Both the position numbers and the translations under genes were made by a program. Below are positions 1 through 64,000 of a stretch of DNA of 64,000 nt, piece after piece. This stretch comes from Emticicia sp. C21. Lineage in GTDB: Bacteria > Bacteroidota > Bacteroidia > Cytophagales > Spirosomataceae. The notes under the pieces were generated by a model. The model searched no databases. It saw only the letters and a list, made by a program, of their open reading frames with translations, and was not told the DNA's origin. The stretch is from the NCBI RefSeq assembly GCF_003418935.1, contig NZ_QVMT01000001.1, forward strand, positions 248,001 through 312,000. Reading direction: 5' to 3'. Numbering within the stretch: the first letter of the stretch is position 1; each line of letters begins with the position of its first letter.

Positions 1-1350
1 ATCTCTCCAAGCGACCAGTTGAATCTGGCTGCTATCGGTTCGGGAGGTAAAGGCCGCAGCGATATAACCAATGCATCTGTGAAAGGTAGAGAGCGCGTGG
101 TAGCCCTTTGCGATGTTGACTTTTCGGGTTCTGCCGCTCAGACAGTAAAGCAGTTTCCAAATGCTAAATTGTATGCTGACTACCGCGAGATGTTTGATAA
201 AGAAAAAGACATCGACGCTGTTACTATCTCTACACCCGACCACGTGCATGGTCCGGCAGCTAAATTTGCCATGGAGCGTGGCAAACACGTATATGTGCAA
301 AAACCAATGACACACAATATCCGTGAGGCACGTATGCTGACTCAGATGGCCAGAACGAACAAGATAGTGAGTCAGATGGGTAACCAGGGAGCATCAAACC
401 CATTATTGAAAACAGTACAAGGCTGGATTGATTCGGGTAAGATGGGTAAAATTGCGAAAGTACAAATCTGGACAAACCGCCCTGTGTGGCCTCAGGGTAA
501 TGCCATGCCAAAACCTGATGAAGCCTTAAAACCAAAAGATTTAGACTGGAATTTATGGCTTGGCCCTAATGAATTTAAACCTTATGTACCTGGCATGCAT
601 CCATTTGGCTGGCGTGGTTGGTGGGATTACGGCACAGGTGCTTTGGGTGATGTGGGTTGTCACCTGATAGATATTCCATTCAGAACATTGGGTCTGAAAT
701 ATCCTACTGATGCCGAATGTAGCGTGGGAACTCTCTACACTAAAAGATCACCCGAGTATAACCCTGAAGGCTGCCCAGCTTCATCAATGATTACGCTTCA
801 TTTTGATGCCACGAAGAAGAGCCAGTCACGTATTGAAATGACCTGGATGGATGGTGGTATCAGACCTTCACACCCGGATCTTATTCCGGCAAATGAAGAT
901 ATGGGCGGAACTAATGGTGCTAATGGTGTAATGATCATTGGTGAAAAGGGAATTATCACCACCAATATCAATGATAGTTCTCCAATGATGCCGAAATTGT
1001 ACCTAAGTGATGGAACCAGAGAAGTGGGTCCTGAATTACCAAAAGATATTGAACCGGAATACGGTCATCAACGCAGATGGGTTGATGCTTGTAAAGCAGG
1101 TTTCAATAGCAAAGAGCATAAAGAATTAACCTCGTCTTTTGATTATGCAGGCCCAATGACGGAAACGGTATTGATGGGTAATCTGGCTATCAGAAGTTAT
1201 CTGTTGAAGAGAGACAATGGCAAAGGTCAGTCAGAATTCTTCGCTCGCAAAAAACTTTTGTGGGACGGTGAAAACATGAGAATCACTAACCTTGAAGAAG
1301 CCAACCAGTTTGTAGGCAGAGCAACCTACCGCGAAGGCTGGACAGTATAA
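1..1350 (+). CDS. Gfo/Idh/MocA family oxidoreductase, 5' partial
   Basis: The reading frame is open from base 1, so the start lies upstream of the window. The visible N-terminal Rossmann segment LAAIGSGGKGRSD resembles the glycine-rich NAD(P)-binding loop of Gfo/Idh/MocA enzymes, followed by the family-typical STPDHVHGPAAKFAMERGKHVYVQKP, which contains the EKP-like lysine (here QKP). The C-terminal part carries WWDYGTGALGDVGCHLIDIP, typical of the secreted Bacteroidota/Planctomycetes branch, whose members usually have a twin-arginine signal; that part would lie outside the window. It presumably oxidises or rearranges a sugar or inositol derivative with NAD(P); the substrate is unknown. A hairpin terminator follows. 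The family call is secure. Confidence 0.9.
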   Translation: MSPSDQLNLAAIGSGGKGRSDITNASVKGRERVVALCDVDFSGSAAQTVKQFPNAKLYADYREMFDKEKDIDAVTISTPDHVHGPAAKFAMERGKHVYVQKPMTHNIREARMLTQMARTNKIVSQMGNQGASNPLLKTVQGWIDSGKMGKIAKVQIWTNRPVWPQGNAMPKPDEALKPKDLDWNLWLGPNEFKPYVPGMHPFGWRGWWDYGTGALGDVGCHLIDIPFRTLGLKYPTDAECSVGTLYTKRSPEYNPEGCPASSMITLHFDATKKSQSRIEMTWMDGGIRPSHPDLIPANEDMGGTNGANGVMIIGEKGIITTNINDSSPMMPKLYLSDGTREVGPELPKDIEPEYGHQRRWVDACKAGFNSKEHKELTSSFDYAGPMTETVLMGNLAIRSYLLKRDNGKGQSEFFARKKLLWDGENMRITNLEEANQFVGRATYREGWTV

Positions 1351-1372
1351 TTGATATAGATTTTGAATCATT

Positions 1373-1406
1373 AAGGGCATCAGCTAAATAGTTGATGCCC
1401 TTTTTG
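1373..1406 (+). terminator. Rho-independent terminator of the oxidoreductase gene
   Basis: A perfect 10-bp stem (AAGGGCATCA at 1373-1382 with TGATGCCCTT at 1393-1402) is followed by T residues, 23 bases after the oxidoreductase stop codon. Confidence 0.8.
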
Positions 1407-1437
1407 TTTATTACTTTTAACTTAATGAAATATAGTG

Positions 1438-3087
1438 TCATTTATCATTAACTATTTTCTCTTCATTCGGTATATCTTTTTTTGCTAAACCAGCTTTCAT
1501 TTTTGAACTTTGTATTTCTGCTTTTACATCCTGTAATTCAATAGAAGCTAAACGTCCATCTAATTTATGAAGCAAATCCTTAAAAGTTTTAGCCTCATCT
1601 TTCAGTGCCAGCAATTCTGCTTTTAATTGTTGATTTTCTGTTTGTAAATCTGTTGTTCGTTTTTCCAAAGCTTGTGAAAATATGAACAATAACCCATCCA
1701 TATTGATAGTGCTTACGGTTGTATCGGTGCCAATAGTTCCGTAAGTATCTTTGCCAAAAGCTGCAAAGATTTCTTGTGCCATCGGGCCGTAGAAACGCTC
1801 TGCTTTAATACCCTCATTCTTATAATTCCATGAACCCAAGCGCAGATTTTTTAATTTTGTCAGAAAGGATTCTCCGTCTGCCTTGACATATCTTTCTTTT
1901 CTGGTCGAATCGCTAATGCTGTTCCAGGCAGTTTGCCCATTAGAAAGATAAACACCTGTGCGATTTTTATCACCACTAGTCAATAAATAATATCCATTTT
2001 TAAAACGTGCCATAAATTGGTCGTTTACAGTATTGCTGGTAGTACCCTGATCAAGCGGATCACTATCACCAATAATAAAAGAACCCTCTTTACCTGCAGT
2101 ATTTACATGAGCTCCAAGAGCTGTCGATTTATTACCGCTGGCTACTGTCAGATATCCACTTGATAAAGAATAATTGCCACTTGCCTCTGTAAAAAAACCT
2201 GATGCGAAAGCTGAAGAGCCTTTTGCTTTTGAAGTATATCCCGTTGCAAAGGAGGCGTATCCGGATGCTAAAGTATGATAGCCTGTTGATGTACTGGCAT
2301 CTGCTGTAGCAAATGTCTCATCTCCCATAGCCGTTGACCTTTTCCCACTGGCAATTGTACTTTCTCCCATAGCTGTAGAGAAGTCGCCTTCTGCGGTAGT
2401 TTCAGAACCTAATGCTATCGACTTAATACCAAGTGTTTTGGCATAGTAGCCTATGGCTATCGAATTTTCTCCTTCAGCACTTACTGTATTACCAATGGCA
2501 GTTGTATAACTACCAATAGCTTTTGACTGAAAACCTATTGATACAGCAGCAAGATTAGTAGCTTGCGCCTGAAATCCCATAGCTGTTGAGATTTTGCCAC
2601 TGGCTCTGGTATTGAATCCTGTGGCAAAAGAAAAAATACCGATATTATTGGCAGACCAGGCAATAGTATCGTTGGCAGTACCTACCCTGAATGCTGAGCG
2701 GCTTGGTATCCACATAAGCCTGGTACCGAATTCATTGGCAGGCACAGTAGGTGGATTGCTTACATTATCGGCATAATAGCTTACTCCTACCGGATTTTTT
2801 GACCAGAAACCACCTGTATTTGTATTAGAAATCGCATTGCCAGATAAATTCCAGTAATTGGAGGTACTTCCACCTTTAGGTAATTCAGTCCAATCATCAT
2901 TTTGCCAATACCAATAGCTCTTGGTATTTTTATCAAAAACCAACATTCCATTCGCAGGATCTATAATGCTCATGCGTTGTGCGGTAGTCATTTGTGGTAG
3001 TACCAAACCGGGTAGTATTTCAGTACTTTGCGCGAAAGTTATACTGACAGAAAATAGCGTTATGAAAAGAAGAGAAAGTTTTTTCAT
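1438..3087 (-). CDS. YadA-head repeat surface protein with S74 (endosialidase chaperone) C-terminus
   Basis: The protein is about 549 residues. The ATG at 3087 begins a clear signal peptide (MKKLSLLFITLFSVSITFAQ); the reading frame extends nine codons further but those precede the signal peptide. Mature sequence starts STEILPGLVLPQM. Residues about 130-340 are degenerate 14-residue YadA/LbR-type head repeats (AIGYYAKTLG, ALGSETTAEG and similar) that fold as a trimeric left-handed beta-roll. The C-terminus has SDSTRKE...RFYGPMAQEIFAAFG, the intramolecular chaperone of endosialidase (S74), followed by a coiled coil. It is probably a secreted or surface trimeric adhesin or fibre. It is paralogous to the next gene. 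Its promoter carries two box elements shared with the SBBP genes at 57-62 kb. Confidence 0.85.
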   Translation of the reverse strand: MKKLSLLFITLFSVSITFAQSTEILPGLVLPQMTTAQRMSIIDPANGMLVFDKNTKSYWYWQNDDWTELPKGGSTSNYWNLSGNAISNTNTGGFWSKNPVGVSYYADNVSNPPTVPANEFGTRLMWIPSRSAFRVGTANDTIAWSANNIGIFSFATGFNTRASGKISTAMGFQAQATNLAAVSIGFQSKAIGSYTTAIGNTVSAEGENSIAIGYYAKTLGIKSIALGSETTAEGDFSTAMGESTIASGKRSTAMGDETFATADASTSTGYHTLASGYASFATGYTSKAKGSSAFASGFFTEASGNYSLSSGYLTVASGNKSTALGAHVNTAGKEGSFIIGDSDPLDQGTTSNTVNDQFMARFKNGYYLLTSGDKNRTGVYLSNGQTAWNSISDSTRKERYVKADGESFLTKLKNLRLGSWNYKNEGIKAERFYGPMAQEIFAAFGKDTYGTIGTDTTVSTINMDGLLFIFSQALEKRTTDLQTENQQLKAELLALKDEAKTFKDLLHKLDGRLASIELQDVKAEIQSSKMKAGLAKKDIPNEEKIVNDK

Positions 3088-3127
3088 GGACAATTGTTTT
3101 GTTTTAAGTGGCATTTTTAAACCTTAG

Positions 3128-3222
3128 CAAAACTATGTCTGGGTATAATCTAAAAAAAAAATATCCCTTTAAAGGGATGAAATCTTATAACGAATGGTGA
3201 TGTTTTTTTAACGAATGGTTAA
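3128..3222 (-). promoter_or_regulatory. Promoter of the YadA-head gene with tandem activator boxes and a palindrome
   Basis: On the minus strand a -7 element TAGTTTTG lies at 3135-3128, 41 bases before the ATG. Two direct copies of TAACGAATGGT have their CGAATGGT cores starting at 3191 and 3212, 21 bases (two helical turns) apart. The first core starts exactly 56 bases beyond the edge of the -7 element, the same offset as the CGGTTGGT cores at the three SBBP genes. Between them lies the perfect palindrome ATCCCTTTAAAGGGAT (3163-3178). No clear -33 TTG is visible, consistent with activator dependence (inference). Confidence 0.55.
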
Positions 3223-3254
3223 TAATAAACAACAGCAATAATCGAATGCGTTCT

Positions 3255-3288
3255 TAAAACAGGAGCTTAGTGGATAACTAAACTCCTG
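3255..3288 (-). terminator. Probable terminator of the second YadA-head gene
   Basis: CAGGAGCTTAGT (3260-3271) pairs with ACTAAACTCCTG (3277-3288) with a single G-U pair. Read on the minus strand the stem is followed by TTTTAAG, and it lies 22 bases beyond the stop of the upstream minus-strand gene. Confidence 0.6.
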
Positions 3289-3309
3289 TAAAACTCATTC
3301 AGTCTATTT

Positions 3310-4983
3310 TTATTTTCTTGCTTTATTATGGATTAAATTCCCGTTCACCTCATCATTCGTTTCCATTTTGCTTAAGCGTGCATCCATTTTTTCAATGATA
3401 TTTCTCAGCCTTTGGTTTTCAGTTTGTATGTCTGCCAATTGTTGTTTTCCGGTCGACACATCTGATGTATGCTGCTGAACTATCTGTTTTAACTGACTAT
3501 TCTCAGCCTGCAAATCTGCCGTGCGTTTCTCCAGAGCCTGCGAGAAAATAAACAATAGTCCATCCATATTGATAGTGCTTACAGTTGTGTCTGTACCAAT
3601 GGTCCCATATTTATCCTTACCAAAGGCCGCAAAGATTTCCTGCGCCATCGGGCCATAGAAACGCTCAGGTTTTGCAGATTTCTGACCTTTATAATTCCAT
3701 GAACCTAAGCGAAGACTTCTTAATCTGTTCAAAAAAACTTCTCCATCTGCACCAATAAATCTCTCTTTACGTGTTGAGTCACTGATTGCACTCCAGGCGG
3801 TTTGGCCATTAGCAATCATGACACCTGTACGAGGATTACCACTACCGCTGGTAAGTAAATAATACCCATTTTTGAAACGGGCTACGAATTGGTCTGTTAT
3901 ACCGCCTCCGGTTACCCCTTCGTTATCCGGATCAGAGTCGCCTATCATAAATACGCCCTTAAAACCATTGGCGTTCATCAGACTTCCCATTACTGTAGAT
4001 TTGTCACCACTTGCGATAGTCTTATATCCGGTGGCCAATGAAATGTCTCCATTTGCTAATGTTTCACTGCCTAATGCAGTAGCAGTAGGCCCCGATGCTC
4101 TGGTATTATTCCCAAAAGCAGTTGAATAATCACCAGTGGCTCTGGTGAAAAAGCCCGCGGCAATGGAAGCTGCGCCTTTGGCTGTTGTAGAAGCACCTAA
4201 AGCAACAGAAGCCAAGGCCTCGGCTTTGGCACCATTTCCTATGGCAACCGAGCCGTCGCTAGTGGCCTCTGTACTAACGCCTGCTGAAAAAGAGTTAGGC
4301 CCACTGGCAATTGTATTTTTTCCCGCAGCTAATGAACTGTTTCCTTTTGCCTGAACATTATATCCCAACGCTACAGAATAGAGACCACTGGCAATAGCAG
4401 CATATCCTGCGGCAATGTTTGCGGTATTCTTTGCCATTGAATTGATTCCCAGACTGATAGAGTATTCGCCTGAGGCGCTTACATCTCTACCCATTGCAAC
4501 AGAATAGGCTCCCTTTGCTTGTGGATTAAATCCTGTTGCAAACGAAAAAACTCCAATACTGTCTGCGTACCAATTGTTTAAGTTATCAACTGTACCAACC
4601 CTGAAAGCTGAGCGGGCAGGTAACCACATTAAGCGCGTACCTGCTTCATTTATAGGTACCGGAGATACAGGAGAATTATAAGCTACCTGAGTAGGATTTT
4701 TTGACCAGAAACCCCCTGTATTGGTATTTTGTATTTCATTACCGGTTCCGGCCAATTGCCAATAGTTAGTTGAGCCATTAGTTATCTCAGTCCATACACC
4801 ATTTTGTCTGTACCAATAGCTTTGGCTACCTGTATCAAAAACCAATGTTCCATTAGTTGGGGTTGACATAGCAGTTCGTTGAGCAGTAGTCATTTGCGGC
4901 AAGACTAATCCAGGTAATATTTCAGTGCTTTGAGCATAAGCGAGATTAGCTATACAAATCAGAAGAATAGTAAATTTTTTCAT
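3310..4983 (-). CDS. YadA-head repeat surface protein with S74 C-terminus (paralogue)
   Basis: The protein is about 557 residues and starts at the ATG at 4983, where a signal peptide begins (MKKFTILLICIANLAYAQ); three in-frame upstream codons are probably not used. Domain order matches the preceding paralogue: mature STEILPGLVLPQMTTAQR, an N-terminal module with GTLVFDTGSQSYWYRQNG, about 14 YadA/LbR head repeats (AMGRDVSASG, ALGYNVQAKG), then STRKERFIGADGE and RFYGPMAQEIFAAFG of the S74 chaperone and a longer C-terminal coiled coil. The two genes are same-direction tandem paralogues 222 bases apart with their own promoters, so independent regulation is possible. It is presumed to be a secreted surface fibre; no T9SS C-terminal signal was recognised. 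Confidence 0.85.
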   Translation of the reverse strand: MKKFTILLICIANLAYAQSTEILPGLVLPQMTTAQRTAMSTPTNGTLVFDTGSQSYWYRQNGVWTEITNGSTNYWQLAGTGNEIQNTNTGGFWSKNPTQVAYNSPVSPVPINEAGTRLMWLPARSAFRVGTVDNLNNWYADSIGVFSFATGFNPQAKGAYSVAMGRDVSASGEYSISLGINSMAKNTANIAAGYAAIASGLYSVALGYNVQAKGNSSLAAGKNTIASGPNSFSAGVSTEATSDGSVAIGNGAKAEALASVALGASTTAKGAASIAAGFFTRATGDYSTAFGNNTRASGPTATALGSETLANGDISLATGYKTIASGDKSTVMGSLMNANGFKGVFMIGDSDPDNEGVTGGGITDQFVARFKNGYYLLTSGSGNPRTGVMIANGQTAWSAISDSTRKERFIGADGEVFLNRLRSLRLGSWNYKGQKSAKPERFYGPMAQEIFAAFGKDKYGTIGTDTTVSTINMDGLLFIFSQALEKRTADLQAENSQLKQIVQQHTSDVSTGKQQLADIQTENQRLRNIIEKMDARLSKMETNDEVNGNLIHNKARK

Positions 4984-5020
4984 AGACGGCAATTTTATTT
5001 AAGATGTTTAATTCCTGATA

Positions 5021-5028
5021 CAAAACTA
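5021..5028 (-). promoter_or_regulatory. -7 element of the second YadA-head gene
   Basis: TAGTTTTG on the minus strand, 38 bases upstream of the ATG at 4983, matches TAnnTTTG. Unlike its paralogue, the position 56 bases upstream (around 5084) carries only TGAATAGC, a poor match to the CGAATGGT core. Confidence 0.5.
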
Positions 5029-5118
5029 TAGCCGCCCAAAATGATTATAAAAAATACCTGATTGAAGTGCGAAAAGAGTCCAATGAATAGCGAGAATCTC
5101 ATAACTGAGTTGTCAGAA

Positions 5119-5153
5119 TGCCGTAATTTAATTGTTTTAATTAAATTACGGCA
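5119..5153. repeat. Perfect 15-bp inverted repeat
   Basis: TGCCGTAATTTAATT (5119-5133) and its exact complement (5139-5153) flank a 5-base loop. It lies between the end of the ABC-F gene and the start of the surface-protein gene, both on the minus strand. Neither side has a T run, so it is not a standard terminator. It could be an operator, an mRNA-end-stabilising hairpin or a small repeat. Confidence 0.6.
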
Positions 5154-5235
5154 GGCATAAAACAAGTCAGGCATACTTCTACATTTCAAGAGAAGAGATA
5201 TATTCTTTTAGATTAACTATGTGCACTTCTTATCT

Positions 5236-6834
5236 CTAAATCCTTTGCACTTCTATCCTCTTTTCTAAATCAATTTCCTGAATAAAATACTGGTCATGAG
5301 AAATAACCAACAGCGTGCCGCTGAAATTTCTGATAGCTTCTGTGAGTACCTTCTGGCTATATACATCCAGATTATTGGTAGGTTCATCCAATATTAGTAC
5401 GTCAGGCGTATTATTGCTGATAGCCAGACAGCATAAGAGCAGTTTCATCTTCTCGCCCCCACTTAAGCCTGCACATTTTCTATCCCATACCTCATGTGGA
5501 AATTGATGATAATGCAACAGCATTTTCAGCTCATGCTCGGGAAGACGACGTTTATTAAATTGCTGTGTCTGCTCAAAAACTGTCTGTTGATTATTAATAA
5601 TGGAGTAGTTCTGATCGATATAGAGGTATTTAAACTCTGCCCGATAAACTTCCCCTATGGATGGTTCCAAAATTCCTGTAATTAATTTCAGAAGTGTAGT
5701 TTTTCCTGAACCATTGGCCCCTTCAATCCTGATTTTATCACCAGAACGAATCTGAAAAGATAAAGGAAAATGCCAAAGTAGAGCATCTGAATAGCCATAA
5801 TTAACCTCTTTAGCATCCACCAGAATTTTACCCTTATGTAAATCAGATTTTTTTAAGTCAATTTTTAATACTTGCTGCTCCTGTATCTGCGTCCGAATCT
5901 CGCGCAGGTTGTTACTGATTTCATTCATTTTCTCTTGCTGAATGCCCTTTGCTTTAGCAGTACTTACTTCAGCTTTGCTTTTGAGATTACCCGCTACTAT
6001 TTTGGGTAAATTCTGTTTTTGCCCATGTGATTTACCCCTTAATTCTTGTTTCTGGCGTTGTTCAATCAACTCTCTGGCCTTTTGTTGGGTCTGTTTGAGT
6101 TTTTTTTCCTTTTCACTTAATTGAACTTCGAGTGCCTCTAGTTTGGTTTCCTTTTGTGCTTTATAAAAATCATAATTGCCTCCAAAAGTCTCAACTGCAT
6201 TCTTGCTGAGTTCAAGCGTTAGGGCAATTAGATTCAGCAAGGTTCTGTCATGACTTACTAATAAAATTGTCTCTTTGCTTTTTTTGATAAACTCATACAA
6301 CAACTCACGACTTAGTATGTCCAGATGATTAGAGGGTTCATCAAGCAAGACAATACCGGGCTCTTGTATCAGTATACCGGCAAGAAAAACTTTGGTTTTC
6401 TCACCCCCACTTAGCAGGTGCATAGGCTGATGAAGCGATAAATGTTGCAAATGCCAATAGTCAAAGGCGCTTTGAGTGCGTTCTTCAATCGTCCAATCGT
6501 CATTTAATAGTGTAAAGTTGTCAGCAGAGGTATCCCCCTGCAAAATAGCTTCATAGGCATTTAGCTTGTGTTCGATGCCCAATGCTTGGGCAATGCTAAA
6601 ATCATCATACTGCCCCAAGTGTTGCGGCACATAATAGGGTTTCTCACCACATACAACTTCACCTGCTGAAGCTTGTAATTGTCCGGCTATGATTTGTAAT
6701 AAGGTTGATTTACCTATGCCGTTACTGCCTACTAATGCCGCTTTTTCGCCTTTATTAATAGCAAAACTGATATTTTGAAACAGGGTTTCCCTGTCAGAGT
6801 GTATATAGGATAATGATCTGATAATAATACTCAT
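5236..6834 (-). CDS. ABC-F family ATPase
   Basis: The protein is 532 residues with two ATP-binding cassettes and no membrane segments. Cassette 1 has Walker A GSNGIGKST (residues 36-44), signature LSGGEKTKV and Walker B IVLLDEPSNHLD. Residues about 235-330 form a long charged K/Q/E-rich linker, the P-site tRNA interaction motif that defines ABC-F. Cassette 2 has GANGSGKTT, LSGGEKMKL and VLILDEPTNNLD. ABC-F proteins bind the ribosomal E site; some rescue stalled ribosomes and others give resistance to ribosome-targeting antibiotics. Sequence alone does not separate these. The long upstream leader with a small reading frame is more typical of the drug-inducible members. The family call is firm, the role open. 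Confidence 0.9.
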   Translation of the reverse strand: MSIIIRSLSYIHSDRETLFQNISFAINKGEKAALVGSNGIGKSTLLQIIAGQLQASAGEVVCGEKPYYVPQHLGQYDDFSIAQALGIEHKLNAYEAILQGDTSADNFTLLNDDWTIEERTQSAFDYWHLQHLSLHQPMHLLSGGEKTKVFLAGILIQEPGIVLLDEPSNHLDILSRELLYEFIKKSKETILLVSHDRTLLNLIALTLELSKNAVETFGGNYDFYKAQKETKLEALEVQLSEKEKKLKQTQQKARELIEQRQKQELRGKSHGQKQNLPKIVAGNLKSKAEVSTAKAKGIQQEKMNEISNNLREIRTQIQEQQVLKIDLKKSDLHKGKILVDAKEVNYGYSDALLWHFPLSFQIRSGDKIRIEGANGSGKTTLLKLITGILEPSIGEVYRAEFKYLYIDQNYSIINNQQTVFEQTQQFNKRRLPEHELKMLLHYHQFPHEVWDRKCAGLSGGEKMKLLLCCLAISNNTPDVLILDEPTNNLDVYSQKVLTEAIRNFSGTLLVISHDQYFIQEIDLEKRIEVQRI

Positions 6835-7122
6835 AACTCAATGTATAAAAACTGTAAATCCAGTGTTAAACAGTTTGTGAAAAATAAAACAGGAAGAACC
6901 AGACAATTCACAAAGGTGTATGTCTGCTGAAAAGCCTCAAAAGGCCTATGAATGAGAAGGTATTACATGATTACTAAGTTTGACCACAACACATAGCAAA
7001 GCGTTGCTGGCGAATTGACAATGAGATTTATCAAAACATTCCGGTTTGGAATCCATGAGAGCCAGAGTGCTCTCAAACTTAGTATCTTACATTGAGTATG
7101 GTTTTATTTTGATGCAAAGGTA
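6835..7122 (-). promoter_or_regulatory. Promoter and roughly 270-nt structured leader of the ABC-F gene
   Basis: On the minus strand TACCTTTG (7122-7115) is a strong -7 element with a TTG about 20 bases upstream. Transcription from here leaves a leader of about 270 nt before the ABC-F ATG. The leader contains a 12-bp closing stem (TACTAAGTTTGA at 6972-6983 with TCAAACTTAGTA at 7073-7084) enclosing smaller hairpins: AGCAA/TTGCT, ATTCC/GGAAT and GAGAG/CTCTC. After it comes GCCT-CAAA-AGGC (6934-6945) which on the minus strand is followed by TTTTC, a weak terminator-like hairpin. Attenuation control is inferred. Confidence 0.5.
6946..7056 (-). CDS. Possible leader peptide (uORF) upstream of the ABC-F gene
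   Basis: An ATG at 7056 opens a 36-codon frame that begins MDSKPECFDK and ends at TAG (6948-6946), just before the GCCT/AGGC hairpin. It runs through the large stem-loop of the leader, so its translation would change the folding. Leader peptides of this kind control many antibiotic-inducible ABC-F and Erm genes. Coding status is uncertain because the peptide has no recognisable homologue. Confidence 0.3.
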   Translation of the reverse strand: MDSKPECFDKSHCQFASNALLCVVVKLSNHVIPSHS

Positions 7123-7155
7123 TAAAATTTGCAAAAATTTTGCAAATAGTTAGTC

Positions 7156-7475
7156 TTAAGAGCATGTTGGTGTCCACACCTTGAAGAACTTAAAAGCTTT
7201 AGTGTATTCATCTCTTGGACAAAAAACAATACAAATCTCCTGGTTATTTAAGGCTGACTCTGTAATTACTACATGCTTATACTCATTTTTTGCATTTTCC
7301 AATTCTTTGAGATTTACCTTACAAACTACTTTTTTGAAAATGCTGTTAATCCAGGTTTGCATATCAGCATCGGTCTCATATTTTTGTAACAAGCCAACGA
7401 GGCATGCGCAGTAATAACAGGTACAAAATTATCGGTTACGTCATCATTGATTAAAATATACATTTTCATACGCAT
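7156..7475 (-). pseudogene. Small PTH2-like (peptidyl-tRNA hydrolase II fold) protein, frameshifted
   Basis: Two overlapping frames together give one protein. The first (ATG at 7475, 7469 or 7463) reads MKMYILINDDVTDNF and then VPVITAHASLACYK. The second continues KYETDADMQTW and then FKKVVCKVN, ending with FFKVWTPTCS. The join falls in a run of five T residues on the plus strand (7381-7385); one extra base restores a protein of about 105 residues. As I recall, Bacteroidota carry a short protein of this pattern (D-V-x-A-H-A-S-L-A near the start, ESAL in the middle, F-K-P-R near the end) that resembles PTH2. Without the base the product stops after about 49 residues. It may be a real pseudogene or a sequencing error. 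Confidence 0.55.
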
Positions 7476-7541
7476 GCCCTTTTATGTGGCAATACAAATA
7501 TTCCATTTCAAAATGAATCTAATAATATAATACCAATCTTA

Positions 7542-7549
7542 TAATTTTG
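7542..7549 (+). promoter_or_regulatory. -7 promoter element of the DUF2306 gene
   Basis: TAATTTTG matches TAnnTTTG. It overlaps an in-frame TTG at 7547, so that codon cannot be the start; the first usable ATG is at 7622. Confidence 0.5.
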
Positions 7550-7621
7550 ATTTATTTCTTCGGCAAAATCCTTAATTTTACGCCAACCTCTTCAATCACC
7601 ACTATCTTAGCTTTTTTACTT

Positions 7622-8479
7622 ATGTCTGATGCAAGCGCAATTGATATTGCCCAACCCTCACCACTTTCGAAACCTGAAAAAATTATTGCCACAGTTTTTC
7701 GTTGGACACGGATTTTACTGATGACCACCGTATGGGTAAGTGCCGGACTTTTTGGCTTTTATATTCTGGCTTTTTATGCTTCAGCTTTGTATCAAGGCAA
7801 TTTAGGACGATGGAATGAAGTCCTACCCGGACTGTACGACAAAACCACACAAAAGGCTACAATGGGTATTGGTTTACATTTTGCTATGGGTGGCATCATT
7901 CTGATATTGGGGAGTATTCAGCTGATTGATGCAATCAGAATCAAATACCTGACTTTTCATCGTTGGGTAGGGCGAATTTATGTAGTTGCTTCTATATTAG
8001 TAGCCATTGGTGGGCTTACATTCATTGTAATCAAAGGTACTATCGGTGGCCCGGTCATGAATGTTGGCTTTGGTCTATATGGCATTTTAATGTTAGTAAC
8101 AGCCATTGAAACCTATCGACATGCTGTTGCTAAAAACACTGCAACACATAGAGCCTGGGCTTTACGTTTATATGCCTTGGCCATTGGTTCGTGGTTATAT
8201 CGTATGGACTATGGATTCTGGTTTCTTCTGGCCGATAAAGCAGGGCATAACAATACATTTACAGGCCCTTTTGATTATGTAATGGCATTTTTCTTTTATC
8301 TACCTAACCTGCTTGTAGCTGAAATATTCATCCGTTCACAGAATACCCGTAAAACCTCTTTATGGATCAATTTGATTTTTACAATAGTTTTATTAAGTAT
8401 GACTGGCTTCTTACTTTTAGGAACTTATTATTTTACTAAGTTCTATTGGGGACCGGCCATCGTGGAGTGGATATTTTAA
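7622..8479 (+). CDS. DUF2306-type integral membrane protein
   Basis: The protein is 285 residues from the ATG at 7622, chosen because the -7 promoter element lies at 7542-7549. It has about seven to eight hydrophobic helices. The family-typical HRWVGRIYV and HRAWALRLYALA segments, each with a His/Arg pair at a helix end, identify the DUF2306 family, which resembles cytochrome b561-like membrane proteins. Function is unknown; the conserved histidines could bind heme, but this is inference. It is monocistronic, with the next gene 130 bases on. Confidence 0.75.
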   Translation: MSDASAIDIAQPSPLSKPEKIIATVFRWTRILLMTTVWVSAGLFGFYILAFYASALYQGNLGRWNEVLPGLYDKTTQKATMGIGLHFAMGGIILILGSIQLIDAIRIKYLTFHRWVGRIYVVASILVAIGGLTFIVIKGTIGGPVMNVGFGLYGILMLVTAIETYRHAVAKNTATHRAWALRLYALAIGSWLYRMDYGFWFLLADKAGHNNTFTGPFDYVMAFFFYLPNLLVAEIFIRSQNTRKTSLWINLIFTIVLLSMTGFLLLGTYYFTKFYWGPAIVEWIF

Positions 8480-8609
8480 AGCGAAAGATATACGCTAAGC
8501 AACAATTCATCGTCTACGATTGTCAATCTCTTAACAAAATTATCAGTCTTTCATCAGATTAAAAAAATAAGCGTATATTCAACGTTTATTTTATCTGGCC
8601 AGACAATTT

Positions 8610-9980
8610 ATGAAGCGTATCTCTCTATGTATACTTTTTCCTCTGCTTTTAGTTCATCAGCAACTAATGGCACAAAATAAATCAGTAACTATTGATACCC
8701 TTTTAAGTCGATTAAATCAGAAAAACCTCTTCAATGGAGCCATAGTTGTCGGTCAGCGGGATAGTATTCTATTAAGCAAAGGATATGGATACGCCAATTT
8801 TTCAAATGCCACTCCCTTTACTTCTGATATGCCAGCAGACGGTGGGTCAATAGCAGAAACCCTGACGGCTACCGCAATTCTATTATTGGCCGGGCAGCAA
8901 AAACTCAGTCTCTTAGATTCAGTCCAACAATACATTCCTGAGTATCCTTATGCAAATACTCAAATCTGGAATCTGCTGACACATAGCACCGGAGGTTTGC
9001 CCGACTACAGTTATTATTTCGAGAAAATACCTGCCTCTTATGTGCTAAATGTCAAGACAATTCTTAGTGTTTTGAATGAGCAAAAGCCTGCCTTACAATA
9101 CAAGCCATATACCAACTTCAGCTATGATAGTCCGGGTTTTGATATAGCTGCCACTATTGTAGAGCGTGTCACTGGAGAATCCTATCAGACCTTTCTGAGT
9201 ACCAATTTCTTTGTTCCACTTAAAATGAATCAATCTTTCATAAGACCTCCCCTACTCAATCAATGGCCCGGTGAGAGAATAAAAGGTTATAGTTATGAAA
9301 ATGATGCTTTAGAATTAGCCGATATTAGTGACCGAGAAGGCTTTTATGGCGGAAGTAATATCTGGTTTTCGGCCCAGGATTTATACCGCTGGGGTAAGTC
9401 TTTTTATCATCAACCTATTCTCGACGAATCGCTTATCAACATTATTACCTCCTGGGTTTCTATTCAGGGTAAGCTATCTCAATTGCGTTTAGGAGGTTGG
9501 TATCAGGGAAGAAATGAACATGCCTATTATTATTGGGGTAGCGTTGCAGGATTTTATAGCTTCGTTTACTGGGATGCTGCGCAGCAATTCACCATCGCTT
9601 TTGTGAGTAATACCAATATACCACAGTGGGTCAGACCCCAGCTTACCTCTGATCTGATAGATATTATGGAAGGCCGAAAAGAACAACCAATAGTGGAGCC
9701 ACAATCCGAAAAAGCGCAGATGCAATCCATCACCGGTAAGTATACAGTAGATAAAGTTGGTCCTGTTGAAATCTTTCTGAAAGACAATTCCCCTTATCTC
9801 CGACTACAAAATGAAATGGAGTACAGAATCTTACCCGTCGATGACAAGACCTTTTATGCACCTGGCCTGGACCCATGGATTTCGTTTCATAAAATGCAGG
9901 GATTTCATTTCCAGAGTTTGCTTTGGCACACAAGCCATTCACAATCGGTAGGAAAACGGGTGAGTGAGGAAGTGAAATAA
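8610..9980 (+). CDS. Secreted beta-lactamase-fold (serine hydrolase family) protein, catalytic residues altered
   Basis: The protein is 456 residues with signal peptide MKRISLCILFPLLLVHQQLMAQ. The fold is that of class C beta-lactamase/DD-peptidase relatives: a GYGYANFSN region, the active-site helix GSIAETLTATAILLL, THSTGGLPDY, and FSYDSPGFDIAATIVERVTG. The catalytic SxxK tetrad reads S80-I-A-E83, so the general-base lysine is glutamate, and the YxN motif reads Y172-D-S174. A small C-terminal lipocalin-like domain (GKYTVDKVGPVEIFLKD) follows. Family members normally hydrolyse peptides or esters; this copy is probably inactive or uses different chemistry. The fold call is firm. Confidence 0.85.
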   Translation: MKRISLCILFPLLLVHQQLMAQNKSVTIDTLLSRLNQKNLFNGAIVVGQRDSILLSKGYGYANFSNATPFTSDMPADGGSIAETLTATAILLLAGQQKLSLLDSVQQYIPEYPYANTQIWNLLTHSTGGLPDYSYYFEKIPASYVLNVKTILSVLNEQKPALQYKPYTNFSYDSPGFDIAATIVERVTGESYQTFLSTNFFVPLKMNQSFIRPPLLNQWPGERIKGYSYENDALELADISDREGFYGGSNIWFSAQDLYRWGKSFYHQPILDESLINIITSWVSIQGKLSQLRLGGWYQGRNEHAYYYWGSVAGFYSFVYWDAAQQFTIAFVSNTNIPQWVRPQLTSDLIDIMEGRKEQPIVEPQSEKAQMQSITGKYTVDKVGPVEIFLKDNSPYLRLQNEMEYRILPVDDKTFYAPGLDPWISFHKMQGFHFQSLLWHTSHSQSVGKRVSEEVK

Positions 9981-9992
9981 GCAAAAACACAA

Positions 9993-10529
9993 ATGGTAAA
10001 CTATCATCAGGCCCGAGAGATTGCTGAAGGACAAATTAGCCAAATGAATGCATTAAATGGCGCAATCAAGGTAGCACTTCTTGAAGATTATTTTGTACAG
10101 ACACCCTTCCTTTAGATTTTCTTCTACCAATCAGAAAAATTTCTTAAAACCGGAAAGATGAGTTATATGCTTGGTGGAAACTCCCCATTTCTTATTGCAA
10201 AAACTGATGGGAGTATCTTTCGATATAGTACCGCGCATAGTGAAGAAGAAATGATAGAGTTATATGAAGAAGAAAACCTAATCTGGCAGTTATTTATAGT
10301 AGATGAAAGCTTCAAAGATTTACAAAAAATGAGTTCTTTAAGAAAAACTTTGGGTTGGTCAATGCATGAGTTAAATGAGCGAAGGAAACAGGATAACCGA
10401 TTAGTGAATAACGGAAGCTATAAGAAACTTTTATCGATTCAACAGGTTTTACAAGAAAACAATATCCAGACAGAGATACGCGTGAGTAAAGCATATGAAG
10501 CTCTACTCAAAATTGATAAATCTGCTTAA
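9993..10529 (+). pseudogene. Imm35/YrhB-like protein interrupted by an in-frame TAG
   Basis: An ATG at 9993 opens MVNYHQAREIAEGQI and continues through VALLEDYFVQTPFL to TAG at 10113-10115; the same frame then continues IFFYQSEKFLKTGK, MSYMLGGNSPFLIAKTDGSI and on to 10529. Both halves match the Imm35/YrhB pattern (xxYxxAxxIA near the start, GWxFFYxSxxYLxTG, LxGNxPxxVxxxDGSI). TAG falls where the family has the tryptophan of GWxFFY, so a TGG to TAG change is the simplest explanation. An internal ATG at 10158 could still give a fragment lacking the first strands. The C-terminal 60 residues extend beyond YrhB and are not recognised. Imm35 members are immunity proteins of polymorphic toxin systems; E. 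coli YrhB is a small chaperone. Confidence 0.65.
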
Positions 10530-10663
10530 AATATCAATAGGCTTCTAAAAGTCTATTCCTAACGCCAGGCTTGTTTTCTAAAGCACCGATTTATTGACGC
10601 CAATAGGTATACGTAAATTTAAGTAATAAATTTTGTTCTTATGTGGATTCAGTAGTTTCTAAT

Positions 10664-11554
10664 TTAAGCCGATTTTCTATATAATTCCTGCTTCCTTGAT
10701 TCATACATTTCTACAAGCCCAAAGTCATATACATGCTCATCAACCAGTTCTAATTGCTCCAATGTCATTGCACTAGATATAAAATTAGCAATGCGTTGTA
10801 GTTCTCTTTCTTTGCTTGTCTCTTCAGGGTCGGCATTATCAGCCTGGTTATCGATGTACTCTATCTCTGTACCTTCTACATTATGGATGACTGATTGGTC
10901 GGTAATGACTGCCTTTTGCATTTCAACAGAAAGAGGTGCATCACCACTATTTAGGTGCAACTTTGTGACTGTCTTCAAAGCCATCTTGTCAAAATCCTCA
11001 GTCCATAGACCTTTTCCATTCTTAAAAGTCTGTGAATATCGTTTGCCGTGTCGATGCACTGAATCTGCATCCATAAAAAAAGTACTTTCATAGCCATTCA
11101 ATAATTTAAAATTACTGGCATAGCCAATTACCTTATCGCTTATTTTCTTATCCCATTCAAAATGAAAACCCTGAAACGATTCATCGTCAATCTTTTGTCC
11201 TTCATATACTATCTTGGCATCAAGTGTCCGGTATTGTCCGCTCCTGATAGCCAATTGTTTAAAACCTTTATAGCCAATCAGAAACTGTGCTAATTGCCTG
11301 CCGCTTTTTCTGTCGTTATAGGGTACCAGATAGGCAAAACCCAGGTTATTGCTTAAAGGTAAATCTAAAGTGGCTGCTGTAGCTGCAGCATGATACACAC
11401 TGGTCGGGTCTGCTCTTTTCAGTAATTCATTGCTGGCTACAATTTGTAGAACCGAGGTCATAAACGCAGGAGCCCTTTTACCTAATAATTCCTCAAATTT
11501 CTGTTTTACCGAAGTTTTACCAAAAAAATCTTTGGTCGTTAACTGTTCTGACAT
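10664..11554 (-). CDS. recT: RecT-family single-strand annealing protein
   Basis: The protein is 296 residues. FMTSVLQIVASNELLKRADPTSVYHAAATAATLDLPLSNNLGFAYLVPY and FLIGYKGFKQLAIRSGQYR are the characteristic RecT core; later WTEDFDKMALKTVTK is also typical. RecT proteins coat and anneal single-stranded DNA in phage recombination, normally beside a RecE-type exonuclease. No exonuclease gene is adjacent here, so this is an orphan copy, probably of phage or mobile origin. It faces away from the XRE/S24 repressor across 1.27 kb holding a hairpin-repeat array. The acidic tail (about 230-255) is variable in the family. Confidence 0.9.
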   Translation of the reverse strand: MSEQLTTKDFFGKTSVKQKFEELLGKRAPAFMTSVLQIVASNELLKRADPTSVYHAAATAATLDLPLSNNLGFAYLVPYNDRKSGRQLAQFLIGYKGFKQLAIRSGQYRTLDAKIVYEGQKIDDESFQGFHFEWDKKISDKVIGYASNFKLLNGYESTFFMDADSVHRHGKRYSQTFKNGKGLWTEDFDKMALKTVTKLHLNSGDAPLSVEMQKAVITDQSVIHNVEGTEIEYIDNQADNADPEETSKERELQRIANFISSAMTLEQLELVDEHVYDFGLVEMYESRKQELYRKSA

Positions 11555-11776
11555 ATTTGCTTAATCTGTTATAATTTGGGATTGTTTTGCTGCTAGGAAT
11601 TACCTCCGGCACATTATAATTCTGAGATATAAACACTAATCTCATAGGTCTGATTTATAGTTAAAACCAGATTTCAGACATCATAGTATTATCGATAGAA
11701 GACTATCATTAAACGTTTTAAATACCCTATTTATTGAGCATCAATCGTCTTATAATTTTCTATTGGGATGTTCTAA

Positions 11777-12329
11777 AAAAACACCTCCTCCAAATGGAGG
11801 AGGGTTTGATGGTCCCCCTAAAAATACTAAACCTATAAACTATTATGATTGAATAAAATGACCTTAAAAATCATTATTACATGAACGAATTCAGCCACTT
11901 TTCAAATCTTATTCCTGACAAACCAATAAAGTCACAGCAATCAGTACCCTCAAAAAATACCTCCTCCAAAACGAAGGAGGATTTTAATCTATTTACTAAA
12001 CGTGTTTAACATACTCCATTTTTAGGAAAACACCTCCTTCAAATGAAGGAGGGTTTTGCCCTATCTATCCTAACCTTACTAAATAAGCCATTATCAATGT
12101 GTACTATTCTTTTTAAAAACACCTCCTCCGAGTGGAGGAGGGTTTCAATCCTTCTATTCTAACCCTAAAAATCAATATATGAATAGTCACAGCAATCAAT
12201 ATCCCGAAAAAATACCTCCTCCAGATAGAGGAGGCTTTTCTGATTAAATATTAGTCATGAAATAAATGCATCTTAAATTTTTTGATGCTTTGGTTAAAAA
12301 CACCTCCTCTAAACAGAGGAGGATTTAAC
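11777..12329. repeat. Array of six hairpin repeats (CCTCCTCC / GGAGGAGG family)
   Basis: Stems begin near 11784, 11960, 12033, 12122, 12215 and 12303. The consensus is A-rich leader, CCTCCTCC, 4-6 nt loop, GGAGGAGG, GTTT. Paired changes keep the stem: copy 3 is CCTCCTTC/GAAGGAGG and copy 6 is CCTCCTCT/AGAGGAGG; loops vary (AAAT, GAGT, AAAC, AGATA). Spacers of about 50-70 bases are mostly unrelated, except that copies 2 and 5 are both preceded by GTCACAGCAATCA. Read on the minus strand each stem is followed by TGTTTTT or TATTTTTT, like a Rho-independent terminator. No CRISPR-associated genes are present. The neighbouring 11555-11776 shows nothing else. Confidence 0.8.
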
Positions 12330-12410
12330 ACTACATACGCATCAATAAAAATTCTCCAGTTACAATATGATTCATTAAGCCTAAATCTTTCGACAATAGG
12401 TAATCGTGCA

Positions 12411-12432
12411 GCGGATTTCAAATCGCGCTGTA
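12411..12432. repeat. Hairpin CAGCGGATTT / AAATCGCGCTG
   Basis: CAGCGGATTT and AAATCGCGCTG pair with one bulged base around a very short loop. Similar GCGGATTTnnAATCCGC hairpins are, as I recall, scattered in Bacteroidota genomes beside mobile elements. Confidence 0.4.
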
Positions 12433-12532
12433 ACTATTGACTAAGCTATTATTACTTTGAGTCGTGGGATAATTCCCTGTTATCGTAATCAGATGTAGTC
12501 CCTCATGTCATTCTATATTCCATTTTGGATAC

Positions 12533-12597
12533 CTTAGTTTGAAAATGTCAGAATTGAGTAAGTGTGGACTTTACATAAATTGACATTTCAAACTAAG
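12533..12597. repeat. Long imperfect inverted repeat upstream of the S24 repressor gene
   Basis: CTTAGTTTGAAAATGTCA (12533-12550) and TGACATTTCAAACTAAG (12581-12597) pair completely apart from one extra A, enclosing 30 bases. There is no T run, so this is not a clear terminator. It could be the end of a small element or an operator pair. Confidence 0.5.
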
Positions 12598-12685
12598 ATT
12601 GTTGCAAAGCATTTACATTTGCTTTAATTGAGTAATATTTTTTTGTCGTGTGGATTCAGTTTTTTTCCGAATCTTAAAAAATTTG

Positions 12686-12770
12686 TTGCACAATTACGTA
12701 TTTTTAGTACTTTTGTTTTGTAAAAACTTATTTGTTCGTAATTAGCATGACAAAAATAGCGAACAAGTTC
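12686..12770 (+). promoter_or_regulatory. Promoter and operator-like repeats of the XRE/S24 repressor gene
   Basis: TTG (12686-12688), 19 bases, then TACTTTTG (12708-12715) is a near-ideal Bacteroidota promoter. Downstream of the expected start site, TTGTTCG (12732-12738) and CGAACAA (12760-12766) form an inverted repeat, and GAACAAGTTC (12761-12770) is itself palindromic. Such sites are natural operators for autoregulation by the repressor encoded next (inference). Confidence 0.55.
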
Positions 12771-12825
12771 ATATATTACAAACAAAAAGTGAAATTTATT
12801 TTTATTCTTTAAATTTAAACATACA

Positions 12826-13521
12826 ATGACTATTGGCATACCTCCGGTGAGTGGGACTGAAATCAAGAGTTTTCGAAAAAAAAACAAGCTTTCGCAGACA
12901 GAGTTCGCCGAACTTGTTGGTGTATCTATGCGTGCAGTGCAGTTATGGGAAAGTGGAGATAGAAACGTATCAAGTCTTGCCGAAAAGACGATTCGAGAGG
13001 TCTTTCTGAATTATAAGAAAGCAGGAATGGAGAATGCTTATATAAATAGTAGTGGCAATAAATTTACCAGTAATAATGAGGGCGATTTGATTGTAGAAGT
13101 ACCTTTGCTCACTACTGAAGCCTTTGCCCGTTACCTTGATGAGCTAAGTGACGCCGGCACTTTTCAGTATGAAGAAAGAGTACCTTTTGTTGTTGATAAA
13201 ATAGATAGAGGGCATTTCCTGGCTTTCCGGATTTCAGGCGATAGTATGAATGGAGGTAGAATAGATGACACTCCTGATAGAGCTACTGTTTTAGGAAAAG
13301 AACTGCCCATGGATTTATGGATGGATGGCTTTGGAGAATCAAGGTTTGGATGGATTATTTTAACCAAACGCAATGTATTATTTAAAGACATTATCGCTTT
13401 TGATCGGGAAACAGCTACTATCACCTGTCATAGTCGAAATGATAGCCCTGAATACTGTGATTTTGTACTATCTCTTAATGATGTGCATAAGATTTTCAAA
13501 GTCCTAAAAAGAACGTTTTAG
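12826..13521 (+). CDS. XRE-family repressor with S24 (LexA/CI-like) domain
   Basis: The protein is 231 residues from the ATG at 12826. Residues about 11-62 are a Cro/CI helix-turn-helix: IKSFRKKNKLSQTEFAEL, then VGVSMRAVQLWESGDR. The C-terminal S24 peptidase-like domain has FRISGDSMNGG with S140 at the position of the LexA nucleophile; the candidate lysine lies in the WIILTKRNVLFKDI strand. Such proteins repress prophage or mobile-element genes and may self-cleave on DNA damage. It lies opposite recT across the hairpin array, suggesting both belong to one old phage-like island. Inverted repeats in its own leader suggest autoregulation. Confidence 0.85.
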   Translation: MTIGIPPVSGTEIKSFRKKNKLSQTEFAELVGVSMRAVQLWESGDRNVSSLAEKTIREVFLNYKKAGMENAYINSSGNKFTSNNEGDLIVEVPLLTTEAFARYLDELSDAGTFQYEERVPFVVDKIDRGHFLAFRISGDSMNGGRIDDTPDRATVLGKELPMDLWMDGFGESRFGWIILTKRNVLFKDIIAFDRETATITCHSRNDSPEYCDFVLSLNDVHKIFKVLKRTF

Positions 13522-13623
13522 TTGCCGGGTGATTTTGATAATTACCTGTAATGGTAATATAAACATTCTGTTAATACCATGTGTTTTAATAGTCTATTAA
13601 AAACCATTTATAAAAACAATACT

Positions 13624-14049
13624 ATGAGCAACCAACCTACAAAAATTACAGTAGTGGCAACTATCAATGCCCCAATTGAAAAAGTATGGAAAGACTATAA
13701 TACACCTGAATCTGTTAAAGAATGGAATAATGCCTCACCTGATTGGCATACACCAAAGGCAACTAACGATTTTAGAGAAGGCGGTGAATTTTGCTATACA
13801 ATGGCAGCTAAAGATGGAAGTTTCAGCTTTGATTTTGGTGGGGTATATGATAAGATTGTAGAGAACCAGTTGGTTGAATATACTATCGGAGATGGCAGAA
13901 AGGTAATAGTTATGTTTTCAGATAATGGTAGTTCAACAGATGTAGAAACTATTTTTGAGGCTGAAGACCAAAACCCGGTTGAAATGCAACAGCAAGGCTG
14001 GCAGGCAATTTTGAATAATTTTAAGGCTTATGCGGAGAAAAGCCTTTGA
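13624..14049 (+). CDS. SRPBCC/AHSA1-family protein
   Basis: The protein is 141 residues from the ATG at 13624, where the family domain begins (MSNQPTKITVVATINAPIEKVWKDYNTPE). An in-frame ATG at 13579 would add 15 atypical residues. The motif WxxxTxPExVKEWNNASPDWHTPKATNDFREGG is typical of activator of Hsp90 ATPase 1-like START-fold proteins, which bind hydrophobic ligands. Its ligand is unknown. It converges on a small lipoprotein gene across a palindromic repeat element. Confidence 0.85.
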   Translation: MSNQPTKITVVATINAPIEKVWKDYNTPESVKEWNNASPDWHTPKATNDFREGGEFCYTMAAKDGSFSFDFGGVYDKIVENQLVEYTIGDGRKVIVMFSDNGSSTDVETIFEAEDQNPVEMQQQGWQAILNNFKAYAEKSL

Positions 14050-14051
14050 TA

Positions 14052-14152
14052 GTCTTGAACTTTGATTTGCCCGCGCGATGTCCGCTGATTAATTGATTTC
14101 TCTGATGGAAGTCAGTTGAATAATTTCAATCAGATAAATCAAAGTTCAAGAC
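14052..14152. mobile_element. MITE-like palindromic element
   Basis: GTCTTGAACTTTGATTT (14052-14068) is perfectly complementary to AAATCAAAGTTCAAGAC (14136-14152), giving 17-bp terminal inverted repeats on a 101-base element without a coding region. The interior also has partial complementarity. It sits between two convergent genes, a common place for such repeats. As I recall, Cytophagales genomes carry many dispersed palindromes ending in GTCTTGAAC/GTTCAAGAC. No second copy was noticed in this window. Confidence 0.5.
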
Positions 14153-14159
14153 AAAATTT

Positions 14160-14456
14160 TTATTTCTTCTCCACCTCCCTGGCTATCACCCGATAAGTAT
14201 TATTGAGATGCATTGTATCGCCTTTGATACTTAGCTCATCGCCTATTTCCCATCGCTTATAATTTGTTCCCATATTCGGAATAGAAAAAATCGCTTCAAA
14301 TTTCTCACCATCCTTATCTTTTAAAGTAGCTACATACCCATCTTTACCATTTTCAATGCTTTCAATTGTGCCGCTAAATGAGTCAGGTGCAGGTTTAGTA
14401 CAAGAAGCTACGGCCATCATGAAGGCCATCAATAAAATTCCGAAGATTGTTTTCAT
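14160..14456 (-). CDS. Small putative lipoprotein
   Basis: The protein is 98 residues from the ATG at 14456. MKTIFGILLMAFMMAVASC is a lipoprotein signal with cysteine at the lipobox (VASC). The remaining 80 residues (FSGTIESIENGKDGYVATLKDKDGEKFEA) look like a small OB-like beta-barrel domain. Function is unknown. It converges on the SRPBCC gene. Confidence 0.65.
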   Translation of the reverse strand: MKTIFGILLMAFMMAVASCTKPAPDSFSGTIESIENGKDGYVATLKDKDGEKFEAIFSIPNMGTNYKRWEIGDELSIKGDTMHLNNTYRVIAREVEKK

Positions 14457-14610
14457 TCTCAATTTGTGTTTTTAGTATTTCTCTTACAACGGCTATACGT
14501 TAGAATTAGTTTGTGACCTGAAGTTTAAAATAATCCGCAAACAAGATAATAATTTGGACATTTCTAAAATGCTAATTTAATTGCCCAATCTATCTAAATA
14601 TAACTCTAAA

Positions 14611-15285
14611 TCACCCCAACACCCTAAAAACCAAATCTTCCAGATACGCAGCAACATATGCCGAGGCATCTTCGTCGTTTTTTACGTCTGTCAGACGCTT
14701 GAGATGAGAACTGAAAAACTGCTGATTATGAGAAGTTTCAATCAGCATACTACTCAGCGAATGAGGATAGGGATACTCTGAGTCAAGTTCCAGAATAATA
14801 TTGGCTATAGTATTGCATAAATCCTTAAAGGGTTTAAATACCTCCGCCTGATTAATTTCCTTAATCTCTTTTACCAGATACCCCTTACTGCTCTCGGTAA
14901 TAACAATTTGATTCAGATAAGGAATATCATATTTCATCTTGCCGGAGTCGATAGGCATTTCACGGGTAAGTATTTCTATTATTTTCCTGATTTTCTGTTT
15001 TGAGTCACCAATATTCTTCAGCTGAAACATTACCAGATACTCCAGATAACTCCAGTACCAGTTCAGAATATAAACTAATAATAAGTGTTTATTCTTAAAA
15101 TAGCGGTAAATACTCGCTTCCGTAGTGCCTATTTCAAGCGCCAGTTTCTTGAAAGTAAAATGCTCATAGCCAACTTCGTAGATTAATTCTATCGCTTTTC
15201 TTACGATTTCTTTACCAAGTTCACTACTTTCGGGATCTCGAATATATATTTTATTATTTACGCTAAAATTTAGCTGATATTCCAT
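14611..15285 (-). CDS. TetR-family transcriptional regulator
   Basis: The protein is 224 residues. After a short N-terminal extension, residues about 27-72 form the TetR helix-turn-helix: KAIELIYEVGYEHFTFKKLA and then TTEASIYRYFKNKHLLL. The C-terminal ligand-binding domain is unlike well-known members. It is divergent from the ABC/HlyD/TolC operon, and two palindromes with AGT..ACT half-sites lie in the shared promoter region, so repression of the operon and of itself is likely. Confidence 0.85.
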   Translation of the reverse strand: MEYQLNFSVNNKIYIRDPESSELGKEIVRKAIELIYEVGYEHFTFKKLALEIGTTEASIYRYFKNKHLLLVYILNWYWSYLEYLVMFQLKNIGDSKQKIRKIIEILTREMPIDSGKMKYDIPYLNQIVITESSKGYLVKEIKEINQAEVFKPFKDLCNTIANIILELDSEYPYPHSLSSMLIETSHNQQFFSSHLKRLTDVKNDEDASAYVAAYLEDLVFRVLG

Positions 15286-15301
15286 GTTAAGAAATTTTAA
15301 A

Positions 15302-15397
15302 CAAAAGTAAAAAATAATAGTGACTATACAATATTTAATAACATTACATCTTTTAATAATAGTATTACTATCATAAAAAAAAGTTTTAGTACCTTTG
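15302..15397. promoter_or_regulatory. Divergent promoters with two TetR-type operators
   Basis: On the minus strand TACTTTTG (15309-15302) is the regulator's -7 element; on the plus strand TACCTTTG (15390-15397) is the operon's. ATAGT-G-ACTAT (15317-15327) lies just upstream of the first, and ATAGT-ATT-ACTAT (15359-15371) covers the -33 position of the second. Both palindromes share ATAGT/ACTAT half-sites, so each sits where a repressor would block one promoter. Confidence 0.6.
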
Positions 15398-15416
15398 CAA
15401 AAATTATTAAAATCAC

Positions 15417-17054
15417 ATGCCAGAAAATCATGCCGTCCACCCCTTTATAAGAATAGTAAACCTGCTAAAGCTTGATAAACAAGACATTAGCGCATTATAT
15501 TTCTATGCCATTCTGGCCGGAATTATTCAGTTGGTATTGCCACTTGGTATACAATCAATTATCAATTTTGTGATGTACAATACGGCATCTACTTCATTAG
15601 TAGTGCTTATCTGTTTGGTTATTATCAGTGTTTTCTTTGTCGGTTTTTTACAGATCAGTCAAATGAGGCTTAGTGAAAAAATTCAGCAGAAAATCTTTGT
15701 TCGGTATGCTTTTGCTTATTCAGATATATTGCCCAAAATACGCCCGGAGGCTACAGAGGGTTATTATTTACCAGAAGTTACCAATCGTTTTTTTGATACG
15801 CTAAATTTACAAAAGGGTTTATCAAAATTATTACTTGATGTACCTACAGCCTTTATACAGATTCTTTTTGGTATTCTCTTATTATCATTTTATCATTCTA
15901 TCTTCATCGCATTCGGAGCATTACTCCTACTAATTGTCTACCTGATTTTCAGGCTTAGCTCAGAAAAGGGTCTGGAAACAAGTTTGAAAGAAAGCGATTA
16001 TAAATATAAGGTGGCTGCCTGGTTGCAGGAAATCAGCCGCACGCAGAATACTTTCAAAAACTTTGAATATACTCAACTGAATATTCAGAAAACCGATGAA
16101 TATACCCAAGGCTACCTCCAGAACCGTACCCGCCATTTTGGTATTCTGGCTACGCAATATTGGAGTTTAGTAGTATTTAAAGTAGTCCTCACAGCAGCGA
16201 TGCTCATTATTGGCTGTATACTCCTACTCAATAATCTTATCAATATCGGTCAGTTTATTGCAGCAGAGATTGTAATTATCGCCATCATGGCATCGGTCGA
16301 AAAACTGATTACCAGCATTGATATTGTATATGATGTATTAACAGCCGTTGAGAAACTTAACAAAGTGCTGCAAACACCAACTGAATCAAATGGGAATCTG
16401 GTACTTAATACAAAAGGGCCACTACGAGTAGAATTTAAAAAAGTGGATTTTTCCTACACTGCCAATAATATATTACTTAACAACATTTCGTTTCTTGTTG
16501 AGCCTGGCGAAAAAGCCCTTTTGAATAAAACGGCCTCGGGTGCAGGTACAAGTACAATTCTGAAATTAATTAGCAATAACTTATCGCAGCATACAGGAAG
16601 CATCCTCGTGAACGATATTCCAGTTGATAATTATGAGATGTTAAGTTTTCGTAAAAATGTCAATTATCTGAGTGGGCAAAACGAAATCTTTAACGGTACT
16701 CTTTGGGAAAATATTACGATTGGGAACCCTGATGTAAAACCTGAAAACGTTAACTATTTAATTAAGGAATTAGCCTTTAATGGATTTATTGAAGAATTTG
16801 AGAAAGGTTTTGCGACCGTTTTATTCACCAAAGGTGCCAAATTACCATCGCATCTGGTGCAGGAAATTCTTTTGCTACGAACATTCGTACAGCCTTGTCA
16901 GTTAATGATTCTTGATGAACCATTTAAGAGTCTGAACAAAACTAAACGCCTGAAAGTAGCTGAATATATAAGCCGCTTGCCAATGACAGTTATCGTTGCT
17001 GCAGATCAGGACGGAATCCAGACATATTTTAATAGAATTATAGAACTGAAGTAA
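15417..17054 (+). CDS. ABC transporter permease-ATPase with degenerate nucleotide-binding motifs
   Basis: The protein is 545 residues. Residues about 20-300 hold five to six membrane helices of a type 1 exporter domain; about 335-545 is an ATP-binding domain. Its motifs are eroded: Walker A reads T372-A-S-G-A-G-T378-S-T380 with threonine instead of the lysine, the signature region reads LPSHLVQEI (from L476) instead of LSGGQ, and the H-loop histidine is absent (VIVAADQ). Walker B LMILDEP (496-502) is intact. There is no peptidase domain. The gene begins an operon with HlyD- and TolC-like genes, so it is the inner-membrane part of a type 1 export system. It may be inactive as an ATPase or need a partner. 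Confidence 0.85.
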   Translation: MPENHAVHPFIRIVNLLKLDKQDISALYFYAILAGIIQLVLPLGIQSIINFVMYNTASTSLVVLICLVIISVFFVGFLQISQMRLSEKIQQKIFVRYAFAYSDILPKIRPEATEGYYLPEVTNRFFDTLNLQKGLSKLLLDVPTAFIQILFGILLLSFYHSIFIAFGALLLLIVYLIFRLSSEKGLETSLKESDYKYKVAAWLQEISRTQNTFKNFEYTQLNIQKTDEYTQGYLQNRTRHFGILATQYWSLVVFKVVLTAAMLIIGCILLLNNLINIGQFIAAEIVIIAIMASVEKLITSIDIVYDVLTAVEKLNKVLQTPTESNGNLVLNTKGPLRVEFKKVDFSYTANNILLNNISFLVEPGEKALLNKTASGAGTSTILKLISNNLSQHTGSILVNDIPVDNYEMLSFRKNVNYLSGQNEIFNGTLWENITIGNPDVKPENVNYLIKELAFNGFIEEFEKGFATVLFTKGAKLPSHLVQEILLLRTFVQPCQLMILDEPFKSLNKTKRLKVAEYISRLPMTVIVAADQDGIQTYFNRIIELK

Positions 17055-17129
17055 AATTTAGTGAATGAGCGATTGAGTGATTAAAAAATAAGTTACTAAC
17101 TAATCACTACATCTCTCCCTCACTAAATT
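17055..17129. repeat. Imperfect 29-bp inverted repeat (AGTGA family, copy 1)
   Basis: 17055-17083 (AATTTAGTGAATGAGCGATT...) pairs imperfectly with 17101-17129, about 23 of 29 positions. It fills the gap between the ABC and HlyD genes. Related repeats lie at 18580-18632 and 44768-44854. Confidence 0.6.
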
Positions 17130-17146
17130 ACTAAATAGATAGATCC

Positions 17147-18496
17147 ATGAAATACATAGATACAGTTTTTGAACAGGAAGATTTAAAGAAACAGCCTAAA
17201 TCGTTTCGTGACATTTATTTTATCGACCGGCAAAGCAAGATAAAATATTGGGTATACGCGCTTCTGGGTCTGATAGTTCTGGCTGCTTTCCTGCCCTGGA
17301 CTCAGAATATTAAGAGCCGTGGAAAAGTAACTACGCTTCGCCAGGAACAAAGACAACAGGGAGTTTATAGCGCTATTACCGGACGGGTCATACAATGGTA
17401 TGTAAAAGAAGGAGATATGATAAAGCAAGATGATACCATTGCCCGCCTGCAAGAGGTAAAAGTAGAGTATCTTGATCCTAACCTAATTGAGCGTACCCGC
17501 CAGCAGATTACTGCTAAAGAACTGGCTAATGAAAACTATATGAGTAAGGCTAATACAACCAATGAACAGACAAAGGCCATGGAGGAAGCCCAACGCTTGA
17601 AAGTAGCTCAGATAAACAACAAGATATCTCAAACAAGAGCTAAAATACAAGCAGATAGTATGGAAATGTTGGCGGCAAGAAATGACTTTGCCATTGCCAG
17701 TGAGCAGTTGAAACGCCAGAAACAAATGTATGATCAAGGGTTGGTATCGCTCACCCAATACGAGCAAAGAAATCAGGCCTATCAGAATTCTTTGGCCAAA
17801 CGCACCGGAAGCGAAATTAAATTCATGAATTCAAAGCAGGATTTAATTAACCTTTCGTTGGAGTTGAATTCTACGAATCAGGAGTATATTGAGAAAATTT
17901 CTAAAATCAGAGGAGAACGTTTCCAGTCGCTTTCGCAAATTGCCAGTGGAGAAGCCGATATTGCCAAGCTTGAAAACCAATACAATAGCTATAAACTACG
18001 TAACGAGTTATATTATGTAATTGCTCCACAAAGCGGACAGGTTACCAGAGCCAATAAAGCAGGTATTGGCGAAATTGTGAAAGAAGGTGAAGAATTGGCA
18101 CAGATTGTGCCTGACCAAAGTGCTATGGCCATTGAGATATTTGTAAAACCACTTGATATTACCCTATTGCAGCCAGGCAGAAAAGTGAACGTCATTTTTG
18201 ACGGATTTCCGGCCATTGTATTCAGTGGATGGCCTACGCAATCATATGGTACTTTCAGAGGAGTTATCACGGCTATCTCTAATAATGTAGATGCGGCCAG
18301 TGGTAATTTCAGGGTATTGGTAAAACCAGATCCTACCGAAAGGCCATGGCCGGTTGGTTTACGTTTAGGGACAGCAACAGATACTTTTATTTTATTGAAA
18401 GATGTACCCCTGGGCTACGAAATCTGGCGAAATATCAACGGTTTTCCACCTGAATATTATGTTCAGCCAAGTGCTGATAAATCGGCGAAGAAATAA
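17147..18496 (+). CDS. HlyD-family membrane fusion protein
   Basis: The protein is 449 residues. A cytoplasmic N-terminus is followed by one membrane helix (WVYALLGLIVLAAFLP, about 35-50). Then comes a biotinyl-lipoyl half (GRVIQWYVKEGDMIKQDDTIARL), a long alpha-helical hairpin coiled coil (about 110-270), the second lipoyl half (IAPQSGQVTRANKAGIGEIVKEGEEL) and a beta-barrel domain. It links the inner-membrane ABC component to the outer-membrane TolC-like channel. It is the second gene of the export operon, 92 bases after the first, the gap being filled by an inverted repeat. Confidence 0.9.
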   Translation: MKYIDTVFEQEDLKKQPKSFRDIYFIDRQSKIKYWVYALLGLIVLAAFLPWTQNIKSRGKVTTLRQEQRQQGVYSAITGRVIQWYVKEGDMIKQDDTIARLQEVKVEYLDPNLIERTRQQITAKELANENYMSKANTTNEQTKAMEEAQRLKVAQINNKISQTRAKIQADSMEMLAARNDFAIASEQLKRQKQMYDQGLVSLTQYEQRNQAYQNSLAKRTGSEIKFMNSKQDLINLSLELNSTNQEYIEKISKIRGERFQSLSQIASGEADIAKLENQYNSYKLRNELYYVIAPQSGQVTRANKAGIGEIVKEGEELAQIVPDQSAMAIEIFVKPLDITLLQPGRKVNVIFDGFPAIVFSGWPTQSYGTFRGVITAISNNVDAASGNFRVLVKPDPTERPWPVGLRLGTATDTFILLKDVPLGYEIWRNINGFPPEYYVQPSADKSAKK

Positions 18497-18579
18497 TTTA
18501 TGTGAAGTGATTTCTCATTTCATAATCAATTGAGTTATATTAAGTGCTATGCAATGATTAAAGTTGATAAATATCTCAA

Positions 18580-18632
18580 TAATCACTCATTCACCGCAGC
18601 ACCGGCCACTCAATCACTAACTCACTCCATTT
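18580..18632. repeat. AGTGA-family repeat, copy 2 (degenerate)
   Basis: TAATCACTCATTCAC (18580-18594) is identical to the right arm of the repeat at 44822-44836, and CACTCAATCACTAACTCACTCC follows. The opposing arm is poorly preserved. It lies between the HlyD and TolC genes. Confidence 0.45.
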
Positions 18633-18638
18633 GAAAAC

Positions 18639-20015
18639 ATGCAAAAGTTACTGCCTTATATACTTACATTCCTCAGCTGTGTGTCACCTGCCTTAGCACA
18701 GGAAAGGCTGGCCTATGACGAGTTTATAAATATTGTCAGGAAATTCCACCCTGTGGCACAACAAGCCTATCTTCAAACCGACATAGCCAAAGCAGAATTA
18801 CTGAGTGCACGTGGTGCTTTTGAGCCTTCAGTTTATCTGAATAAAAACGAAAAGCAATTCGACAGCAAAAACTACTATACCTACCTTACCTCAGAGCTGA
18901 AAGTGCCTACATGGTATGGTATAGACTTTAAGGCAGGTACCGAAAACAATCAGGGATACTATACCAACCCTGAAATAAGCAAAGGGCGTAGCAGTTTCGT
19001 AGGGGCTTCGGTAGCATTAGGTAAAGGCTTATTGATAGACAAACGCAGAGCGGCTGTAAAACAGGCACGAGAAATGGTGGCCTATTCAGACCAGGAACGC
19101 CGATTGATGCTCAATGAATTGTTATACGAAGCTACGGCAGCTTATTATGAATGGCAGAATGCTTTTTTTCTGAAACAACTGGCCGACAGTCTTTTACAAA
19201 CCAACCAACAGCGTTATCAATTTATCAAAAACGGCGTAACACTTGGCGACCGTCCTGCTATCGATACGGTAGAAACGTTAGCGCAATTGCAGAGTTTTGA
19301 GTTTTTGCAAACCGAAGCGCAGCAGAACCTTAACAATGCTGGTTTTGAACTGGGCAATTTTTTGTGGCAGGAAAACGAACAGGCGTATCAGCTACCCACT
19401 TTTGTTCAACCTGATATTAGTCTCATCAACAGACCTTTATTACCGCTGAGTGATTACCTGAACGAAGCAGCCATGCACCCCAAATTGCAACAGGCACAAA
19501 TAAAAAGCAATGTGTTGGGCATTGAAAGACAACTCAAATTTCAGAGTCTGCTGCCTACTTTTAATCTGAACTATAATTTATTAAATAAAGATTATACATT
19601 CTTTGCTGAGCCCCATCTTTTTCAGAACAACTATAAGTGGGGATTTACCATAGGACTGCCCCTATTTCTTCGTGAAGCTCGCGCAGAATATCGCAAGGCT
19701 AATCTGAAAATAACTCAGCAAACATGGGAAAACCGCATTCTATTTACGGAGCAACAAAACAAAGTAAATAAATACTTCAACGATGCAGTGCAACTACAGC
19801 GACAATTAGAGATTTACCAGCAAACAGTAAATAACTATCGCCGACTCTACCAGGCCGAACTCACCAAATTCAATAATGGTGAAAGCAGTTTATTCTTAGT
19901 CAATAGCCGCGAAAACAAACTCTTCGAAGCACAGCAGAAATTGATTTCTTTGCAGGCTAAAGTGGCTAAGGCTGTTGTGGGGGTTGATTATGCGACGGGG
20001 CGATTAGCTCAATAA
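18639..20015 (+). CDS. TolC-family outer membrane efflux protein
   Basis: The protein is 458 residues with signal peptide MQKLLPYILTFLSCVSPALAQ. Two internally related halves rich in alpha-helical A/Q/L segments (about 60-240 and 270-450) are the TolC pattern, including GVTLGDRPAIDTVETLAQ and the equivalent NNGESSLFLVNSRENKLFEAQQ. It forms the outer-membrane channel for the ABC and HlyD proteins upstream. It is the third and last gene of the operon. The cargo is unknown; no obvious substrate gene is adjacent. Confidence 0.9.
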   Translation: MQKLLPYILTFLSCVSPALAQERLAYDEFINIVRKFHPVAQQAYLQTDIAKAELLSARGAFEPSVYLNKNEKQFDSKNYYTYLTSELKVPTWYGIDFKAGTENNQGYYTNPEISKGRSSFVGASVALGKGLLIDKRRAAVKQAREMVAYSDQERRLMLNELLYEATAAYYEWQNAFFLKQLADSLLQTNQQRYQFIKNGVTLGDRPAIDTVETLAQLQSFEFLQTEAQQNLNNAGFELGNFLWQENEQAYQLPTFVQPDISLINRPLLPLSDYLNEAAMHPKLQQAQIKSNVLGIERQLKFQSLLPTFNLNYNLLNKDYTFFAEPHLFQNNYKWGFTIGLPLFLREARAEYRKANLKITQQTWENRILFTEQQNKVNKYFNDAVQLQRQLEIYQQTVNNYRRLYQAELTKFNNGESSLFLVNSRENKLFEAQQKLISLQAKVAKAVVGVDYATGRLAQ

Positions 20016-20385
20016 CAAGTTTATAAAGAAACCCTGCCTTTACTTGTTTATAAAAGATGTGATATTATTATTTTCTTAATTTCTAATAAGCAATTTCTTG
20101 ACGTATTATTTATCTTATATTAATAATATCTCCAAGAATTTCTACTCTATCTTTGTAGTTATCTCAAAGAGAAGTTAAAATTTATTTCTTTTCGAAATCA
20201 GAATAAGCCCTTCTTATATTTTCAGAAATATTGCATTATTCAAAAAATAAATTTAATTATTCACTGAATACGATAAAAGAAATCGAAGATAATTATTTCA
20301 TTTATTTTCTTTTTATTTCGTTTATTTTCTTTTATTTTTGTTTCAAGTAAGAAACAATGAAATAATTACTTCCAAAATTCTCCCT
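20016..20385 (+). promoter_or_regulatory. AT-rich upstream region of the DUF1593 gene
   Basis: These 370 bases hold no gene. Near the end TATTTTTG (20333-20340) fits the -7 consensus and lies 46 bases before the ATG at 20386; it overlaps an in-frame TTG at 20338, arguing against that codon as start. Long T and TTTATTTC runs precede it. No -33 TTG is clear. Confidence 0.4.
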
Positions 20386-21957
20386 ATGATTAACTATTTG
20401 CGGATTCCAACCATCTTAAGCTTATTTATCCTGTTTCTTTTTCAGCAGGCCAATGCGCAGGTTTCTTTCAAAGAAAAAAAGCCCCGAATTATCATCACTG
20501 CCGACCCGGAGCTTGATGATAACAACTCTCTGATACGTCTAATCTTATATAGTAGCGACCTAAATATTGAAGGACTCGTATACAACAGCAGTCAGTTTCA
20601 CTGGACAGGAGACGGTAAAGGAACCAAATGGTCTATGCCCAACAGAGAGTACTCACGATTCGGACTTAATTTATGTCCATGTGAATCGTGGCGTTGGGCT
20701 AAAGGTGAGCGCTTCATTCACGATATTGTAGAGGCCTACGAAAAATCGTATCCAAACCTTAAAATCCATAATCCTGAGTATCCAGCGCCAAGTGTGTTGA
20801 AATCAAAAATCCGTTTTGGCAATATCAAATTTGATGGTGACTTTTCTGAAGATACACCGGGTTCAGAATTAATCAGAGCTGCTATTATGGATGATAAACC
20901 GGGTCAGTTATACATCACCGCCTGGGGAGGACAGAGCTCAATCGCCCGTGCCTTGAAATCAATTCAGGATCAATATGAATACACTACGCAATGGGATGCT
21001 ATTAAAAAGAAAATTGCCAAAAAAGTAGTTCTTCTGCCATCCGGCGACCAGGACGATACCTATGCTAATTATATCAAACCTTACTGGCCCGAAATTGAAT
21101 ACCGCCAGTTCAGTAGTGGGCCTAACTATGGCTACGGCGCTCAATTGAGAGCCACTCCAACAAATGCATTTTATTTGACTACAGAGTGGATGAAAGAAAA
21201 CGTATTGGACCGCGGTCCTCTTGGCGGATTATACCGTGTCTGGGGTGATGGCAAGCAAATGGTAAAAGGAGATATAATGGACTATTTTGGCGTAGCTGGA
21301 AAAACCACAGACGAGTTGAAGAAAATGGGCTATGTGGTGTGGATGCCCCCGCAAGCAAAAGGCTCATGGTTAGGCGAAGGCGATAATCATACATTTATGA
21401 ATATGCTTGGCAATGGATTACGCGCCTACGAAGCCGGATACTATGGTGGTTGGGGAGGAGGTGCAGCCATGAGAAGAGATAATTTTGGTTTCGGATTGGC
21501 TGATACCAGTGCTACTGCCATGGCCACAGCCCTGAGTACAATGAATGACAGAATAAAAGAAAACCCTTTCCCTGATTTCTTTCCTCAAGCACAACGGGAT
21601 TTTGCTGTCAGAATACAGTGGGCTGTAACTCCCAAATATGCGAATGCTAATCATTCACCTAATGTCAGGATTGAGGGCCCATTAGCTCTGGTAGCTTCAG
21701 CAGGAGGAAAAATACGTATAAATGGCTTTGCAGCAGACCCTGATGGAAATTCAGTTACTACTAAATGGTGGCAGTTCCAGGTAGGTAACTTCGCAAAAGG
21801 TGTAACAATCACAAAACCGGATGCGTTGCAGACAGAAATTCAGATACCAAAAGATGCTGAAGCAGGGCAAACCATACACCTTATATTTGAAGCAAACGAT
21901 AACGGGACACCATCCCTTACCAAATATCAACGGGTTGTCATCTCTATAAGGAGGTAG
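20386..21957 (+). CDS. Secreted DUF1593 (nucleoside hydrolase-like, Sde182-type) protein
   Basis: The protein is 523 residues from the ATG at 20386 with a signal peptide ending QQANAQ. The N-terminal domain opens with RIIITADPELDDNNSLIRLIL, the DUF1593 version of the Asp-rich calcium-binding loop of nucleoside hydrolases, and continues with ITAWGGQSSIARALK. A C-terminal beta-sandwich (about 430-523, RIEGPLALVASAGGKIRINGFAADPDGNSVTTKWWQF) matches the companion domain seen in cellulose-binding protein Sde182. It probably acts on plant polysaccharide material; the substrate is not known. Confidence 0.85.
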   Translation: MINYLRIPTILSLFILFLFQQANAQVSFKEKKPRIIITADPELDDNNSLIRLILYSSDLNIEGLVYNSSQFHWTGDGKGTKWSMPNREYSRFGLNLCPCESWRWAKGERFIHDIVEAYEKSYPNLKIHNPEYPAPSVLKSKIRFGNIKFDGDFSEDTPGSELIRAAIMDDKPGQLYITAWGGQSSIARALKSIQDQYEYTTQWDAIKKKIAKKVVLLPSGDQDDTYANYIKPYWPEIEYRQFSSGPNYGYGAQLRATPTNAFYLTTEWMKENVLDRGPLGGLYRVWGDGKQMVKGDIMDYFGVAGKTTDELKKMGYVVWMPPQAKGSWLGEGDNHTFMNMLGNGLRAYEAGYYGGWGGGAAMRRDNFGFGLADTSATAMATALSTMNDRIKENPFPDFFPQAQRDFAVRIQWAVTPKYANANHSPNVRIEGPLALVASAGGKIRINGFAADPDGNSVTTKWWQFQVGNFAKGVTITKPDALQTEIQIPKDAEAGQTIHLIFEANDNGTPSLTKYQRVVISIRR

Positions 21958-22151
21958 ACCTCGTCTCTTAAAGGGGATTAACTCACGTGCGGTAAAGTCG
22001 TCCTGTCTACTATCTCAGACAAGAAGACTTTGTCATAAGGAATATACATAGTTTACAATTCTACTAGTTTAAAAAATCCAGCCTGATTTTGATGAAGCAT
22101 AGATAGCTTCGACAAGAATATTTGTCTTTACTCCCCTTTAGGGATCGGGGG

Positions 22152-22595
22152 CTATTGCTTTACTATCTTATACTTAAACCCTTTATCTCCATCCCCTAAA
22201 ACACTTATTAAGATACTCTGTGCATCAATAGGTTTATACTGAATCTTTTTGGGAAAATCGTGGCTTAGGTTTTCAAATGAAAGTTGGTCTTCTACGGCTC
22301 TATTTAAAACAAAAGGAATGGTTTGCCCATTATTCTGATGTGGTACTCTTGCTTGATATGTAAGATTGCCATTAATCATTTTTATACTCAGGTATTCTGA
22401 TACTACTTTCTCACCTGCTTTTATTTTATAAGAGTTTCCATTCAGTGTACCATCATCATTCTTTTTCCATACTTCGTAGGTTTCCTTATTCTCGGTTTTC
22501 CAGGTACCCTCTAAAAACTGAACCTGAGTAAGATTATCGTCAGCTACATTTGTGAATATTAAGACAAGAGTCAGGAGACAGATAAGTGTCTTCAT
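22152..22595 (-). CDS. Secreted DUF6265-like protein
   Basis: The protein is 147 residues with a signal peptide (MKTLICLLTLVLIFTNVADD). The rest is a small beta-barrel-like domain with FLEGTWKTENKETYEVWKKNDDGTLNGNSYKIK and LSFENLSHDFPKKIQY, typical of small Bacteroidota proteins assigned to DUF6265. Function is unknown. It follows a broken VOC gene by four bases and was probably co-transcribed with it. Confidence 0.7.
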   Translation of the reverse strand: MKTLICLLTLVLIFTNVADDNLTQVQFLEGTWKTENKETYEVWKKNDDGTLNGNSYKIKAGEKVVSEYLSIKMINGNLTYQARVPHQNNGQTIPFVLNRAVEDQLSFENLSHDFPKKIQYKPIDAQSILISVLGDGDKGFKYKIVKQ

Positions 22596-22657
22596 TGTGC
22601 TAGTGTTTAAATTGTTTGATTAGAATCATTCTTCTATAGCAAAATTGGACTATCCTT

Positions 22658-23046
22658 TTAGATTTTCTTCTGTATTTGCCAGTAATGTCCAAACGGGTCT
22701 TTAATATTCCCTGTCTGTACCCATAATCATAATCCTGTGCCGGACTTATTTCACTAGCACCAGCCTCAATGGCCTGCGCCATTAGTTTGTCTACATCGGG
22801 CGCAAATAAACCAATCGTAACAGTAGTGCCATTATTTTTGTCAGGCGAGAAAAAATGCTTGTTTGCAGTTATTTCATGAATATGAAATAACATTCCTCCA
22901 ATAGAAAACTCCACTACATGAATGCTGCCATCATCATTAGAAAAGCGCATTTGTTCTATTGCTCCAAATGCTTTTTCATAAAAAGAGACATCTTTTACAC
23001 CATTATTGATAAAAAGTTCGGGAGCAAAAAATATGGTATTATTCAT
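22658..23046 (-). pseudogene. VOC/PhnB-like protein with C-terminal frameshift
   Basis: The frame from 23046 reads as a VOC-superfamily protein of the PhnB type (FFAPELFINNGVKDVSFYEKAFGA, then VVEFSIGGMLFHIHE, AIEAGASEISPAQDYDYGYRQG). After that it becomes ILKTRLDITGKYRRK and runs on to 22600. The neighbouring frame gives the expected family end NIKDPFGHYWQIQKKI followed by TAA at 22660-22658. One missing base near 22706-22711 (GGGAAT on the minus strand) explains this. The final metal-binding strand (DPFGHxW) is lost, so the product is probably non-functional unless the shift is a sequencing error. Confidence 0.75.
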
Positions 23047-23251
23047 AGGTGATATATGTGAAACGATTAGATTGAAAGATCACGAATACCTTATTCAAAA
23101 ATAAAAACAATTAGAATAAAAACCACTAACATAATCTTCAATTTTTGACAGGATTTTCGAGATAAAAGCATGAAAATCATTTAAAAATTTATTATCTCAG
23201 CTGTGTATTATGCGAAATTTGTCATTCCTCCTGAATCTTCAATACTTTCAT

Positions 23252-23273
23252 TATCTTTGAATTACTAATTCAA
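23252..23273 (+). promoter_or_regulatory. -7 element overlapped by a perfect palindrome before the FMN oxidase gene
   Basis: TATCTTTG (23252-23259) fits the -7 consensus. TTGAATTA-C-TAATTCAA (23257-23273) is a perfect 8-1-8 palindrome that overlaps its last bases and ends 14 bases before the ATG, an ideal place for a repressor. Confidence 0.5.
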
Positions 23274-23287
23274 CCTGATACTTACCA

Positions 23288-24340
23288 ATGACTCGGAGCA
23301 ATAGCTACCCAACCGATTTATCTGAACTTATTAATTTGTTTGATTTTGAGCAAATGGCTGCTTCTAAAATGACCCGCATGGCCTACGAATATGTAGCCAG
23401 CGGTGCAGCTGACGAAGTAACACTCCGATGGAATCGGGAAGCTTTTGATAACATCAAACTCAATACTACTGTATTGAATGATGTAACCAAGCTAGATACA
23501 AGTCTGTCTCTTTTCGGTAAAGAGTTAGCCCATCCTATACTCATTGCTCCTACTGCTTTTCACAGACTCATGCACTCAGAGGCTGAGGCTGCCACTGCTA
23601 AAGGTGCAGGGCTAGCGTCTGCCACTTATGTAGTCAGCTCCTTTACAACCACTCCACTCGAAGAAATAGCTGAAATAGCTACTCAGCCTCTATGGTTTCA
23701 GTTATATGTAAGAGACGATCGTGCTTATACAAAAGACCTGATTCAAAAAGCAGAATCTTTGGGCTACCAAGCCCTTTGTGTAACCGTTGACACCCCAACT
23801 CCCGGAATCCGCGACAGACAAGCCAGAGTAGGCTTTGCCTTGCCTGAAGATGTAATTGCTCATTATTCTCTTGGCGAAATAGGTGCGCCAAAAAATCCGA
23901 TTACCTGGAAAGATATTGAATGGCTGCAATCATTTACTAAAATCCCTGTAATCCTGAAAGGTATTCTAAATCATGAAGATGCGGTCAAGGCTGTTCAAAC
24001 AAATGTAGATGGCATTATTGTATCTAACCACGGTGCAAGAAACTTAGATACAGTTCCTTCGACAATTGAGGTACTTCCACGTATTGCTGACAAAGTAAAT
24101 CAGCAGATACCGATATTATTAGATGGAGGAATCAGACGAGGTACCGATGTAATGAAAGCCATTGCTTTGGGCGCTAAAGCTGTTTTAGTTGGGAAACCCA
24201 TCTGCTATGGATTAGCCTGTGGTGGAGCCGACGGTGTAGCAAAAGTAATACAGATACTTAAAGACGAACTATTATTAGCTATGATACTTACAGGGAAGAC
24301 TAGTTTAGCAAGTATTGATCGTTCTGTGATATGGGAATAA
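23288..24340 (+). CDS. FMN-dependent alpha-hydroxy-acid oxidase
   Basis: The protein is 350 residues and covers the whole family length. Motifs: YEYVASGAADEVTLRWNREAFD near the N-terminus, ILIAPTAFHRLMH (FMN phosphate region), WFQLYVRDDR, TVDTPTPGIRDRQAR, ILKGILNHEDA with the catalytic-site lysine, SNHGARNLDTVP containing the catalytic histidine, and DGGIRRGTDVMKAIALGAKAVLVGKP binding FMN phosphate. The fold is that of glycolate oxidase, lactate oxidase and hydroxymandelate oxidase; the substrate cannot be fixed from sequence. The common GGRQLD is here GARNLD. It oxidises a 2-hydroxyacid to a 2-ketoacid. Confidence 0.88.
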   Translation: MTRSNSYPTDLSELINLFDFEQMAASKMTRMAYEYVASGAADEVTLRWNREAFDNIKLNTTVLNDVTKLDTSLSLFGKELAHPILIAPTAFHRLMHSEAEAATAKGAGLASATYVVSSFTTTPLEEIAEIATQPLWFQLYVRDDRAYTKDLIQKAESLGYQALCVTVDTPTPGIRDRQARVGFALPEDVIAHYSLGEIGAPKNPITWKDIEWLQSFTKIPVILKGILNHEDAVKAVQTNVDGIIVSNHGARNLDTVPSTIEVLPRIADKVNQQIPILLDGGIRRGTDVMKAIALGAKAVLVGKPICYGLACGGADGVAKVIQILKDELLLAMILTGKTSLASIDRSVIWE

Positions 24341-24407
24341 TTATATATGTTAAATAAGAATTTATTAGTAGTAAAAAAAGGTTGTAAATCGATTTGATTG
24401 ATATTTG

Positions 24408-24782
24408 ATGGAAAAGACTAATTTAGTTACCTATGTTTTGGAAGATTATAAGAAAGGCAAACGATATTTCTGTGACTTGGATATGTATAATGAAAGTTTT
24501 GATAATGAAAATCTTGAAGACATAGTCTTTGATGGTTGTAATCTTTATATAAGTTTTAGAGGAGCTAATTTAAGAAATGCGAAATTTATAAATGGTGGGA
24601 TTAAAACCTGTGATTTTAGAGAAGCTGACTTAAATAATGCCATATTTGAAAATGTTTGTATTGAAAGTTCACAATTTGTAAGGTCAAAGACGGATGATGT
24701 ATATTTTAACAATAACTCTTGTTATGGTCAACTAGTAGTCCAAGCCGAATTTGATGAGTGGATCAAAGATTTTGAAGAATAA
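24408..24782 (+). CDS. Short pentapeptide-repeat protein
   Basis: The protein is 124 residues from the ATG at 24408. The central region (about 35-100) contains A(D/N)LxX pentapeptides: SFDNENLEDIVFDGCNLYIS, FRGANLRNAKFINGG, DFREADLNNAIFENV. Such repeats form a right-handed quadrilateral beta-helix. At this length it is an isolated repeat module; function is unknown. Confidence 0.7.
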   Translation: MEKTNLVTYVLEDYKKGKRYFCDLDMYNESFDNENLEDIVFDGCNLYISFRGANLRNAKFINGGIKTCDFREADLNNAIFENVCIESSQFVRSKTDDVYFNNNSCYGQLVVQAEFDEWIKDFEE

Positions 24783-25080
24783 GAATTTTAGTAATTTATA
24801 TAAAAGTCTTAATACCTCGTCTATTAACCACACCCTGCTTTCTTGCGTTCAGAGAGCCTGAATTAATTGAATTTGGTGAAGATCGTTCCTTCCAAAACAA
24901 CATCAAAAAATGCCGAGATCACTCCAATTTACCATTGGATAAATTTTTTTGACCATCTGCGCCTTAGGACTTATCTTGCCAGCCAATTACAGCAAAAGTT
25001 GTTTTGGATAGGGCTACTTAATTTTAGTAGCTCCTATTTTTTGCGAAGAAAAATTTCCCTTTCCTTCAGTTTCAAACAGG
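24783..25080. other. Intergenic stretch without a supported gene
   Basis: Weakly coding-looking frames occur on the plus strand (for example LIEFGEDRSFQNNIKKCRD around 24863-24915, then a stop and another frame), which might be a decayed gene or transposase remnant, but nothing is recognisable. Confidence 0.3.
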
Positions 25081-25821
25081 TCACAAATAAAATATACAAT
25101 AGACCATTCCTAAATTAAAGGCTGCATGACAAACGATTGCTCCTAGAATTGAACCCACATTTTTTCTGTAGCTATAGAACAAAAGACTTACCAAAAACAT
25201 ACTTAAAACCCATAGGAAAGTTGGGATAGTGAAGAAATGCCATTGCTTATTAATAAAAACCAATCCAAAATGTGAAATATGTGTAAGAGCAAAAGCAGTA
25301 CCATCAACCCACGATGCTTTTTTTTCACCTACTGATTGGGCAAAACTTGTATGAACAAGACCTCTAAAGAATAGTTCTTCGCCAATTGGGCTGAATATCA
25401 TGGCTGTTGTTGCCATAATGGCAAATAAAACTGCTTTATCTTTTTTGTTGATACCCCATGGTATATTATAAGATTTAGCAATGTATTGATACCAGTTTTT
25501 ATCGGTATTCCCATATAGCGTTTGTCCTATCCAATATAAAAGTAAGCTGGCAGCAAGCCCAGCAATAAAAGCAGCTAAAAGCCATGAGTATTTTTGGGGT
25601 TTGGTGAGTCCTATTACTTTTCGACCATATTTATTTATGAATATAAATGGCGCAATGGCCGAAATGATCATTATTAATCCTATATACTTGTAATTTGCAG
25701 TTGCATTGGCATGCAAAACCAATATAAAACGAGGGACACAGATAACAAAAATCAAGAAAAGCCCAAATTTCCAGTTAAAAGAGAAAAATTTATTCCAGAA
25801 TGGTTTCAATTCTTTTGTCAT
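25081..25821 (-). CDS. CPBP-family intramembrane metalloprotease
   Basis: The protein is 246 residues with about seven to eight membrane helices. It contains the CPBP (Abi) motifs: PIGEELFFRGLVH with the EExxxR glutamates, FALTHISH with the metal-binding histidine, and CHAAFNLG near the C-terminus (HxxxN). Family members (Rce1-like) cleave prenylated or bacteriocin-type substrates within the membrane. The gene ends 33 bases after the NhaA start region on the same strand, but no functional link is evident. Confidence 0.85.
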   Translation of the reverse strand: MTKELKPFWNKFFSFNWKFGLFLIFVICVPRFILVLHANATANYKYIGLIMIISAIAPFIFINKYGRKVIGLTKPQKYSWLLAAFIAGLAASLLLYWIGQTLYGNTDKNWYQYIAKSYNIPWGINKKDKAVLFAIMATTAMIFSPIGEELFFRGLVHTSFAQSVGEKKASWVDGTAFALTHISHFGLVFINKQWHFFTIPTFLWVLSMFLVSLLFYSYRKNVGSILGAIVCHAAFNLGMVYCIFYL

Positions 25822-25854
25822 AGTGTTTATAGGTAATAGATTTTTCAGGTTTAG

Positions 25855-27006
25855 TTACTCTGATAAGGCTATCTCTTTCTTCAAAGTTAATTTCAGAAAA
25901 AAATAGCCAATGATGCCTGCAACCAAGGAGGAGAGCAGAATTATAAATTTGGCATTATTGATAATGTTGACAGCGTCAAAAGCCAATAATGTAATAAATA
26001 TAGACATTGTAAAACCTATACCACCCAAAAAGCCTACACTGCCTAGAACTTTCCAGTCAAGATCATTGGGTAGTTTGCAGATATTGAGTTTTACTGCTAT
26101 AAAGGCTATCAGAAAAATACCCAAAGGTTTGCCTATAATCAGACCTGTTGCAATACCTAAGCTATAATTCCGGGATAGTATATCACCGATATTGCCACTA
26201 ATACTGATTGCGGTATTAGCCAATGCGAAAATGGGGAGTATTAAAAAAGCTACGGGTTTATGCAGAAAATGCTGCAAAACATAAGAAGTCGATTTTTCAT
26301 CGCCATTACCAAATGGTATAGCAAAGGCCACCAATACACCTGTAATAGTAGCATGTACGCCAGAATGAAGCATAAAATACCACATAGCTATGCCTCCAAT
26401 CAGATAAGGGATCAGGTTTCTTACTTTTAACCGATTCAATAATAATAAGAGAGCAAAAATGCCAAAAGCTATGAGCAAATTACTCCAAAGTAAGGTTTTG
26501 GTATAAAAAATAGCAATCACTAATATTGCCCCAAGATCATCAATAACAGCTAAAGCAGTCAGGAAAATTTTCAGTGAAGCAGGCACTCTATTGCTAAGCA
26601 ACGAAAGTACTCCTAAGGCAAAGGCAATATCAGTAGCCATCGGTATACCTGCTCCTGGTTGTGTTGCTGTACCCCAGTTAAAAAACAGATACAATAAGGC
26701 AGGTACAAGCATACCGCCCAATGCTCCGAAAATTGGTAATAAGGCATCTTTTAAATTAGAGAGTTCACCTAAATAAACTTCTCTTTCCAGTTCTAAGCCA
26801 ATCAGCAGGAAGAAGATAGTCATTAGTCCATCATTTATCCAATATTCTGTAGATTGCCCGGCTATTGGTGCATGCCATATATGCGCATAATTATCTGCAA
26901 AGCTTGAATTAGCTAAGAATAAAGAAATAATGGTACAGGCAATCAGGATAAGTCCCCCTGCTTTTTCGCTTTCAAAAAAATCTCTGAATAGTTGTGTCAG
27001 TTTCAT
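25855..27006 (-). CDS. nhaA: Na+/H+ antiporter NhaA
   Basis: The protein is 383 residues, matching the family. Recognisable segments are FFLLIGLELEREVYLGEL, PMATDIAFALGVLSLLSNRVPASLKIFL and TALAVIDDLGAILVIAIFYT, which contains the paired aspartates (DD) of the Na+/H+ site, plus GIGFTMSIFITLLAFD. About 11-12 membrane helices are evident. It exchanges protons for sodium across the inner membrane and supports salt and pH tolerance. Confidence 0.95.
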   Translation of the reverse strand: MKLTQLFRDFFESEKAGGLILIACTIISLFLANSSFADNYAHIWHAPIAGQSTEYWINDGLMTIFFLLIGLELEREVYLGELSNLKDALLPIFGALGGMLVPALLYLFFNWGTATQPGAGIPMATDIAFALGVLSLLSNRVPASLKIFLTALAVIDDLGAILVIAIFYTKTLLWSNLLIAFGIFALLLLLNRLKVRNLIPYLIGGIAMWYFMLHSGVHATITGVLVAFAIPFGNGDEKSTSYVLQHFLHKPVAFLILPIFALANTAISISGNIGDILSRNYSLGIATGLIIGKPLGIFLIAFIAVKLNICKLPNDLDWKVLGSVGFLGGIGFTMSIFITLLAFDAVNIINNAKFIILLSSLVAGIIGYFFLKLTLKKEIALSE

Positions 27007-27226
27007 ACTTTAGCTGCTTTTCTTGCTGCGAAAGTAGGAATTTATTTTTATATACGAAGAAAGCAAAATGAAGATATTGAATCATAAAATTATTTCGCTT
27101 AACATAGTATTGTCAACGTAAATCTGTGAAACATTCTACATATAAACCAAAATATTTAGGTTTGTTCCAATCTTAATAGAGTTCTTTTCTTTCTCCTTTT
27201 TCTAGTCTCCTGGCTCTGTATGCTAA

Positions 27227-27622
27227 TTAATTCTGCCTCTCACCAATACAATAGCATAAGCCATCAGGGGCCACTATAAAGAAAACTTTCCATGAGGTTG
27301 TGCCATGTCGCTGCAAACTGAAATCTGGGTCTACTTTGCTAAAGCCATTGGCCTTCAGTTCTTCAAAAGCATCTTCTACATCGTTTACTTCAAAGAAACA
27401 GCCATCCTGAGTCGGGTCGCCTCCATTTTCTACTAAACCTATTTCTATATCATTTCTTTTTAATACTACTGATTTATGAGGAGAATTACTTTGAGATGTT
27501 CTCTTAAAACCCAATATATTTTCATAAAATGGAAGTGCGAAATCTACATCTTCAACTGGTAGATTCATACTATCCTGCTGATAGGGCCATGCGTTTTTAT
27601 AGATTACTTTGGAGGTTTTCAT
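27227..27622 (-). CDS. VOC-family (glyoxalase-like) protein
   Basis: The protein is 131 residues. It has the VOC strands MNLPVEDVDFALPFYENILGF and CFFEVNDVEDAFEELKANGF, then an end with IVAPDGLCYCIGE. These metal-dependent domains act as dioxygenases, isomerases or resistance proteins; the specific substrate is not apparent. It follows a membrane protein gene on the same strand by 65 bases. Confidence 0.75.
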   Translation of the reverse strand: MKTSKVIYKNAWPYQQDSMNLPVEDVDFALPFYENILGFKRTSQSNSPHKSVVLKRNDIEIGLVENGGDPTQDGCFFEVNDVEDAFEELKANGFSKVDPDFSLQRHGTTSWKVFFIVAPDGLCYCIGERQN

Positions 27623-27687
27623 ATTTTTATGGTTATATGCAGAAAGGAGAAAATAAGTATTTTAAATATTCAGAGCATCATTAACAA

Positions 27688-28332
27688 CTAATTCTGCTCT
27701 GTGCGCTTTGCCCAAATCATGATCAATGCTACCAATACTAACCAGCTCACTAAACTAAAAATAAAGATTCTAAAGCCCAAAACACTGATAAAATTGAAGT
27801 TTGTAAAAATACCAATCATGCCGAAAGCAATGATAATAAAGCCATAATAGCCTATCCATTTGGGTAAAAGCGTTTTAGTTACAATTATTAAAGACCATAT
27901 ACCAATGGCGAAAACACAAGCAGCAATGAAAATATAATCCATAGCAGCATTCATATATCTGCCATAGCCTAAGATGGTTTTCAGTACTGCCTCGTCAACG
28001 CCTGACTTATAATATCTTTCTACAAAATAAGGTAACACTATACCGTTTATAGAGGCCGCTATCATGGCAGCGATTAACCCTGAGCAAAAAACGAAGAAAG
28101 AAAGCATTGAAACTCTGCCTGATGTTTGCAAGTGTACGGTTAATCCCCAGCTGCCAAATCCTATAAAAGGTAAGCAAAAAATAGCCATCGAGTGCGAGAA
28201 TATAATAGTTTCTTTAATATGAGTGATATGCTCCATGCTTCCACCACTAGGGTGTAATATCATGGTGATGGTAGCTAATAACGAGCCAACTAAAAGGCAT
28301 AAAGCAGTAGTTTTTCTGAATTGAGGTTCCAT
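27688..28332 (-). CDS. Uncharacterised integral membrane protein
   Basis: The protein is 214 residues with six hydrophobic helices (about 8-25, 45-65, 72-95, 125-150, 160-180, 188-208) and few charges between them. No catalytic motif is recognisable. It lies directly downstream of the Crp/Fnr regulator gene (84 bases) on the same strand and may be co-transcribed with it. Confidence 0.55.
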   Translation of the reverse strand: MEPQFRKTTALCLLVGSLLATITMILHPSGGSMEHITHIKETIIFSHSMAIFCLPFIGFGSWGLTVHLQTSGRVSMLSFFVFCSGLIAAMIAASINGIVLPYFVERYYKSGVDEAVLKTILGYGRYMNAAMDYIFIAACVFAIGIWSLIIVTKTLLPKWIGYYGFIIIAFGMIGIFTNFNFISVLGFRIFIFSLVSWLVLVALIMIWAKRTEQN

Positions 28333-28415
28333 ATGATTGTTTGTCCGGGATAAGTCACAAAAATGATTTATCTCAATAAAACCATCACTTGATTCAAATC
28401 AAGAAATGTAAATTA

Positions 28416-28961
28416 TTAATAGATTCCTCGCACTCTGCTTAAAGTTTCAGGAGTAATTTTTAGATAGGAAGCTATCATTTTCAACGGAAATTCCTGAAGT
28501 AATTGAGGCTTTGTTTCAACGAGATAGTTGTATTTTTGTAGCGGTGTGAGAGAATTATCAAAGTAGTGCATGCGAGCCATGCTTTGTTCCATCAATTTAC
28601 CTAATTGAAAAAAGGCGGGTGATACTTCGATAAGATGATGTATTTTATGGATAGTAAGTTCTAAAACCTCGCAATCAGTATAAGCCTTCATTTGTGTAGT
28701 AGAAGGCTTCTGTCCGACAAAGCTCGCGTAGTTCATTATCCAGTCGCTTTGAATATAAAAATCAATGACATTCTCTTCAATATCATTAACAGAGAATTGA
28801 TAAACCGCCCCCGATACCAAAAGAAAAACCGATTGACAGATAGCACCCTCGGTCAATAACAACTCATTCTTTTTAAACTGTTTTCGTACCAACAGCTTTT
28901 CAAGTGTGGCAATATCTTCAGCCGTGAATCTTCCTATTTTCTTTAATGATGCCTGAAGCAT
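28416..28961 (-). CDS. Crp/Fnr-family transcriptional regulator
   Basis: The protein is 181 residues. An N-terminal cyclic nucleotide-binding-like domain (about 15-115; RKQFKKNELLLTEGAICQSVFLLVSGAV) precedes a helix-turn-helix ending PLKMIASYLKITPETLSRVR. This matches the short Bacteroidota Crp/Fnr regulators that lack cysteines for an iron-sulfur cluster. The signal is unknown. A 28-base element shared with the region upstream of the CDF gene lies 13-40 bases before its ATG. Confidence 0.85.
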   Translation of the reverse strand: MLQASLKKIGRFTAEDIATLEKLLVRKQFKKNELLLTEGAICQSVFLLVSGAVYQFSVNDIEENVIDFYIQSDWIMNYASFVGQKPSTTQMKAYTDCEVLELTIHKIHHLIEVSPAFFQLGKLMEQSMARMHYFDNSLTPLQKYNYLVETKPQLLQEFPLKMIASYLKITPETLSRVRGIY

Positions 28962-28973
28962 GGTCTTGAATGT

Positions 28974-29001
28974 CGATTGTCAGTTGCGGAATATCGAATT
29001 T
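28974..29001 (-). promoter_or_regulatory. 28-base shared element upstream of the Crp/Fnr gene
   Basis: CGATTGTCAGTTGCGGAATA and the following TCGAATTT match 30085-30112 at about 23 of 28 positions. The core GTTGCrGAATrTCGAAT is almost identical in the two places. Both lie upstream of minus-strand genes (crp/fnr and CDF). Confidence 0.45.
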
Positions 29002-29122
29002 GTTGTTAACAGCAAATTGGAATTTTCAAAGTGTCTATATCTATACATAGGGATATTGAAGCGATTGTACATATATAAAACAGGATTATTGATTCTCTCT
29101 GCCTCCCCTCCTAGCCAAATAC

Positions 29123-29998
29123 TTATTCATGTGGCTCTACATGTATCAGTATCTGCTCTAATTCCGGCATTTGGGTTTGTAGATAATCTTTTAGGTTATG
29201 CGCTACCGTATGGCCATCTTTTACAGTCATATTGGCATCAACTACAATATGCAAATCTACATGAAATTTCATACCAGCCTTTCTCACAAAACACTTTTCG
29301 GTATCAATCACGCCTTTTACTTCTAAAGACTTCTCTCTGATAGTATCTATTACATGATCATAGAGATTTTCATCCATAATTTCGCTTAGAGCCGGGCGAA
29401 AAATCAGGTAGCAATTGTAGAGGATAAATCCTGAGGCAAACAAAGCTGCCCAATCATCAGCTGACTCATATCCTTTACCTAAAATTAAAGCGATTGAGAT
29501 ACCAATAAATGCCGCTACAGAAGTGATTGCATCGCTCCGGTGGTGCCAGGCATCGGCTTTTAAAGATGAACTATTTGTTTCTTTACTTCTTCTGATAACA
29601 ATCTGATAAGAAGCTTCTTTCCAGATTATTATTACTCCTAGTACTATTAAGGTCCAGGTTCGGGGAAGTTCATGAGGGGTTCTGATTTTTTTAATACTTT
29701 CATACGCTATCAAGGTAGCTGAAATAATCAGAAAACCTACTACCAGAAAGGTAATCAATGGCTCGATGCGTCCATGCCCGTAAGGATGATTCTTATCAGC
29801 GGGACGGCTGGCATACTTTATTCCAAGAAGTACAAAAAGAGACGCAAAAATATCAGTGGTTGATTCGATGGCATCGGCAATCAGGGCATAAGAATTACCA
29901 AAAAACCCAGCTAGCCATTTAGTAACAGCTAAGCCTATATTGCCAAAAATACTAAAGTAGGTAGCTTTTAATGCTTTTTCTTCGGGAGTATTTGCCAT
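29123..29998 (-). CDS. Cation diffusion facilitator (CDF) metal exporter
   Basis: The protein is 291 residues with six membrane helices and a cytoplasmic C-terminal domain. The metal site is visible: ALIADAIESTTDIFASL in helix 2, HPYGHGRIEPL in the loop, and KADAWHHRSDAITS in helix 5. The C-terminal domain (VIDTEKCFVRKAGMKFHVDLHIVVDANMTVKDGH) is the ferredoxin-like regulatory domain. It exports Zn, Co, Cd, Fe or Mn using proton exchange; specificity is not determined. Confidence 0.9.
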   Translation of the reverse strand: MANTPEEKALKATYFSIFGNIGLAVTKWLAGFFGNSYALIADAIESTTDIFASLFVLLGIKYASRPADKNHPYGHGRIEPLITFLVVGFLIISATLIAYESIKKIRTPHELPRTWTLIVLGVIIIWKEASYQIVIRRSKETNSSSLKADAWHHRSDAITSVAAFIGISIALILGKGYESADDWAALFASGFILYNCYLIFRPALSEIMDENLYDHVIDTIREKSLEVKGVIDTEKCFVRKAGMKFHVDLHIVVDANMTVKDGHTVAHNLKDYLQTQMPELEQILIHVEPHE

Positions 29999-30084
29999 CT
30001 AAAAGAGGTTATTGCTGAATCGCTTCTAATTTCAGAGCAATTGTCAATACTCCTGTAAAGGTAGAACAAATGATTTAATATTGT

Positions 30085-30147
30085 CGATTTTCGGTTGCAG
30101 AATGTCGAATATGGTTTTAAATTCAACATTCTGCAACGTTCGAAAAT
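30085..30147. promoter_or_regulatory. Palindrome made of two opposed copies of the shared element
   Basis: GTTGCAGAATGTCGAAT (30094-30110) faces ATTCAACATTCTGCAAC (30121-30137), which is its complement except for one base, and the outer CGATTTTCG arms also pair with CGAAAAT after a 3-base offset. It lies between the response regulator and CDF genes, so it could be an operator for the CDF promoter or the end of the regulator transcript. Confidence 0.5.
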
Positions 30148-30171
30148 AGTACTTATGTTCGCTTTTAAAAT

Positions 30172-30843
30172 TTATCTCAACACATACCCCATTCCAAATA
30201 CGGTATGAATTAATTTTCTCTCAAAATTCTTATCAATTTTCTTTCTCAGATAATTAATATAGACCTCAACATAGTTTGTTCTCCTATCAAAATCAACATC
30301 CCATACTTTTTCGGCTATCTGTGCCTTTGAAAGTACTCTTCCCTGATTCCTCAAGAAATATTCCAATAATTTAAACTCTTGTGCCGTCAATTCTATAACC
30401 TCATTGCCTCTTTTAACGCACTTAGTATCTAGATTTGCCTCTAAATCTTCAAACTTCAATACATCGTGGGTCATTTGTACCTCTGAGCTACGCTTAATGA
30501 GTGAGCGTATCCTTGCCAGTAATTCTAAAAAACTAAAAGGCTTAACCAGATACTGATCGGCTCCAGCATCAAATCCGGCTACTCTGTCGTTTGTGTCTCC
30601 CATAGCTGAAAGTATGAGAATCGGTGCTTTTATACCTGCTTCTCTCAACTCACGAATGAGCATGTGACCATTTATGCCAGGTAGTATAATATCAGTAATA
30701 ATAACAGCGTATTTATTGCGTAAGGCTAATTGCTTGCCTATTAAGCCATCATAGGCTATATCAACTTCATAAAAATTCTCTTCAAGACCTTGCTTAACTA
30801 ACTGTACGGTCTTGAAGTCATCTTCAATCAATAATAATCTCAT
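30172..30843 (-). CDS. OmpR/PhoB-family response regulator (orphan)
   Basis: The protein is 223 residues. The receiver domain has acidic residues E7-D8-D9, the phosphorylation site D51 (VIITDIILPGING) and the lysine in LVKPFSFLELLARI. The C-terminal winged helix ends with RRTNYVEVYINYLRKKI and FGMGYVLR. No histidine kinase is encoded next to it. The CDF gene on the same strand downstream is a plausible target, as related regulators often control metal efflux, but this is inference. Confidence 0.9.
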   Translation of the reverse strand: MRLLLIEDDFKTVQLVKQGLEENFYEVDIAYDGLIGKQLALRNKYAVIITDIILPGINGHMLIRELREAGIKAPILILSAMGDTNDRVAGFDAGADQYLVKPFSFLELLARIRSLIKRSSEVQMTHDVLKFEDLEANLDTKCVKRGNEVIELTAQEFKLLEYFLRNQGRVLSKAQIAEKVWDVDFDRRTNYVEVYINYLRKKIDKNFERKLIHTVFGMGYVLR

Positions 30844-31191
30844 GGGAAAATAACTCCTCTAATAAAAATCTAATAATTTATTAAGCGATTTCTAATAACT
30901 GTGATAGAAATTTGTTTACAGGTAATCAATACAACTTATTATCATATAAGCCTGGTCAGATAGTAGCTTATAATAAGTCGATGATATAATCTTATTAGCC
31001 GGAGTTTCTTTTTTACTTGTGAAGTCGTTTTACAGCAAAAAAATAATTCTATACAGCAAATATAAGAACCAAATTTTAATTCGAAAGCTTTTTTGAGATT
31101 TTCTGAACTACTTTTGGCGAAAGTTCAAAACAAAAAATTTATCCTTCGGTAGGATAAATAATAATTACATCTCTAACCACTAAAACGTTGA
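30844..31191. other. Gene-free stretch upstream of the response regulator
   Basis: These 348 AT-rich bases show no frame of note and no tRNA-like structure. They should include the regulator's promoter but no TAnnTTTG element close to its ATG was found. Confidence 0.3.
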
Positions 31192-31253
31192 TGCTTAGCT
31201 ATTTATTGAGTGCTTTAATAAAAATATTAAAGCACTCAATAAATAGCTAAGCA
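31192..31253. repeat. Perfect 29-bp hairpin directly after the glycosyltransferase stop codon
   Basis: 31192-31220 is exactly complementary to 31225-31253 around a 4-base AAAA loop; the arm begins TGCTTAGCTATTTATTGAGT. The element abuts the TAG (31256-31254) of the minus-strand glycosyltransferase gene. The stem is far longer than a normal terminator and is not followed by a long T run, so a MITE-like element or RNase III target is also possible. Confidence 0.7.
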
Positions 31254-32429
31254 CTAGGCAATGATGTGTGTTTTGATGAGATGGCGCATTTGTTGCCAGG
31301 TCACATCCCATGAATGGGTTTTAAGAAATTCATCTATGGTTTTCTTCCACTCTTTGCGTTTGTCGTAAGAAAGAACCTCTTCAATAGCGGCTTCAAATTC
31401 AAACACATTGCTCGCTGTATTTACTAATCCCATTTCTTCATAAGGGCTGATAATATCAGGCACCAGTGTAGACACTATAGGTTTAAATGCCGCTAGATAC
31501 TCAGGGGTTCTGGTTGGTACATGTGCCTGTGTTGCTTTCTCAGTCGATACAAGCAATAGCGCAGCATTCCAGCCACTGATATAAGAGGGTAATTCCTGAT
31601 ACGATTTTTCGCCCAGATAATGAATATTTTCAGCTTTTGGCAGCGTGTCTTCATCAATACCAATGACTGGTCCTATTAAAACAAATTGCCAGTCAGGTCG
31701 ACGAGCCGAAAGTGCTCTAAGAAGCTCTAAATCGAAACATTCATCAATGGCTCCATATAAACCAAGTCTTGGATGTAAAATTTCTTCCTGATCTGCTGGC
31801 TCTGGTAATTCCAAACGAGCCTGAATAAAATGCTCTTTGTCAATACTACTCGGGAAATTATAGACCTGCGGATGCCAGTTACGTTTGGCTTCGAATAGTG
31901 TTTTACCATTGGTAAATACCAAATCGCTTTGGGAGATTAATTCATTTTCTATATCTGTTAAAGCTGGCTGTGTGGTTCTTATCGGCGTTACACAATCATA
32001 CACTACCACTCTCGGATATAAATCAGTAGTATAATGGTTACTAACAGGTGTGTAATACCATGTACCATAATTTTCAATGCTATACTCATAACATAGTTTG
32101 GCTAGCAAATTCTGCATAGCTTTTTCTGCGTCGTTTCTCGATAAGTCCTGAGGCAATTTCGGACTTACCACAAACAGATTCTTATGCTTTTTCAGTTCTT
32201 TTACATCCATGTCCGGCTCTGAAACATTCTGTTCAAATTCAGGTTCCTGAATATAAAAAACCCGCCATTTCTTAGCGGCATAGCTCATCAGATGTTGAGG
32301 CCGTTGAAAGACAGACTCCCATTTGAAGGGTGCAAAACAAAGTAATGTATCAATATTATCTTCCTCGTGAATTTCTACAATTTGTTTATCATGTGGAAAC
32401 GAGTATTCTCCGGTGTCGAAACTTTTCAT
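31254..32429 (-). CDS. Glycosyltransferase (GT4-like)
   Basis: The protein is 391 residues without signal or membrane segments. An N-terminal segment (CFAPFKWESVFQRPQHLMS) is typical of the glycosyltransferases sometimes called TuaH-like. The C-terminal Rossmann-type half has RLGLYGAIDECFDLELLRAL, WQFVLIGPVIG, IHYLGEKSYQELPSYISGWNAALLL and a PTRTPEYLAAFKPIVST nucleotide-sugar loop. It probably transfers a sugar in the cytosol for an exported polysaccharide; no other pathway genes are adjacent. Confidence 0.7.
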   Translation of the reverse strand: MKSFDTGEYSFPHDKQIVEIHEEDNIDTLLCFAPFKWESVFQRPQHLMSYAAKKWRVFYIQEPEFEQNVSEPDMDVKELKKHKNLFVVSPKLPQDLSRNDAEKAMQNLLAKLCYEYSIENYGTWYYTPVSNHYTTDLYPRVVVYDCVTPIRTTQPALTDIENELISQSDLVFTNGKTLFEAKRNWHPQVYNFPSSIDKEHFIQARLELPEPADQEEILHPRLGLYGAIDECFDLELLRALSARRPDWQFVLIGPVIGIDEDTLPKAENIHYLGEKSYQELPSYISGWNAALLLVSTEKATQAHVPTRTPEYLAAFKPIVSTLVPDIISPYEEMGLVNTASNVFEFEAAIEEVLSYDKRKEWKKTIDEFLKTHSWDVTWQQMRHLIKTHIIA

Positions 32430-32819
32430 GATTTTACTGTTTAAGTCTTAGCGAAAGTTTAAATAAATGTTCCTCTATCTATTGAGGCAAATTACTCGTG
32501 TTTAAGAGTTATACTTTATTTTGATGGGGAATATCAATGAAATGTTGGGGTTTAAAATACCCATCAATAAACAATTCAGGATGATGATAGATAGCTTAGC
32601 TGGTAAAGCGGCTTAAGCAGCCCATTTTAACTTAGAAAACTGTAAAGCAGTCTCAATCAGATAAAATATCATTAATGGACATCTCTTTAATAAGCTTTTA
32701 TAGGTTTCTATTCATGTCTCCGACCGCTCAGTAAATTATGGCATAGGTTTTGTCAGGATATGACTGTGAGTAGGCAATAATATATTTTAAACGCTGTTAT
32801 CATTAAAATTATTAAAATC
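32430..32819. other. Intergenic stretch between divergent genes
   Basis: These 390 bases carry no convincing frame and should hold the divergent promoters of the glycosyltransferase and the small coiled-coil gene. No strong TAnnTTTG element with a -33 TTG was recognised. Confidence 0.3.
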
Positions 32820-33017
32820 ATGACAACACAACTTAACGAAATAAAAAAAATACGGGAAGAAGCGCATCTCCAACTCATCAAAACCAAAGCTTTAGTTCTT
32901 GAGGCACAGGTTCAGATAATAAAGATGAAAGCATCTGCTCTGAAAGCCCGGGTACAGGCGCTTAAAAATCTGGCATTAATCGGGCATATAGATTTTCAGA
33001 CAACTAATAATATCTGA
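32820..33017 (+). CDS. Small coiled-coil protein (hypothetical)
   Basis: The protein is 65 residues. The ATG opens an amphipathic helix with repeating KIREEAHLQLIKTKALV and LEAQVQIIKMKASALKARVQ, rich in A, L, K and Q. No family is recognised. Support comes from its coherent composition and a position opposite the YciF-like gene with a shared terminator between them. It could be a stress-related small protein, but coding status is moderate. Confidence 0.4.
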   Translation: MTTQLNEIKKIREEAHLQLIKTKALVLEAQVQIIKMKASALKARVQALKNLALIGHIDFQTTNNI

Positions 33018-33018
33018 T

Positions 33019-33048
33019 AAAAAAAATAAGCTTTGCATTACGCAAAGC
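33019..33048 (-). terminator. Terminator of the YciF-like gene
   Basis: GCTTTGC (33030-33036), loop ATTAC, GCAAAGC (33042-33048); on the minus strand a run of T follows (A run at 33019-33026). It also falls at the end of the convergent small gene. Confidence 0.75.
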
Positions 33049-33090
33049 CCATTTCAAATAAACAAACTTTTACTTCTTTCTTTCTTATCT

Positions 33091-33612
33091 TTATTCCTGA
33101 GCGGCTTCTTCATTAATATGAGACTCTGCCAGGTCTGTTAATTTTTTATCTGCTGCTCCTTCTTCATCAAGAATCTCTTGCAGTACATCGGCCGCATCGT
33201 TGTGACCAAGCATTCGTGCCAATGTTCTTAACGTACCATAAGAAGCTATTTCATAATGCTCCACCTTTTGCGCAGCCATAATCAAGCCGCAATCGCGAAC
33301 TACTGTTCCCTTATCTGTAGATTCTATTACTTCTTCTCCTTCTTTTATCAGGCCTTCCATAGCCGGACAAACTTTGGCTTGAGCTTTTTCACCTATAATT
33401 TCAAATACTTCTTCTACTTTTTCCACGTGGCCTTCTGTCTCACTCAGATGCATTTCAAAGGCGTCTCTTAAATCTTCAGATGTGGCTGCTTTGGCTAATT
33501 TAGGCAGCGCTTTTGTTAAATTTTTTTCTGCCCAATAGATGTCTTTGAGGCCATCTACAAATAATTCTTTTAGTTTTTCACCTTCTTGCTCTGAAGTTGT
33601 GTAATTTCTCAT
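33091..33612 (-). CDS. YciE/YciF-family (DUF892) ferritin-like protein
   Basis: The protein is 173 residues. The pattern LKELFVDGLKDIYWAEKNLTKALPKLAKAATSEDLRDAF, with HLSETEGHVEKVEEVFEIIG and later AAQKVEHYEIASYGTLRTLA, matches the DUF892 family, with the glutamates and histidines of a di-iron four-helix bundle. In enterobacteria yciE/yciF are general stress genes. Neighbouring DUF6766, SDR and amylase genes fit a stress-response cluster. Confidence 0.9.
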   Translation of the reverse strand: MRNYTTSEQEGEKLKELFVDGLKDIYWAEKNLTKALPKLAKAATSEDLRDAFEMHLSETEGHVEKVEEVFEIIGEKAQAKVCPAMEGLIKEGEEVIESTDKGTVVRDCGLIMAAQKVEHYEIASYGTLRTLARMLGHNDAADVLQEILDEEGAADKKLTDLAESHINEEAAQE

Positions 33613-33851
33613 GACAGTCTGGTTGTTTTAATTTTAAAAATAAAAAGAGGAATTGCCTAAAAACGCTAAAAAATTATACCACCCCAAAACGGAAACCAAA
33701 TAGTAAGTTTTGAGCATTGCGTTACCTGAAAATCAAAAGAGTGAGGTGAAGAAATGTGGCAAAAAAGTAACAGAGAAATCTAAGCAATACAACAAGCATT
33801 ACTTTATTACTCTGCACAATTGCTATACCTCCATTTATCATCTGGTTCAGT

Positions 33852-34499
33852 TTATTCATAGGCATCGTCTTTTGAATCAACTTTTTTCGATTGTGGAGAC
33901 CCATGTTGACGAAGAAAAACGGTAAAATATACGATTACAAATACTGCCAGAAACTCACTCTGCCAGTTCTGAAATGATTCAAACCAGAAGTCGGTGCTTC
34001 CTATGTAGTCAAAATAGAAATCAGGGTTTTCATTTTTTAACAATTGTTCAGTCTGATGATGTCTGAAACTTCCCCAACTATGTGCGGCAAATGACAACAA
34101 GAAGAAAGTAAAAAGTGTAAGACTTAAAGAATTGGCATAAAGCCATTTAATTAATCCGCCTTGTCTGACTGCCCAATGCGGGCTCTTATGCTCGTCTGGC
34201 TTCTTGTCTTTTTCTCCAATAGGATTCGATTCAGGAGAGCCATGCTGATAGAGGAATATGCTGAACACCACAAAAATAAACATCTGTAAGAACTCACTTT
34301 CCCAGTTTTCGAAAGTGGCCGATACAAAATGTCCACTTGTCAGATAATCAAAAAAAGGAATAGGCTTCCCATTATCCTCGAGCAGTTCTTCATTATACAC
34401 TTTCCAACCTGTAAGGGCTTGCCCTGCCCAGAAAACCAGAAATAATACTAGCAATGAAATAGAAAGACCATTTTTTTTAAGAAAAGACGCCTTTTTCAT
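33852..34499 (-). CDS. DUF6766-family membrane protein with an internal duplication
   Basis: The protein is 215 residues with four to five helices. Two halves repeat the same motif: FENWESEFLQMF then FLYQHGSPES, and FQNWQSEFLAVF then FLRQHGSPQS. A central charged segment (EKDKKPDEHKSPHW) separates them. It belongs to DUF6766, common in stress-related clusters with YciF-type genes. The mechanism is unknown. Confidence 0.75.
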   Translation of the reverse strand: MKKASFLKKNGLSISLLVLFLVFWAGQALTGWKVYNEELLEDNGKPIPFFDYLTSGHFVSATFENWESEFLQMFIFVVFSIFLYQHGSPESNPIGEKDKKPDEHKSPHWAVRQGGLIKWLYANSLSLTLFTFFLLSFAAHSWGSFRHHQTEQLLKNENPDFYFDYIGSTDFWFESFQNWQSEFLAVFVIVYFTVFLRQHGSPQSKKVDSKDDAYE

Positions 34500-34908
34500 C
34501 TCTACAGACTTTTAAAGTGTTTGTTCGTATATATACTTTACTGAATAAAAATTCTGCGCCATAAATAATTACGTGGAGCGTATTACTCATCAAATAACTA
34601 AATGAGATTAAAAATCCATTTATAGCCTCATAAGTAGGATAAAAATCACCAATTGCTCAATGGTACGCTTTTTTGTTTAACAATATCAATATTTTCAAAC
34701 TCATTTATTAAACAAAATACATGATGGAATGTGTATTCACTTAACACCAATGTAAAGACTCAATTAAATTTGTTTGTAAATAAAATGGAGATGTACTACA
34801 GTTTTGTTGTGACTATTTTTTTGCTGTGACTAAAATTGTCAAACTAATCAGGTGCTATTCTACACCACATGCTAATATTCTATATTTTACTGTGATTTTG
34901 TAAGTCCT
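34500..34908 (+). promoter_or_regulatory. Region upstream of the alpha-amylase gene with a direct repeat
   Basis: No gene is visible in these 409 bases. TTTGTTGTGACTA (34803-34815) and TTTGCTGTGACTA (34820-34832) are direct repeats 17 bases apart, about 80 bases before the amylase ATG. They may be a regulator site; nothing else is clear. Confidence 0.35.
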
Positions 34909-36396
34909 ATGGAAACAAATGGAGTAATACTACAATACTTTGAATGGTACTATCCGGCTGATGGTACATTATGGAATAAATTAGCCGATGAAGCTGAACA
35001 TTTGCCTGCCTTAGGCATAACTGCCGTTTGGGTACCATCAGCCTGTAAAGGTGCAGAGGGTGCTAAATCAAGAGGCTATGATATTTATGACCATTATGAC
35101 TTAGGCGAGTTTAACCAGAAAGACACCGTCAGAACCAAATATGGTACCAAAGAACAATACCTGAATATGATTAAAAAGTTACATGAAAACGGTATCCAGG
35201 TATATGCTGATATAGTGCTTAATCATCTGGCAGGGGCTGATGAGAATGAAAAAGTATGGGTAAAAAAAATGGATCCTGAAACCAATGTTGACCCCATATC
35301 TGAGCCAATACAAATAGAAGCGTCAACTCGTTTTACTTATCCGGGCAGAGGGGGTAAATATTCTGATTTTGTTTGGGACTATCATTGCTTTAGTGGTGTA
35401 GGTTATGCCGCTGATTTACAGGAAAAAGGTGTTTTCAAAATTCAGAATGAATACGATACCAAATGGGAGGAAGTGATTGGAAACGATAAAGCTAATTATG
35501 ATTTTCTGATGCTTTCTGATATTGAGTATCGCAACCCGGTTGTACGGGAAGAAATGAAGCAATGGGGAAAATGGTATTATGAAACTGCTGGTTTCGATGG
35601 CGTGAGACTGGATGCCCTTAAACATATTACACCTGATTTCCCACCAGAGTGGCTAGATTTTATGAGAGAGAATTTTAAGTCTGACCTGTTTGCAGTGGGA
35701 GAATACTGGACTGATAAAAAGCTTGATCAGTTAGAAAAATATATTAAGGCAACACAAGGCAAAATACACATGTTTGATGTGCCGCTTCACTATAATCTAA
35801 GTGTTGCATCTAAGTGCAATCAAGAGTACAACCTTAGTACTATTTTCGACAATTCTTTAGTAAGTACACAGCCCTCGTTAGCCGTAACTTTTGTAGAAAA
35901 CCATGATACACAGCCTATTCAATCTTTAGAATCAGGAGTTGAGCCGTGGTTTAAACCTTTGGCTTATGCCCTTATATTATTAAGAAAAGAAGGTTATCCA
36001 TGTGTTTTCTATGCAGATTTTTATGGTACAAGCTATGAAGACAAAGGCAAAGATGGCAAATATCATAAAATAGAAATGCCTAAAATTAAAGAGCTACCTA
36101 AGCTACTGGTAATTCGTAAGCATTATGCCTATGGAGATCAGAAAGATTATTTCGATAACAGCAATTGTATTGGATGGGTAAGAGAGGGTAATGACGAACA
36201 TCCCGGCTGTGTAGTGATTTTATCAAATGGTGAGAATAGCGAGAAAAATATGGAAGTGGGCAAGCAGCATAGTGGTAAGCACTATGTAGATTTTCTACAG
36301 AATGTCAATGAAGAAGTAATAATTGATGAAAATGGTACAGGCACCTTTCCTGTTAATAAAAAATCGGTATCTGTCTGGGTTTTGAAAGAAAATTAA
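34909..36396 (+). CDS. Cytoplasmic alpha-amylase (GH13)
   Basis: The protein is 495 residues without a signal peptide, so it acts in the cytosol. GH13 regions are present: VYADIVLNH, GFDGVRLDALKH with nucleophile D235, FAVGEYW with acid/base E265, and FVENHDTQ with D333. The opening NGVILQYFEWYYPADGTLWNKLADEAEHL is typical of subfamily 5, which includes bacterial liquefying and cytoplasmic amylases. It hydrolyses alpha-1,4-glucans such as glycogen or maltodextrin. An SDR gene follows by 35 bases and is probably co-transcribed. Confidence 0.93.
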   Translation: METNGVILQYFEWYYPADGTLWNKLADEAEHLPALGITAVWVPSACKGAEGAKSRGYDIYDHYDLGEFNQKDTVRTKYGTKEQYLNMIKKLHENGIQVYADIVLNHLAGADENEKVWVKKMDPETNVDPISEPIQIEASTRFTYPGRGGKYSDFVWDYHCFSGVGYAADLQEKGVFKIQNEYDTKWEEVIGNDKANYDFLMLSDIEYRNPVVREEMKQWGKWYYETAGFDGVRLDALKHITPDFPPEWLDFMRENFKSDLFAVGEYWTDKKLDQLEKYIKATQGKIHMFDVPLHYNLSVASKCNQEYNLSTIFDNSLVSTQPSLAVTFVENHDTQPIQSLESGVEPWFKPLAYALILLRKEGYPCVFYADFYGTSYEDKGKDGKYHKIEMPKIKELPKLLVIRKHYAYGDQKDYFDNSNCIGWVREGNDEHPGCVVILSNGENSEKNMEVGKQHSGKHYVDFLQNVNEEVIIDENGTGTFPVNKKSVSVWVLKEN

Positions 36397-36431
36397 ATCT
36401 ATAAAATATAAAAAACTAAAAAATCTACGCA

Positions 36432-37274
36432 ATGAAATCAGATAAAGAGCAAATTGACAAAGCTTCTTCAGGAGAGGCGGACATGAAAGTAAAACCCATT
36501 TTTGAAAGAGAATATGACACAGCCGATAAGAAACTAGCGGATAAAGTAGCGATTGTGACGGGAGGCGACAGTGGGATAGGAAGGGCTATATGTATAGCTT
36601 TTGCGCGAGAGGGTGCCAAAGTAGCTATTGTTTATATTGATGATGATACCGATGCTAAAGAAACCAAAAAGCTAGTAGAAGAAAAAGGAAGTGAGGCCCT
36701 ACTAATAAATACTGATATAAGTATTGAAAAAAATTGTAAGAAGATTGTACAGAAAGTAATAGATAAATGGAAACGGCTAGATATTTTAGTTAATAATGCC
36801 GCTGTGCAGTTTCCGGCAGCTATTGAAAAAATTGAAGAAAAAAACTTACTCAAAACATTCAGAACAAATATATTTTCACAGATTTTTCTGGTACAGGCTG
36901 CACTACCGCATTTGAAAGAGGGCAGTTCTATCATTAATACGACTTCGAGTACAGCCTATACGGGCAATCCTTTTCTGTTAGATTATTCTGCTACCAAAGG
37001 AGCAATCGTGACATTTACTCGTTCCCTCTCAGGCATTCTGAATGGCAAAAAAATAAGGGTCAATGCTGTAGCGCCAGGGCCTATCTGGACTCCATTGATT
37101 GCTGCTACTTTCCCGGATGAAACCTTAGATACTTTTGGAAAAGATACCCCTATGCAAAGAGCAGGGCAACCAGCCGAAGTAGCTCCGGCTTACGTTTTTC
37201 TGGCTTCAGACGATGCCAGTTATATTACAGGTCAGGTCATTCATATAAATGGCGGAACTATCGTAAATGGATAG
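36432..37274 (+). CDS. Short-chain dehydrogenase/reductase (general stress type)
   Basis: The protein is 280 residues. After an N-terminal extension of about 35 residues, typical of the YhdF/YdaD-type SDRs, come VTGGDSGIGRAICIAFAREGAKV (cofactor loop), NNAAVQFPA, the active site Y185-S-A-T-K189, and NAVAPGPIWTPL. It is an NAD(P)-dependent oxidoreductase of unknown substrate. Its position behind the amylase gene and near YciF-type genes suggests stress metabolism. Confidence 0.9.
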   Translation: MKSDKEQIDKASSGEADMKVKPIFEREYDTADKKLADKVAIVTGGDSGIGRAICIAFAREGAKVAIVYIDDDTDAKETKKLVEEKGSEALLINTDISIEKNCKKIVQKVIDKWKRLDILVNNAAVQFPAAIEKIEEKNLLKTFRTNIFSQIFLVQAALPHLKEGSSIINTTSSTAYTGNPFLLDYSATKGAIVTFTRSLSGILNGKKIRVNAVAPGPIWTPLIAATFPDETLDTFGKDTPMQRAGQPAEVAPAYVFLASDDASYITGQVIHINGGTIVNG

Positions 37275-37627
37275 AAAATGATAGGCAGAATGTGTAAAAA
37301 ATTAAATTTTCTATTAAATTTCAGTTAAAACCAGATTTTTTTCACCCCAAAAGGCAATTTTTAATAGAAAAAAGCTATTTTTATAGATAACTTACTAAAC
37401 CCAACATAACGCATGAATCAATTAATAGAAAAGGAAGTTTATATAGCCAAAGAAAACTAAACTTCGCTCCTTTAATTCAATACCTAAAAGCGTTAAAGGT
37501 GATTTACTGAAAATCATCTGAACCATGTAAACACAGAAGCTGTTTTGTAAAAAAGGCAGATTTTGTGGAGGGTTTATGTGTTAGTCCCATCTATAAAAAA
37601 TTTACACATACTATAAAAGACCTTACT
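37275..37627. other. Gene-free stretch upstream of the response regulator
   Basis: These 353 AT-rich bases show no supported gene. They contain no obvious TAnnTTTG near the regulator's ATG at 37628. Confidence 0.3.
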
Positions 37628-38047
37628 ATGCACGTATCATTGAATGTAGTCTTGGCGGAAGACGATAAAGACTATCAGGAAATATTTAACAATGCACTCA
37701 CAGAAGTAAATATTCCAACAAAGCTGACAGTTGTAAGCGATGGTGTGGAATTGATGCAAACCTTGCAATCTCCTGAATCTCCAGCATATAATATTGTTGT
37801 ATTAGACATTAATATGCCTAAAAAAGATGGGATTGAGTGCCTGAAAGAAATCAGGAAAGACAAAAATCTAAGTAGTACTTTTTCGGTTATCCTGACATCA
37901 AGCCAGGATACAGTGATGAAACAAACTGCTTATGATGCCGGAGCTAATTTGTTTCTGACCAAACCTGAGGATTTTGATGAATATGTCGAAACAGTCAGAA
38001 AAATATTAACTTCTGACTGGCAATTGAAGTTGCCGATTTTCTTTTAA
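37628..38047 (+). CDS. Single-domain response regulator (Rcp1-like)
   Basis: The protein is 139 residues from the ATG at 37628; an in-frame GTG at 37565 would add 21 unlikely residues. It is a stand-alone receiver: E11-D12-D13, phospho-acceptor D60 (VVLDINMPKKDGIE), T/S in VILTSSQD and K in FLTKPEDF. No output domain is present, so it works by phospho-relay or protein contact. A close paralogue is at 47877-48293 beside a large histidine kinase, which may also phosphorylate this one (inference). A strong terminator follows. Confidence 0.88.
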   Translation: MHVSLNVVLAEDDKDYQEIFNNALTEVNIPTKLTVVSDGVELMQTLQSPESPAYNIVVLDINMPKKDGIECLKEIRKDKNLSSTFSVILTSSQDTVMKQTAYDAGANLFLTKPEDFDEYVETVRKILTSDWQLKLPIFF

Positions 38048-38102
38048 AATCTGTAGCTGCTTTAAATAAATTTAGATATTAGCAAGATATAATAAATTCT
38101 CT

Positions 38103-38143
38103 AAGGGTGATATATTCAAAGCAAGGATATATCACCCTTTTTA
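38103..38143 (+). terminator. Terminator of the single-domain response regulator
   Basis: AAGGGTGATATAT (38103-38115) pairs perfectly with ATATATCACCCTT (38127-38139), followed by TTTT. Confidence 0.85.
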
Positions 38144-38320
38144 GTATTTATAGAGCTTTACTAGTTTATTATACCAGACATTTTCCCCCTCAAATATACT
38201 AAACTGCTCTACTTATCTGTTATTAAACTATACTGCACTAGAAAGCTCTCATCTCCTACCCCTTTATATTAACCTAATTAACAGATTTAACACATTTGTT
38301 AAGTCACTAACTTACCCAAT

Positions 38321-38563
38321 ATGATACTAATGCATAACATCAGAGAGATAATCAAAGATGCTTTACAAAGGTTTGGCATACATTACGAAGAAATCACAGC
38401 GAGTAGCACCGATGAAGGTAAAACTATAGTATTAGCCAAAAAGAACTGCCCTGTTCTATTCGAAGATTTCATTCAGTTTATTAAACAAGAGGGCTTCAAA
38501 TACAATTCTTACTTCTGCCCTACCAGAAACCGAATTAAGATTGATGTGAATTTAGCGATTTAG
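38321..38563 (+). CDS. Small hypothetical protein
   Basis: The protein is 80 residues, or 77 from the second ATG at 38330. The sequence has a plausible alpha/beta pattern (NIREIIKDALQRFGIHYEEI, FEDFIQFIKQEGFKYNSYF) but no recognised family. It is isolated between a terminator and a Nudix-type regulator gene. Confidence 0.4.
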   Translation: MILMHNIREIIKDALQRFGIHYEEITASSTDEGKTIVLAKKNCPVLFEDFIQFIKQEGFKYNSYFCPTRNRIKIDVNLAI

Positions 38564-38677
38564 ACTACGTGGCCCGGTGATTTAGTGATTTGAAAGGCTT
38601 AATTAATGGCTAAATAATTGAGGATATTACAGTGAGGTGTCATCTGCTCATGCTCTAACCCATCAATTAAATCTGAA

Positions 38678-39433
38678 CTATTCAAGATGTAAATCAGCTT
38701 CTCCAATATTATTCTTAAATCGATACAAATACGGTGCTTTATTAGCAGCTCCCGTAAATTTCTTTTCAAGACGTTCAAGTATATCCAGATCCAGTATCAT
38801 TTTCTGAAAATTATTCCGGCGAAAAGGTTTATCTAATACTGTTTCGTATAAATCCTGTACTTCTTTCATCGTAAATGTTTCAGGTAGCAAATTAAAACCT
38901 ATCAGCTTATGGTTCAGCATGAGTCTCAGGTAACCAAGTGCTTTCATGACAATTTCTGCATGGTCAAATGCTAAAGGTGGCAGTTCTTTAATATCATACC
39001 ACTCGCACGACTCATCTAATTCAGAGCAAACCGGTACTACTTTATGAATATCTACCAAAGCATAATAGCCTATCGAGATAAACCGACGCTGCACCCAGGC
39101 AACATCTTCGGCCGTTAAGCCTGATTCTAAAAACTTATCCCAATGAAAATCTAACACATCTTGCATCAGTCCTGGAGAAGAACGTTCGAGGCTGCCAAAT
39201 ACCCTGAATTGCTCTAAATAAATATCACGTATGCCTGTTCGTTCGGCCAGGATTCTCAAAGCGGCATCATCCAGACTTTCGTTTTGTAAAATGAAGCCTC
39301 CGGGAAGTGTCCAGATATTTTTAAGAATCTTGATTTTCGGCAACAATACCCGCAATTGTCTGTCATGAAATCCGAGAATAACGCAATCTATGGATACCTG
39401 TTCTATATAGTCTTCTTTATTAAGTATGTTCAT
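38678..39433 (-). CDS. Nudix-domain transcriptional regulator (NrtR/AraR type)
   Basis: The protein is 251 residues. An N-terminal Nudix-like domain (about 12-150) has GGFILQNESLDDAALRILAERTGI; the catalytic RExxEE reads RIxxER, so hydrolase activity is unlikely. The C-terminal winged-helix (about 160-235; LPETFTMKEVQDLYETVLDKPFRRNNFQKMI) is the DNA-binding part of NrtR/AraR-type regulators, in which the Nudix fold senses a nucleotide or sugar ligand. It is divergent from a large sugar dehydrogenase gene, a possible target. An inverted repeat lies between them. Confidence 0.85.
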   Translation of the reverse strand: MNILNKEDYIEQVSIDCVILGFHDRQLRVLLPKIKILKNIWTLPGGFILQNESLDDAALRILAERTGIRDIYLEQFRVFGSLERSSPGLMQDVLDFHWDKFLESGLTAEDVAWVQRRFISIGYYALVDIHKVVPVCSELDESCEWYDIKELPPLAFDHAEIVMKALGYLRLMLNHKLIGFNLLPETFTMKEVQDLYETVLDKPFRRNNFQKMILDLDILERLEKKFTGAANKAPYLYRFKNNIGEADLHLE

Positions 39434-39549
39434 CAGGCTGATACTTGGTGTTGTGTAAAATACGTTAGAAATAGGTGTTTAGACTAATTTTTCTAAAATG
39501 GGTACTATTTGTTCTCCGATTGATACAAAAGTAGTCAAAATTTCATTAT

Positions 39550-39566
39550 TGTCTAAAAAAAAGACA
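39550..39566. promoter_or_regulatory. Inverted repeat TGTCT-N7-AGACA in the divergent region
   Basis: TGTCT (39550-39554) and AGACA (39562-39566) flank seven A residues, with AT-rich symmetric flanks. It lies 117 bases upstream of the Nudix regulator's ATG and 194 before the large dehydrogenase, and is a candidate operator for the regulator. Confidence 0.35.
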
Positions 39567-39759
39567 TTATATCTTGTTTTATATTTTTTAAGTAATCACA
39601 TTTGTACCAGAAAAGAATTTCGTCCTGAAACTAACCTATTAGTCATCTGTCTTCTATCTAAAGAGAACTGAGCAACTACGGGAATGTATCAACTCCTTTT
39701 CTCAGGTACCTCATCGCGTACGGGCTGTTAATCAAACTTCAAAATCAATGTATTCAATC

Positions 39760-42700
39760 ATGATGAAACGCTTAAAGACCTTTACTCTTCTTTTGGCTGT
39801 GCTTCTCTCCTTTGTAGGAGTTCAGGCACAAGTCAAAAAGCCTAATCTTTTGGTTTTCAGCAAAACTGCCGCATTCAGACATGCTTCTATTGAGGCTGGA
39901 AAAAAAGCTCTTGCTAAAATGGCTACTGAAAAAGGCTTTGCTGTAACCTTTACCGAAGACGCCGAGGCGTTTAATGAAACCGATTTAAAGAAATACAATG
40001 CAGTACTCTTCCTAAGCACTACCGGAGATGTATTGAACGACAAACAACAAGCTGTTTTTGAGCGCTTCATCCAGGCAGGTGGCGGCTATGTGGGTATCCA
40101 TGCAGCTACTGATACTGAATATGAGTGGCCTTGGTATGGTAAGCTGGCAGGTGCCTATTTCCTTGACCATCCGATGGTGCCAAGCAACGTGCAAAAAGGG
40201 AAGTATACAGTTGTGCAGAAAAACTGGGCAACACAAGGTATGCCTGAAACCTTTGAAAGAAGCGATGAGTTTTATAGCTTTAAAGATATTTCGCCTAAAA
40301 TCAATGTTTTGATAACCATTGATGAAAAGACTTATCAAGGGGGCAAAAACCCTGATTATCACCCGATGAGCTGGTATCAGGAATTTGACGGTGGGCGTTC
40401 GTTCTATACAGCGATGGGACACACTGACGAAACTTTTGTAGAGCCTTTATTCTTAAATCACCTATATGCTGGTATTAACTATGCCATGGGTGGACCAAAC
40501 CCTAAACCTTTAAACTATGCCAATGCTCGTCCGGAAGAAAACCGCTTTACAAAAGTGGTTTTAGAAGAAAAACTGGACGAGCCAATGGAGTTGAGCGTGC
40601 TGAACGATGGCCGTATTTTATTTATAGAGCGTAAAGGAGCTGTAAGGATTTACAATACCAAAACCAAGCAACTGAAAACTATTGCTAACATACCTGTAAG
40701 TACTAAATACAAAAACAAAGAAGGCAAAGAATCGACAGCAGAGGATGGATTATTGGGAATGAGTAAAGACCCGAATTTTGCACAGAATCACTGGATATAT
40801 CTATATTACTCAACACCTGAAAAATCATCGAATATCCTTACTCGTTACGAATTGAAGGGTGATGAACTGGTGCTTTCATCTAAAAAAGTATTGCTGGAGA
40901 TTTCGACTCAACGTGAAGAATGTTGCCATACCGCCGGTTCTATTGCCTGGGATAAAGTAGGTAATCTTTATCTATCGACAGGTGATAATACCAACCCTCA
41001 TGGCTCGAATGGCTATAGCCCAAGTGATGAAAGACCCGGTAGAGAATCCTGGGATGCACAGAAATCATCGGCTAATACCAACGATTTGAGAGGAAAAATC
41101 ATCCGAATCAAACCAACGGCTGATGGGGGTTATTCTATTCCTGAAGGAAACCTATTCCCTAAAGGTACAGCAGGTACTCGTCCTGAAATCTATACGATGG
41201 GTCACAGAAACCCATTCAGAATTGCAGTGGATAATAAAACCGGATTTGTGTATTGGGGAGAAGTTGGTCCGGATGGCAGCAAACCTGCTGACGACAGAGG
41301 CCCGGCAGGGCACGATGAAGTAGGCCAGGCCCGTAAAGCAGGTAACTTCGGTTGGCCTCATTTTGTTGGCGACAACAAAGCATACAATAAATATGATTTT
41401 GCCAATAACAAATCACTGGAGAAATGGGAGGTGAATGCCCCTACCAATACTTCGCCAAGCAATACCGGTTTGAAAGTATTACCTCCTGCGCAAAAAGCCT
41501 TTATCTGGTACCCTTATGCTGCTTCTAAGGAGTTCCCATTAGTGGGTAGTGGTGGTAGAAATGCCATGGCAGGGCCTGTATTCTATTCTGATAATTTTAA
41601 AGCTGCTACTCGTGCATTTCCACAATATTATAATGGTAAGCTATTGATTTATGAGTGGATGCGTGGTTGGATCATGGCGGTAACCATGGACAAAGATGGT
41701 AATTATGTATCAATGGAGCGCTTTATGCCAAGCTATAAATTCAGCAACCCAATGGATATGGAATTTGCAGAAAATGGCGACTTATATATGTTAGAATACG
41801 GCTCTGGCTGGTTCACAGGCAATGATGATGCCCGATTGATTCGTATCGAATACAATGGAGGTAATCGTAAACCACAGATTGCTGTAGCGGCCAACCAATC
41901 AGGTGGCGCAGTGCCATTTACAGTAAAACTAAGCTCAAAAGGCTCGACTGATGCAGATGGAGACGCCTTGAAATATAGCTGGCAAATCACCTCAAAAAAT
42001 GGTTTTAATAAAGTTATTGCTACTCCTGATGCCAGTGTAACATTAACGAAACCCGGTATTTATAAAGCGACCTTAACTATCAATGATGGCAAAGGTGGCA
42101 CTAATACCCAATCTTTAGAATTGGTAGCAGGTAACGAACCTCCGGTATTGAGTTTTGATATGCCAAAAGGTAATAAGTCGTTTTATGTTGCCAATAAATC
42201 TTTTGAGTACGATATTAAAGTAAAGGACAAAGAAGATGGTACTTTAGGTAATGGTATTGATGCTGAAAATGTAGCAGTAAATATTGACTACTTGGCTGAA
42301 GGTTTTGACAAAATAGCCATCGCACAAGGACACCGTTCAGCAGATGCCAGTGCGGCATTTACTACAGGTAAAAAATTGATTGAAGCCAGTGATTGCAAAG
42401 CCTGCCACAGTGTAGAGAAAAAATCTATCGGGCCTGCCTATCGTGAAGTAGCCATGAAGTACAAAGGTGATAAAGAAGCTATTGATCGTTTGGCAAAGAA
42501 AGTAATCAGTGGTGGTAGTGGTGTTTGGGGAGAAACTGCTATGGCAGGCCATCCACAGGTATCAACATCTGATGCTACTGAAATGGTGAAATATATTCTG
42601 AACATTGCCAACGAAAAGCCTAAAGCAAAATCGTTGCCATTGCAAGGTAAATATACAGCCAAACTGCCAGCGAACGATAAAGGCAAAGGGATTTATATTG

Positions 42701-43482
42701 TAAGAGCCGCTTACGAAGATCAGGGTGCTAATGGCTTACCATCCTTGAAATCAGAACAAACATTTACTTTAAGAAATGCCTCATTAGGTGCGCATGATTT
42801 TGATAGATACGAAGATATCAACAAGATGGCATTCAGCGGCCGTAACCTGGCAATGCCTGCCAAATCAGGTGCTTACATGGTCTTGAATCAGGTTGATTTA
42901 AGTGGCATCACTGAATTACAGATACAGGCGATGGCGCCAAAACCACAAGTGAATGCTTTGGGTGGAAAAGTAGAACTCCGTTTGGATGGTCCTAAGGGCA
43001 AATTGGTAGGTGAGTCTGAATTCTTAGAGCCAACAGAAAAAATGAGTATGGCACCAAATATCTTGAAAGTACCTATCGGCAATGTAGAAGGTCTTCACGA
43101 TGTATATGTAGTATTTGTAAATCCGAAAGCTGAAGCCGGTACACTCATGATTGTAACAGGCTTAGAGTTTAAATTGAATCTACCGGAAGAACCAAAAACA
43201 AATACTGATACAGGTGCTTTACCAAAAGCAAATATCGGTGACTATATTGGTAAATACAAAATGGAAGGCTTACCTATTGACTATATTGAGTTTGAGGAAA
43301 AAGAAGGTAAATTATACTCGAAAGTTGCAGACCAGATAACACTTTTGGAGCCATCAGGTACTCCAGATAGTTTTATCAATGGCACTCAATCTAAAGCCAG
43401 TTTTATAAGGGATGCTAGCGGTAAAGTAAGCAAAATTAAGGTTGAAGCTATGGGCTCGACCTTTGAAGGCAAAAAACAATAA
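39760..43482 (+). CDS. Secreted ThuA - PQQ sugar dehydrogenase - PKD - cytochrome c multidomain protein
   Basis: The protein is about 1,240 residues with a signal peptide ending VQAQ; start is the ATG at 39760 or 39763 (39748 is also possible). Numbering below is from 39748. Order: ThuA-like glutamine-amidotransferase fold (about 30-250, GGGYVGIHAATDTEYEWPWY); a soluble PQQ glucose/sorbosone dehydrogenase-like beta-propeller (about 265-700; ECCHTAGSIAWD, GHRNPFRIAVD); PKD domain (about 705-795); cytochrome c with C883-K-A-C886-H887; a CBM6-like beta-sandwich (about 985-1155); and a final small domain. It likely oxidises a sugar in the periplasm and passes electrons through its own heme. This architecture is well known in Bacteroidota; the substrate is not. 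Confidence 0.88.
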   Translation: MMKRLKTFTLLLAVLLSFVGVQAQVKKPNLLVFSKTAAFRHASIEAGKKALAKMATEKGFAVTFTEDAEAFNETDLKKYNAVLFLSTTGDVLNDKQQAVFERFIQAGGGYVGIHAATDTEYEWPWYGKLAGAYFLDHPMVPSNVQKGKYTVVQKNWATQGMPETFERSDEFYSFKDISPKINVLITIDEKTYQGGKNPDYHPMSWYQEFDGGRSFYTAMGHTDETFVEPLFLNHLYAGINYAMGGPNPKPLNYANARPEENRFTKVVLEEKLDEPMELSVLNDGRILFIERKGAVRIYNTKTKQLKTIANIPVSTKYKNKEGKESTAEDGLLGMSKDPNFAQNHWIYLYYSTPEKSSNILTRYELKGDELVLSSKKVLLEISTQREECCHTAGSIAWDKVGNLYLSTGDNTNPHGSNGYSPSDERPGRESWDAQKSSANTNDLRGKIIRIKPTADGGYSIPEGNLFPKGTAGTRPEIYTMGHRNPFRIAVDNKTGFVYWGEVGPDGSKPADDRGPAGHDEVGQARKAGNFGWPHFVGDNKAYNKYDFANNKSLEKWEVNAPTNTSPSNTGLKVLPPAQKAFIWYPYAASKEFPLVGSGGRNAMAGPVFYSDNFKAATRAFPQYYNGKLLIYEWMRGWIMAVTMDKDGNYVSMERFMPSYKFSNPMDMEFAENGDLYMLEYGSGWFTGNDDARLIRIEYNGGNRKPQIAVAANQSGGAVPFTVKLSSKGSTDADGDALKYSWQITSKNGFNKVIATPDASVTLTKPGIYKATLTINDGKGGTNTQSLELVAGNEPPVLSFDMPKGNKSFYVANKSFEYDIKVKDKEDGTLGNGIDAENVAVNIDYLAEGFDKIAIAQGHRSADASAAFTTGKKLIEASDCKACHSVEKKSIGPAYREVAMKYKGDKEAIDRLAKKVISGGSGVWGETAMAGHPQVSTSDATEMVKYILNIANEKPKAKSLPLQGKYTAKLPANDKGKGIYIVRAAYEDQGANGLPSLKSEQTFTLRNASLGAHDFDRYEDINKMAFSGRNLAMPAKSGAYMVLNQVDLSGITELQIQAMAPKPQVNALGGKVELRLDGPKGKLVGESEFLEPTEKMSMAPNILKVPIGNVEGLHDVYVVFVNPKAEAGTLMIVTGLEFKLNLPEEPKTNTDTGALPKANIGDYIGKYKMEGLPIDYIEFEEKEGKLYSKVADQITLLEPSGTPDSFINGTQSKASFIRDASGKVSKIKVEAMGSTFEGKKQ

Positions 43483-43512
43483 TTTTATATTTAAATTCAA
43501 AATCAATAATCA

Positions 43513-43881
43513 ATGAAAAATCTGAAATCGGTTCTTTCTTTAGTTGTATTAATGACTGCCATGTCTTTGGCAAAAGCGCAAACTAATCAAAATTTCTACG
43601 TTGGTAACTGGGAGGTATTAGTAAAAGGCACACCACAAGGCGATATTAAAATGCCTATGTCATTCGAATTAAAAGATGATAAACTTGTAGGAAAAATTAC
43701 TAACCCTGAAACCAAAGAAGTAGCTACCATGACTTCGGTTGAAGTGAAAGGGGAAGAATTACATGCTGCTTTTTCAGCTGGTGGCTATGACCTGACTATG
43801 GTTATATCAAAGAAAGATGAAGAACACTTTGTAGGTAAGCTAATGGATATGATTGAGGTAGAAGGAACGAGATTAAAATAA
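43513..43881 (+). CDS. Small secreted beta-barrel protein
   Basis: The protein is 122 residues with signal peptide MKNLKSVLSLVVLMTAMSLAKA. The remainder (FYVGNWEVLVKGTPQGDIKMPMSFELKDDKLVGKI) is a short beta-rich domain resembling the end region of the preceding 1,240-residue protein. It follows by 30 bases, shares the downstream terminator, and is probably co-transcribed. No function is assigned. Confidence 0.65.
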   Translation: MKNLKSVLSLVVLMTAMSLAKAQTNQNFYVGNWEVLVKGTPQGDIKMPMSFELKDDKLVGKITNPETKEVATMTSVEVKGEELHAAFSAGGYDLTMVISKKDEEHFVGKLMDMIEVEGTRLK

Positions 43882-43908
43882 ATTGACCTAAATTATTCTA
43901 AGCAAATG

Positions 43909-43942
43909 CACCTTTGAGCCATGTCTCAAGGGTGTTTTTTTA
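43909..43942 (+). terminator. Terminator of the dehydrogenase operon
   Basis: CACCTTTGAG (43909-43918) pairs with CTCAAGGGTG (43925-43934, one G-T pair), followed by a run of T. Confidence 0.85.
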
Positions 43943-44280
43943 TATACACTTGTAAATAAAATAATCAGATTTACTAGGATATATCGGTTTCTTTACTACC
44001 TTAGCATAGTATTTCACAACCATCGTTATTTAAAAACCGCTAAAAGGCATTTGCTGTAGTTTATGAATCTGAATCTCTCTTTCCGAAAGAAATTTCTGGC
44101 ATGTATATGCTATAGGAGTCTGACTTATTCGTCGAAAATTCATCATCGCTTGTATTATTCTTTCTATTTAGTTTTTCAAGATCCCGAATATAATTTTATC
44201 TGCTAAAGTCGTTTACTACCTCTTTATAAACAACTGCTATACTGTAATCATTATCGAACATTATAACCTCCTCTACTTTT
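43943..44280. other. Gene-free stretch
   Basis: No frame, hairpin array or repeat was recognised in these 338 bases apart from AT-rich sequence. Confidence 0.3.
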
Positions 44281-44769
44281 ATGATTTTTCTACAAGCCAG
44301 CCTATTCCCGACTGAGTTTTATCTCGTTATTCCGCATGTCATTTTAGCGCATCTTTGCGGTGTTCATTATCTTTTCTGGCAGATTCAGCCACGGTATCCG
44401 CATTATAGCACATTTGGAAAAATTTCCAGTTGGATAGCCTTTCTCATCATCGTTTGGCTGGCATTTTATGCCCTTCCTATCTGGATTACAATATTTGGTG
44501 TAGTGTCAAAGGCATCGGCCTTGGCAGCCAACAATTTTACAATTGCCTTAGTTGCCTTGTTTTTCGGAGGCTTAATGATTCTGGAGTCTTTTATTGTTTA
44601 CAATCACTTTTTCAAAAAAAGATTACCTGTATTTTCATCGAGCTATTTCGCTCTGTCGGTAATTATCAGCATCATTGCATTTATAGGCACATTCGCTATG
44701 TTTGCCTTTCTTACTAAGGACGTTATCCTGACTGAATTAGGCCATCTGAATTATGCGATTTTATATTGA
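44281..44769 (+). CDS. Hypothetical four-helix membrane protein
   Basis: The protein is 162 residues with four hydrophobic helices (about 12-30, 48-72, 82-105, 125-150). The signature FGKISSWIAFLIIVWLAFYALPIWITIFGVVS has no recognised family. It converges on the histidine kinase gene across an inverted repeat. Confidence 0.5.
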   Translation: MIFLQASLFPTEFYLVIPHVILAHLCGVHYLFWQIQPRYPHYSTFGKISSWIAFLIIVWLAFYALPIWITIFGVVSKASALAANNFTIALVALFFGGLMILESFIVYNHFFKKRLPVFSSSYFALSVIISIIAFIGTFAMFAFLTKDVILTELGHLNYAILY

Positions 44770-44854
44770 GTGATTGAATGATTTAGTGAATGAGTGATTA
44801 TATGAATTTTACTATCGTTACTAATCACTCATTCACTAAAGCGCTCAATCACTT
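44768..44854. repeat. Near-perfect 33-bp inverted repeat (AGTGA family, copy 3)
   Basis: 44768-44800 (GAGTGATTGAATGATTTAGT...) pairs with 44822-44854 at about 29 of 33 positions. It lies between two convergent genes and overlaps the stop of the first. It is the best-preserved of three related copies. Confidence 0.7.
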
Positions 44855-44860
44855 AATTCT

Positions 44861-47575
44861 TCAGTCTCCTATCGGAAAATACATGTCAAACGATGCGCCT
44901 TGCCCTAATTCGCCGGAAGCGGTAATAATTCCGTTGTGGTTTTCAACAATTTTCTTTACAATGGCAAGGCCAATACCTGTGCCTGGGTATTCATCTTTGC
45001 CATGTAGACGTTTGAATACTTGAAAAACAGCCTCATTATATTCAGACTCAAAGCCAATACCATTATCTTTAAAACTAATATGATAATAATCTAAATTCTT
45101 ATCAATACCAGGTTTATCGATAGCACCACCAGGCAACAATTCATAGTCAATTTTAATTATTGGATTCTCGTCAGTCTTTGAAAACTTCAAGGCATTAGTC
45201 AATAAATTAGTAAATAATTGTTCAAACTGATACCGCACTATACGCAATGCCGGTAATGCAGGCGATTCAATAATGGCATCTTTTTGTTGAATAGACTCTT
45301 TTAGTTGTTCTAATATGCCCTCCAACAAGTCATTTAGATCTGTCTCTTCAAAATGTCTTTCTGCAGTGTTGGCACGAGAATAGGCTAGTAAATCTAGTAT
45401 CAATTGCTGCATGCGTTTGGAAGCATTTTGCAGTCGCCCAAAATAATCTTTACCTTTATCTGACAGACTGTCTTTTTCAATTTCCAGAATACGGGCTGAG
45501 AAAGTCTGAATTTTACGCAGGGGTTCTTGTAAATCATGACTCGCTACATAAGCAAACTGAGCCAATTCATTATTGAGTTTGCTTAGCCCCTCATTTGATT
45601 CCTCTAATTGTTGCGTACGCTGTTTTACCTGTTCCTCCAATTCATCAGTAAACAACTTCCAGTCATGCACATCAGTACTGGTTCCTACCCACATAATGAT
45701 GTTACCATCTTCATCTTTCTGTGGAACGGCACGGCTTAACTGCCAACGATAGTTCCCATCATTTCTTCTTAACCGATGTTCAGCCTTAAATAAATCTCCT
45801 TCTTCTATGGCTGCAAGCCAGGCTTTATTAATGCTTTCTTTCTCTTCAGAGTGCACCAACTTTAACCATCCCTCCTGCCCCAATTCTTCAGCTGTAAGAC
45901 CAGAATAATCGTATACTGACTGATTAAAATAGTGCATTTTTCCTTCAGCATCACTTGTCCAGATATGCTGTGGCATAGAATCAGCCAACAATCTGAACAC
46001 TTCCTCTCTTTTCTCCAGCTCTTTCTGGTAGTTCATTTCACTGGTTATATCCCGAAGCGTTCCCATCATTTTGTAAGGGATGCCACTTTCGTTATATAAT
46101 ACCTTTCCTTTACCCTCCATCCAGTGAACACTCTTATCTTTCCATACAAGTCTTGAGATATAATGTAAAATCCCTGTACGATAAGCCTCCTCAAAAGCCC
46201 TTTTTCTTACTGGCAAATCATCAGGATGCAAGTGTGCCACCAATTGCTCATGAGTTAATACAGCATCTTGTGGATAGCCAAATATTTCAAGATACCTTGT
46301 TGAGTACTCTACTTCTCTTGTTATCAGATTAAGATCCCAAGTACCCAGATCACTGGCTTCAATCAATATTTTCAGCCTTTCTTCATTTTCAGTAATTATA
46401 CGTTCATTATGCTTTTGGGCGGTAATATCGCGCGCAATCTTCGAAGCTCCGATTATTTCTCCATCCTTATTTTTCACTGGTGAAATGGTCAGAGAAATAT
46501 CTATTATCTGGCCATCCTTCCTGACCCGCTGGGTCTCAAAATGTTCTATCCTTTCGCCTTTTTTCAAAAGGCTAGTAATCTCGTCTTCTTCTTGTAATCG
46601 GTTTTCTGGTATTAGTTTAGAGACATTTTGACCTATCATTTCGGAAGCTTCATAACCCATAATTCTGTGTCCGGCTTCATTCCAACTAGTTACAATACCA
46701 TCTAAACTTTTACTTAGAATCAAATCATCCGATGACTCCACAATGGCAGCCAAAGTAGCCATTTTTTCTTCAGTGGCCTTATTCTCAGTAATATCTTTAA
46801 CTGTCCCTAAAAGCCTGACAGGCATACCCTCTTGATTATAATATACTTTAGCACTGGTTTCTATCCATTTTTTCGTTCCATCCTGCTGATTAATAACAAA
46901 CTGGTAACTTAAAAGCCCTGATTTTAAAGATTGCTGGTAAATTAGTTTACGATTTTCCTCATCGTTCAGTTTCAATATTTCCAAATACTTCTCCAGGCTA
47001 ATAGATCCTTCTAAGTCAAACATATTATTCATAATGTCAGATGAAAGTACTTCTCCTGTCAATATATTATAATCGTAGATACCAATATTACTTGCATCGA
47101 CCGCCAAACGCATTCTTTCTTCCAACTCTTCTACTTTTTTACGAGTAATAATTTGTTCTGTAATATCATAGCCTGATAGAATGATGCCTATGGTTTCACC
47201 TTTTGAATTTAATACAGGTTGAAATGTAAAATTGCCATAAGCCTCTCTTGCTTTACCATCTTCCTGCTTAAAGCTAAAATGTATTTCATTACCTACATAA
47301 GTTATTTTTGAGGTATATACCTTATCTAAAATATCCAGGAAACCTTGTTCCCTCAGCTCTGGTAGCGTTTCTTCAACTGTTTTTCCGATTAATTCTCGTT
47401 GTCCGACAAAGTGTAGATAAGATGGATTTGCCAGATCATAAGTATAGTCAGCACCCCGTAACACACAGAAAATACCCGATGCCTGCTTGAAAAAATTATA
47501 AATAGCCTGTTGGAAGTCTAATTGAACAGCTAGTTGTGAATCATCAGGTATTACTAACGATGATTGAATACTCAT
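44861..47575 (-). CDS. Cytoplasmic histidine kinase with five PAS domains
   Basis: The protein is 904 residues without membrane segments. Five PAS/PAC units occupy about 20-135, 150-265, 270-395, 400-525 and 530-650, each ending in a DITE/DITA-like PAC motif. A HisKA domain follows with FAYVASHDLQEPLRKI (H680), then the HATPase domain with LLTNALKFSK (N box), KDNGIGFE and GTGIGLAIVKKI. It should sense an internal cue such as redox or a small ligand. The response regulator at 47877-48293 lies upstream on the same strand and is its likely partner. No output domain of its own is present. Confidence 0.93.
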   Translation of the reverse strand: MSIQSSLVIPDDSQLAVQLDFQQAIYNFFKQASGIFCVLRGADYTYDLANPSYLHFVGQRELIGKTVEETLPELREQGFLDILDKVYTSKITYVGNEIHFSFKQEDGKAREAYGNFTFQPVLNSKGETIGIILSGYDITEQIITRKKVEELEERMRLAVDASNIGIYDYNILTGEVLSSDIMNNMFDLEGSISLEKYLEILKLNDEENRKLIYQQSLKSGLLSYQFVINQQDGTKKWIETSAKVYYNQEGMPVRLLGTVKDITENKATEEKMATLAAIVESSDDLILSKSLDGIVTSWNEAGHRIMGYEASEMIGQNVSKLIPENRLQEEDEITSLLKKGERIEHFETQRVRKDGQIIDISLTISPVKNKDGEIIGASKIARDITAQKHNERIITENEERLKILIEASDLGTWDLNLITREVEYSTRYLEIFGYPQDAVLTHEQLVAHLHPDDLPVRKRAFEEAYRTGILHYISRLVWKDKSVHWMEGKGKVLYNESGIPYKMMGTLRDITSEMNYQKELEKREEVFRLLADSMPQHIWTSDAEGKMHYFNQSVYDYSGLTAEELGQEGWLKLVHSEEKESINKAWLAAIEEGDLFKAEHRLRRNDGNYRWQLSRAVPQKDEDGNIIMWVGTSTDVHDWKLFTDELEEQVKQRTQQLEESNEGLSKLNNELAQFAYVASHDLQEPLRKIQTFSARILEIEKDSLSDKGKDYFGRLQNASKRMQQLILDLLAYSRANTAERHFEETDLNDLLEGILEQLKESIQQKDAIIESPALPALRIVRYQFEQLFTNLLTNALKFSKTDENPIIKIDYELLPGGAIDKPGIDKNLDYYHISFKDNGIGFESEYNEAVFQVFKRLHGKDEYPGTGIGLAIVKKIVENHNGIITASGELGQGASFDMYFPIGD

Positions 47576-47710
47576 GGTAGTGAATCCGGTTAAAATTCAA
47601 AAATGCTAAGGTTAACATTAATTTTAATACAAATATAGCGAATTTTGTGAATTTTTGCTTGAGTCACTCTAAATGAGTAAATGTATGAAGAAGAGTTTTT
47701 GGTGCAATCA

Positions 47711-47751
47711 GACTCACAAGTTTGAGTCGGTTGACATTAGTAATTGTCAAC
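47711..47751. repeat. Two adjacent hairpins between response regulator and kinase genes
   Basis: GACTCA/TGAGTC (47711-47716 and 47723-47728) is followed directly by GTTGACA/TGTCAAC (47730-47736 and 47745-47751). They fall in the gap on the minus strand between the regulator stop and the kinase start, perhaps an internal RNA end or a regulatory site. Otherwise 47576-47876 holds nothing recognisable. Confidence 0.4.
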
Positions 47752-47876
47752 GATTAATAGTATAAAGTATAAAACCTGGCATATGACTATAATCAGGGCA
47801 TTAGAAAACTAATGATTCTATAGGATTATACTAAGCAGACAAAATTTAGAGAAGCCTTCCTCCTTTATTTGAAATG

Positions 47877-48293
47877 CTATTTAAAATAAATAGGCAGGCT
47901 CATTTCTCGTTCTGAAGTAAGTATTTTTTTTATGGTTTCAATGTAATCATTGTAAGAATCAGGTTTAGTTACAAATAGATTGGCACCTGCGAGATAGGCT
48001 TTCTCTACCTGATTTTTATTTTTATCGCTGGTTAATACTACAGAAAAAGTATTATTCCATTTATTATCTTTTCTGATTTCTTTTAAACACTGAATACCGC
48101 TCTTTTTGGGTATATTCATATCCAATACTACTACATTGTATGTCGGCGATTGAGGAGATTTGAGCTTATCCATCAATTCTTTCCCATCATTTACAATCGT
48201 AAGCATAGCTGAGATATGTGCTTCTTCTAAGGCTTCCTGAAATATCTCCTGATATTCTGCATCTTTTTCGGCTAAAACAATATTAATATACAT
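47877..48293 (-). CDS. Single-domain response regulator (Rcp1-like)
   Basis: The protein is 138 residues from the ATG at 48293. It is a receiver-only protein similar to the one at 37628-38047: E-K-D in place of the acidic triad E-D-D, D58 (VVLDMNIPKKSG), LTSDKN and FVTKPDSY. The paired aspartate usual at the second acidic position is lysine, which may weaken Mg2+ binding. It lies 301 bases upstream of the PAS kinase on the same strand. Confidence 0.85.
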   Translation of the reverse strand: MYINIVLAEKDAEYQEIFQEALEEAHISAMLTIVNDGKELMDKLKSPQSPTYNVVVLDMNIPKKSGIQCLKEIRKDNKWNNTFSVVLTSDKNKNQVEKAYLAGANLFVTKPDSYNDYIETIKKILTSEREMSLPIYFK

Positions 48294-48807
48294 ACAAACA
48301 TACGTATTTAGTTCTGACAATATAGCTACCAGTAAAATGTAAAGCACTGACGTTATATAAGAGAAAAGCACAAACTTTTAAAAGGGAAAGGAAGAAGGTT
48401 CTAATGGTGTTTTATAAATAGAAGCACTTTATAATAAAAGAATACAGCTATTAATTAAATAGTAGAAAAAAAAAATATGCCAAAGTAAAATTGACAGAAA
48501 AGAGCATTTTTTTACCACTAATACAAATGTAAACAAATAAAATGTAGAATTGTTTACATAAACTCTCAAAATAATATAATTTAACGGTAAGTTAATATAG
48601 AAGCAAATAGGGCAATGGCAGAACGGTAAGAATGATTCTTTTGGAGGGGATAGATAGAAATGAAGAGAGAATGCTGCTAGTTCAGCATTCTCTCCTGTAC
48701 AATTGTACAATCTATTTACTTCTGTAATAAGCGGACTTAAGTCAGCGAAATAATTAATCACTAAGTGCGCTCTTCTCTTGCAAAAAGTTTCGAGCTATTC
48801 TTTGATC
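48294..48807. other. Gene-free stretch with a hairpin and a palindrome
   Basis: GAGAGAATGCTG (48665-48676) and CAGCATTCTCTC (48683-48694) form a 12-bp stem, and TGTACAATTGTACA (48696-48709) is a perfect palindrome next to it. No terminator-like T run follows. The rest is AT-rich with no gene. Confidence 0.5.
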
Positions 48808-50442
48808 TTACTTAGACGTATTTATCAACCCCAAAGCAAAGTCTAACTCTACATTCTTATGTTGCAATACATCTTCAATAGATGGTATAATCTGATAATC
48901 AGGTATGGTGCCTCTATCAGGATATTGCGCTTTTTTTACAGCATTAATGTATTTATAGAGCGGAATACTAACTGAAATCTGGCTATTAGAAAGAATGATT
49001 TCTGTGCTTCCGCCTGATGTATTGCCATAGTATCCACCACCCGTTTCTTCGCCGATAAAAATTGCTCTGTCATTACTACGGGCAGTAGCGCAGAAATCCG
49101 CTGTGGTTGAAAAACTAAATCCATTAGTCAGGATAAAAACTTTGCCTTTGAAACTATTTGGTTGTGGTTTTTGAGCACCCAATAAAGGATTTTCATCTAC
49201 TTTTACTACATGTGTATTTGAAGCTTTAGAGAAAAAATACCTGAAAGATTTCTGGCTCAGATAACTGTACAACAATGCACCATAATCGTCTGCCCCTCCT
49301 CCATTATCTCTCACATCCACAATCAGACTACTGATTTTTTTATTCTTTATCGCTGTAAAAGCACTATCAAGAAAGCCACCAAAATCTATATTTGCCCGAC
49401 CGAGTCTACCTTCATCAAATGTTTTAACAGTCAATAGTGCAGATGAAGTATTCAAAAAAGCTAATTGCAAAGGTCTTGGGTTGCTTTGTTTCTTTTGATA
49501 TTCACAGGCAAAGTCTTTTGTAGCTTTGCTGGCAATTGTCAGGGTTTCTACTGTCCCGTTTTTAGACTTATATTGCACTTCGAAAGTATCTTTGTTTCCG
49601 AAAATCCAATGGTATAGAATCGGGAAAGCTCCATCGTTCAATTGTTGCCGTTTTTTAGTTCTGATTGTACCGTCAGACGGCAGATATCTGTAAATTTTGT
49701 CTGTAATTTCTTTAATGGTTTTACCATCAATTTTTACTATTTCAGTTCTGGCAATTAAGCCTTCTACCCCTCCGCAAAGTACATAAGCTTTATCATTGAC
49801 AAAATATGGGTACAATGGAAATACCTTTTCATGATCGTTATAATAGATCATCAACAGGTTAGGTATATTACTCCTTGTATGTCCATCCTCTAAAGTACTT
49901 ATTACCTCCAGAATCAATTTGCCGAATTCTAGCGCTGTCATAGACTGGTTCAATGTTGCATAACAACTATCCATAAACCTATCCATTTGTTGCTTGCTTT
50001 TATAGGTGTAGAGTCCTGCATGATCTTTTTCCAGTCCTTCCCTGAAAGCTTTGAAGTCCTGCTGTAACTGGGTAGGTGCAATCAGCTTATTTGGTTTCGC
50101 TTCGGTGGCAATCTGACTGGCTTTTACGATGGTTGAAATTCGGGTATAGCAAGTATCCTTACCATTTAGTACAATCAAAAAATCGTAGGTTTTATTGGGT
50201 GATACATCAAATGTAATAGAGTCAACATCGGTATAAAACGTAATGCGTTTTTCAACGATAGGTTCCAAAGCCTGATATATATCAGGCTTTGCTTCCGGTG
50301 TGAGATTCCAGACCCCTTTCTGGAAAATCTTTCCATCACGTACATCTACTTTCTTCGATTTTGCCTTGATAACAGGCAAAGATTGGGCATAATCACACTG
50401 AATAAACAGCAGATTAATTGCCAGAAAAATAAGGTATTTCAT
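48808..50442 (-). CDS. Secreted S41-family peptidase
   Basis: The protein is 544 residues from the ATG at 50442 with signal peptide MKYLIFLAINLLFIQCDYA (a cysteine occurs near the cleavage site). The C-terminal half (about 320-510) is an S41 tail-specific protease domain: LIVDVRDNGGGADDYG, then FILTNGFSFSTTADFCATARSN with the nucleophilic serine region, and IFIGEETGGGYYGNTSGG. No PDZ domain is recognised. It is the last gene of a four-gene unit with sigma and anti-sigma genes, its ATG 3 bases before the previous stop ends, so it is the likely effector of that sigma system. Confidence 0.85.
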   Translation of the reverse strand: MKYLIFLAINLLFIQCDYAQSLPVIKAKSKKVDVRDGKIFQKGVWNLTPEAKPDIYQALEPIVEKRITFYTDVDSITFDVSPNKTYDFLIVLNGKDTCYTRISTIVKASQIATEAKPNKLIAPTQLQQDFKAFREGLEKDHAGLYTYKSKQQMDRFMDSCYATLNQSMTALEFGKLILEVISTLEDGHTRSNIPNLLMIYYNDHEKVFPLYPYFVNDKAYVLCGGVEGLIARTEIVKIDGKTIKEITDKIYRYLPSDGTIRTKKRQQLNDGAFPILYHWIFGNKDTFEVQYKSKNGTVETLTIASKATKDFACEYQKKQSNPRPLQLAFLNTSSALLTVKTFDEGRLGRANIDFGGFLDSAFTAIKNKKISSLIVDVRDNGGGADDYGALLYSYLSQKSFRYFFSKASNTHVVKVDENPLLGAQKPQPNSFKGKVFILTNGFSFSTTADFCATARSNDRAIFIGEETGGGYYGNTSGGSTEIILSNSQISVSIPLYKYINAVKKAQYPDRGTIPDYQIIPSIEDVLQHKNVELDFALGLINTSK

Positions 50443-50444
50443 AA

Positions 50445-50867
50445 TCAATCAGCGTTTTTCTCAGATTGTTTCAAGAAAAGGAAATAACCCAGAAAGCTTA
50501 CGGCAATACTGAACGCCATAATAGCCAGAGAATGGATACCCAAAGGCTGGGTATAATGAATGGCTGTTAAAGCCACACCTAAGCCCGCAAGAATAGCAAA
50601 CCATTTTACGTTGGCATTCAGGTCTTCTTTTGGATTAGTCTTCAAGACAGACGCAACAACGCTATCAGGCACACCCTTGTCGACAATTTTATTTTTCAGT
50701 TTATTATCCATCAGGCGTTTCATAATGGCCAGAATAAACCACATAAACAGACCTAAGGTAAAAATCATGGAGGCCACTCTGAAAACTTCTGGTGCATAGA
50801 GCCCGTCTTGTGCATATGCAAAAACAGGACAGAGGCTGGCTAATAAAATGATAACTGGCTTTTTCAT
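50445..50867 (-). CDS. Membrane protein of the sigma operon (DUF6249-like)
   Basis: The protein is 140 residues. A signal-like N-terminus (MKKPVIILLASLCPVFAYAQ) is followed by three membrane helices (VASMIFTLGLFMWFILAIM, WFAILAGLGVALTAIHY, LAIMAFSIAVSFLGYFLFL). Its family is uncertain. It sits between the anti-sigma-like gene and the S41 peptidase and is likely co-transcribed. Confidence 0.55.
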   Translation of the reverse strand: MKKPVIILLASLCPVFAYAQDGLYAPEVFRVASMIFTLGLFMWFILAIMKRLMDNKLKNKIVDKGVPDSVVASVLKTNPKEDLNANVKWFAILAGLGVALTAIHYTQPLGIHSLAIMAFSIAVSFLGYFLFLKQSEKNAD

Positions 50868-50932
50868 ATTTTATATTTATGTTAATGTTTTATATCAGAT
50901 TAGATAGCTAACTCCCTTATTTGTTGCAATGA

Positions 50933-51376
50933 TTAATAAAAATTTAGTACTTTCATTTGTACTTTATATCGCTGATACATGTCTATACCCAAGAAAACCA
51001 TCACTCCAAAAGAGGTTAAAATCACTAAACCTACAAGAATAGGTTGTAGGTAAAAGAATAGGTTTGTCAGGCTATTACCAAACACATATCCTGCAACGCC
51101 AATCATTAAAGCCACTACAGCAGCAATCGAAAATACAAATGGTTTGTCCTGCACTGGTTTTGATTGTGGTAACTGCTCAATTACCAAATCGGCCAAATCA
51201 AAATCAAACATTACTTGCTCTTGAGATTCAATGCCCTCAAACAATAGTTGATATGCCTGCACTTGCTGCTGGCAATGTGGGCAATGCTGTATGTGGTCAG
51301 TCCATACCTTAGGGCAATTTTCAGTCTCTAAGGCATATCGTTGAATTTCTTCATCAGTCAGATGTATATTTTTCAT
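50933..51376 (-). CDS. Anti-sigma factor-like zinc-finger membrane protein
   Basis: The protein is 147 residues. An N-terminal HIQHCPHCQQQV (HxxxCxxC zinc site of the ZAS/zf-HC2 type, residues 28-39) precedes two membrane helices (about 80-100 and 110-130). It starts 4 bases inside the end of the sigma gene (ATGA overlap), the usual coupling for an anti-sigma that binds its partner at the membrane. Confidence 0.7.
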   Translation of the reverse strand: MKNIHLTDEEIQRYALETENCPKVWTDHIQHCPHCQQQVQAYQLLFEGIESQEQVMFDFDLADLVIEQLPQSKPVQDKPFVFSIAAVVALMIGVAGYVFGNSLTNLFFYLQPILVGLVILTSFGVMVFLGIDMYQRYKVQMKVLNFY

Positions 51377-51978
51377 AATGCTTCCTTTTTATAAGTGAGC
51401 AATAAATTATCTTTTAGTAATTTTCGGGCTCTCGATAAATAGCTTTTCACAGTCCCTTCCGGCAACTGCGTTATTTCTGTTATTTCAGCATAGCTCAATT
51501 CTTCGTTATGATAAAGTGTAATCAACGTTTTATAAATGGGCGAAAGTTTGTCAATTTCTATTTTCAGAATGGCAGAAAGCTCCTGTTTAAAAAAAATACT
51601 TTCTGTTTCACTCACAAACGGGTCAATCGCGTAATTGAGCTTCTCTAAAATTTCGTTTTCTTCTTCATCATTGACACTATCCAGTAAAACTAATTTCTTT
51701 TTTTCAAGGTATCCCAGACAACTATTATAAGCAATCTGGCCTATCCAGGTCGAAAGTTTTGATTGAAACTGAAAGGTATTCAGTTTCTGAAATGTTCTTA
51801 AATAAATATCCTGCGCAATATCTTTCCTATCAGCCGGATTCTTCACCATCTTGAAGACAATCTGTCCTACCAGGCCTTCAGTATTTTTCATGATAAGCCT
51901 GAAAGCATTAGTATCTCCGCCTAACACTCTACCGACCAAAACCTGGTCTGACACATTATTTTCTCTGATAGTGTTCAC
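51373..51978 (-). CDS. ECF-type RNA polymerase sigma factor
   Basis: The protein is 201 residues with a GTG start; the codon before it is a stop, so the frame cannot extend upstream. Region 2 (about 20-90) includes VFKMVKNPADRKDIAQDIYLRTFQKLNTF, and region 4 (about 125-190) has LITLYHNEELSYAEITEITQLPEGTVKSYLSRARKLLK. It heads a unit of anti-sigma, membrane protein and S41 peptidase genes and is divergent from a second ECF gene at 52132 across 153 bases. Confidence 0.88.
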   Translation of the reverse strand: MNTIRENNVSDQVLVGRVLGGDTNAFRLIMKNTEGLVGQIVFKMVKNPADRKDIAQDIYLRTFQKLNTFQFQSKLSTWIGQIAYNSCLGYLEKKKLVLLDSVNDEEENEILEKLNYAIDPFVSETESIFFKQELSAILKIEIDKLSPIYKTLITLYHNEELSYAEITEITQLPEGTVKSYLSRARKLLKDNLLLTYKKEAL

Positions 51979-52131
51979 TTAGGCATGAGACAGAAAAGCC
52001 CGAAAAATGTTGCAGTTAATTTACAAGTATTTCAAAAAACATAAAAAAATAAAATCTTTTTTCTCCCGCTGTGATTTTTTCATAAATCTGTATACTAATA
52101 GAGTAAGAAAATAAAAATCGCTCACCGTTAC

Positions 52132-52635
52132 GTGGACAAAAAGGAAAAATTTATAAAAGCCATCAAAGAGAATGAAAGTCTGATTTTCAAGATTACTTCG
52201 GTATATACGAATAATACCGACGATAAAGAAGACCTGGTGCAGGAAATCATTTATCAGCTCTGGAAATCTTTTGATTCTTTCAATCAACAATCTAGTTTAA
52301 GTACCTGGATGTATCGGGTGGCATTAAATGTGGCTATTTATCAGTTAAAGATTGCGAAGAGAAGAGTTTTTACAGTTGAGATTGATGAACATATATTAAA
52401 TTATCAGGATGAAGACAATAGTGCAATTGAACAGAAATGGGAATTGTTCAGACAGCAGATAGAGAGCCTTAACTTACTTGACAAAGCAATTGTGATGCTT
52501 TATTTAGACAATAAAAGTTATGACGAAATCGCCGAGATAATCGGTATAACGGTAAGCAATGTGGGCACTAAACTACAACGTATCAAAGAAAAATTAAGGA
52601 AACAAACTATAAATAACCAAAGTCATGGAACTTGA
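52132..52635 (+). CDS. ECF-type RNA polymerase sigma factor
   Basis: The protein is 167 residues with a GTG start. Region 2: YTNNTDDKEDLVQEIIYQLWKSFDSF and LSTWMYRVALNVAIYQLK; region 4: IVMLYLDNKSYDEIAEIIGITVSNVGTKLQRIKEKLRK. Its final codons overlap the ATG of the next gene, an anti-sigma-like membrane protein. This sigma/anti-sigma pair without an extra gene is frequent in Bacteroidota. Confidence 0.88.
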   Translation: MDKKEKFIKAIKENESLIFKITSVYTNNTDDKEDLVQEIIYQLWKSFDSFNQQSSLSTWMYRVALNVAIYQLKIAKRRVFTVEIDEHILNYQDEDNSAIEQKWELFRQQIESLNLLDKAIVMLYLDNKSYDEIAEIIGITVSNVGTKLQRIKEKLRKQTINNQSHGT

Positions 52636-53221
52636 CGAACTAAAAAATATATGGGATGAAGCAAGTAATCCCGCAGAAAAACAATCTTTTTTAAAACCAT
52701 TAACCATTGAAAAAATGACAAAAACCGGATACAAATCGAAACTAAAAAAAGTAATCTATCATGAAGCACTTGGTACCCTCTTTGCCTTTGGCGCTGTAGT
52801 ATATATGATTATGAATTTCAACAAACTAACTACTCCATTCTTTCAAGGGATAGGGATCATCACCATTATCATATTAGTAGTTCTGCCAACTATTAGTCTT
52901 GTCTTGCTTAGTCAGATTAATTCAGTAGGCGATGTAAGCCGCCCCTATGCCGAAACTCTGAAAACCTTTGCGACACAAAAGCTGCGCTTCATCAGGTTTC
53001 AGCAGGCAAATGTATTAGCGGCTTACATTCTGTTAGTATTCGTAATTCTGTTGATGCCTAAATTTACAGCAGGTAAAAGTCTTAACGAAAACAAATTTTT
53101 CTGGTCAGGTGCTATAGCTGTGGGCTATGTTTTTCTATCGTTTTTTTCTAGATGGGTTATTAAATACTATAGCAAATCCTTACAGCAGTCAGAGGAACTA
53201 TTGAGGGAATTGGAGATGTAA
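52625..53221 (+). CDS. Membrane anti-sigma-like protein
   Basis: The protein is 198 residues, overlapping the sigma gene by 11 bases. A cytoplasmic N-terminus (MELDELKNIWDEASNPAEKQ) precedes four helices (about 45-65, 75-95, 130-150, 155-175). It has no zinc motif. The coupling to the sigma gene makes an anti-sigma or sensor role likely. Confidence 0.65.
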   Translation: MELDELKNIWDEASNPAEKQSFLKPLTIEKMTKTGYKSKLKKVIYHEALGTLFAFGAVVYMIMNFNKLTTPFFQGIGIITIIILVVLPTISLVLLSQINSVGDVSRPYAETLKTFATQKLRFIRFQQANVLAAYILLVFVILLMPKFTAGKSLNENKFFWSGAIAVGYVFLSFFSRWVIKYYSKSLQQSEELLRELEM

Positions 53222-53282
53222 AATTAAAAAGGGAGGGCGAGTAAAATTACTACTACTTGCCCTATTAAAAACACAGTAGCTA

Positions 53283-54173
53283 TTAACTCTTATCTAAATA
53301 CAAACAATCACGCATGAAAAATTGATAGACCGGATCAATATGTCCACCCGGATAGTATTTAAACTCTTCAAAGTAATTATTGCGGCCCACAATTGCTCCT
53401 TTCTTATTGACAACAACCATATCTTTAGTCTCTAAATCAATAGTTAATTTATAATCAAACTTTCCATTGATGAAGTTTCTAATAATAGTCCTACCAGAAG
53501 TATATTTAAAATATGCTTCTCTACTTTCATTGTTAAATACATCTTTAACTTTAATAATATCTCCATTCTTTAATAGTACCAATTTATAAGAGTTTTTGTC
53601 AATATTATGTAATTCTCTTATCCGCCCTTTATGATACAGAACTTTATATCTTAACTGATTACGATAATAATAATACCAATAGCCCTCCTCTTTGCCTTCT
53701 ATAAATTTCCCTTTGATTCTTATCTCATTTTTATCAAAGAAGAAATCAGTGTCTGCCTTATCAGAAAATGGATAGCCGGGTGCAGCCTCTCTTATCTTAG
53801 TAAGTGCATCACCTGTAACTAATTCATTGTTATCACAATGACTCGGATAATAACCAAACATGGTTCTTTTTGCTATTACGAGCCATTTTTGTCCTACATA
53901 AAAAGCCTGCATACAATCGCCCGAACCATTATTACTTGATAAAACAGTAACTTTGGTTTGAAATTTTAGATTGCCTTTTAGTAAGATGCTTACATTAAAA
54001 ATCGCATAATTGTGGTCTTTTAAAGTAATAATCTTCTGGCAGGTACCAATAAATGCTAAATCTGATTTCTGGATGTCGAAATAACTTAGAGCAGGTATAC
54101 TCATGCACTTACATGCAACAGTATCAAGTGGTTTAAGAAAAACCAGTATAAAAAGAATTACTATATTTTTCAT
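53283..54173 (-). CDS. Secreted NTR/TIMP-like protein with MORN/YwqK-like repeat segment
   Basis: The protein is 296 residues with an N-terminal signal (MKNIVILFILVFLKPLDTVA) immediately followed by CKCMSIPALSYFDIQKSDLAFIGTCQKI, which resembles the netrin/TIMP-like (NTR) fold with its N-terminal CxC. Cysteines at GDCMQAF and SHCDNN may pair with those. Residues about 150-200 contain EGKEEGYWYYYYRNQLRYKVLYHKGR, similar to YwqK/MORN repeats. The role is unknown. It opens a run of minus-strand genes for small envelope proteins. Confidence 0.55.
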   Translation of the reverse strand: MKNIVILFILVFLKPLDTVACKCMSIPALSYFDIQKSDLAFIGTCQKIITLKDHNYAIFNVSILLKGNLKFQTKVTVLSSNNGSGDCMQAFYVGQKWLVIAKRTMFGYYPSHCDNNELVTGDALTKIREAAPGYPFSDKADTDFFFDKNEIRIKGKFIEGKEEGYWYYYYRNQLRYKVLYHKGRIRELHNIDKNSYKLVLLKNGDIIKVKDVFNNESREAYFKYTSGRTIIRNFINGKFDYKLTIDLETKDMVVVNKKGAIVGRNNYFEEFKYYPGGHIDPVYQFFMRDCLYLDKS

Positions 54174-54323
54174 CGGCGTAAAATTAAATGATTAATCATT
54201 TTACTCATCCTTCAGACTTACTCTGAAAGAATAATTTCCTTAGCCGATTTCGTCAAAGTTTTATTATGCTTATGAGGTATTTTACTTTTTAGCCTATCTA
54301 TATGACTACTACTTTAGAGATCT

Positions 54324-54725
54324 CTACTCAGATTCATCAACGATACTAGTCAGATACCATTGATTATCAATATTTGAAAAAAGATGATGTACTATCTCAC
54401 CATTGTCTTTATTGGTAAATACCACATCTTTTGAATCCATAGCTTTATCTAAAGTCTCTAATTTATTTTTTGAATGCTCCTTTTTCAATTTCAATAAATC
54501 GGTATGTCGCCAGTCGTTCTGTTGAATCGTTTTTTCATTTCTTTTCTCCTCATCAACTACTACAACTTTCAATGGAAACTTAATTCTACTTAGCTGAAAT
54601 TTATCATCTTTACAAAAGTTCTTGAAAAACTTGTCAAAATTCTCTTCATTGTTTTCAATTTTATGGACAAAACCTGCTTCTATAAAAAAAGAGGTCATTA
54701 GTAACAAAACGGCAATTAATTTCAT
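54324..54725 (-). CDS. DUF4348-like secreted protein
   Basis: The protein is 133 residues with a signal-like N-terminus (MKLIAVLLLMTSFFIEAGF). ENFDKFFKNFCKDDKFQLSRIKFPLKVVVV is the typical pattern of DUF4348. Function is unknown. Neighbours on both sides are minus-strand genes of unknown role. Confidence 0.65.
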   Translation of the reverse strand: MKLIAVLLLMTSFFIEAGFVHKIENNEENFDKFFKNFCKDDKFQLSRIKFPLKVVVVDEEKRNEKTIQQNDWRHTDLLKLKKEHSKNKLETLDKAMDSKDVVFTNKDNGEIVHHLFSNIDNQWYLTSIVDESE

Positions 54726-54846
54726 ACGTTATGATTTTTGGGCTGGGTAATCAGAGCAATAACCCCAATACTTTTCTTAAAGTTTTCTATTGGTTCTTAA
54801 ATAATGAAATTTATGGCAAATTATTAGAAATTATATTGAAATTGTT

Positions 54847-55476
54847 TCAGGGATATTCAAAACCAAATGTAATTTGCCTTACTTTATTCTCTCGAAGTCT
54901 GAATTCCATAAAATAGGCGAGCATGTAGTATCTTTTTACAAAAGCGTGTTTATCACTAAGATAATAGGTAAGAGTCATATCATTACCTTTCCGTTTCACT
55001 TTAAAATTCTTTCCTTTTGTATTGGTAACCTCTTCTAATGTACTACCTAATCCCAAACCTGACTCTGTCATGAAAATTGTTTCTTTACTGATTACTGCCA
55101 ATTTTTTATTCAGTTTTTTATCGTCTTCAAAATAGCCGATTTCAAAACAGTCAAATGCATATTCATTACCACCTTCATACCTGTAAGCTATTAAATACTC
55201 CTCTTTCAGTTGGTCACTAAAAATCATTACCGGACTACTTCTAATAAAGTCGTGTGTTCTCTGCCTCTTTTTGTTAGGAAAAAATTTTAAAAAATAAGAC
55301 TCATAATCTTCTAAAAACAGACATTTATTGATAGAGCTATCAGGCTTGAAAACTATAGGTTTGTCTACTAAAAGTCCATATAAAGATTCCGTTCCTGAAT
55401 GACCATACTGTCCTTCAGTCATTTTAATTAGCAAAACAAAAATTAGTGTATAGATAGGCATTTCTTTAACTTTCAA
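54847..55476 (-). CDS. Hypothetical secreted protein
   Basis: The protein is 209 residues (ATG at 55476, or 55461 for a better signal start at MPIYTLIFVLLIKMTEGQ). The remaining beta-rich sequence includes YLIAYRYEGGNEYAFDCFEIGYFEDDKK and GSTLEEVTNTKGKNFKV; no family is recognised. It begins 2 bases after the stop of the upstream membrane gene, so the two are co-transcribed. Confidence 0.5.
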   Translation of the reverse strand: MKVKEMPIYTLIFVLLIKMTEGQYGHSGTESLYGLLVDKPIVFKPDSSINKCLFLEDYESYFLKFFPNKKRQRTHDFIRSSPVMIFSDQLKEEYLIAYRYEGGNEYAFDCFEIGYFEDDKKLNKKLAVISKETIFMTESGLGLGSTLEEVTNTKGKNFKVKRKGNDMTLTYYLSDKHAFVKRYYMLAYFMEFRLRENKVRQITFGFEYP

Positions 55477-55478
55477 TA

Positions 55479-55988
55479 CTAATAATCAAATCTAAAAAAC
55501 AGTATTTTCAATGTAATTGTACTTATTACTCCAATTATGACTGCTATCAATTTATAAGGCTTATAACTCTTATAAAAGCCAAATGCCATTAAAACCAATA
55601 AATAACGCATTAAGAAACCAACAAAATCATATATCACAACGTCTTCAACTACTGCCATACCTGCATAACTGTTAATATCAATAACTTTAGTAAAAAGATA
55701 CCTCAAAAGTGTAAATATTGATTCAAATTGTAATATCCATTTCAGGTATTTTTTTCCAACCAATAATGCAATTAAAAGTAGGGTGCTACTCATTAACCCG
55801 TATTCCCATCTGCGAATGATATAAAAGGTATCAAAATCAACAATATTCCATTGAAATAAAATATCCGATACACCAAAAGGCCCAGGACCCATGCTAGAAA
55901 AATTATCCAAATACCAATAGCAACCCATTAAAACATAGATAATCAAAACAAAAATTCTTATTTTAATTGATTGTTCGGTATGCTGCAT
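55479..55988 (-). CDS. Hypothetical four-helix membrane protein
   Basis: The protein is 169 residues with hydrophobic stretches at about 10-28, 65-82, 95-110 and 130-165. A short soluble N-terminus precedes LIIYVLMGCYWYLDNFSSMGPGPFG. No family is recognised. It is translationally adjacent to the next gene and was probably part of the same unit. Confidence 0.5.
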   Translation of the reverse strand: MQHTEQSIKIRIFVLIIYVLMGCYWYLDNFSSMGPGPFGVSDILFQWNIVDFDTFYIIRRWEYGLMSSTLLLIALLVGKKYLKWILQFESIFTLLRYLFTKVIDINSYAGMAVVEDVVIYDFVGFLMRYLLVLMAFGFYKSYKPYKLIAVIIGVISTITLKILFFRFDY

Positions 55989-56020
55989 AAATATAAAGTC
56001 TCTGTTAGGTTAAAATACAT

Positions 56021-56408
56021 CTATTTACTCTGAAGCTTCAGAAGTCTGCAATCCTCTAATTTTAACGTATCATTAATCGGCGAATCTCCCTTAATTGCAA
56101 CTCTGCAATAAATATCTTTTCCACTTTTAAAAAAAATAAAAAAAGTACGAATGCTTATCATTTAAATTGAATTTAATATGTCTGAACCTCGCACAAAGCG
56201 AATCTGCATAAATCAAACTCCAATCATTTTCACCATGCCTTTCAGGTATAATATTTACTTGTTTTGAAGCATCATAAATATTTTTTTCAGACTCAGTTCT
56301 TAGCTTTATTTTTACTTTATCTTCTATCCCAATTACCACTACCTTTATTTCATTGTTGTGACAAGAAATAAAACCAAACGCTAAAAGGAAGAATATATAT
56401 ACTTTCAT
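56021..56408 (-). pseudogene. Small lipoprotein frameshifted in a poly-A/T tract
   Basis: The ATG at 56408 begins a lipoprotein signal (MKVYIFFLLAFGFISC). The frame runs to DKHSYFFYFF and stops at 56127. The neighbouring frame continues FFKSGKDIYCRVAIKGD, then SPINDTLKLEDCRLLKLQSK and stops at TAG (56023-56021). The join lies in two runs of A on the plus strand, 8 at 56129-56136 and 7 at 56138-56144, so a slip there would restore about 128 residues. It may be a phase-variable tract, a pseudogene or a sequencing error. Confidence 0.65.
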
Positions 56409-56455
56409 TGATGTTATGATCATTTTATAGTCTCAGCCTTATTTCAGATTATCAA

Positions 56456-57157
56456 CTACTTCTCAGCATACTTATAATCCTTAACTACCCACTCCCCTCC
56501 TTCTTTCTTCGTTAAGAATATAATCAAGTCGGCGTTTTCTTTTTTACCGTAGACTTTTGTTTCTATACGCACATTGGTCTGTCCGTCACGCTTGCTGATA
56601 TTATATCTTGGTATTTTGCCCATTCTAACGATTTCACCTGTTTTCTGTTGTATGGCTTTGCTGCCAATAACAAAGGCTTCCATCAGGATATATTCCTGTT
56701 TCTGACGGATATATAATGCTATCAGATTAGTGCCTGACAGGTACAAAACCAAGAGAATTACAAAAATACCTGCAAACAATTCCGTGCTTCTCTTGATAGT
56801 TGTCTGCTCTGTTGATAGTACATCTGTTTTAAATAGCATATCGCCGATACGTTTCTCTAAAAGGAAGAAAATGAATACTTCCACAGGTAACAAAATCAGG
56901 CTGATATTACGCAGAATAAAACTAATTGCACTGCCAGATTTACTGTGCACAGTAAGCCCCATAAAATACTTACCCGGACTCTGTCCCTTTCTACTATCTT
57001 TGATAATCAGCAAGACAGTCATTAGTCCCAAGGCGGGATAAATCATTGTCTCAAAGCCGAGTTTCCAGACAAATATCCCTAAGTCCATCAGTAAGACTGC
57101 TGGTACTGTAGCAATGAGAAAATCTATCAGAAAGGCGTATATGCGTTTTTGTTGCAT
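56456..57157 (-). CDS. RDD-family membrane protein with a C-terminal extracytoplasmic domain
   Basis: The protein is 233 residues. The RDD domain (about 1-125) has R5-x3-FLIDFLIATVPAV, then KGQSPGKYFMGLTVHSKSG and GDMLFKTDVL. A further helix (about 135-155) is followed by a C-terminal soluble domain (VIGSKAIQQKTGEIVRMGKIP, VYGKKENADLIIFLTKKEG) that resembles cytochrome-oxidase-assembly-factor-1-like domains. Some RDD proteins move sodium or other small ions; the function here is not determined. Confidence 0.75.
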   Translation of the reverse strand: MQQKRIYAFLIDFLIATVPAVLLMDLGIFVWKLGFETMIYPALGLMTVLLIIKDSRKGQSPGKYFMGLTVHSKSGSAISFILRNISLILLPVEVFIFFLLEKRIGDMLFKTDVLSTEQTTIKRSTELFAGIFVILLVLYLSGTNLIALYIRQKQEYILMEAFVIGSKAIQQKTGEIVRMGKIPRYNISKRDGQTNVRIETKVYGKKENADLIIFLTKKEGGEWVVKDYKYAEK

Positions 57158-57231
57158 AAGTATAGTTCAGGCTATGACTTTATGCTCAAATATAGTTTAA
57201 TTCATCAGTTTCAGGAAGTGTAAGGGCAAAT

Positions 57232-57260
57232 AAAAAAGGCTCCGGAAATCCGAAACCTTT
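57232..57260 (-). terminator. Terminator of SBBP gene 1
   Basis: GGCTCCGG (57238-57245), loop AAAT, CCGAAACC (57250-57257) with two G-T pairs; on the minus strand six T follow. Related hairpins end the other two SBBP genes. Confidence 0.75.
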
Positions 57261-57291
57261 GTTTGCACTCTTCTATTTTAATTAATCCATA

Positions 57292-58824
57292 TTAATCTCT
57301 AAGCTTTAATAAAAGAATATCATAAGCTCCGGCCCCAACTACTGAAGTATTATTGAAATGTATTGAATCATAAAAGTAACCCGTTACATACATATTACCA
57401 TTAGGGTCAACTACCACGTCAGTTGGATAATCTTCACCTACCCCACCTGCACTCTGTGCCCATTCGACCATTCCATTTGGTTTAAACTTTGCAAAGAACA
57501 TATCATTATTAGCAAAACTTTCAAGTAATGTTTTTCCTAGATTGATTACACCTCCAAAAAAACCTGAAGCATATATATTACCCTGGGCATCAAGTGCCAG
57601 ACTTATAATATATTCATCTCGTTCTCCTCCATATCTTTTTACCCAAAGCAAGTTACCATTAACATTATACTGAGCTAGAAAGATATCATAATTACCTTCG
57701 CTTTCCAATGATATACTACCAAAACTGGCGATATCCTGAAAACCTCCACCCAACCATAGGCTCCCCTGGGCATCAATAGCAATATCATTAATGTAATCAT
57801 TATTTGTTCCTCCGATTTGCTTTGCCCATACCCATGTATCATTGACATTGTTGTATTTACTAAAAAAAATATCAACGCCCCCTTTACTTGTCAGCGAAGT
57901 ATTCCCAATGGTAATTGTGTTCTTAAAATTTCCAGTTAAATAAATGGCTCCACTGGCATCTATTCCAATACCCTTACTATTATCGGTTGATTGCCCACCA
58001 AATGTTTTTACCCAAGTATAGTCACCCTCAGCTGAATATTTAACAATAAAAACATCAGAATCTCCAAAACCTGATACTATTTTACTACCAAAAATGCTCC
58101 CTCCTTCATAATTCCCTGTTACATATACATTCCCACTTGCATCAGTCACCAAATCAACTCCTATGTCTTCATTTACACCTCCGGCTTTTCTTACCCATTC
58201 CAGTGTACCAATACTGCTATATTTAGCAATAAAAATGTCTTCTTTTCCGGTACTTATCAGACTGGTGTTATCAAAAGTAGCAGTTCCCTGAAAACTTCCT
58301 GTTACAAATACATTTCCGCTATTATCTACTGCTACACTATTACCCGTGTCGGATAATAAACCACCGGCTTTGCGAACCCACTGTGCAACTCCGGCTTTGT
58401 TATACTTGGCAAAAAAAATATCCGTACCCCCTTCGCTGGTATGGGAAATATTACCAAAACTGGCTGTACCTGAAAAATGACCGGTCAAATAGATGTTTCC
58501 ATTAGCATCAAGAGCAATACCCTGGCCCATATCCCCTAATGAACCGCCCGCAGACCATGCGTTAACTCCTGCATAATCAGTGTCTTGGTTTGTTAGTAAT
58601 TTTGCCCATTTTTTACCATCATAAAAACGCAAACACTTGTAGGTTAAATCAGTAGCCAAACTACCTATACCTGGAGATGGCAAGGCCATGATGGCATCAT
58701 AACTCAGACTTGGAATATTACCAGCCATTGCAGGAGTTATTCCGCCCGGTAAAATAGTAACACTTTGTGCAAAACAACCCAAACCTAAAAAACATAGAGA
58801 AACAATTTTTAATAGCGATTTCAT
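57292..58824 (-). CDS. SBBP-repeat secreted protein 1
   Basis: The protein is 510 residues from the ATG at 58824 with signal peptide MKSLLKIVSLCFLGLGCFAQ. Mature SVTILPGGITPAM is followed by a module with LRFYDGKKWAKLLTNQ, and from about residue 80 by seven to eight SBBP repeats of about 47-50 residues (for example GNVFVTGSFQGTATFDNTSL, then KEDIFIAKYSSIGTLEWVRKAGG). These form a beta-propeller. The end DILLLKLRD lacks a recognised T9SS C-terminal signal. It is the most downstream of three tandem paralogues, each with its own conserved promoter box. It is probably secreted; the partner is unknown. Confidence 0.85.
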   Translation of the reverse strand: MKSLLKIVSLCFLGLGCFAQSVTILPGGITPAMAGNIPSLSYDAIMALPSPGIGSLATDLTYKCLRFYDGKKWAKLLTNQDTDYAGVNAWSAGGSLGDMGQGIALDANGNIYLTGHFSGTASFGNISHTSEGGTDIFFAKYNKAGVAQWVRKAGGLLSDTGNSVAVDNSGNVFVTGSFQGTATFDNTSLISTGKEDIFIAKYSSIGTLEWVRKAGGVNEDIGVDLVTDASGNVYVTGNYEGGSIFGSKIVSGFGDSDVFIVKYSAEGDYTWVKTFGGQSTDNSKGIGIDASGAIYLTGNFKNTITIGNTSLTSKGGVDIFFSKYNNVNDTWVWAKQIGGTNNDYINDIAIDAQGSLWLGGGFQDIASFGSISLESEGNYDIFLAQYNVNGNLLWVKRYGGERDEYIISLALDAQGNIYASGFFGGVINLGKTLLESFANNDMFFAKFKPNGMVEWAQSAGGVGEDYPTDVVVDPNGNMYVTGYFYDSIHFNNTSVVGAGAYDILLLKLRD

Positions 58825-58845
58825 GAATTTTATATAAAATTTCTT

Positions 58846-58920
58846 CAAAATTACCTCCAAACCCAATGGCATTTTCATATTTCAGGCATTATCAATTTAT
58901 AATTTTATCGGTTGGTACAT
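58846..58920 (-). promoter_or_regulatory. Promoter of SBBP gene 1 with conserved upstream box
   Basis: On the minus strand TAATTTTG (58853-58846) is the -7 element. The box AATTTTATCGGTTGGTACAT (plus strand, 58901-58920) has its CGGTTGGT core beginning at 58909, exactly 56 bases past the -7 edge. The same spacing occurs at the other SBBP genes and the YadA-head gene. Confidence 0.7.
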
Positions 58921-58976
58921 ACTTATTCTAAAGAGATGTCGGAGCTGTTTCAACATATGAGATAATAATAAATAAC

Positions 58977-59003
58977 AAAGGTTTCAGACTTTCTAAAACC
59001 TTT
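58977..59003 (-). terminator. Degenerate terminator of SBBP gene 2
   Basis: AAAGGTTT (58977-58984) pairs with AAACCTTT (58996-59003), with AGA/TCT inside. It is the equivalent of the hairpins ending SBBP genes 1 and 3 but without a T run. Confidence 0.45.
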
Positions 59004-59030
59004 GTTTACACTCTTCTACTTTAATTAATA

Positions 59031-60561
59031 TTATTCTTTTGCCCTGACAACGAAAATATCAGTACCTGTTGTACTTGAAAATGAGCTACTACCAAACTTA
59101 AGCTCTCCATTAAACCTTCCAGTGATATATATTCCCATTAGCCTCCACATCCATACCATATACATCAATACTCGCTCTGCCTCCTATTTTTTGAACCCAT
59201 TGGCTTGTGCCATTGGTATTTAGTTTAGCAATATATGCATTATTTGAACCATCGTTACTGAGCCAAGTACTACCAAAGTTAGTTAAGCCATAAAAGCCTC
59301 CGGTTATATAAATATTGTTTTCACTATCTAATCCTATTTTCATAACATGATCAGAATATTTTCCTCCTTCTCTTCTAACCCAATTATTATTTCCACTTGG
59401 ATAGTATTCTGCAATATAAATATCATCGTCACCTTCGCTTATTATTGTTTTACCTTCAAACGTAGCCGTATTTTCAAACGTGCCTGTAATCAAAATCTTA
59501 TCACCTGAAGCAATGATAATAGCTCTTCCAAAGTCACCTCCAGTCCCTCCTCCCCGTTTTGCCCATACCCATGTAGTATTTATTGGATTGTATTTGGCAA
59601 TAAAAAGATCCGAACTTCCTGCACTAGTTAAGGAAGTATTTCCGAAATTCATGGTGCTATTAAAATTACCTATAATATACACACAACCAGTATTATCGAC
59701 TGCAACGCCTTCAACAGAATCGTCACTTGTTCCCCCTGCACTCTTTACCCATTCCAAAACTCCGTCAGTATCATATTTAGCAATAAATACATCAGTGCTG
59801 CCTACACTTGTAATTGAGGTGTTGTTAAATGAAGCAACATTACTAAAATCACCTACCAGGTATACTTCTCCATTATTTCCAAGAAACAAACTTTTTCCGT
59901 TATCACTATTTACACCTCCGGCCTTCTGCACCCAAACAATTTCACCGTTAGTATCATATTTGGCAAGAAAAACATCTGATACTCCTCCACTAGTTAGTGA
60001 TAGATTATTAAAATTGGTCGTACCAGTGAAATTCCCTGTCATATATATATTGCCACTCTCATCTACCTCTATTTCTTCGACAACATCATAGCCTGAGGCG
60101 CCTGCCTTTTTTAGCCATAAAAAGTTGCCATTTTTGTCATATTTTACCAAAAAAATATCGGCACCACCACTGTTTGAGATAGTCTGGTTACCGATAGTCA
60201 GATTCTGAAAAAAAATGCCTGTTAAATAAACATTTCCATTCGCGTCTGTTTTTATATCATACCCTCTTTCCATTTCTGAGCCCTTCTCTACCCAGGCTGC
60301 TGCAGCCACCGGACTTGAATCTTTATTGGTTAAGACTTTTGCCCAGCTACTCCCATCATAGTAACGCAAGCATTTGAATGTTAAATCATTAGCCAGACTA
60401 CCAATACTTGGTGATGGCAAAGCCTCAATTTGCTCGTTAGTAAGTGATGGAATATTACCAGCCATTGCAGGAGTAATTCCTCCTGGTAGAATGGTTACAC
60501 TTTGCGCTAAAGTGACCAAACTTAAAAAACAGAGACAAACAATTTTTAATAGCGATTTCAT
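59031..60561 (-). CDS. SBBP-repeat secreted protein 2, C-terminus frameshifted
   Basis: The protein starts at the ATG at 60561 (MKSLLKIVCLCFLSLVTLAQ, then SVTILPGGITPAM) and has the same layout as its paralogues, with eight SBBP repeats. In the current sequence it ends early at 59110 after ANGNIYHWKV. The neighbouring frame continues ITGRFNGELKFGSSSFSSTT and GTDIFVVRAKE to TAA at 59033-59031, matching the paralogues. A 2-base loss in an AT-repeat (GATATATATT, 59124-59133) explains this. Only about 35 residues are affected, so the truncated protein could still fold in part. Slippage in the AT repeat could be phase variation or a sequencing error. Confidence 0.75.
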
Positions 60562-60582
60562 AAATTTCGTATAAGGTTTCAT

Positions 60583-60657
60583 CAAAATTACCTTCAAATT
60601 ATATGTCCTTTTCAAAATGCCTACATTATCAGTTCATAATCTTATTGGTTGGTACAT
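60583..60657 (-). promoter_or_regulatory. Promoter of SBBP gene 2 with conserved upstream box
   Basis: TAATTTTG on the minus strand (60590-60583) and the box AATCTTATTGGTTGGTACAT (60638-60657) have the same 56-base offset from -7 edge to box core (60646). Confidence 0.7.
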
Positions 60658-60700
60658 TGTTTTTTTAAGGAAGCCAAACTGTTTATTTACCCAAAAGATT

Positions 60701-60731
60701 AAAAAATAAAGGCTTCAGAAATTCTGAAGCC
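60701..60731 (-). terminator. Terminator of SBBP gene 3
   Basis: GGCTTCAGA (60711-60719) pairs perfectly with TCTGAAGCC (60723-60731); on the minus strand TTTATTTTTT follows. Confidence 0.8.
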
Positions 60732-60765
60732 TTTGATTACCCTTTTCTACTTTAATTAATCTATA

Positions 60766-62298
60766 TTAATCTCTTACTCTTACAATAAAAACATCTAGAT
60801 TGCCGGCACCACTTATCGGCATATTTCCAAAGCTTGTGTCATAATTAAAATAACCTGTCAGGTAAATATTTCCATTTGCCTGTACAGTTGCCCCTCCTAA
60901 AATTTCTTCTGTTGAACCTCCTAATCTTTGTGCCCATTGTATAGTATTATTTGATTTATATTTAGCAATAAATCCATCGATAGAATTTGCAAAGCCTGTT
61001 AAAGGAATACCTGAAAAATCTGCAATACCATAAAAATCTCCGATTAAATAAATATTGTCGTTGGCATCAATACCTAGATATTTTGGTGTTTCAGTACCAG
61101 TTCCACCTTCTTTTTTGAAAGATTGCTCCACGCCATTATTATTATATCTGGCAATAACAATATCAGATGGACCAGCACTTATAAAAGTGGTAGTTCCAAA
61201 AGTAGCAGTCCCCTCAAAAGTTCCAGCCACTATAATATCTCCTGTTACAGAAATAGCTAAAGCTTTTCCATAATCATTTCCTCCTCCTCCTCCCCTTTTT
61301 ACCCATTCCCAAGCCGCAGTAGTTGTATTACACTTAGCAATAAACATATCAGCAAATCCACCACCCGTTATAGTAATATTACCAAAGTTGACTGTACCCT
61401 GAAAACTACCTGTCATATAGATATTTTCATCCATATCAATGGCAATCTTTCCACATTTATCAGAATTTGGGCCTCCTGCTCTTCGTACCCATTGTATATC
61501 ACCGGTACTTGCATATTTAGCTAAAAAAATATCATCAAGCCCTTCACTTACCACTGAAATATTATTAAATGTAGCTGTATTTCTAAAATATCCTCCTACA
61601 TATACGTTTCCGTTAGCATCTGTAACTAAGCTACTAATTAAATCTGGTTGGTTACCTCCTCCTTTTTGTACCCATTGAAACACCCCGTTAGTACTATATT
61701 TAGCTACAAAAAAATCCTGATTTCCTGCACTTGTTAAAGTAGTATTGCCTATACTTGTTGAATTATAAAAATAGCCTGCTATAAATACATTTCCGTTTGC
61801 ATCCACTGTTATGCCATAAGTACCCTCAGCGTCTGATTGCCCCTCTTTTTTCGCCCAAAGCAGTTCTCCATTTTTATTATATTTGGCAATAAAAATGTCA
61901 GTTTGTCCGCCATCGGTAAAGGTAGTATTACCAATTGTAATGGTATTATCAAAAGTTCCGGTTACATAGATATTCCCAAAACTATCTACAGCTATAGCTT
62001 CTCCTCTGTCATTACCTATACCACCTTCCGACCAGGCTTTAACAGAAGGCATATTGCTATCTGTTTCGGTTAATAATTTTACCCATTTTTTGCCATTATA
62101 AAAACGCAGACAATCAAAAGTCAGATCAATAGCCATATTACCTTTTTGAGGAGCTGGTAATGCCAGAATATCCTCATAACTCAGGCTAGGCCAACTACTC
62201 CCGGCAGGCGTAATACCACTGGGTAGAATAGTAACATTCTGTGCTAAACTGCACAAACTCAGTAAACAAAAACAAACAGCTTGTAATAGAGATTTCAT
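60766..62298 (-). CDS. SBBP-repeat secreted protein 3
   Basis: The protein is 510 residues from the ATG at 62298 with signal peptide MKSLLQAVCFCLLSLCSLAQ. Mature NVTILPSGITPAGSS and the module LRFYNGKKWVKLLTE precede about eight SBBP repeats (GNIYVTGTFDNTITIGNTTF, then QTDIFIAKYNKNGELLWAKK). It ends LDVFIVRVRD. It is complete and has its own promoter with two boxes and its own terminator. It is the most upstream of the three paralogues. Confidence 0.85.
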   Translation of the reverse strand: MKSLLQAVCFCLLSLCSLAQNVTILPSGITPAGSSWPSLSYEDILALPAPQKGNMAIDLTFDCLRFYNGKKWVKLLTETDSNMPSVKAWSEGGIGNDRGEAIAVDSFGNIYVTGTFDNTITIGNTTFTDGGQTDIFIAKYNKNGELLWAKKEGQSDAEGTYGITVDANGNVFIAGYFYNSTSIGNTTLTSAGNQDFFVAKYSTNGVFQWVQKGGGNQPDLISSLVTDANGNVYVGGYFRNTATFNNISVVSEGLDDIFLAKYASTGDIQWVRRAGGPNSDKCGKIAIDMDENIYMTGSFQGTVNFGNITITGGGFADMFIAKCNTTTAAWEWVKRGGGGGNDYGKALAISVTGDIIVAGTFEGTATFGTTTFISAGPSDIVIARYNNNGVEQSFKKEGGTGTETPKYLGIDANDNIYLIGDFYGIADFSGIPLTGFANSIDGFIAKYKSNNTIQWAQRLGGSTEEILGGATVQANGNIYLTGYFNYDTSFGNMPISGAGNLDVFIVRVRD

Positions 62299-62330
62299 AA
62301 GTTTAGAAAAGATTTTATTAAAAAACTCAT

Positions 62331-62448
62331 CAAAACTATGGTGAGTTTTTGCCCCATTTCTAAAATCTTTGAATTATCATTTCATAATTTTATCGGTTGG
62401 TACATAAGAGTTTAAGGCATTAGAAGAGAATTTTATCGGATGGTAAAT
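62331..62448 (-). promoter_or_regulatory. Promoter of SBBP gene 3 with two tandem boxes
   Basis: TAGTTTTG on the minus strand (62338-62331), box AATTTTATCGGTTGGTACAT (62386-62405, core at 62394, 56-base offset) and a second copy AATTTTATCGGATGGTAAAT (62429-62448, core at 62437), 43 bases upstream of the first. Confidence 0.7.
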
Positions 62449-62596
62449 AGATGGATAAATGCTAATATATTGGCTGGTTGTTTAATAATCCTATTATTTA
62501 ATAATTGTCCAAAATTCGTTAAAAAATATACGCATTTTTGTATACAGTAGTCCGCACTTTTTTGTTTATGAATACGTTATTTTGCACAAAAAACAT

Positions 62597-62604
62597 TACT
62601 TTTG
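62597..62604 (+). promoter_or_regulatory. -7 element of argS
   Basis: TACTTTTG fits TAnnTTTG and lies 41 bases before the ATG at 62646. A TTTG is present upstream but at non-standard spacing. Confidence 0.5.
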
Positions 62605-62645
62605 CAGAAAAAATCCGCTTCAGACAGAAGCGCATTTCACAATCT

Positions 62646-64000
62646 ATGAATATCGAATCATCATTAAAGTCTGCTATCAAGCAAGCCTTATCAGCGCTAT
62701 TTCAAGTTGAAGAAGAAGTAGTTTTACAACCTACCAAGAGTGATTTTGAAGGAAACTATACCTATGTGGTTTTTCCTTTAGTAAAACAACTCCGAAAAAG
62801 TCCGGCTGATATTGCCAATGCCATTGCAGATTATCTAAAAACCAACACAAATTATATTAAGAGTTATAATGTAGTTCAGGGCTTTCTGAACCTGGTTTTG
62901 GCCGATGAAGTATGGTTTAATACATTAAACGGTATTCTAGCCGAAGAAAGCTTCGGTGTTTTACCTAAGAATAACCAATCAGTAATGGTTGAGTATTCAT
63001 CGCCTAATACTAATAAACCACTGCACTTAGGACACTTAAGAAATAATTTTTTAGGGTTTTCGGTATCTAGAATATTAGAAGCTAATGGCTACGATGTAGT
63101 AAAAACCTGTCTGGTAAATGACCGTGGGGTACACATCTGTAAGTCTATGTGGGCTTATCAGCAATTTGGTAATGGCGAAACGCCCGAGTCATCTGGCTTA
63201 AAAGGTGACCATCTGGCTGGTAAATACTATGTTATTTTCGACAAGCATTATAAAGTTGAGATTGAAGCCTTGGTGAAAGGCGGTTTGAGCGAAGAAGAAG
63301 CCAAGAAAAATGCGCCGGCCATGAAAGCCGTACAAGAAATGCTGATTAAATGGGAACAAGGTGATGAAGAAACAATAGCGCTATGGCGTAAAATGAACGA
63401 CTGGGTATTTGCAGGATTCAACGAAACTTACCAAAAAATCGGTGTATCGTTTGATAAAACCTATTATGAATCAAATACCTATCTATTAGGGAAAGATATT
63501 GTAGAAGAAGGTTTAGCTTATGGCGTTTTCTTCAAAAAAGATAATGGTAGCGTATGGATTGATTTGAAAGAAGAAGGACTTGATGAGAAACTGGTGCTTC
63601 GTGCGGACGGTACTTCGGTATATATTACACAGGATTTAGGTACCACCGATTTAAAGTTTAAAGACTATAATATCAGCAAAGCTATCTGGGTAGTAGGTAA
63701 TGAACAGGATTACCACTTTGAGGTACTTTTTGCTATCATGAAAAAACTGGGTCGCAATTATGCAGATGGTTGTTATCACCTGAGCTACGGAATGGTGGAA
63801 TTACCTCAAGGCAAAATGAAATCTCGTGAAGGTACTGTAGTAGATGCGGATGATCTGGTAGCTGAAATGATAGAAACAGCCGAAGTGACAACCCGTGAGC
63901 GTGGCAAGATTGATGATTTTACGAAAGAAGAAGCTGATGCCTTATTCCGGATGATTGCCTTAGGTGCTTTGAAATACTTTTTATTAAAGGTGGATCCGAA
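62646..64000 (+). CDS. argS: Arginyl-tRNA synthetase, 3' partial
   Basis: The reading frame is open to the window end, giving the first 451 residues of a family usually near 580-600. The N-terminal add-1 domain is followed by VEYSSPNTNKPLHLGHLRNN (HIGH motif H127-L-G-H130) and the Rossmann catalytic core, then GNEQDYHFEVLFAIMKKLG and the KMSKS-equivalent K390-M-K-S-R-E-G396. It charges tRNA(Arg) in the cytosol. The tRNA-binding C-terminus lies outside the window. Confidence 0.95.
   Translation, partial: MNIESSLKSAIKQALSALFQVEEEVVLQPTKSDFEGNYTYVVFPLVKQLRKSPADIANAIADYLKTNTNYIKSYNVVQGFLNLVLADEVWFNTLNGILAEESFGVLPKNNQSVMVEYSSPNTNKPLHLGHLRNNFLGFSVSRILEANGYDVVKTCLVNDRGVHICKSMWAYQQFGNGETPESSGLKGDHLAGKYYVIFDKHYKVEIEALVKGGLSEEEAKKNAPAMKAVQEMLIKWEQGDEETIALWRKMNDWVFAGFNETYQKIGVSFDKTYYESNTYLLGKDIVEEGLAYGVFFKKDNGSVWIDLKEEGLDEKLVLRADGTSVYITQDLGTTDLKFKDYNISKAIWVVGNEQDYHFEVLFAIMKKLGRNYADGCYHLSYGMVELPQGKMKSREGTVVDADDLVAEMIETAEVTTRERGKIDDFTKEEADALFRMIALGALKYFLLKVDP

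Follow-up and report, generated by a model that had tools for sequence, protein, structure and literature searches.

Genes and promoter boxes at the locus

The window, as we call the whole 64,000-nucleotide stretch of Emticicia sp. C21 DNA that was analysed, encodes on its minus strand three SBBP proteins and a protein with a YadA head and an S74 chaperone domain (Table 1). SBBP2 and SBBP3 are 47% and 44% identical to SBBP1; the three genes are tandem paralogs, and therefore the three SBBP sites do not represent three independent events. The hairpin at 58974..59006 suggests that SBBP genes 2 and 1 are separate transcription units. No Rfam match to an RNA element was found within 57000-63000.

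Table 1. Genes, boxes, -7 elements and hairpins discussed in the text
Feature	Sequence	Position	Strand	Remark
SBBP gene 1	AQSVTILPGGITP	57292..58824	-	beta-propeller repeats, 510 aa
-7 element, SBBP gene 1	TAATTTTG	58846-58853	-	56 bases from box core, 29 bases before ATG
Box, SBBP gene 1	TACCAACCGATAAAA	58903..58917	-	lies in conserved 33-base block 58888-58920
Terminator-like hairpin		58974..59006	-	between SBBP genes 2 and 1
SBBP gene 2		59110..60561	-	483 aa, C-terminus ends early
-7 element, SBBP gene 2	TAATTTTG	60583-60590	-	TTG 22 bases upstream
Box, SBBP gene 2	TACCAACCAATAAGA	60640..60654	-	
Terminator-like hairpin		60708..60734	-	between SBBP genes 3 and 2
SBBP gene 3	AQNVTILPSGITP	60766..62298	-	510 aa
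-7 element, SBBP gene 3	TAGTTTTG	62331-62338	-	
Proximal box, SBBP gene 3	TACCAACCGATAAAA	62388..62402	-	conserved in E. agri
Distal box, SBBP gene 3	TACCATCCGATAAAA	62431..62445	-	43 bases up, same 43-base spacing in E. agri
YadA-head/S74 chaperone-domain gene 1	AQSTEILPGLVLP	1438..3087	-	549 aa
-7 element, YadA-head gene 1	TAGTTTTG	3128-3135	-	
Proximal box, YadA-head gene 1	CACCATTCGTTATAA	3185..3199	-	
Distal box, YadA-head gene 1	AACCATTCGTTAAAA	3206..3220	-	21 bases up exactly, LytTR-type direct repeat

An earlier note on this DNA had described a box at a fixed 56-base offset at these four promoters, with second copies 43 bases (SBBP3) and 21 bases (YadA-head gene 1) further up, and the coordinates agree with it throughout: an ACC-type box lies exactly 56 bases beyond TAnnTTTG in 4/4 promoters (core near edges 58909, 60646, 62394 and 3191, all on the minus strand), which places the core at -75 to -68, and the additional copies follow from 62391 to 62434 and from 3188 to 3209, the latter an exact direct repeat of 10–11 bases. 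The core had been given as CGGTTGGT or CGAATGGT, which has to be amended for SBBP2, where it is TGGTTGGT. Exact matches to ACCAWYCRWTA, a pattern composed after the sites were known, are found six times in the window (0.64 expected) and are the six sites only; 0/100 shuffles of the window gave as many as six matches.

The -33 TTG of Bacteroidota sigma-A promoters usually stands 17–23 bases before the -7 element, and no TTG is present at that distance in the promoters of SBBP1, SBBP3 and YadA-head gene 1; the same had been claimed of SBBP2, wrongly (Table 1). The TAnnTTTG described at -12 to -5 of these sigma-A promoters (PMC9723704) is exact in 4/4 window promoters. They are thus like other promoters of this type in the -7 element and differ in that three of the four have no TTG at 17–23 bases, and this suggests activator dependence.

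Conservation of the box and its distance

Comparison of SBBP1 with SBBP3 showed 31/33 identical positions in the box block and 10/34 in the spacer, and comparison of SBBP3 with its Emticicia agri counterpart showed 30/33 and 15/34, with 67 bases from the start of the block to the -7 element in every case. The spacers are therefore only 29–44% identical, and block and distance are preserved in both comparisons, the one within the species and the one between species; the stretch between the two SBBP3 boxes is likewise diverged (3/23 identical in E. agri). The SBBP block is 33 bases long, its first GATAA being followed 16 bases on by a second GATAAT, and this conserved extension (to GATAAT) is missing from the box of YadA-head gene 1. 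Outside the window, a second YadA-head/S74 gene (C1:166382-168010) has an SBBP-type box, CCAACCGATAAAA, at the same offset to TATTATTG, together with an inverted second copy (the pair 34/35 bases apart), and the box is conserved in its E. agri counterpart (TATCATTG). In addition, a scan for the box alone identified TACCGTTCAATAAAA at the same offset to TACATTTG before an E. agri SBBP gene (C36:56711). Because the outside YadA-head/S74 gene has an SBBP-type box, also in E. agri, the sharing of the box element by the two families is real, and a fixed-offset element common to SBBP and YadA-head genes is supported by the cross-species conservation and by this second gene.

Reach of the box

The sequence CCANYCGWTAWRA occurs exactly 21 times in the genome: six copies precede four genes (two each at SBBP3 and the window YadA-head gene, one each at SBBP1 and the outside YadA-head gene), and the remaining 15 fall inside open frames on either strand. 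The SBBP2 box differs from it by one base, hence its absence from these 21. The earlier note had named frequent occurrence of box and offset before unrelated genes as evidence against itself, and in the sequence scanned this was not seen.

Within 3 mismatches, the box is present in 5/32 paralogous SBBP/YadA promoters; a sixth (C1:176410) has it at 5 mismatches, and its E. agri counterpart at 2. Control of all SBBP or YadA paralogs is ruled out by these 5, perhaps 6, promoters. The box is therefore not the controller of the two families as such, and from the claim that one box controls two surface-protein families we retain the sharing by both and drop the family-wide control.

We also rejected the box as an element of the taxonomic family, since a search of 81 family genomes for CCANYCGWTA followed at 46–58 bases by TAnnTTTG gave 77 matches versus 85 for the reversed control and therefore no enrichment; the own genome alone gave 4 matches versus 1. 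Relaxed scans (3 mismatches, fixed offset) gave 25 matches versus 13 reversed in the own genome, with no convincing target beyond the known promoters, and 25 versus 16 in E. agri, where the matches beyond known promoters included, amid coding matches and other promoters, the gene of a 146-residue LytTR protein and another secreted-protein gene (C6:30325). A search of the named genome collection gave 26 strict composite matches; reading frames contain 23 of them, and the E. agri match is the only one that precedes an SBBP or YadA-head gene. The P0004 search of genome contigs confirmed no relative.

A probable LytTR-class operator

LytTR operators are described as two direct or inverse repeats of 9–11 nt, 11–13 nt apart (PMC4847170; similarly in PMC6193735). 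The YpdB operator has GGCATTTCAT twice, about two helical turns apart, upstream of the promoter, and the proximal repeats of AgrA are centred near -60 (PMC4847170, PMC4227749). YadA-head gene 1 shares this pairing of short repeats and matches, or nearly matches, the general repeat layout, and the position upstream of the promoter is consistent in the window, in E. agri and, across three genomes, at one LytTR gene. Unlike the YpdB and AgrA operators, SBBP1 and SBBP2 have a single strong box, SBBP3 has two at 43 bases, and the second YadA-head gene has its inverted pair; the promoters, furthermore, have a Bacteroidota -7 element, and the candidate regulators have no receiver domain.

LytTR matches are plentiful in the genus (62, 67 and 68 in three genomes; 62 in the own genome). 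Repeats at a lag of 21 bases, such as autoregulation would produce, were found before 11/68 stand-alone LytTR genes, with 0 at lag 20, 0 at lag 22 and 57/68 having none by the same rule. In the own genome they precede 5/23 stand-alone LytTR genes versus 7/117 other genes (Fisher p 0.028), and they are not exclusive to LytTR, a wider control set of 262 promoters giving 8 at lag 21 and 9 at lag 24. The repeats differ among LytTR paralogs, and several are distinct. A secreted protein of the ILPG kind is next downstream in 5/23 own-genome stand-alone LytTR genes, counted on short stretches with some neighbours outside view. When 97 LytTR frames were scanned with the matrix, none of the LytTR promoters examined had the SBBP-type box itself.

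We consider it probable that a LytTR-family DNA-binding protein uses the box as its operator and helps RNA polymerase to switch on a subset of ILPG-type secreted proteins. The binder would likely be one of the many stand-alone LytTR proteins of the genus (a LytTR domain with no receiver). It would sit with its core at roughly -75 to -68 and, where there is a second copy, also 21 or 43 bases further upstream, on the same face of the helix. It would aid RNA polymerase where the TAnnTTTG -7 element is good and the -33 element mostly missing, and would turn on selected members of a large group of paralogs, the SBBP propellers and YadA-head/S74 proteins. From the computed boxes, offset and conservation, the lag-21 repeats before LytTR genes, and the LytTR gene with box-like repeats followed by secreted proteins, we infer binding, an activating and not a repressing effect, and the identity of the regulator. 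The earlier note held that the regulator could not be told from sequence; for its class, LytTR fits best, and for the single protein that opinion stands.

One regulator or several

A single activator for both families, as proposed earlier, is unproven, because the two boxes are unlike, ACCATTCGTTA at the window YadA-head gene and ACCAACCGATA at the SBBP genes, and because the genome has those 62 LytTR matches. It is nearly an even call, leaning slightly against, that two LytTR paralogs divide the promoters, one acting on the SBBP-type box (SBBP1–3 and the second YadA-head gene) and another on the ACCATTCGTTA pair of YadA-head gene 1; this would be a variant of the LytTR-operator explanation, not its opposite. 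Besides the core difference and the several distinct lag-21 repeats among LytTR paralogs, a matrix derived solely from five E. agri sites points this way: the four SBBP boxes rank 1–4 in the window, the distal YadA box comes 8th, with a score that chance would yield about 3 times per 64 kb, and the proximal one is outside the best 25. Against such a division, the offset of 56 is common to both boxes, and two sequences, TACCATCCGATAAAA (the distal box of SBBP3) and TACCGTTCAATAAAA (E. agri), fall between them.

An operator of some other regulator family (e.g., AraC-type or other one-component), with the 21-base pair before YadA-head gene 1 incidental, would agree with the absence of such a pair from most boxed promoters and with the 33-base SBBP block and its second GATAAT; we regard it as unlikely given the exactness of that pair, the lag-21 excess before LytTR genes, the LytTR gene that in three genomes has box-like repeats at offset 56, and the ILPG-kind secreted proteins adjoining LytTR genes. 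That there is no regulation, the shared upstream sequence being homology left from tandem duplication and recombination, would suit three tandem paralogs, but is very improbable when spacers have diverged so far around a kept block and distance and when the box also recurs, in one case as an inverted pair, before the non-homologous genes for YadA-head proteins.

On the LytTR reading, a box at the same distance before several surface-protein genes in Emticicia and a relative would be a visible switch for surface proteins. We speculate, with less than even confidence, that the dozens of stand-alone Emticicia LytTR proteins are private switches, with their own 21-base-phased operators and feedback, that select the displayed propeller and YadA-head proteins, the box being one such acting in trans on two families. 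Among the openly licensed papers searched, none joined LytTR with SBBP or with Emticicia, and two contained LytTR, Bacteroidetes and direct repeat together. With operator, position, candidate regulators and targets defined, the choice among dozens of surface proteins becomes directly testable.

Candidate regulators

The LytTR comparison covers part of the LytTR genes of the own genome and of E. agri. The two LytTR genes that lie some 7 kb past SBBP3 (C1:317181-318025) fell outside the best 28 promoters of the 97-frame matrix scan. By site similarity and offset only, the best single candidate would be the 146-aa LytTR protein at G000:C28:367285, whose gene has, in three genomes, repeats of the ACCGTT.GATAA type with a 21-base period, lying 56 and 35 bases from the -7 element (TACCTTTG in E. 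agri and in the window genome, TAACTTTG in a third genome, G074). It came first in the matrix scan only via G074 (11.4); the window-genome repeat scored 6.4 and the E. agri repeat was outside the best 28. G074 has this gene and its repeats, but the two SBBP promoters examined there lack the box, so that assignment to one LytTR protein is not possible.

In the LRS of Streptococcus mutans (HdrRM/BrsRM), too, the LytTR regulator is a stand-alone protein, and its own operon is preceded by direct repeats, mostly with a spacing of 12 bases; LRS-like operons with membrane-spanning LytTR regulators are described in Bacteroides (PMC6193735). An LRS pairs the regulator with a membrane inhibitor, whereas in all three genomes the 146-aa gene is followed by two secreted-type proteins, and we did not assign it to the LRS. 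The first of these begins at -1 to 2 bases and the other 12–17 bases later, and their N-termini are similar to those of the surface proteins. A divergent GAF-LytTR gene lies opposite the 146-aa LytTR gene.

The box and its fixed offset

On the minus strand, the box upstream of the three beta-propeller repeat genes SBBP1–3 and of YadA-head gene 1 reads WACCAWYCGWTAWAA. The earlier note placed the start of its core 56 bases beyond the -7 element TAnnTTTG; this was borne out by coordinates in 4/4 promoters, and a pattern search recovered all four with a total match length of 71 each. With TAnnTTTG at -12 to -5, as one part of a report on Flavobacterium psychrophilum has it (PMC9723704), the core lies at -75 to -68, and the extra copies that had been noted lie 43 bases up for SBBP3 (-118 to -111) and 21 bases up for YadA-head gene 1 (-96 to -89), roughly on the same helix face. 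Two details needed amendment: the SBBP2 core is TGGTTGGT, one base off CCANYCGWTAWRA, and the lack of a -33 TTG holds for three of the four promoters (no TTG at 17–23 bases), not for the fourth. The SBBP boxes have a second conserved GATAAT 16 bases past GATAA, also kept in Emticicia agri.

Between SBBP3 and its E. agri counterpart the box block (30/33) and the upper box (17/18) are nearly identical, as against 15/34 in the spacer to the -7 element and 3/23 from box to box, and the length of each stretch is the same in the two species; likewise SBBP1 and SBBP3 share 31/33 positions in the box block and 10/34 in the spacer, at a length of 67 in both. Kept blocks with diverged spacers of constant length are the trace that would be expected of a protein site phase-locked with the promoter. 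Activation from upstream is the natural reading, in which an activator bound at the box would reach RNA polymerase; the box might instead serve in repression.

The 6.64 Mb genome has 21 exact copies of CCANYCGWTAWRA: six are upstream of four genes (SBBP1, SBBP3 twice, YadA-head gene 1 twice, and the second boxed YadA-head gene, outside the window), and 15 are inside open frames, 70 codons or longer, on one or other strand. TAnnTTTG was found at 13/7776 positions upstream of 32 paralogs, which puts the chance of a match at any one position fixed in advance at about 0.002. The composite of box and -7 element was not enriched in 81 family genomes (77 matches, 85 in the reversed control). A strict composite gave 26 matches in the named genome collection, which may omit the window's own genome; 23 were in reading frames, and of the three outside, the E. 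agri match alone stands before the gene of a secreted SBBP protein. As far as these scans go, only part of the genus Emticicia (Leadbetterellaceae) has the element.

Genes behind the boxes

All three SBBP proteins contain SBBP repeats, and the YadA-head gene 1 product has YadA_head and S74 domains; with signal-peptide cleavage sites judged by eye, the four mature N-termini are QSVTILPGG (twice), QNVTILPSG and QSTEILPGL. Hairpins resembling terminators stand between the SBBP genes, each of which would therefore plausibly depend on a promoter of its own. SBBP2 has an early stop near its 3' end, and beyond a short TA-rich run its last repeat carries on in a different frame; gene decay, a sequencing error or slippage at this site could each account for this.

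Better evidence than YadA-head gene 1 for a single box serving the two families comes from the second boxed YadA-head gene. Its product also has YadA_head and S74 domains, CCAACCGATAAAATAATGA stands 56 bases from TATTATTG, and 34 bases up lies an inverted copy; the E. agri counterpart has both, 35 bases apart (TATCATTG). Control of the families as wholes did not hold up: among 32 promoters (17 SBBP and 15 YadA/S74-type, from genes found with SBBP1 and YadA-head protein 1 as queries and with matching N-terminal ends), five match box and -7 element at three mismatches or fewer, one (C1:176410) at five, its E. agri counterpart at two, and 26 at six or more. The other YadA-head gene of the window has a boxless promoter.

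Locations of the genes and elements discussed
Feature	Genome	Location
SBBP1, SBBP2, SBBP3	window	57292-58824, 59110-60561, 60766-62298 (minus)
Second GATAAT of SBBP boxes	window	58888-58893, 60625-60630, 62373-62378
YadA-head gene 1	window	1438-3087 (minus)
Other YadA-head gene	window	3310-4992
Second boxed YadA-head gene	G000 (window's genome)	C1:166382-168010
Response-regulator gene	window	30172-30843 (minus)
LytTR module	G000	C28:366099-369543
LytTR module	G081 (E. agri)	C1:221764-225200
LytTR module	G074 (further relative)	C12:753176-756623
Stand-alone LytTR genes beside surface-protein genes	G000	C1:1012390, C1:988842, C32:105809, C29:403774
ACCAYTCAATAA boxes L001, L002, L009	G000	C1:194182, C1:1012861, C1:989294
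LytTR gene downstream of L283	G000	C12:51901

A candidate regulator of the LytTR class

A relaxed scan of E. agri led to a promoter whose gene encodes a 146-aa LytTR protein (PF04397, E 2e-20); its orthologs are 86% identical in the window's genome and 78% in G074. In all three genomes the promoter of this gene has ACCGTT.GATAA-type repeats with a 21-base period, at exactly 56 and 35 bases from the -7 elements TACCTTTG (E. agri), TACCTTTG (window's genome) and TAACTTTG (G074), and the gene thus has box-like sites at the offset found for the box. The three loci form a conserved module: the stand-alone LytTR gene (no receiver domain) is followed after -1 to 2 bases by a gene for a secreted ~300-aa protein and 12–17 bases on by another, and is faced by a divergent GAF-LytTR gene, with 21-base repeats between. 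The secreted proteins start with, e.g., AQSASITISPENG or AQSTTITPEGG, and the two in the window's genome matched no Pfam family; the strand of the E. agri GAF-LytTR gene carries three ACC-type boxes with a spacing of 21 bases. When 97 LytTR frames were scanned with a matrix, the best score went to the 146-aa gene's promoter in G074; the repeat of the window's genome reached just 6.4, and that of E. agri did not figure among the best 28 listed. Two SBBP promoters of G074 are without the box, which counts against the 146-aa protein as regulator. Given these mixed scores and boxless promoters, we name the class and regard the protein as a candidate only.

For the class itself, LytTR, we have fair confidence. 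The box, its offset, its conservation and the ties to LytTR genes come from computation; that a protein binds the box, that it activates and which protein it is are inferred. LytTR operators, as parts of two publications describe them, are two direct or inverse repeats of 9–11 nt with 11–13 nt between and no common sequence (PMC4847170), constant in spacing and variable in sequence across systems (PMC6193735). This layout fits the box pair of YadA-head gene 1; it gives no account of the second GATAAT in the SBBP box. Under a fixed rule (10/11 bases identical, low complexity removed), repeats with a 21-base period (lag 21) precede 11/68 stand-alone LytTR genes, a set inflated by orthologs, with none at lags 20 and 22. 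Within the genome itself lag 21 was found for 5/23 stand-alone LytTR genes, 2/22 longer LytTR proteins and 7/117 other genes, YadA-head gene 1 being one of these seven controls (Fisher p 0.028, stand-alone versus other). These are 14 cases over 162 promoters, several non-independent (one duplicate pair, two divergent pairs) and one upstream stretch lying within coding sequence, against six in total for the nine lags 17–20 and 22–26. In a wider control set (n = 262, relatives included) lags 24 and 21 were equally common (nine and eight).

Several related arrangements were seen elsewhere. The stretch L283, upstream of a stand-alone LytTR gene, has ACCATTCAGT and ACCTTTCAGT at lag 21, resembling the box pair of YadA-head gene 1 in sequence, and TTTGCTGTA repeats at lag 21 lie upstream of 30843, before the response-regulator gene. 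Four further stand-alone LytTR genes have a secreted surface-protein gene directly downstream on the same strand; two of these surface-protein genes encode giant SBBP proteins, with open frames 6511 and 4856 codons long. Finally, ACCAYTCAATAA boxes before genes with signal peptides lie 11–12 bases closer to TAnnTTTG than the window box, about one helical turn nearer.
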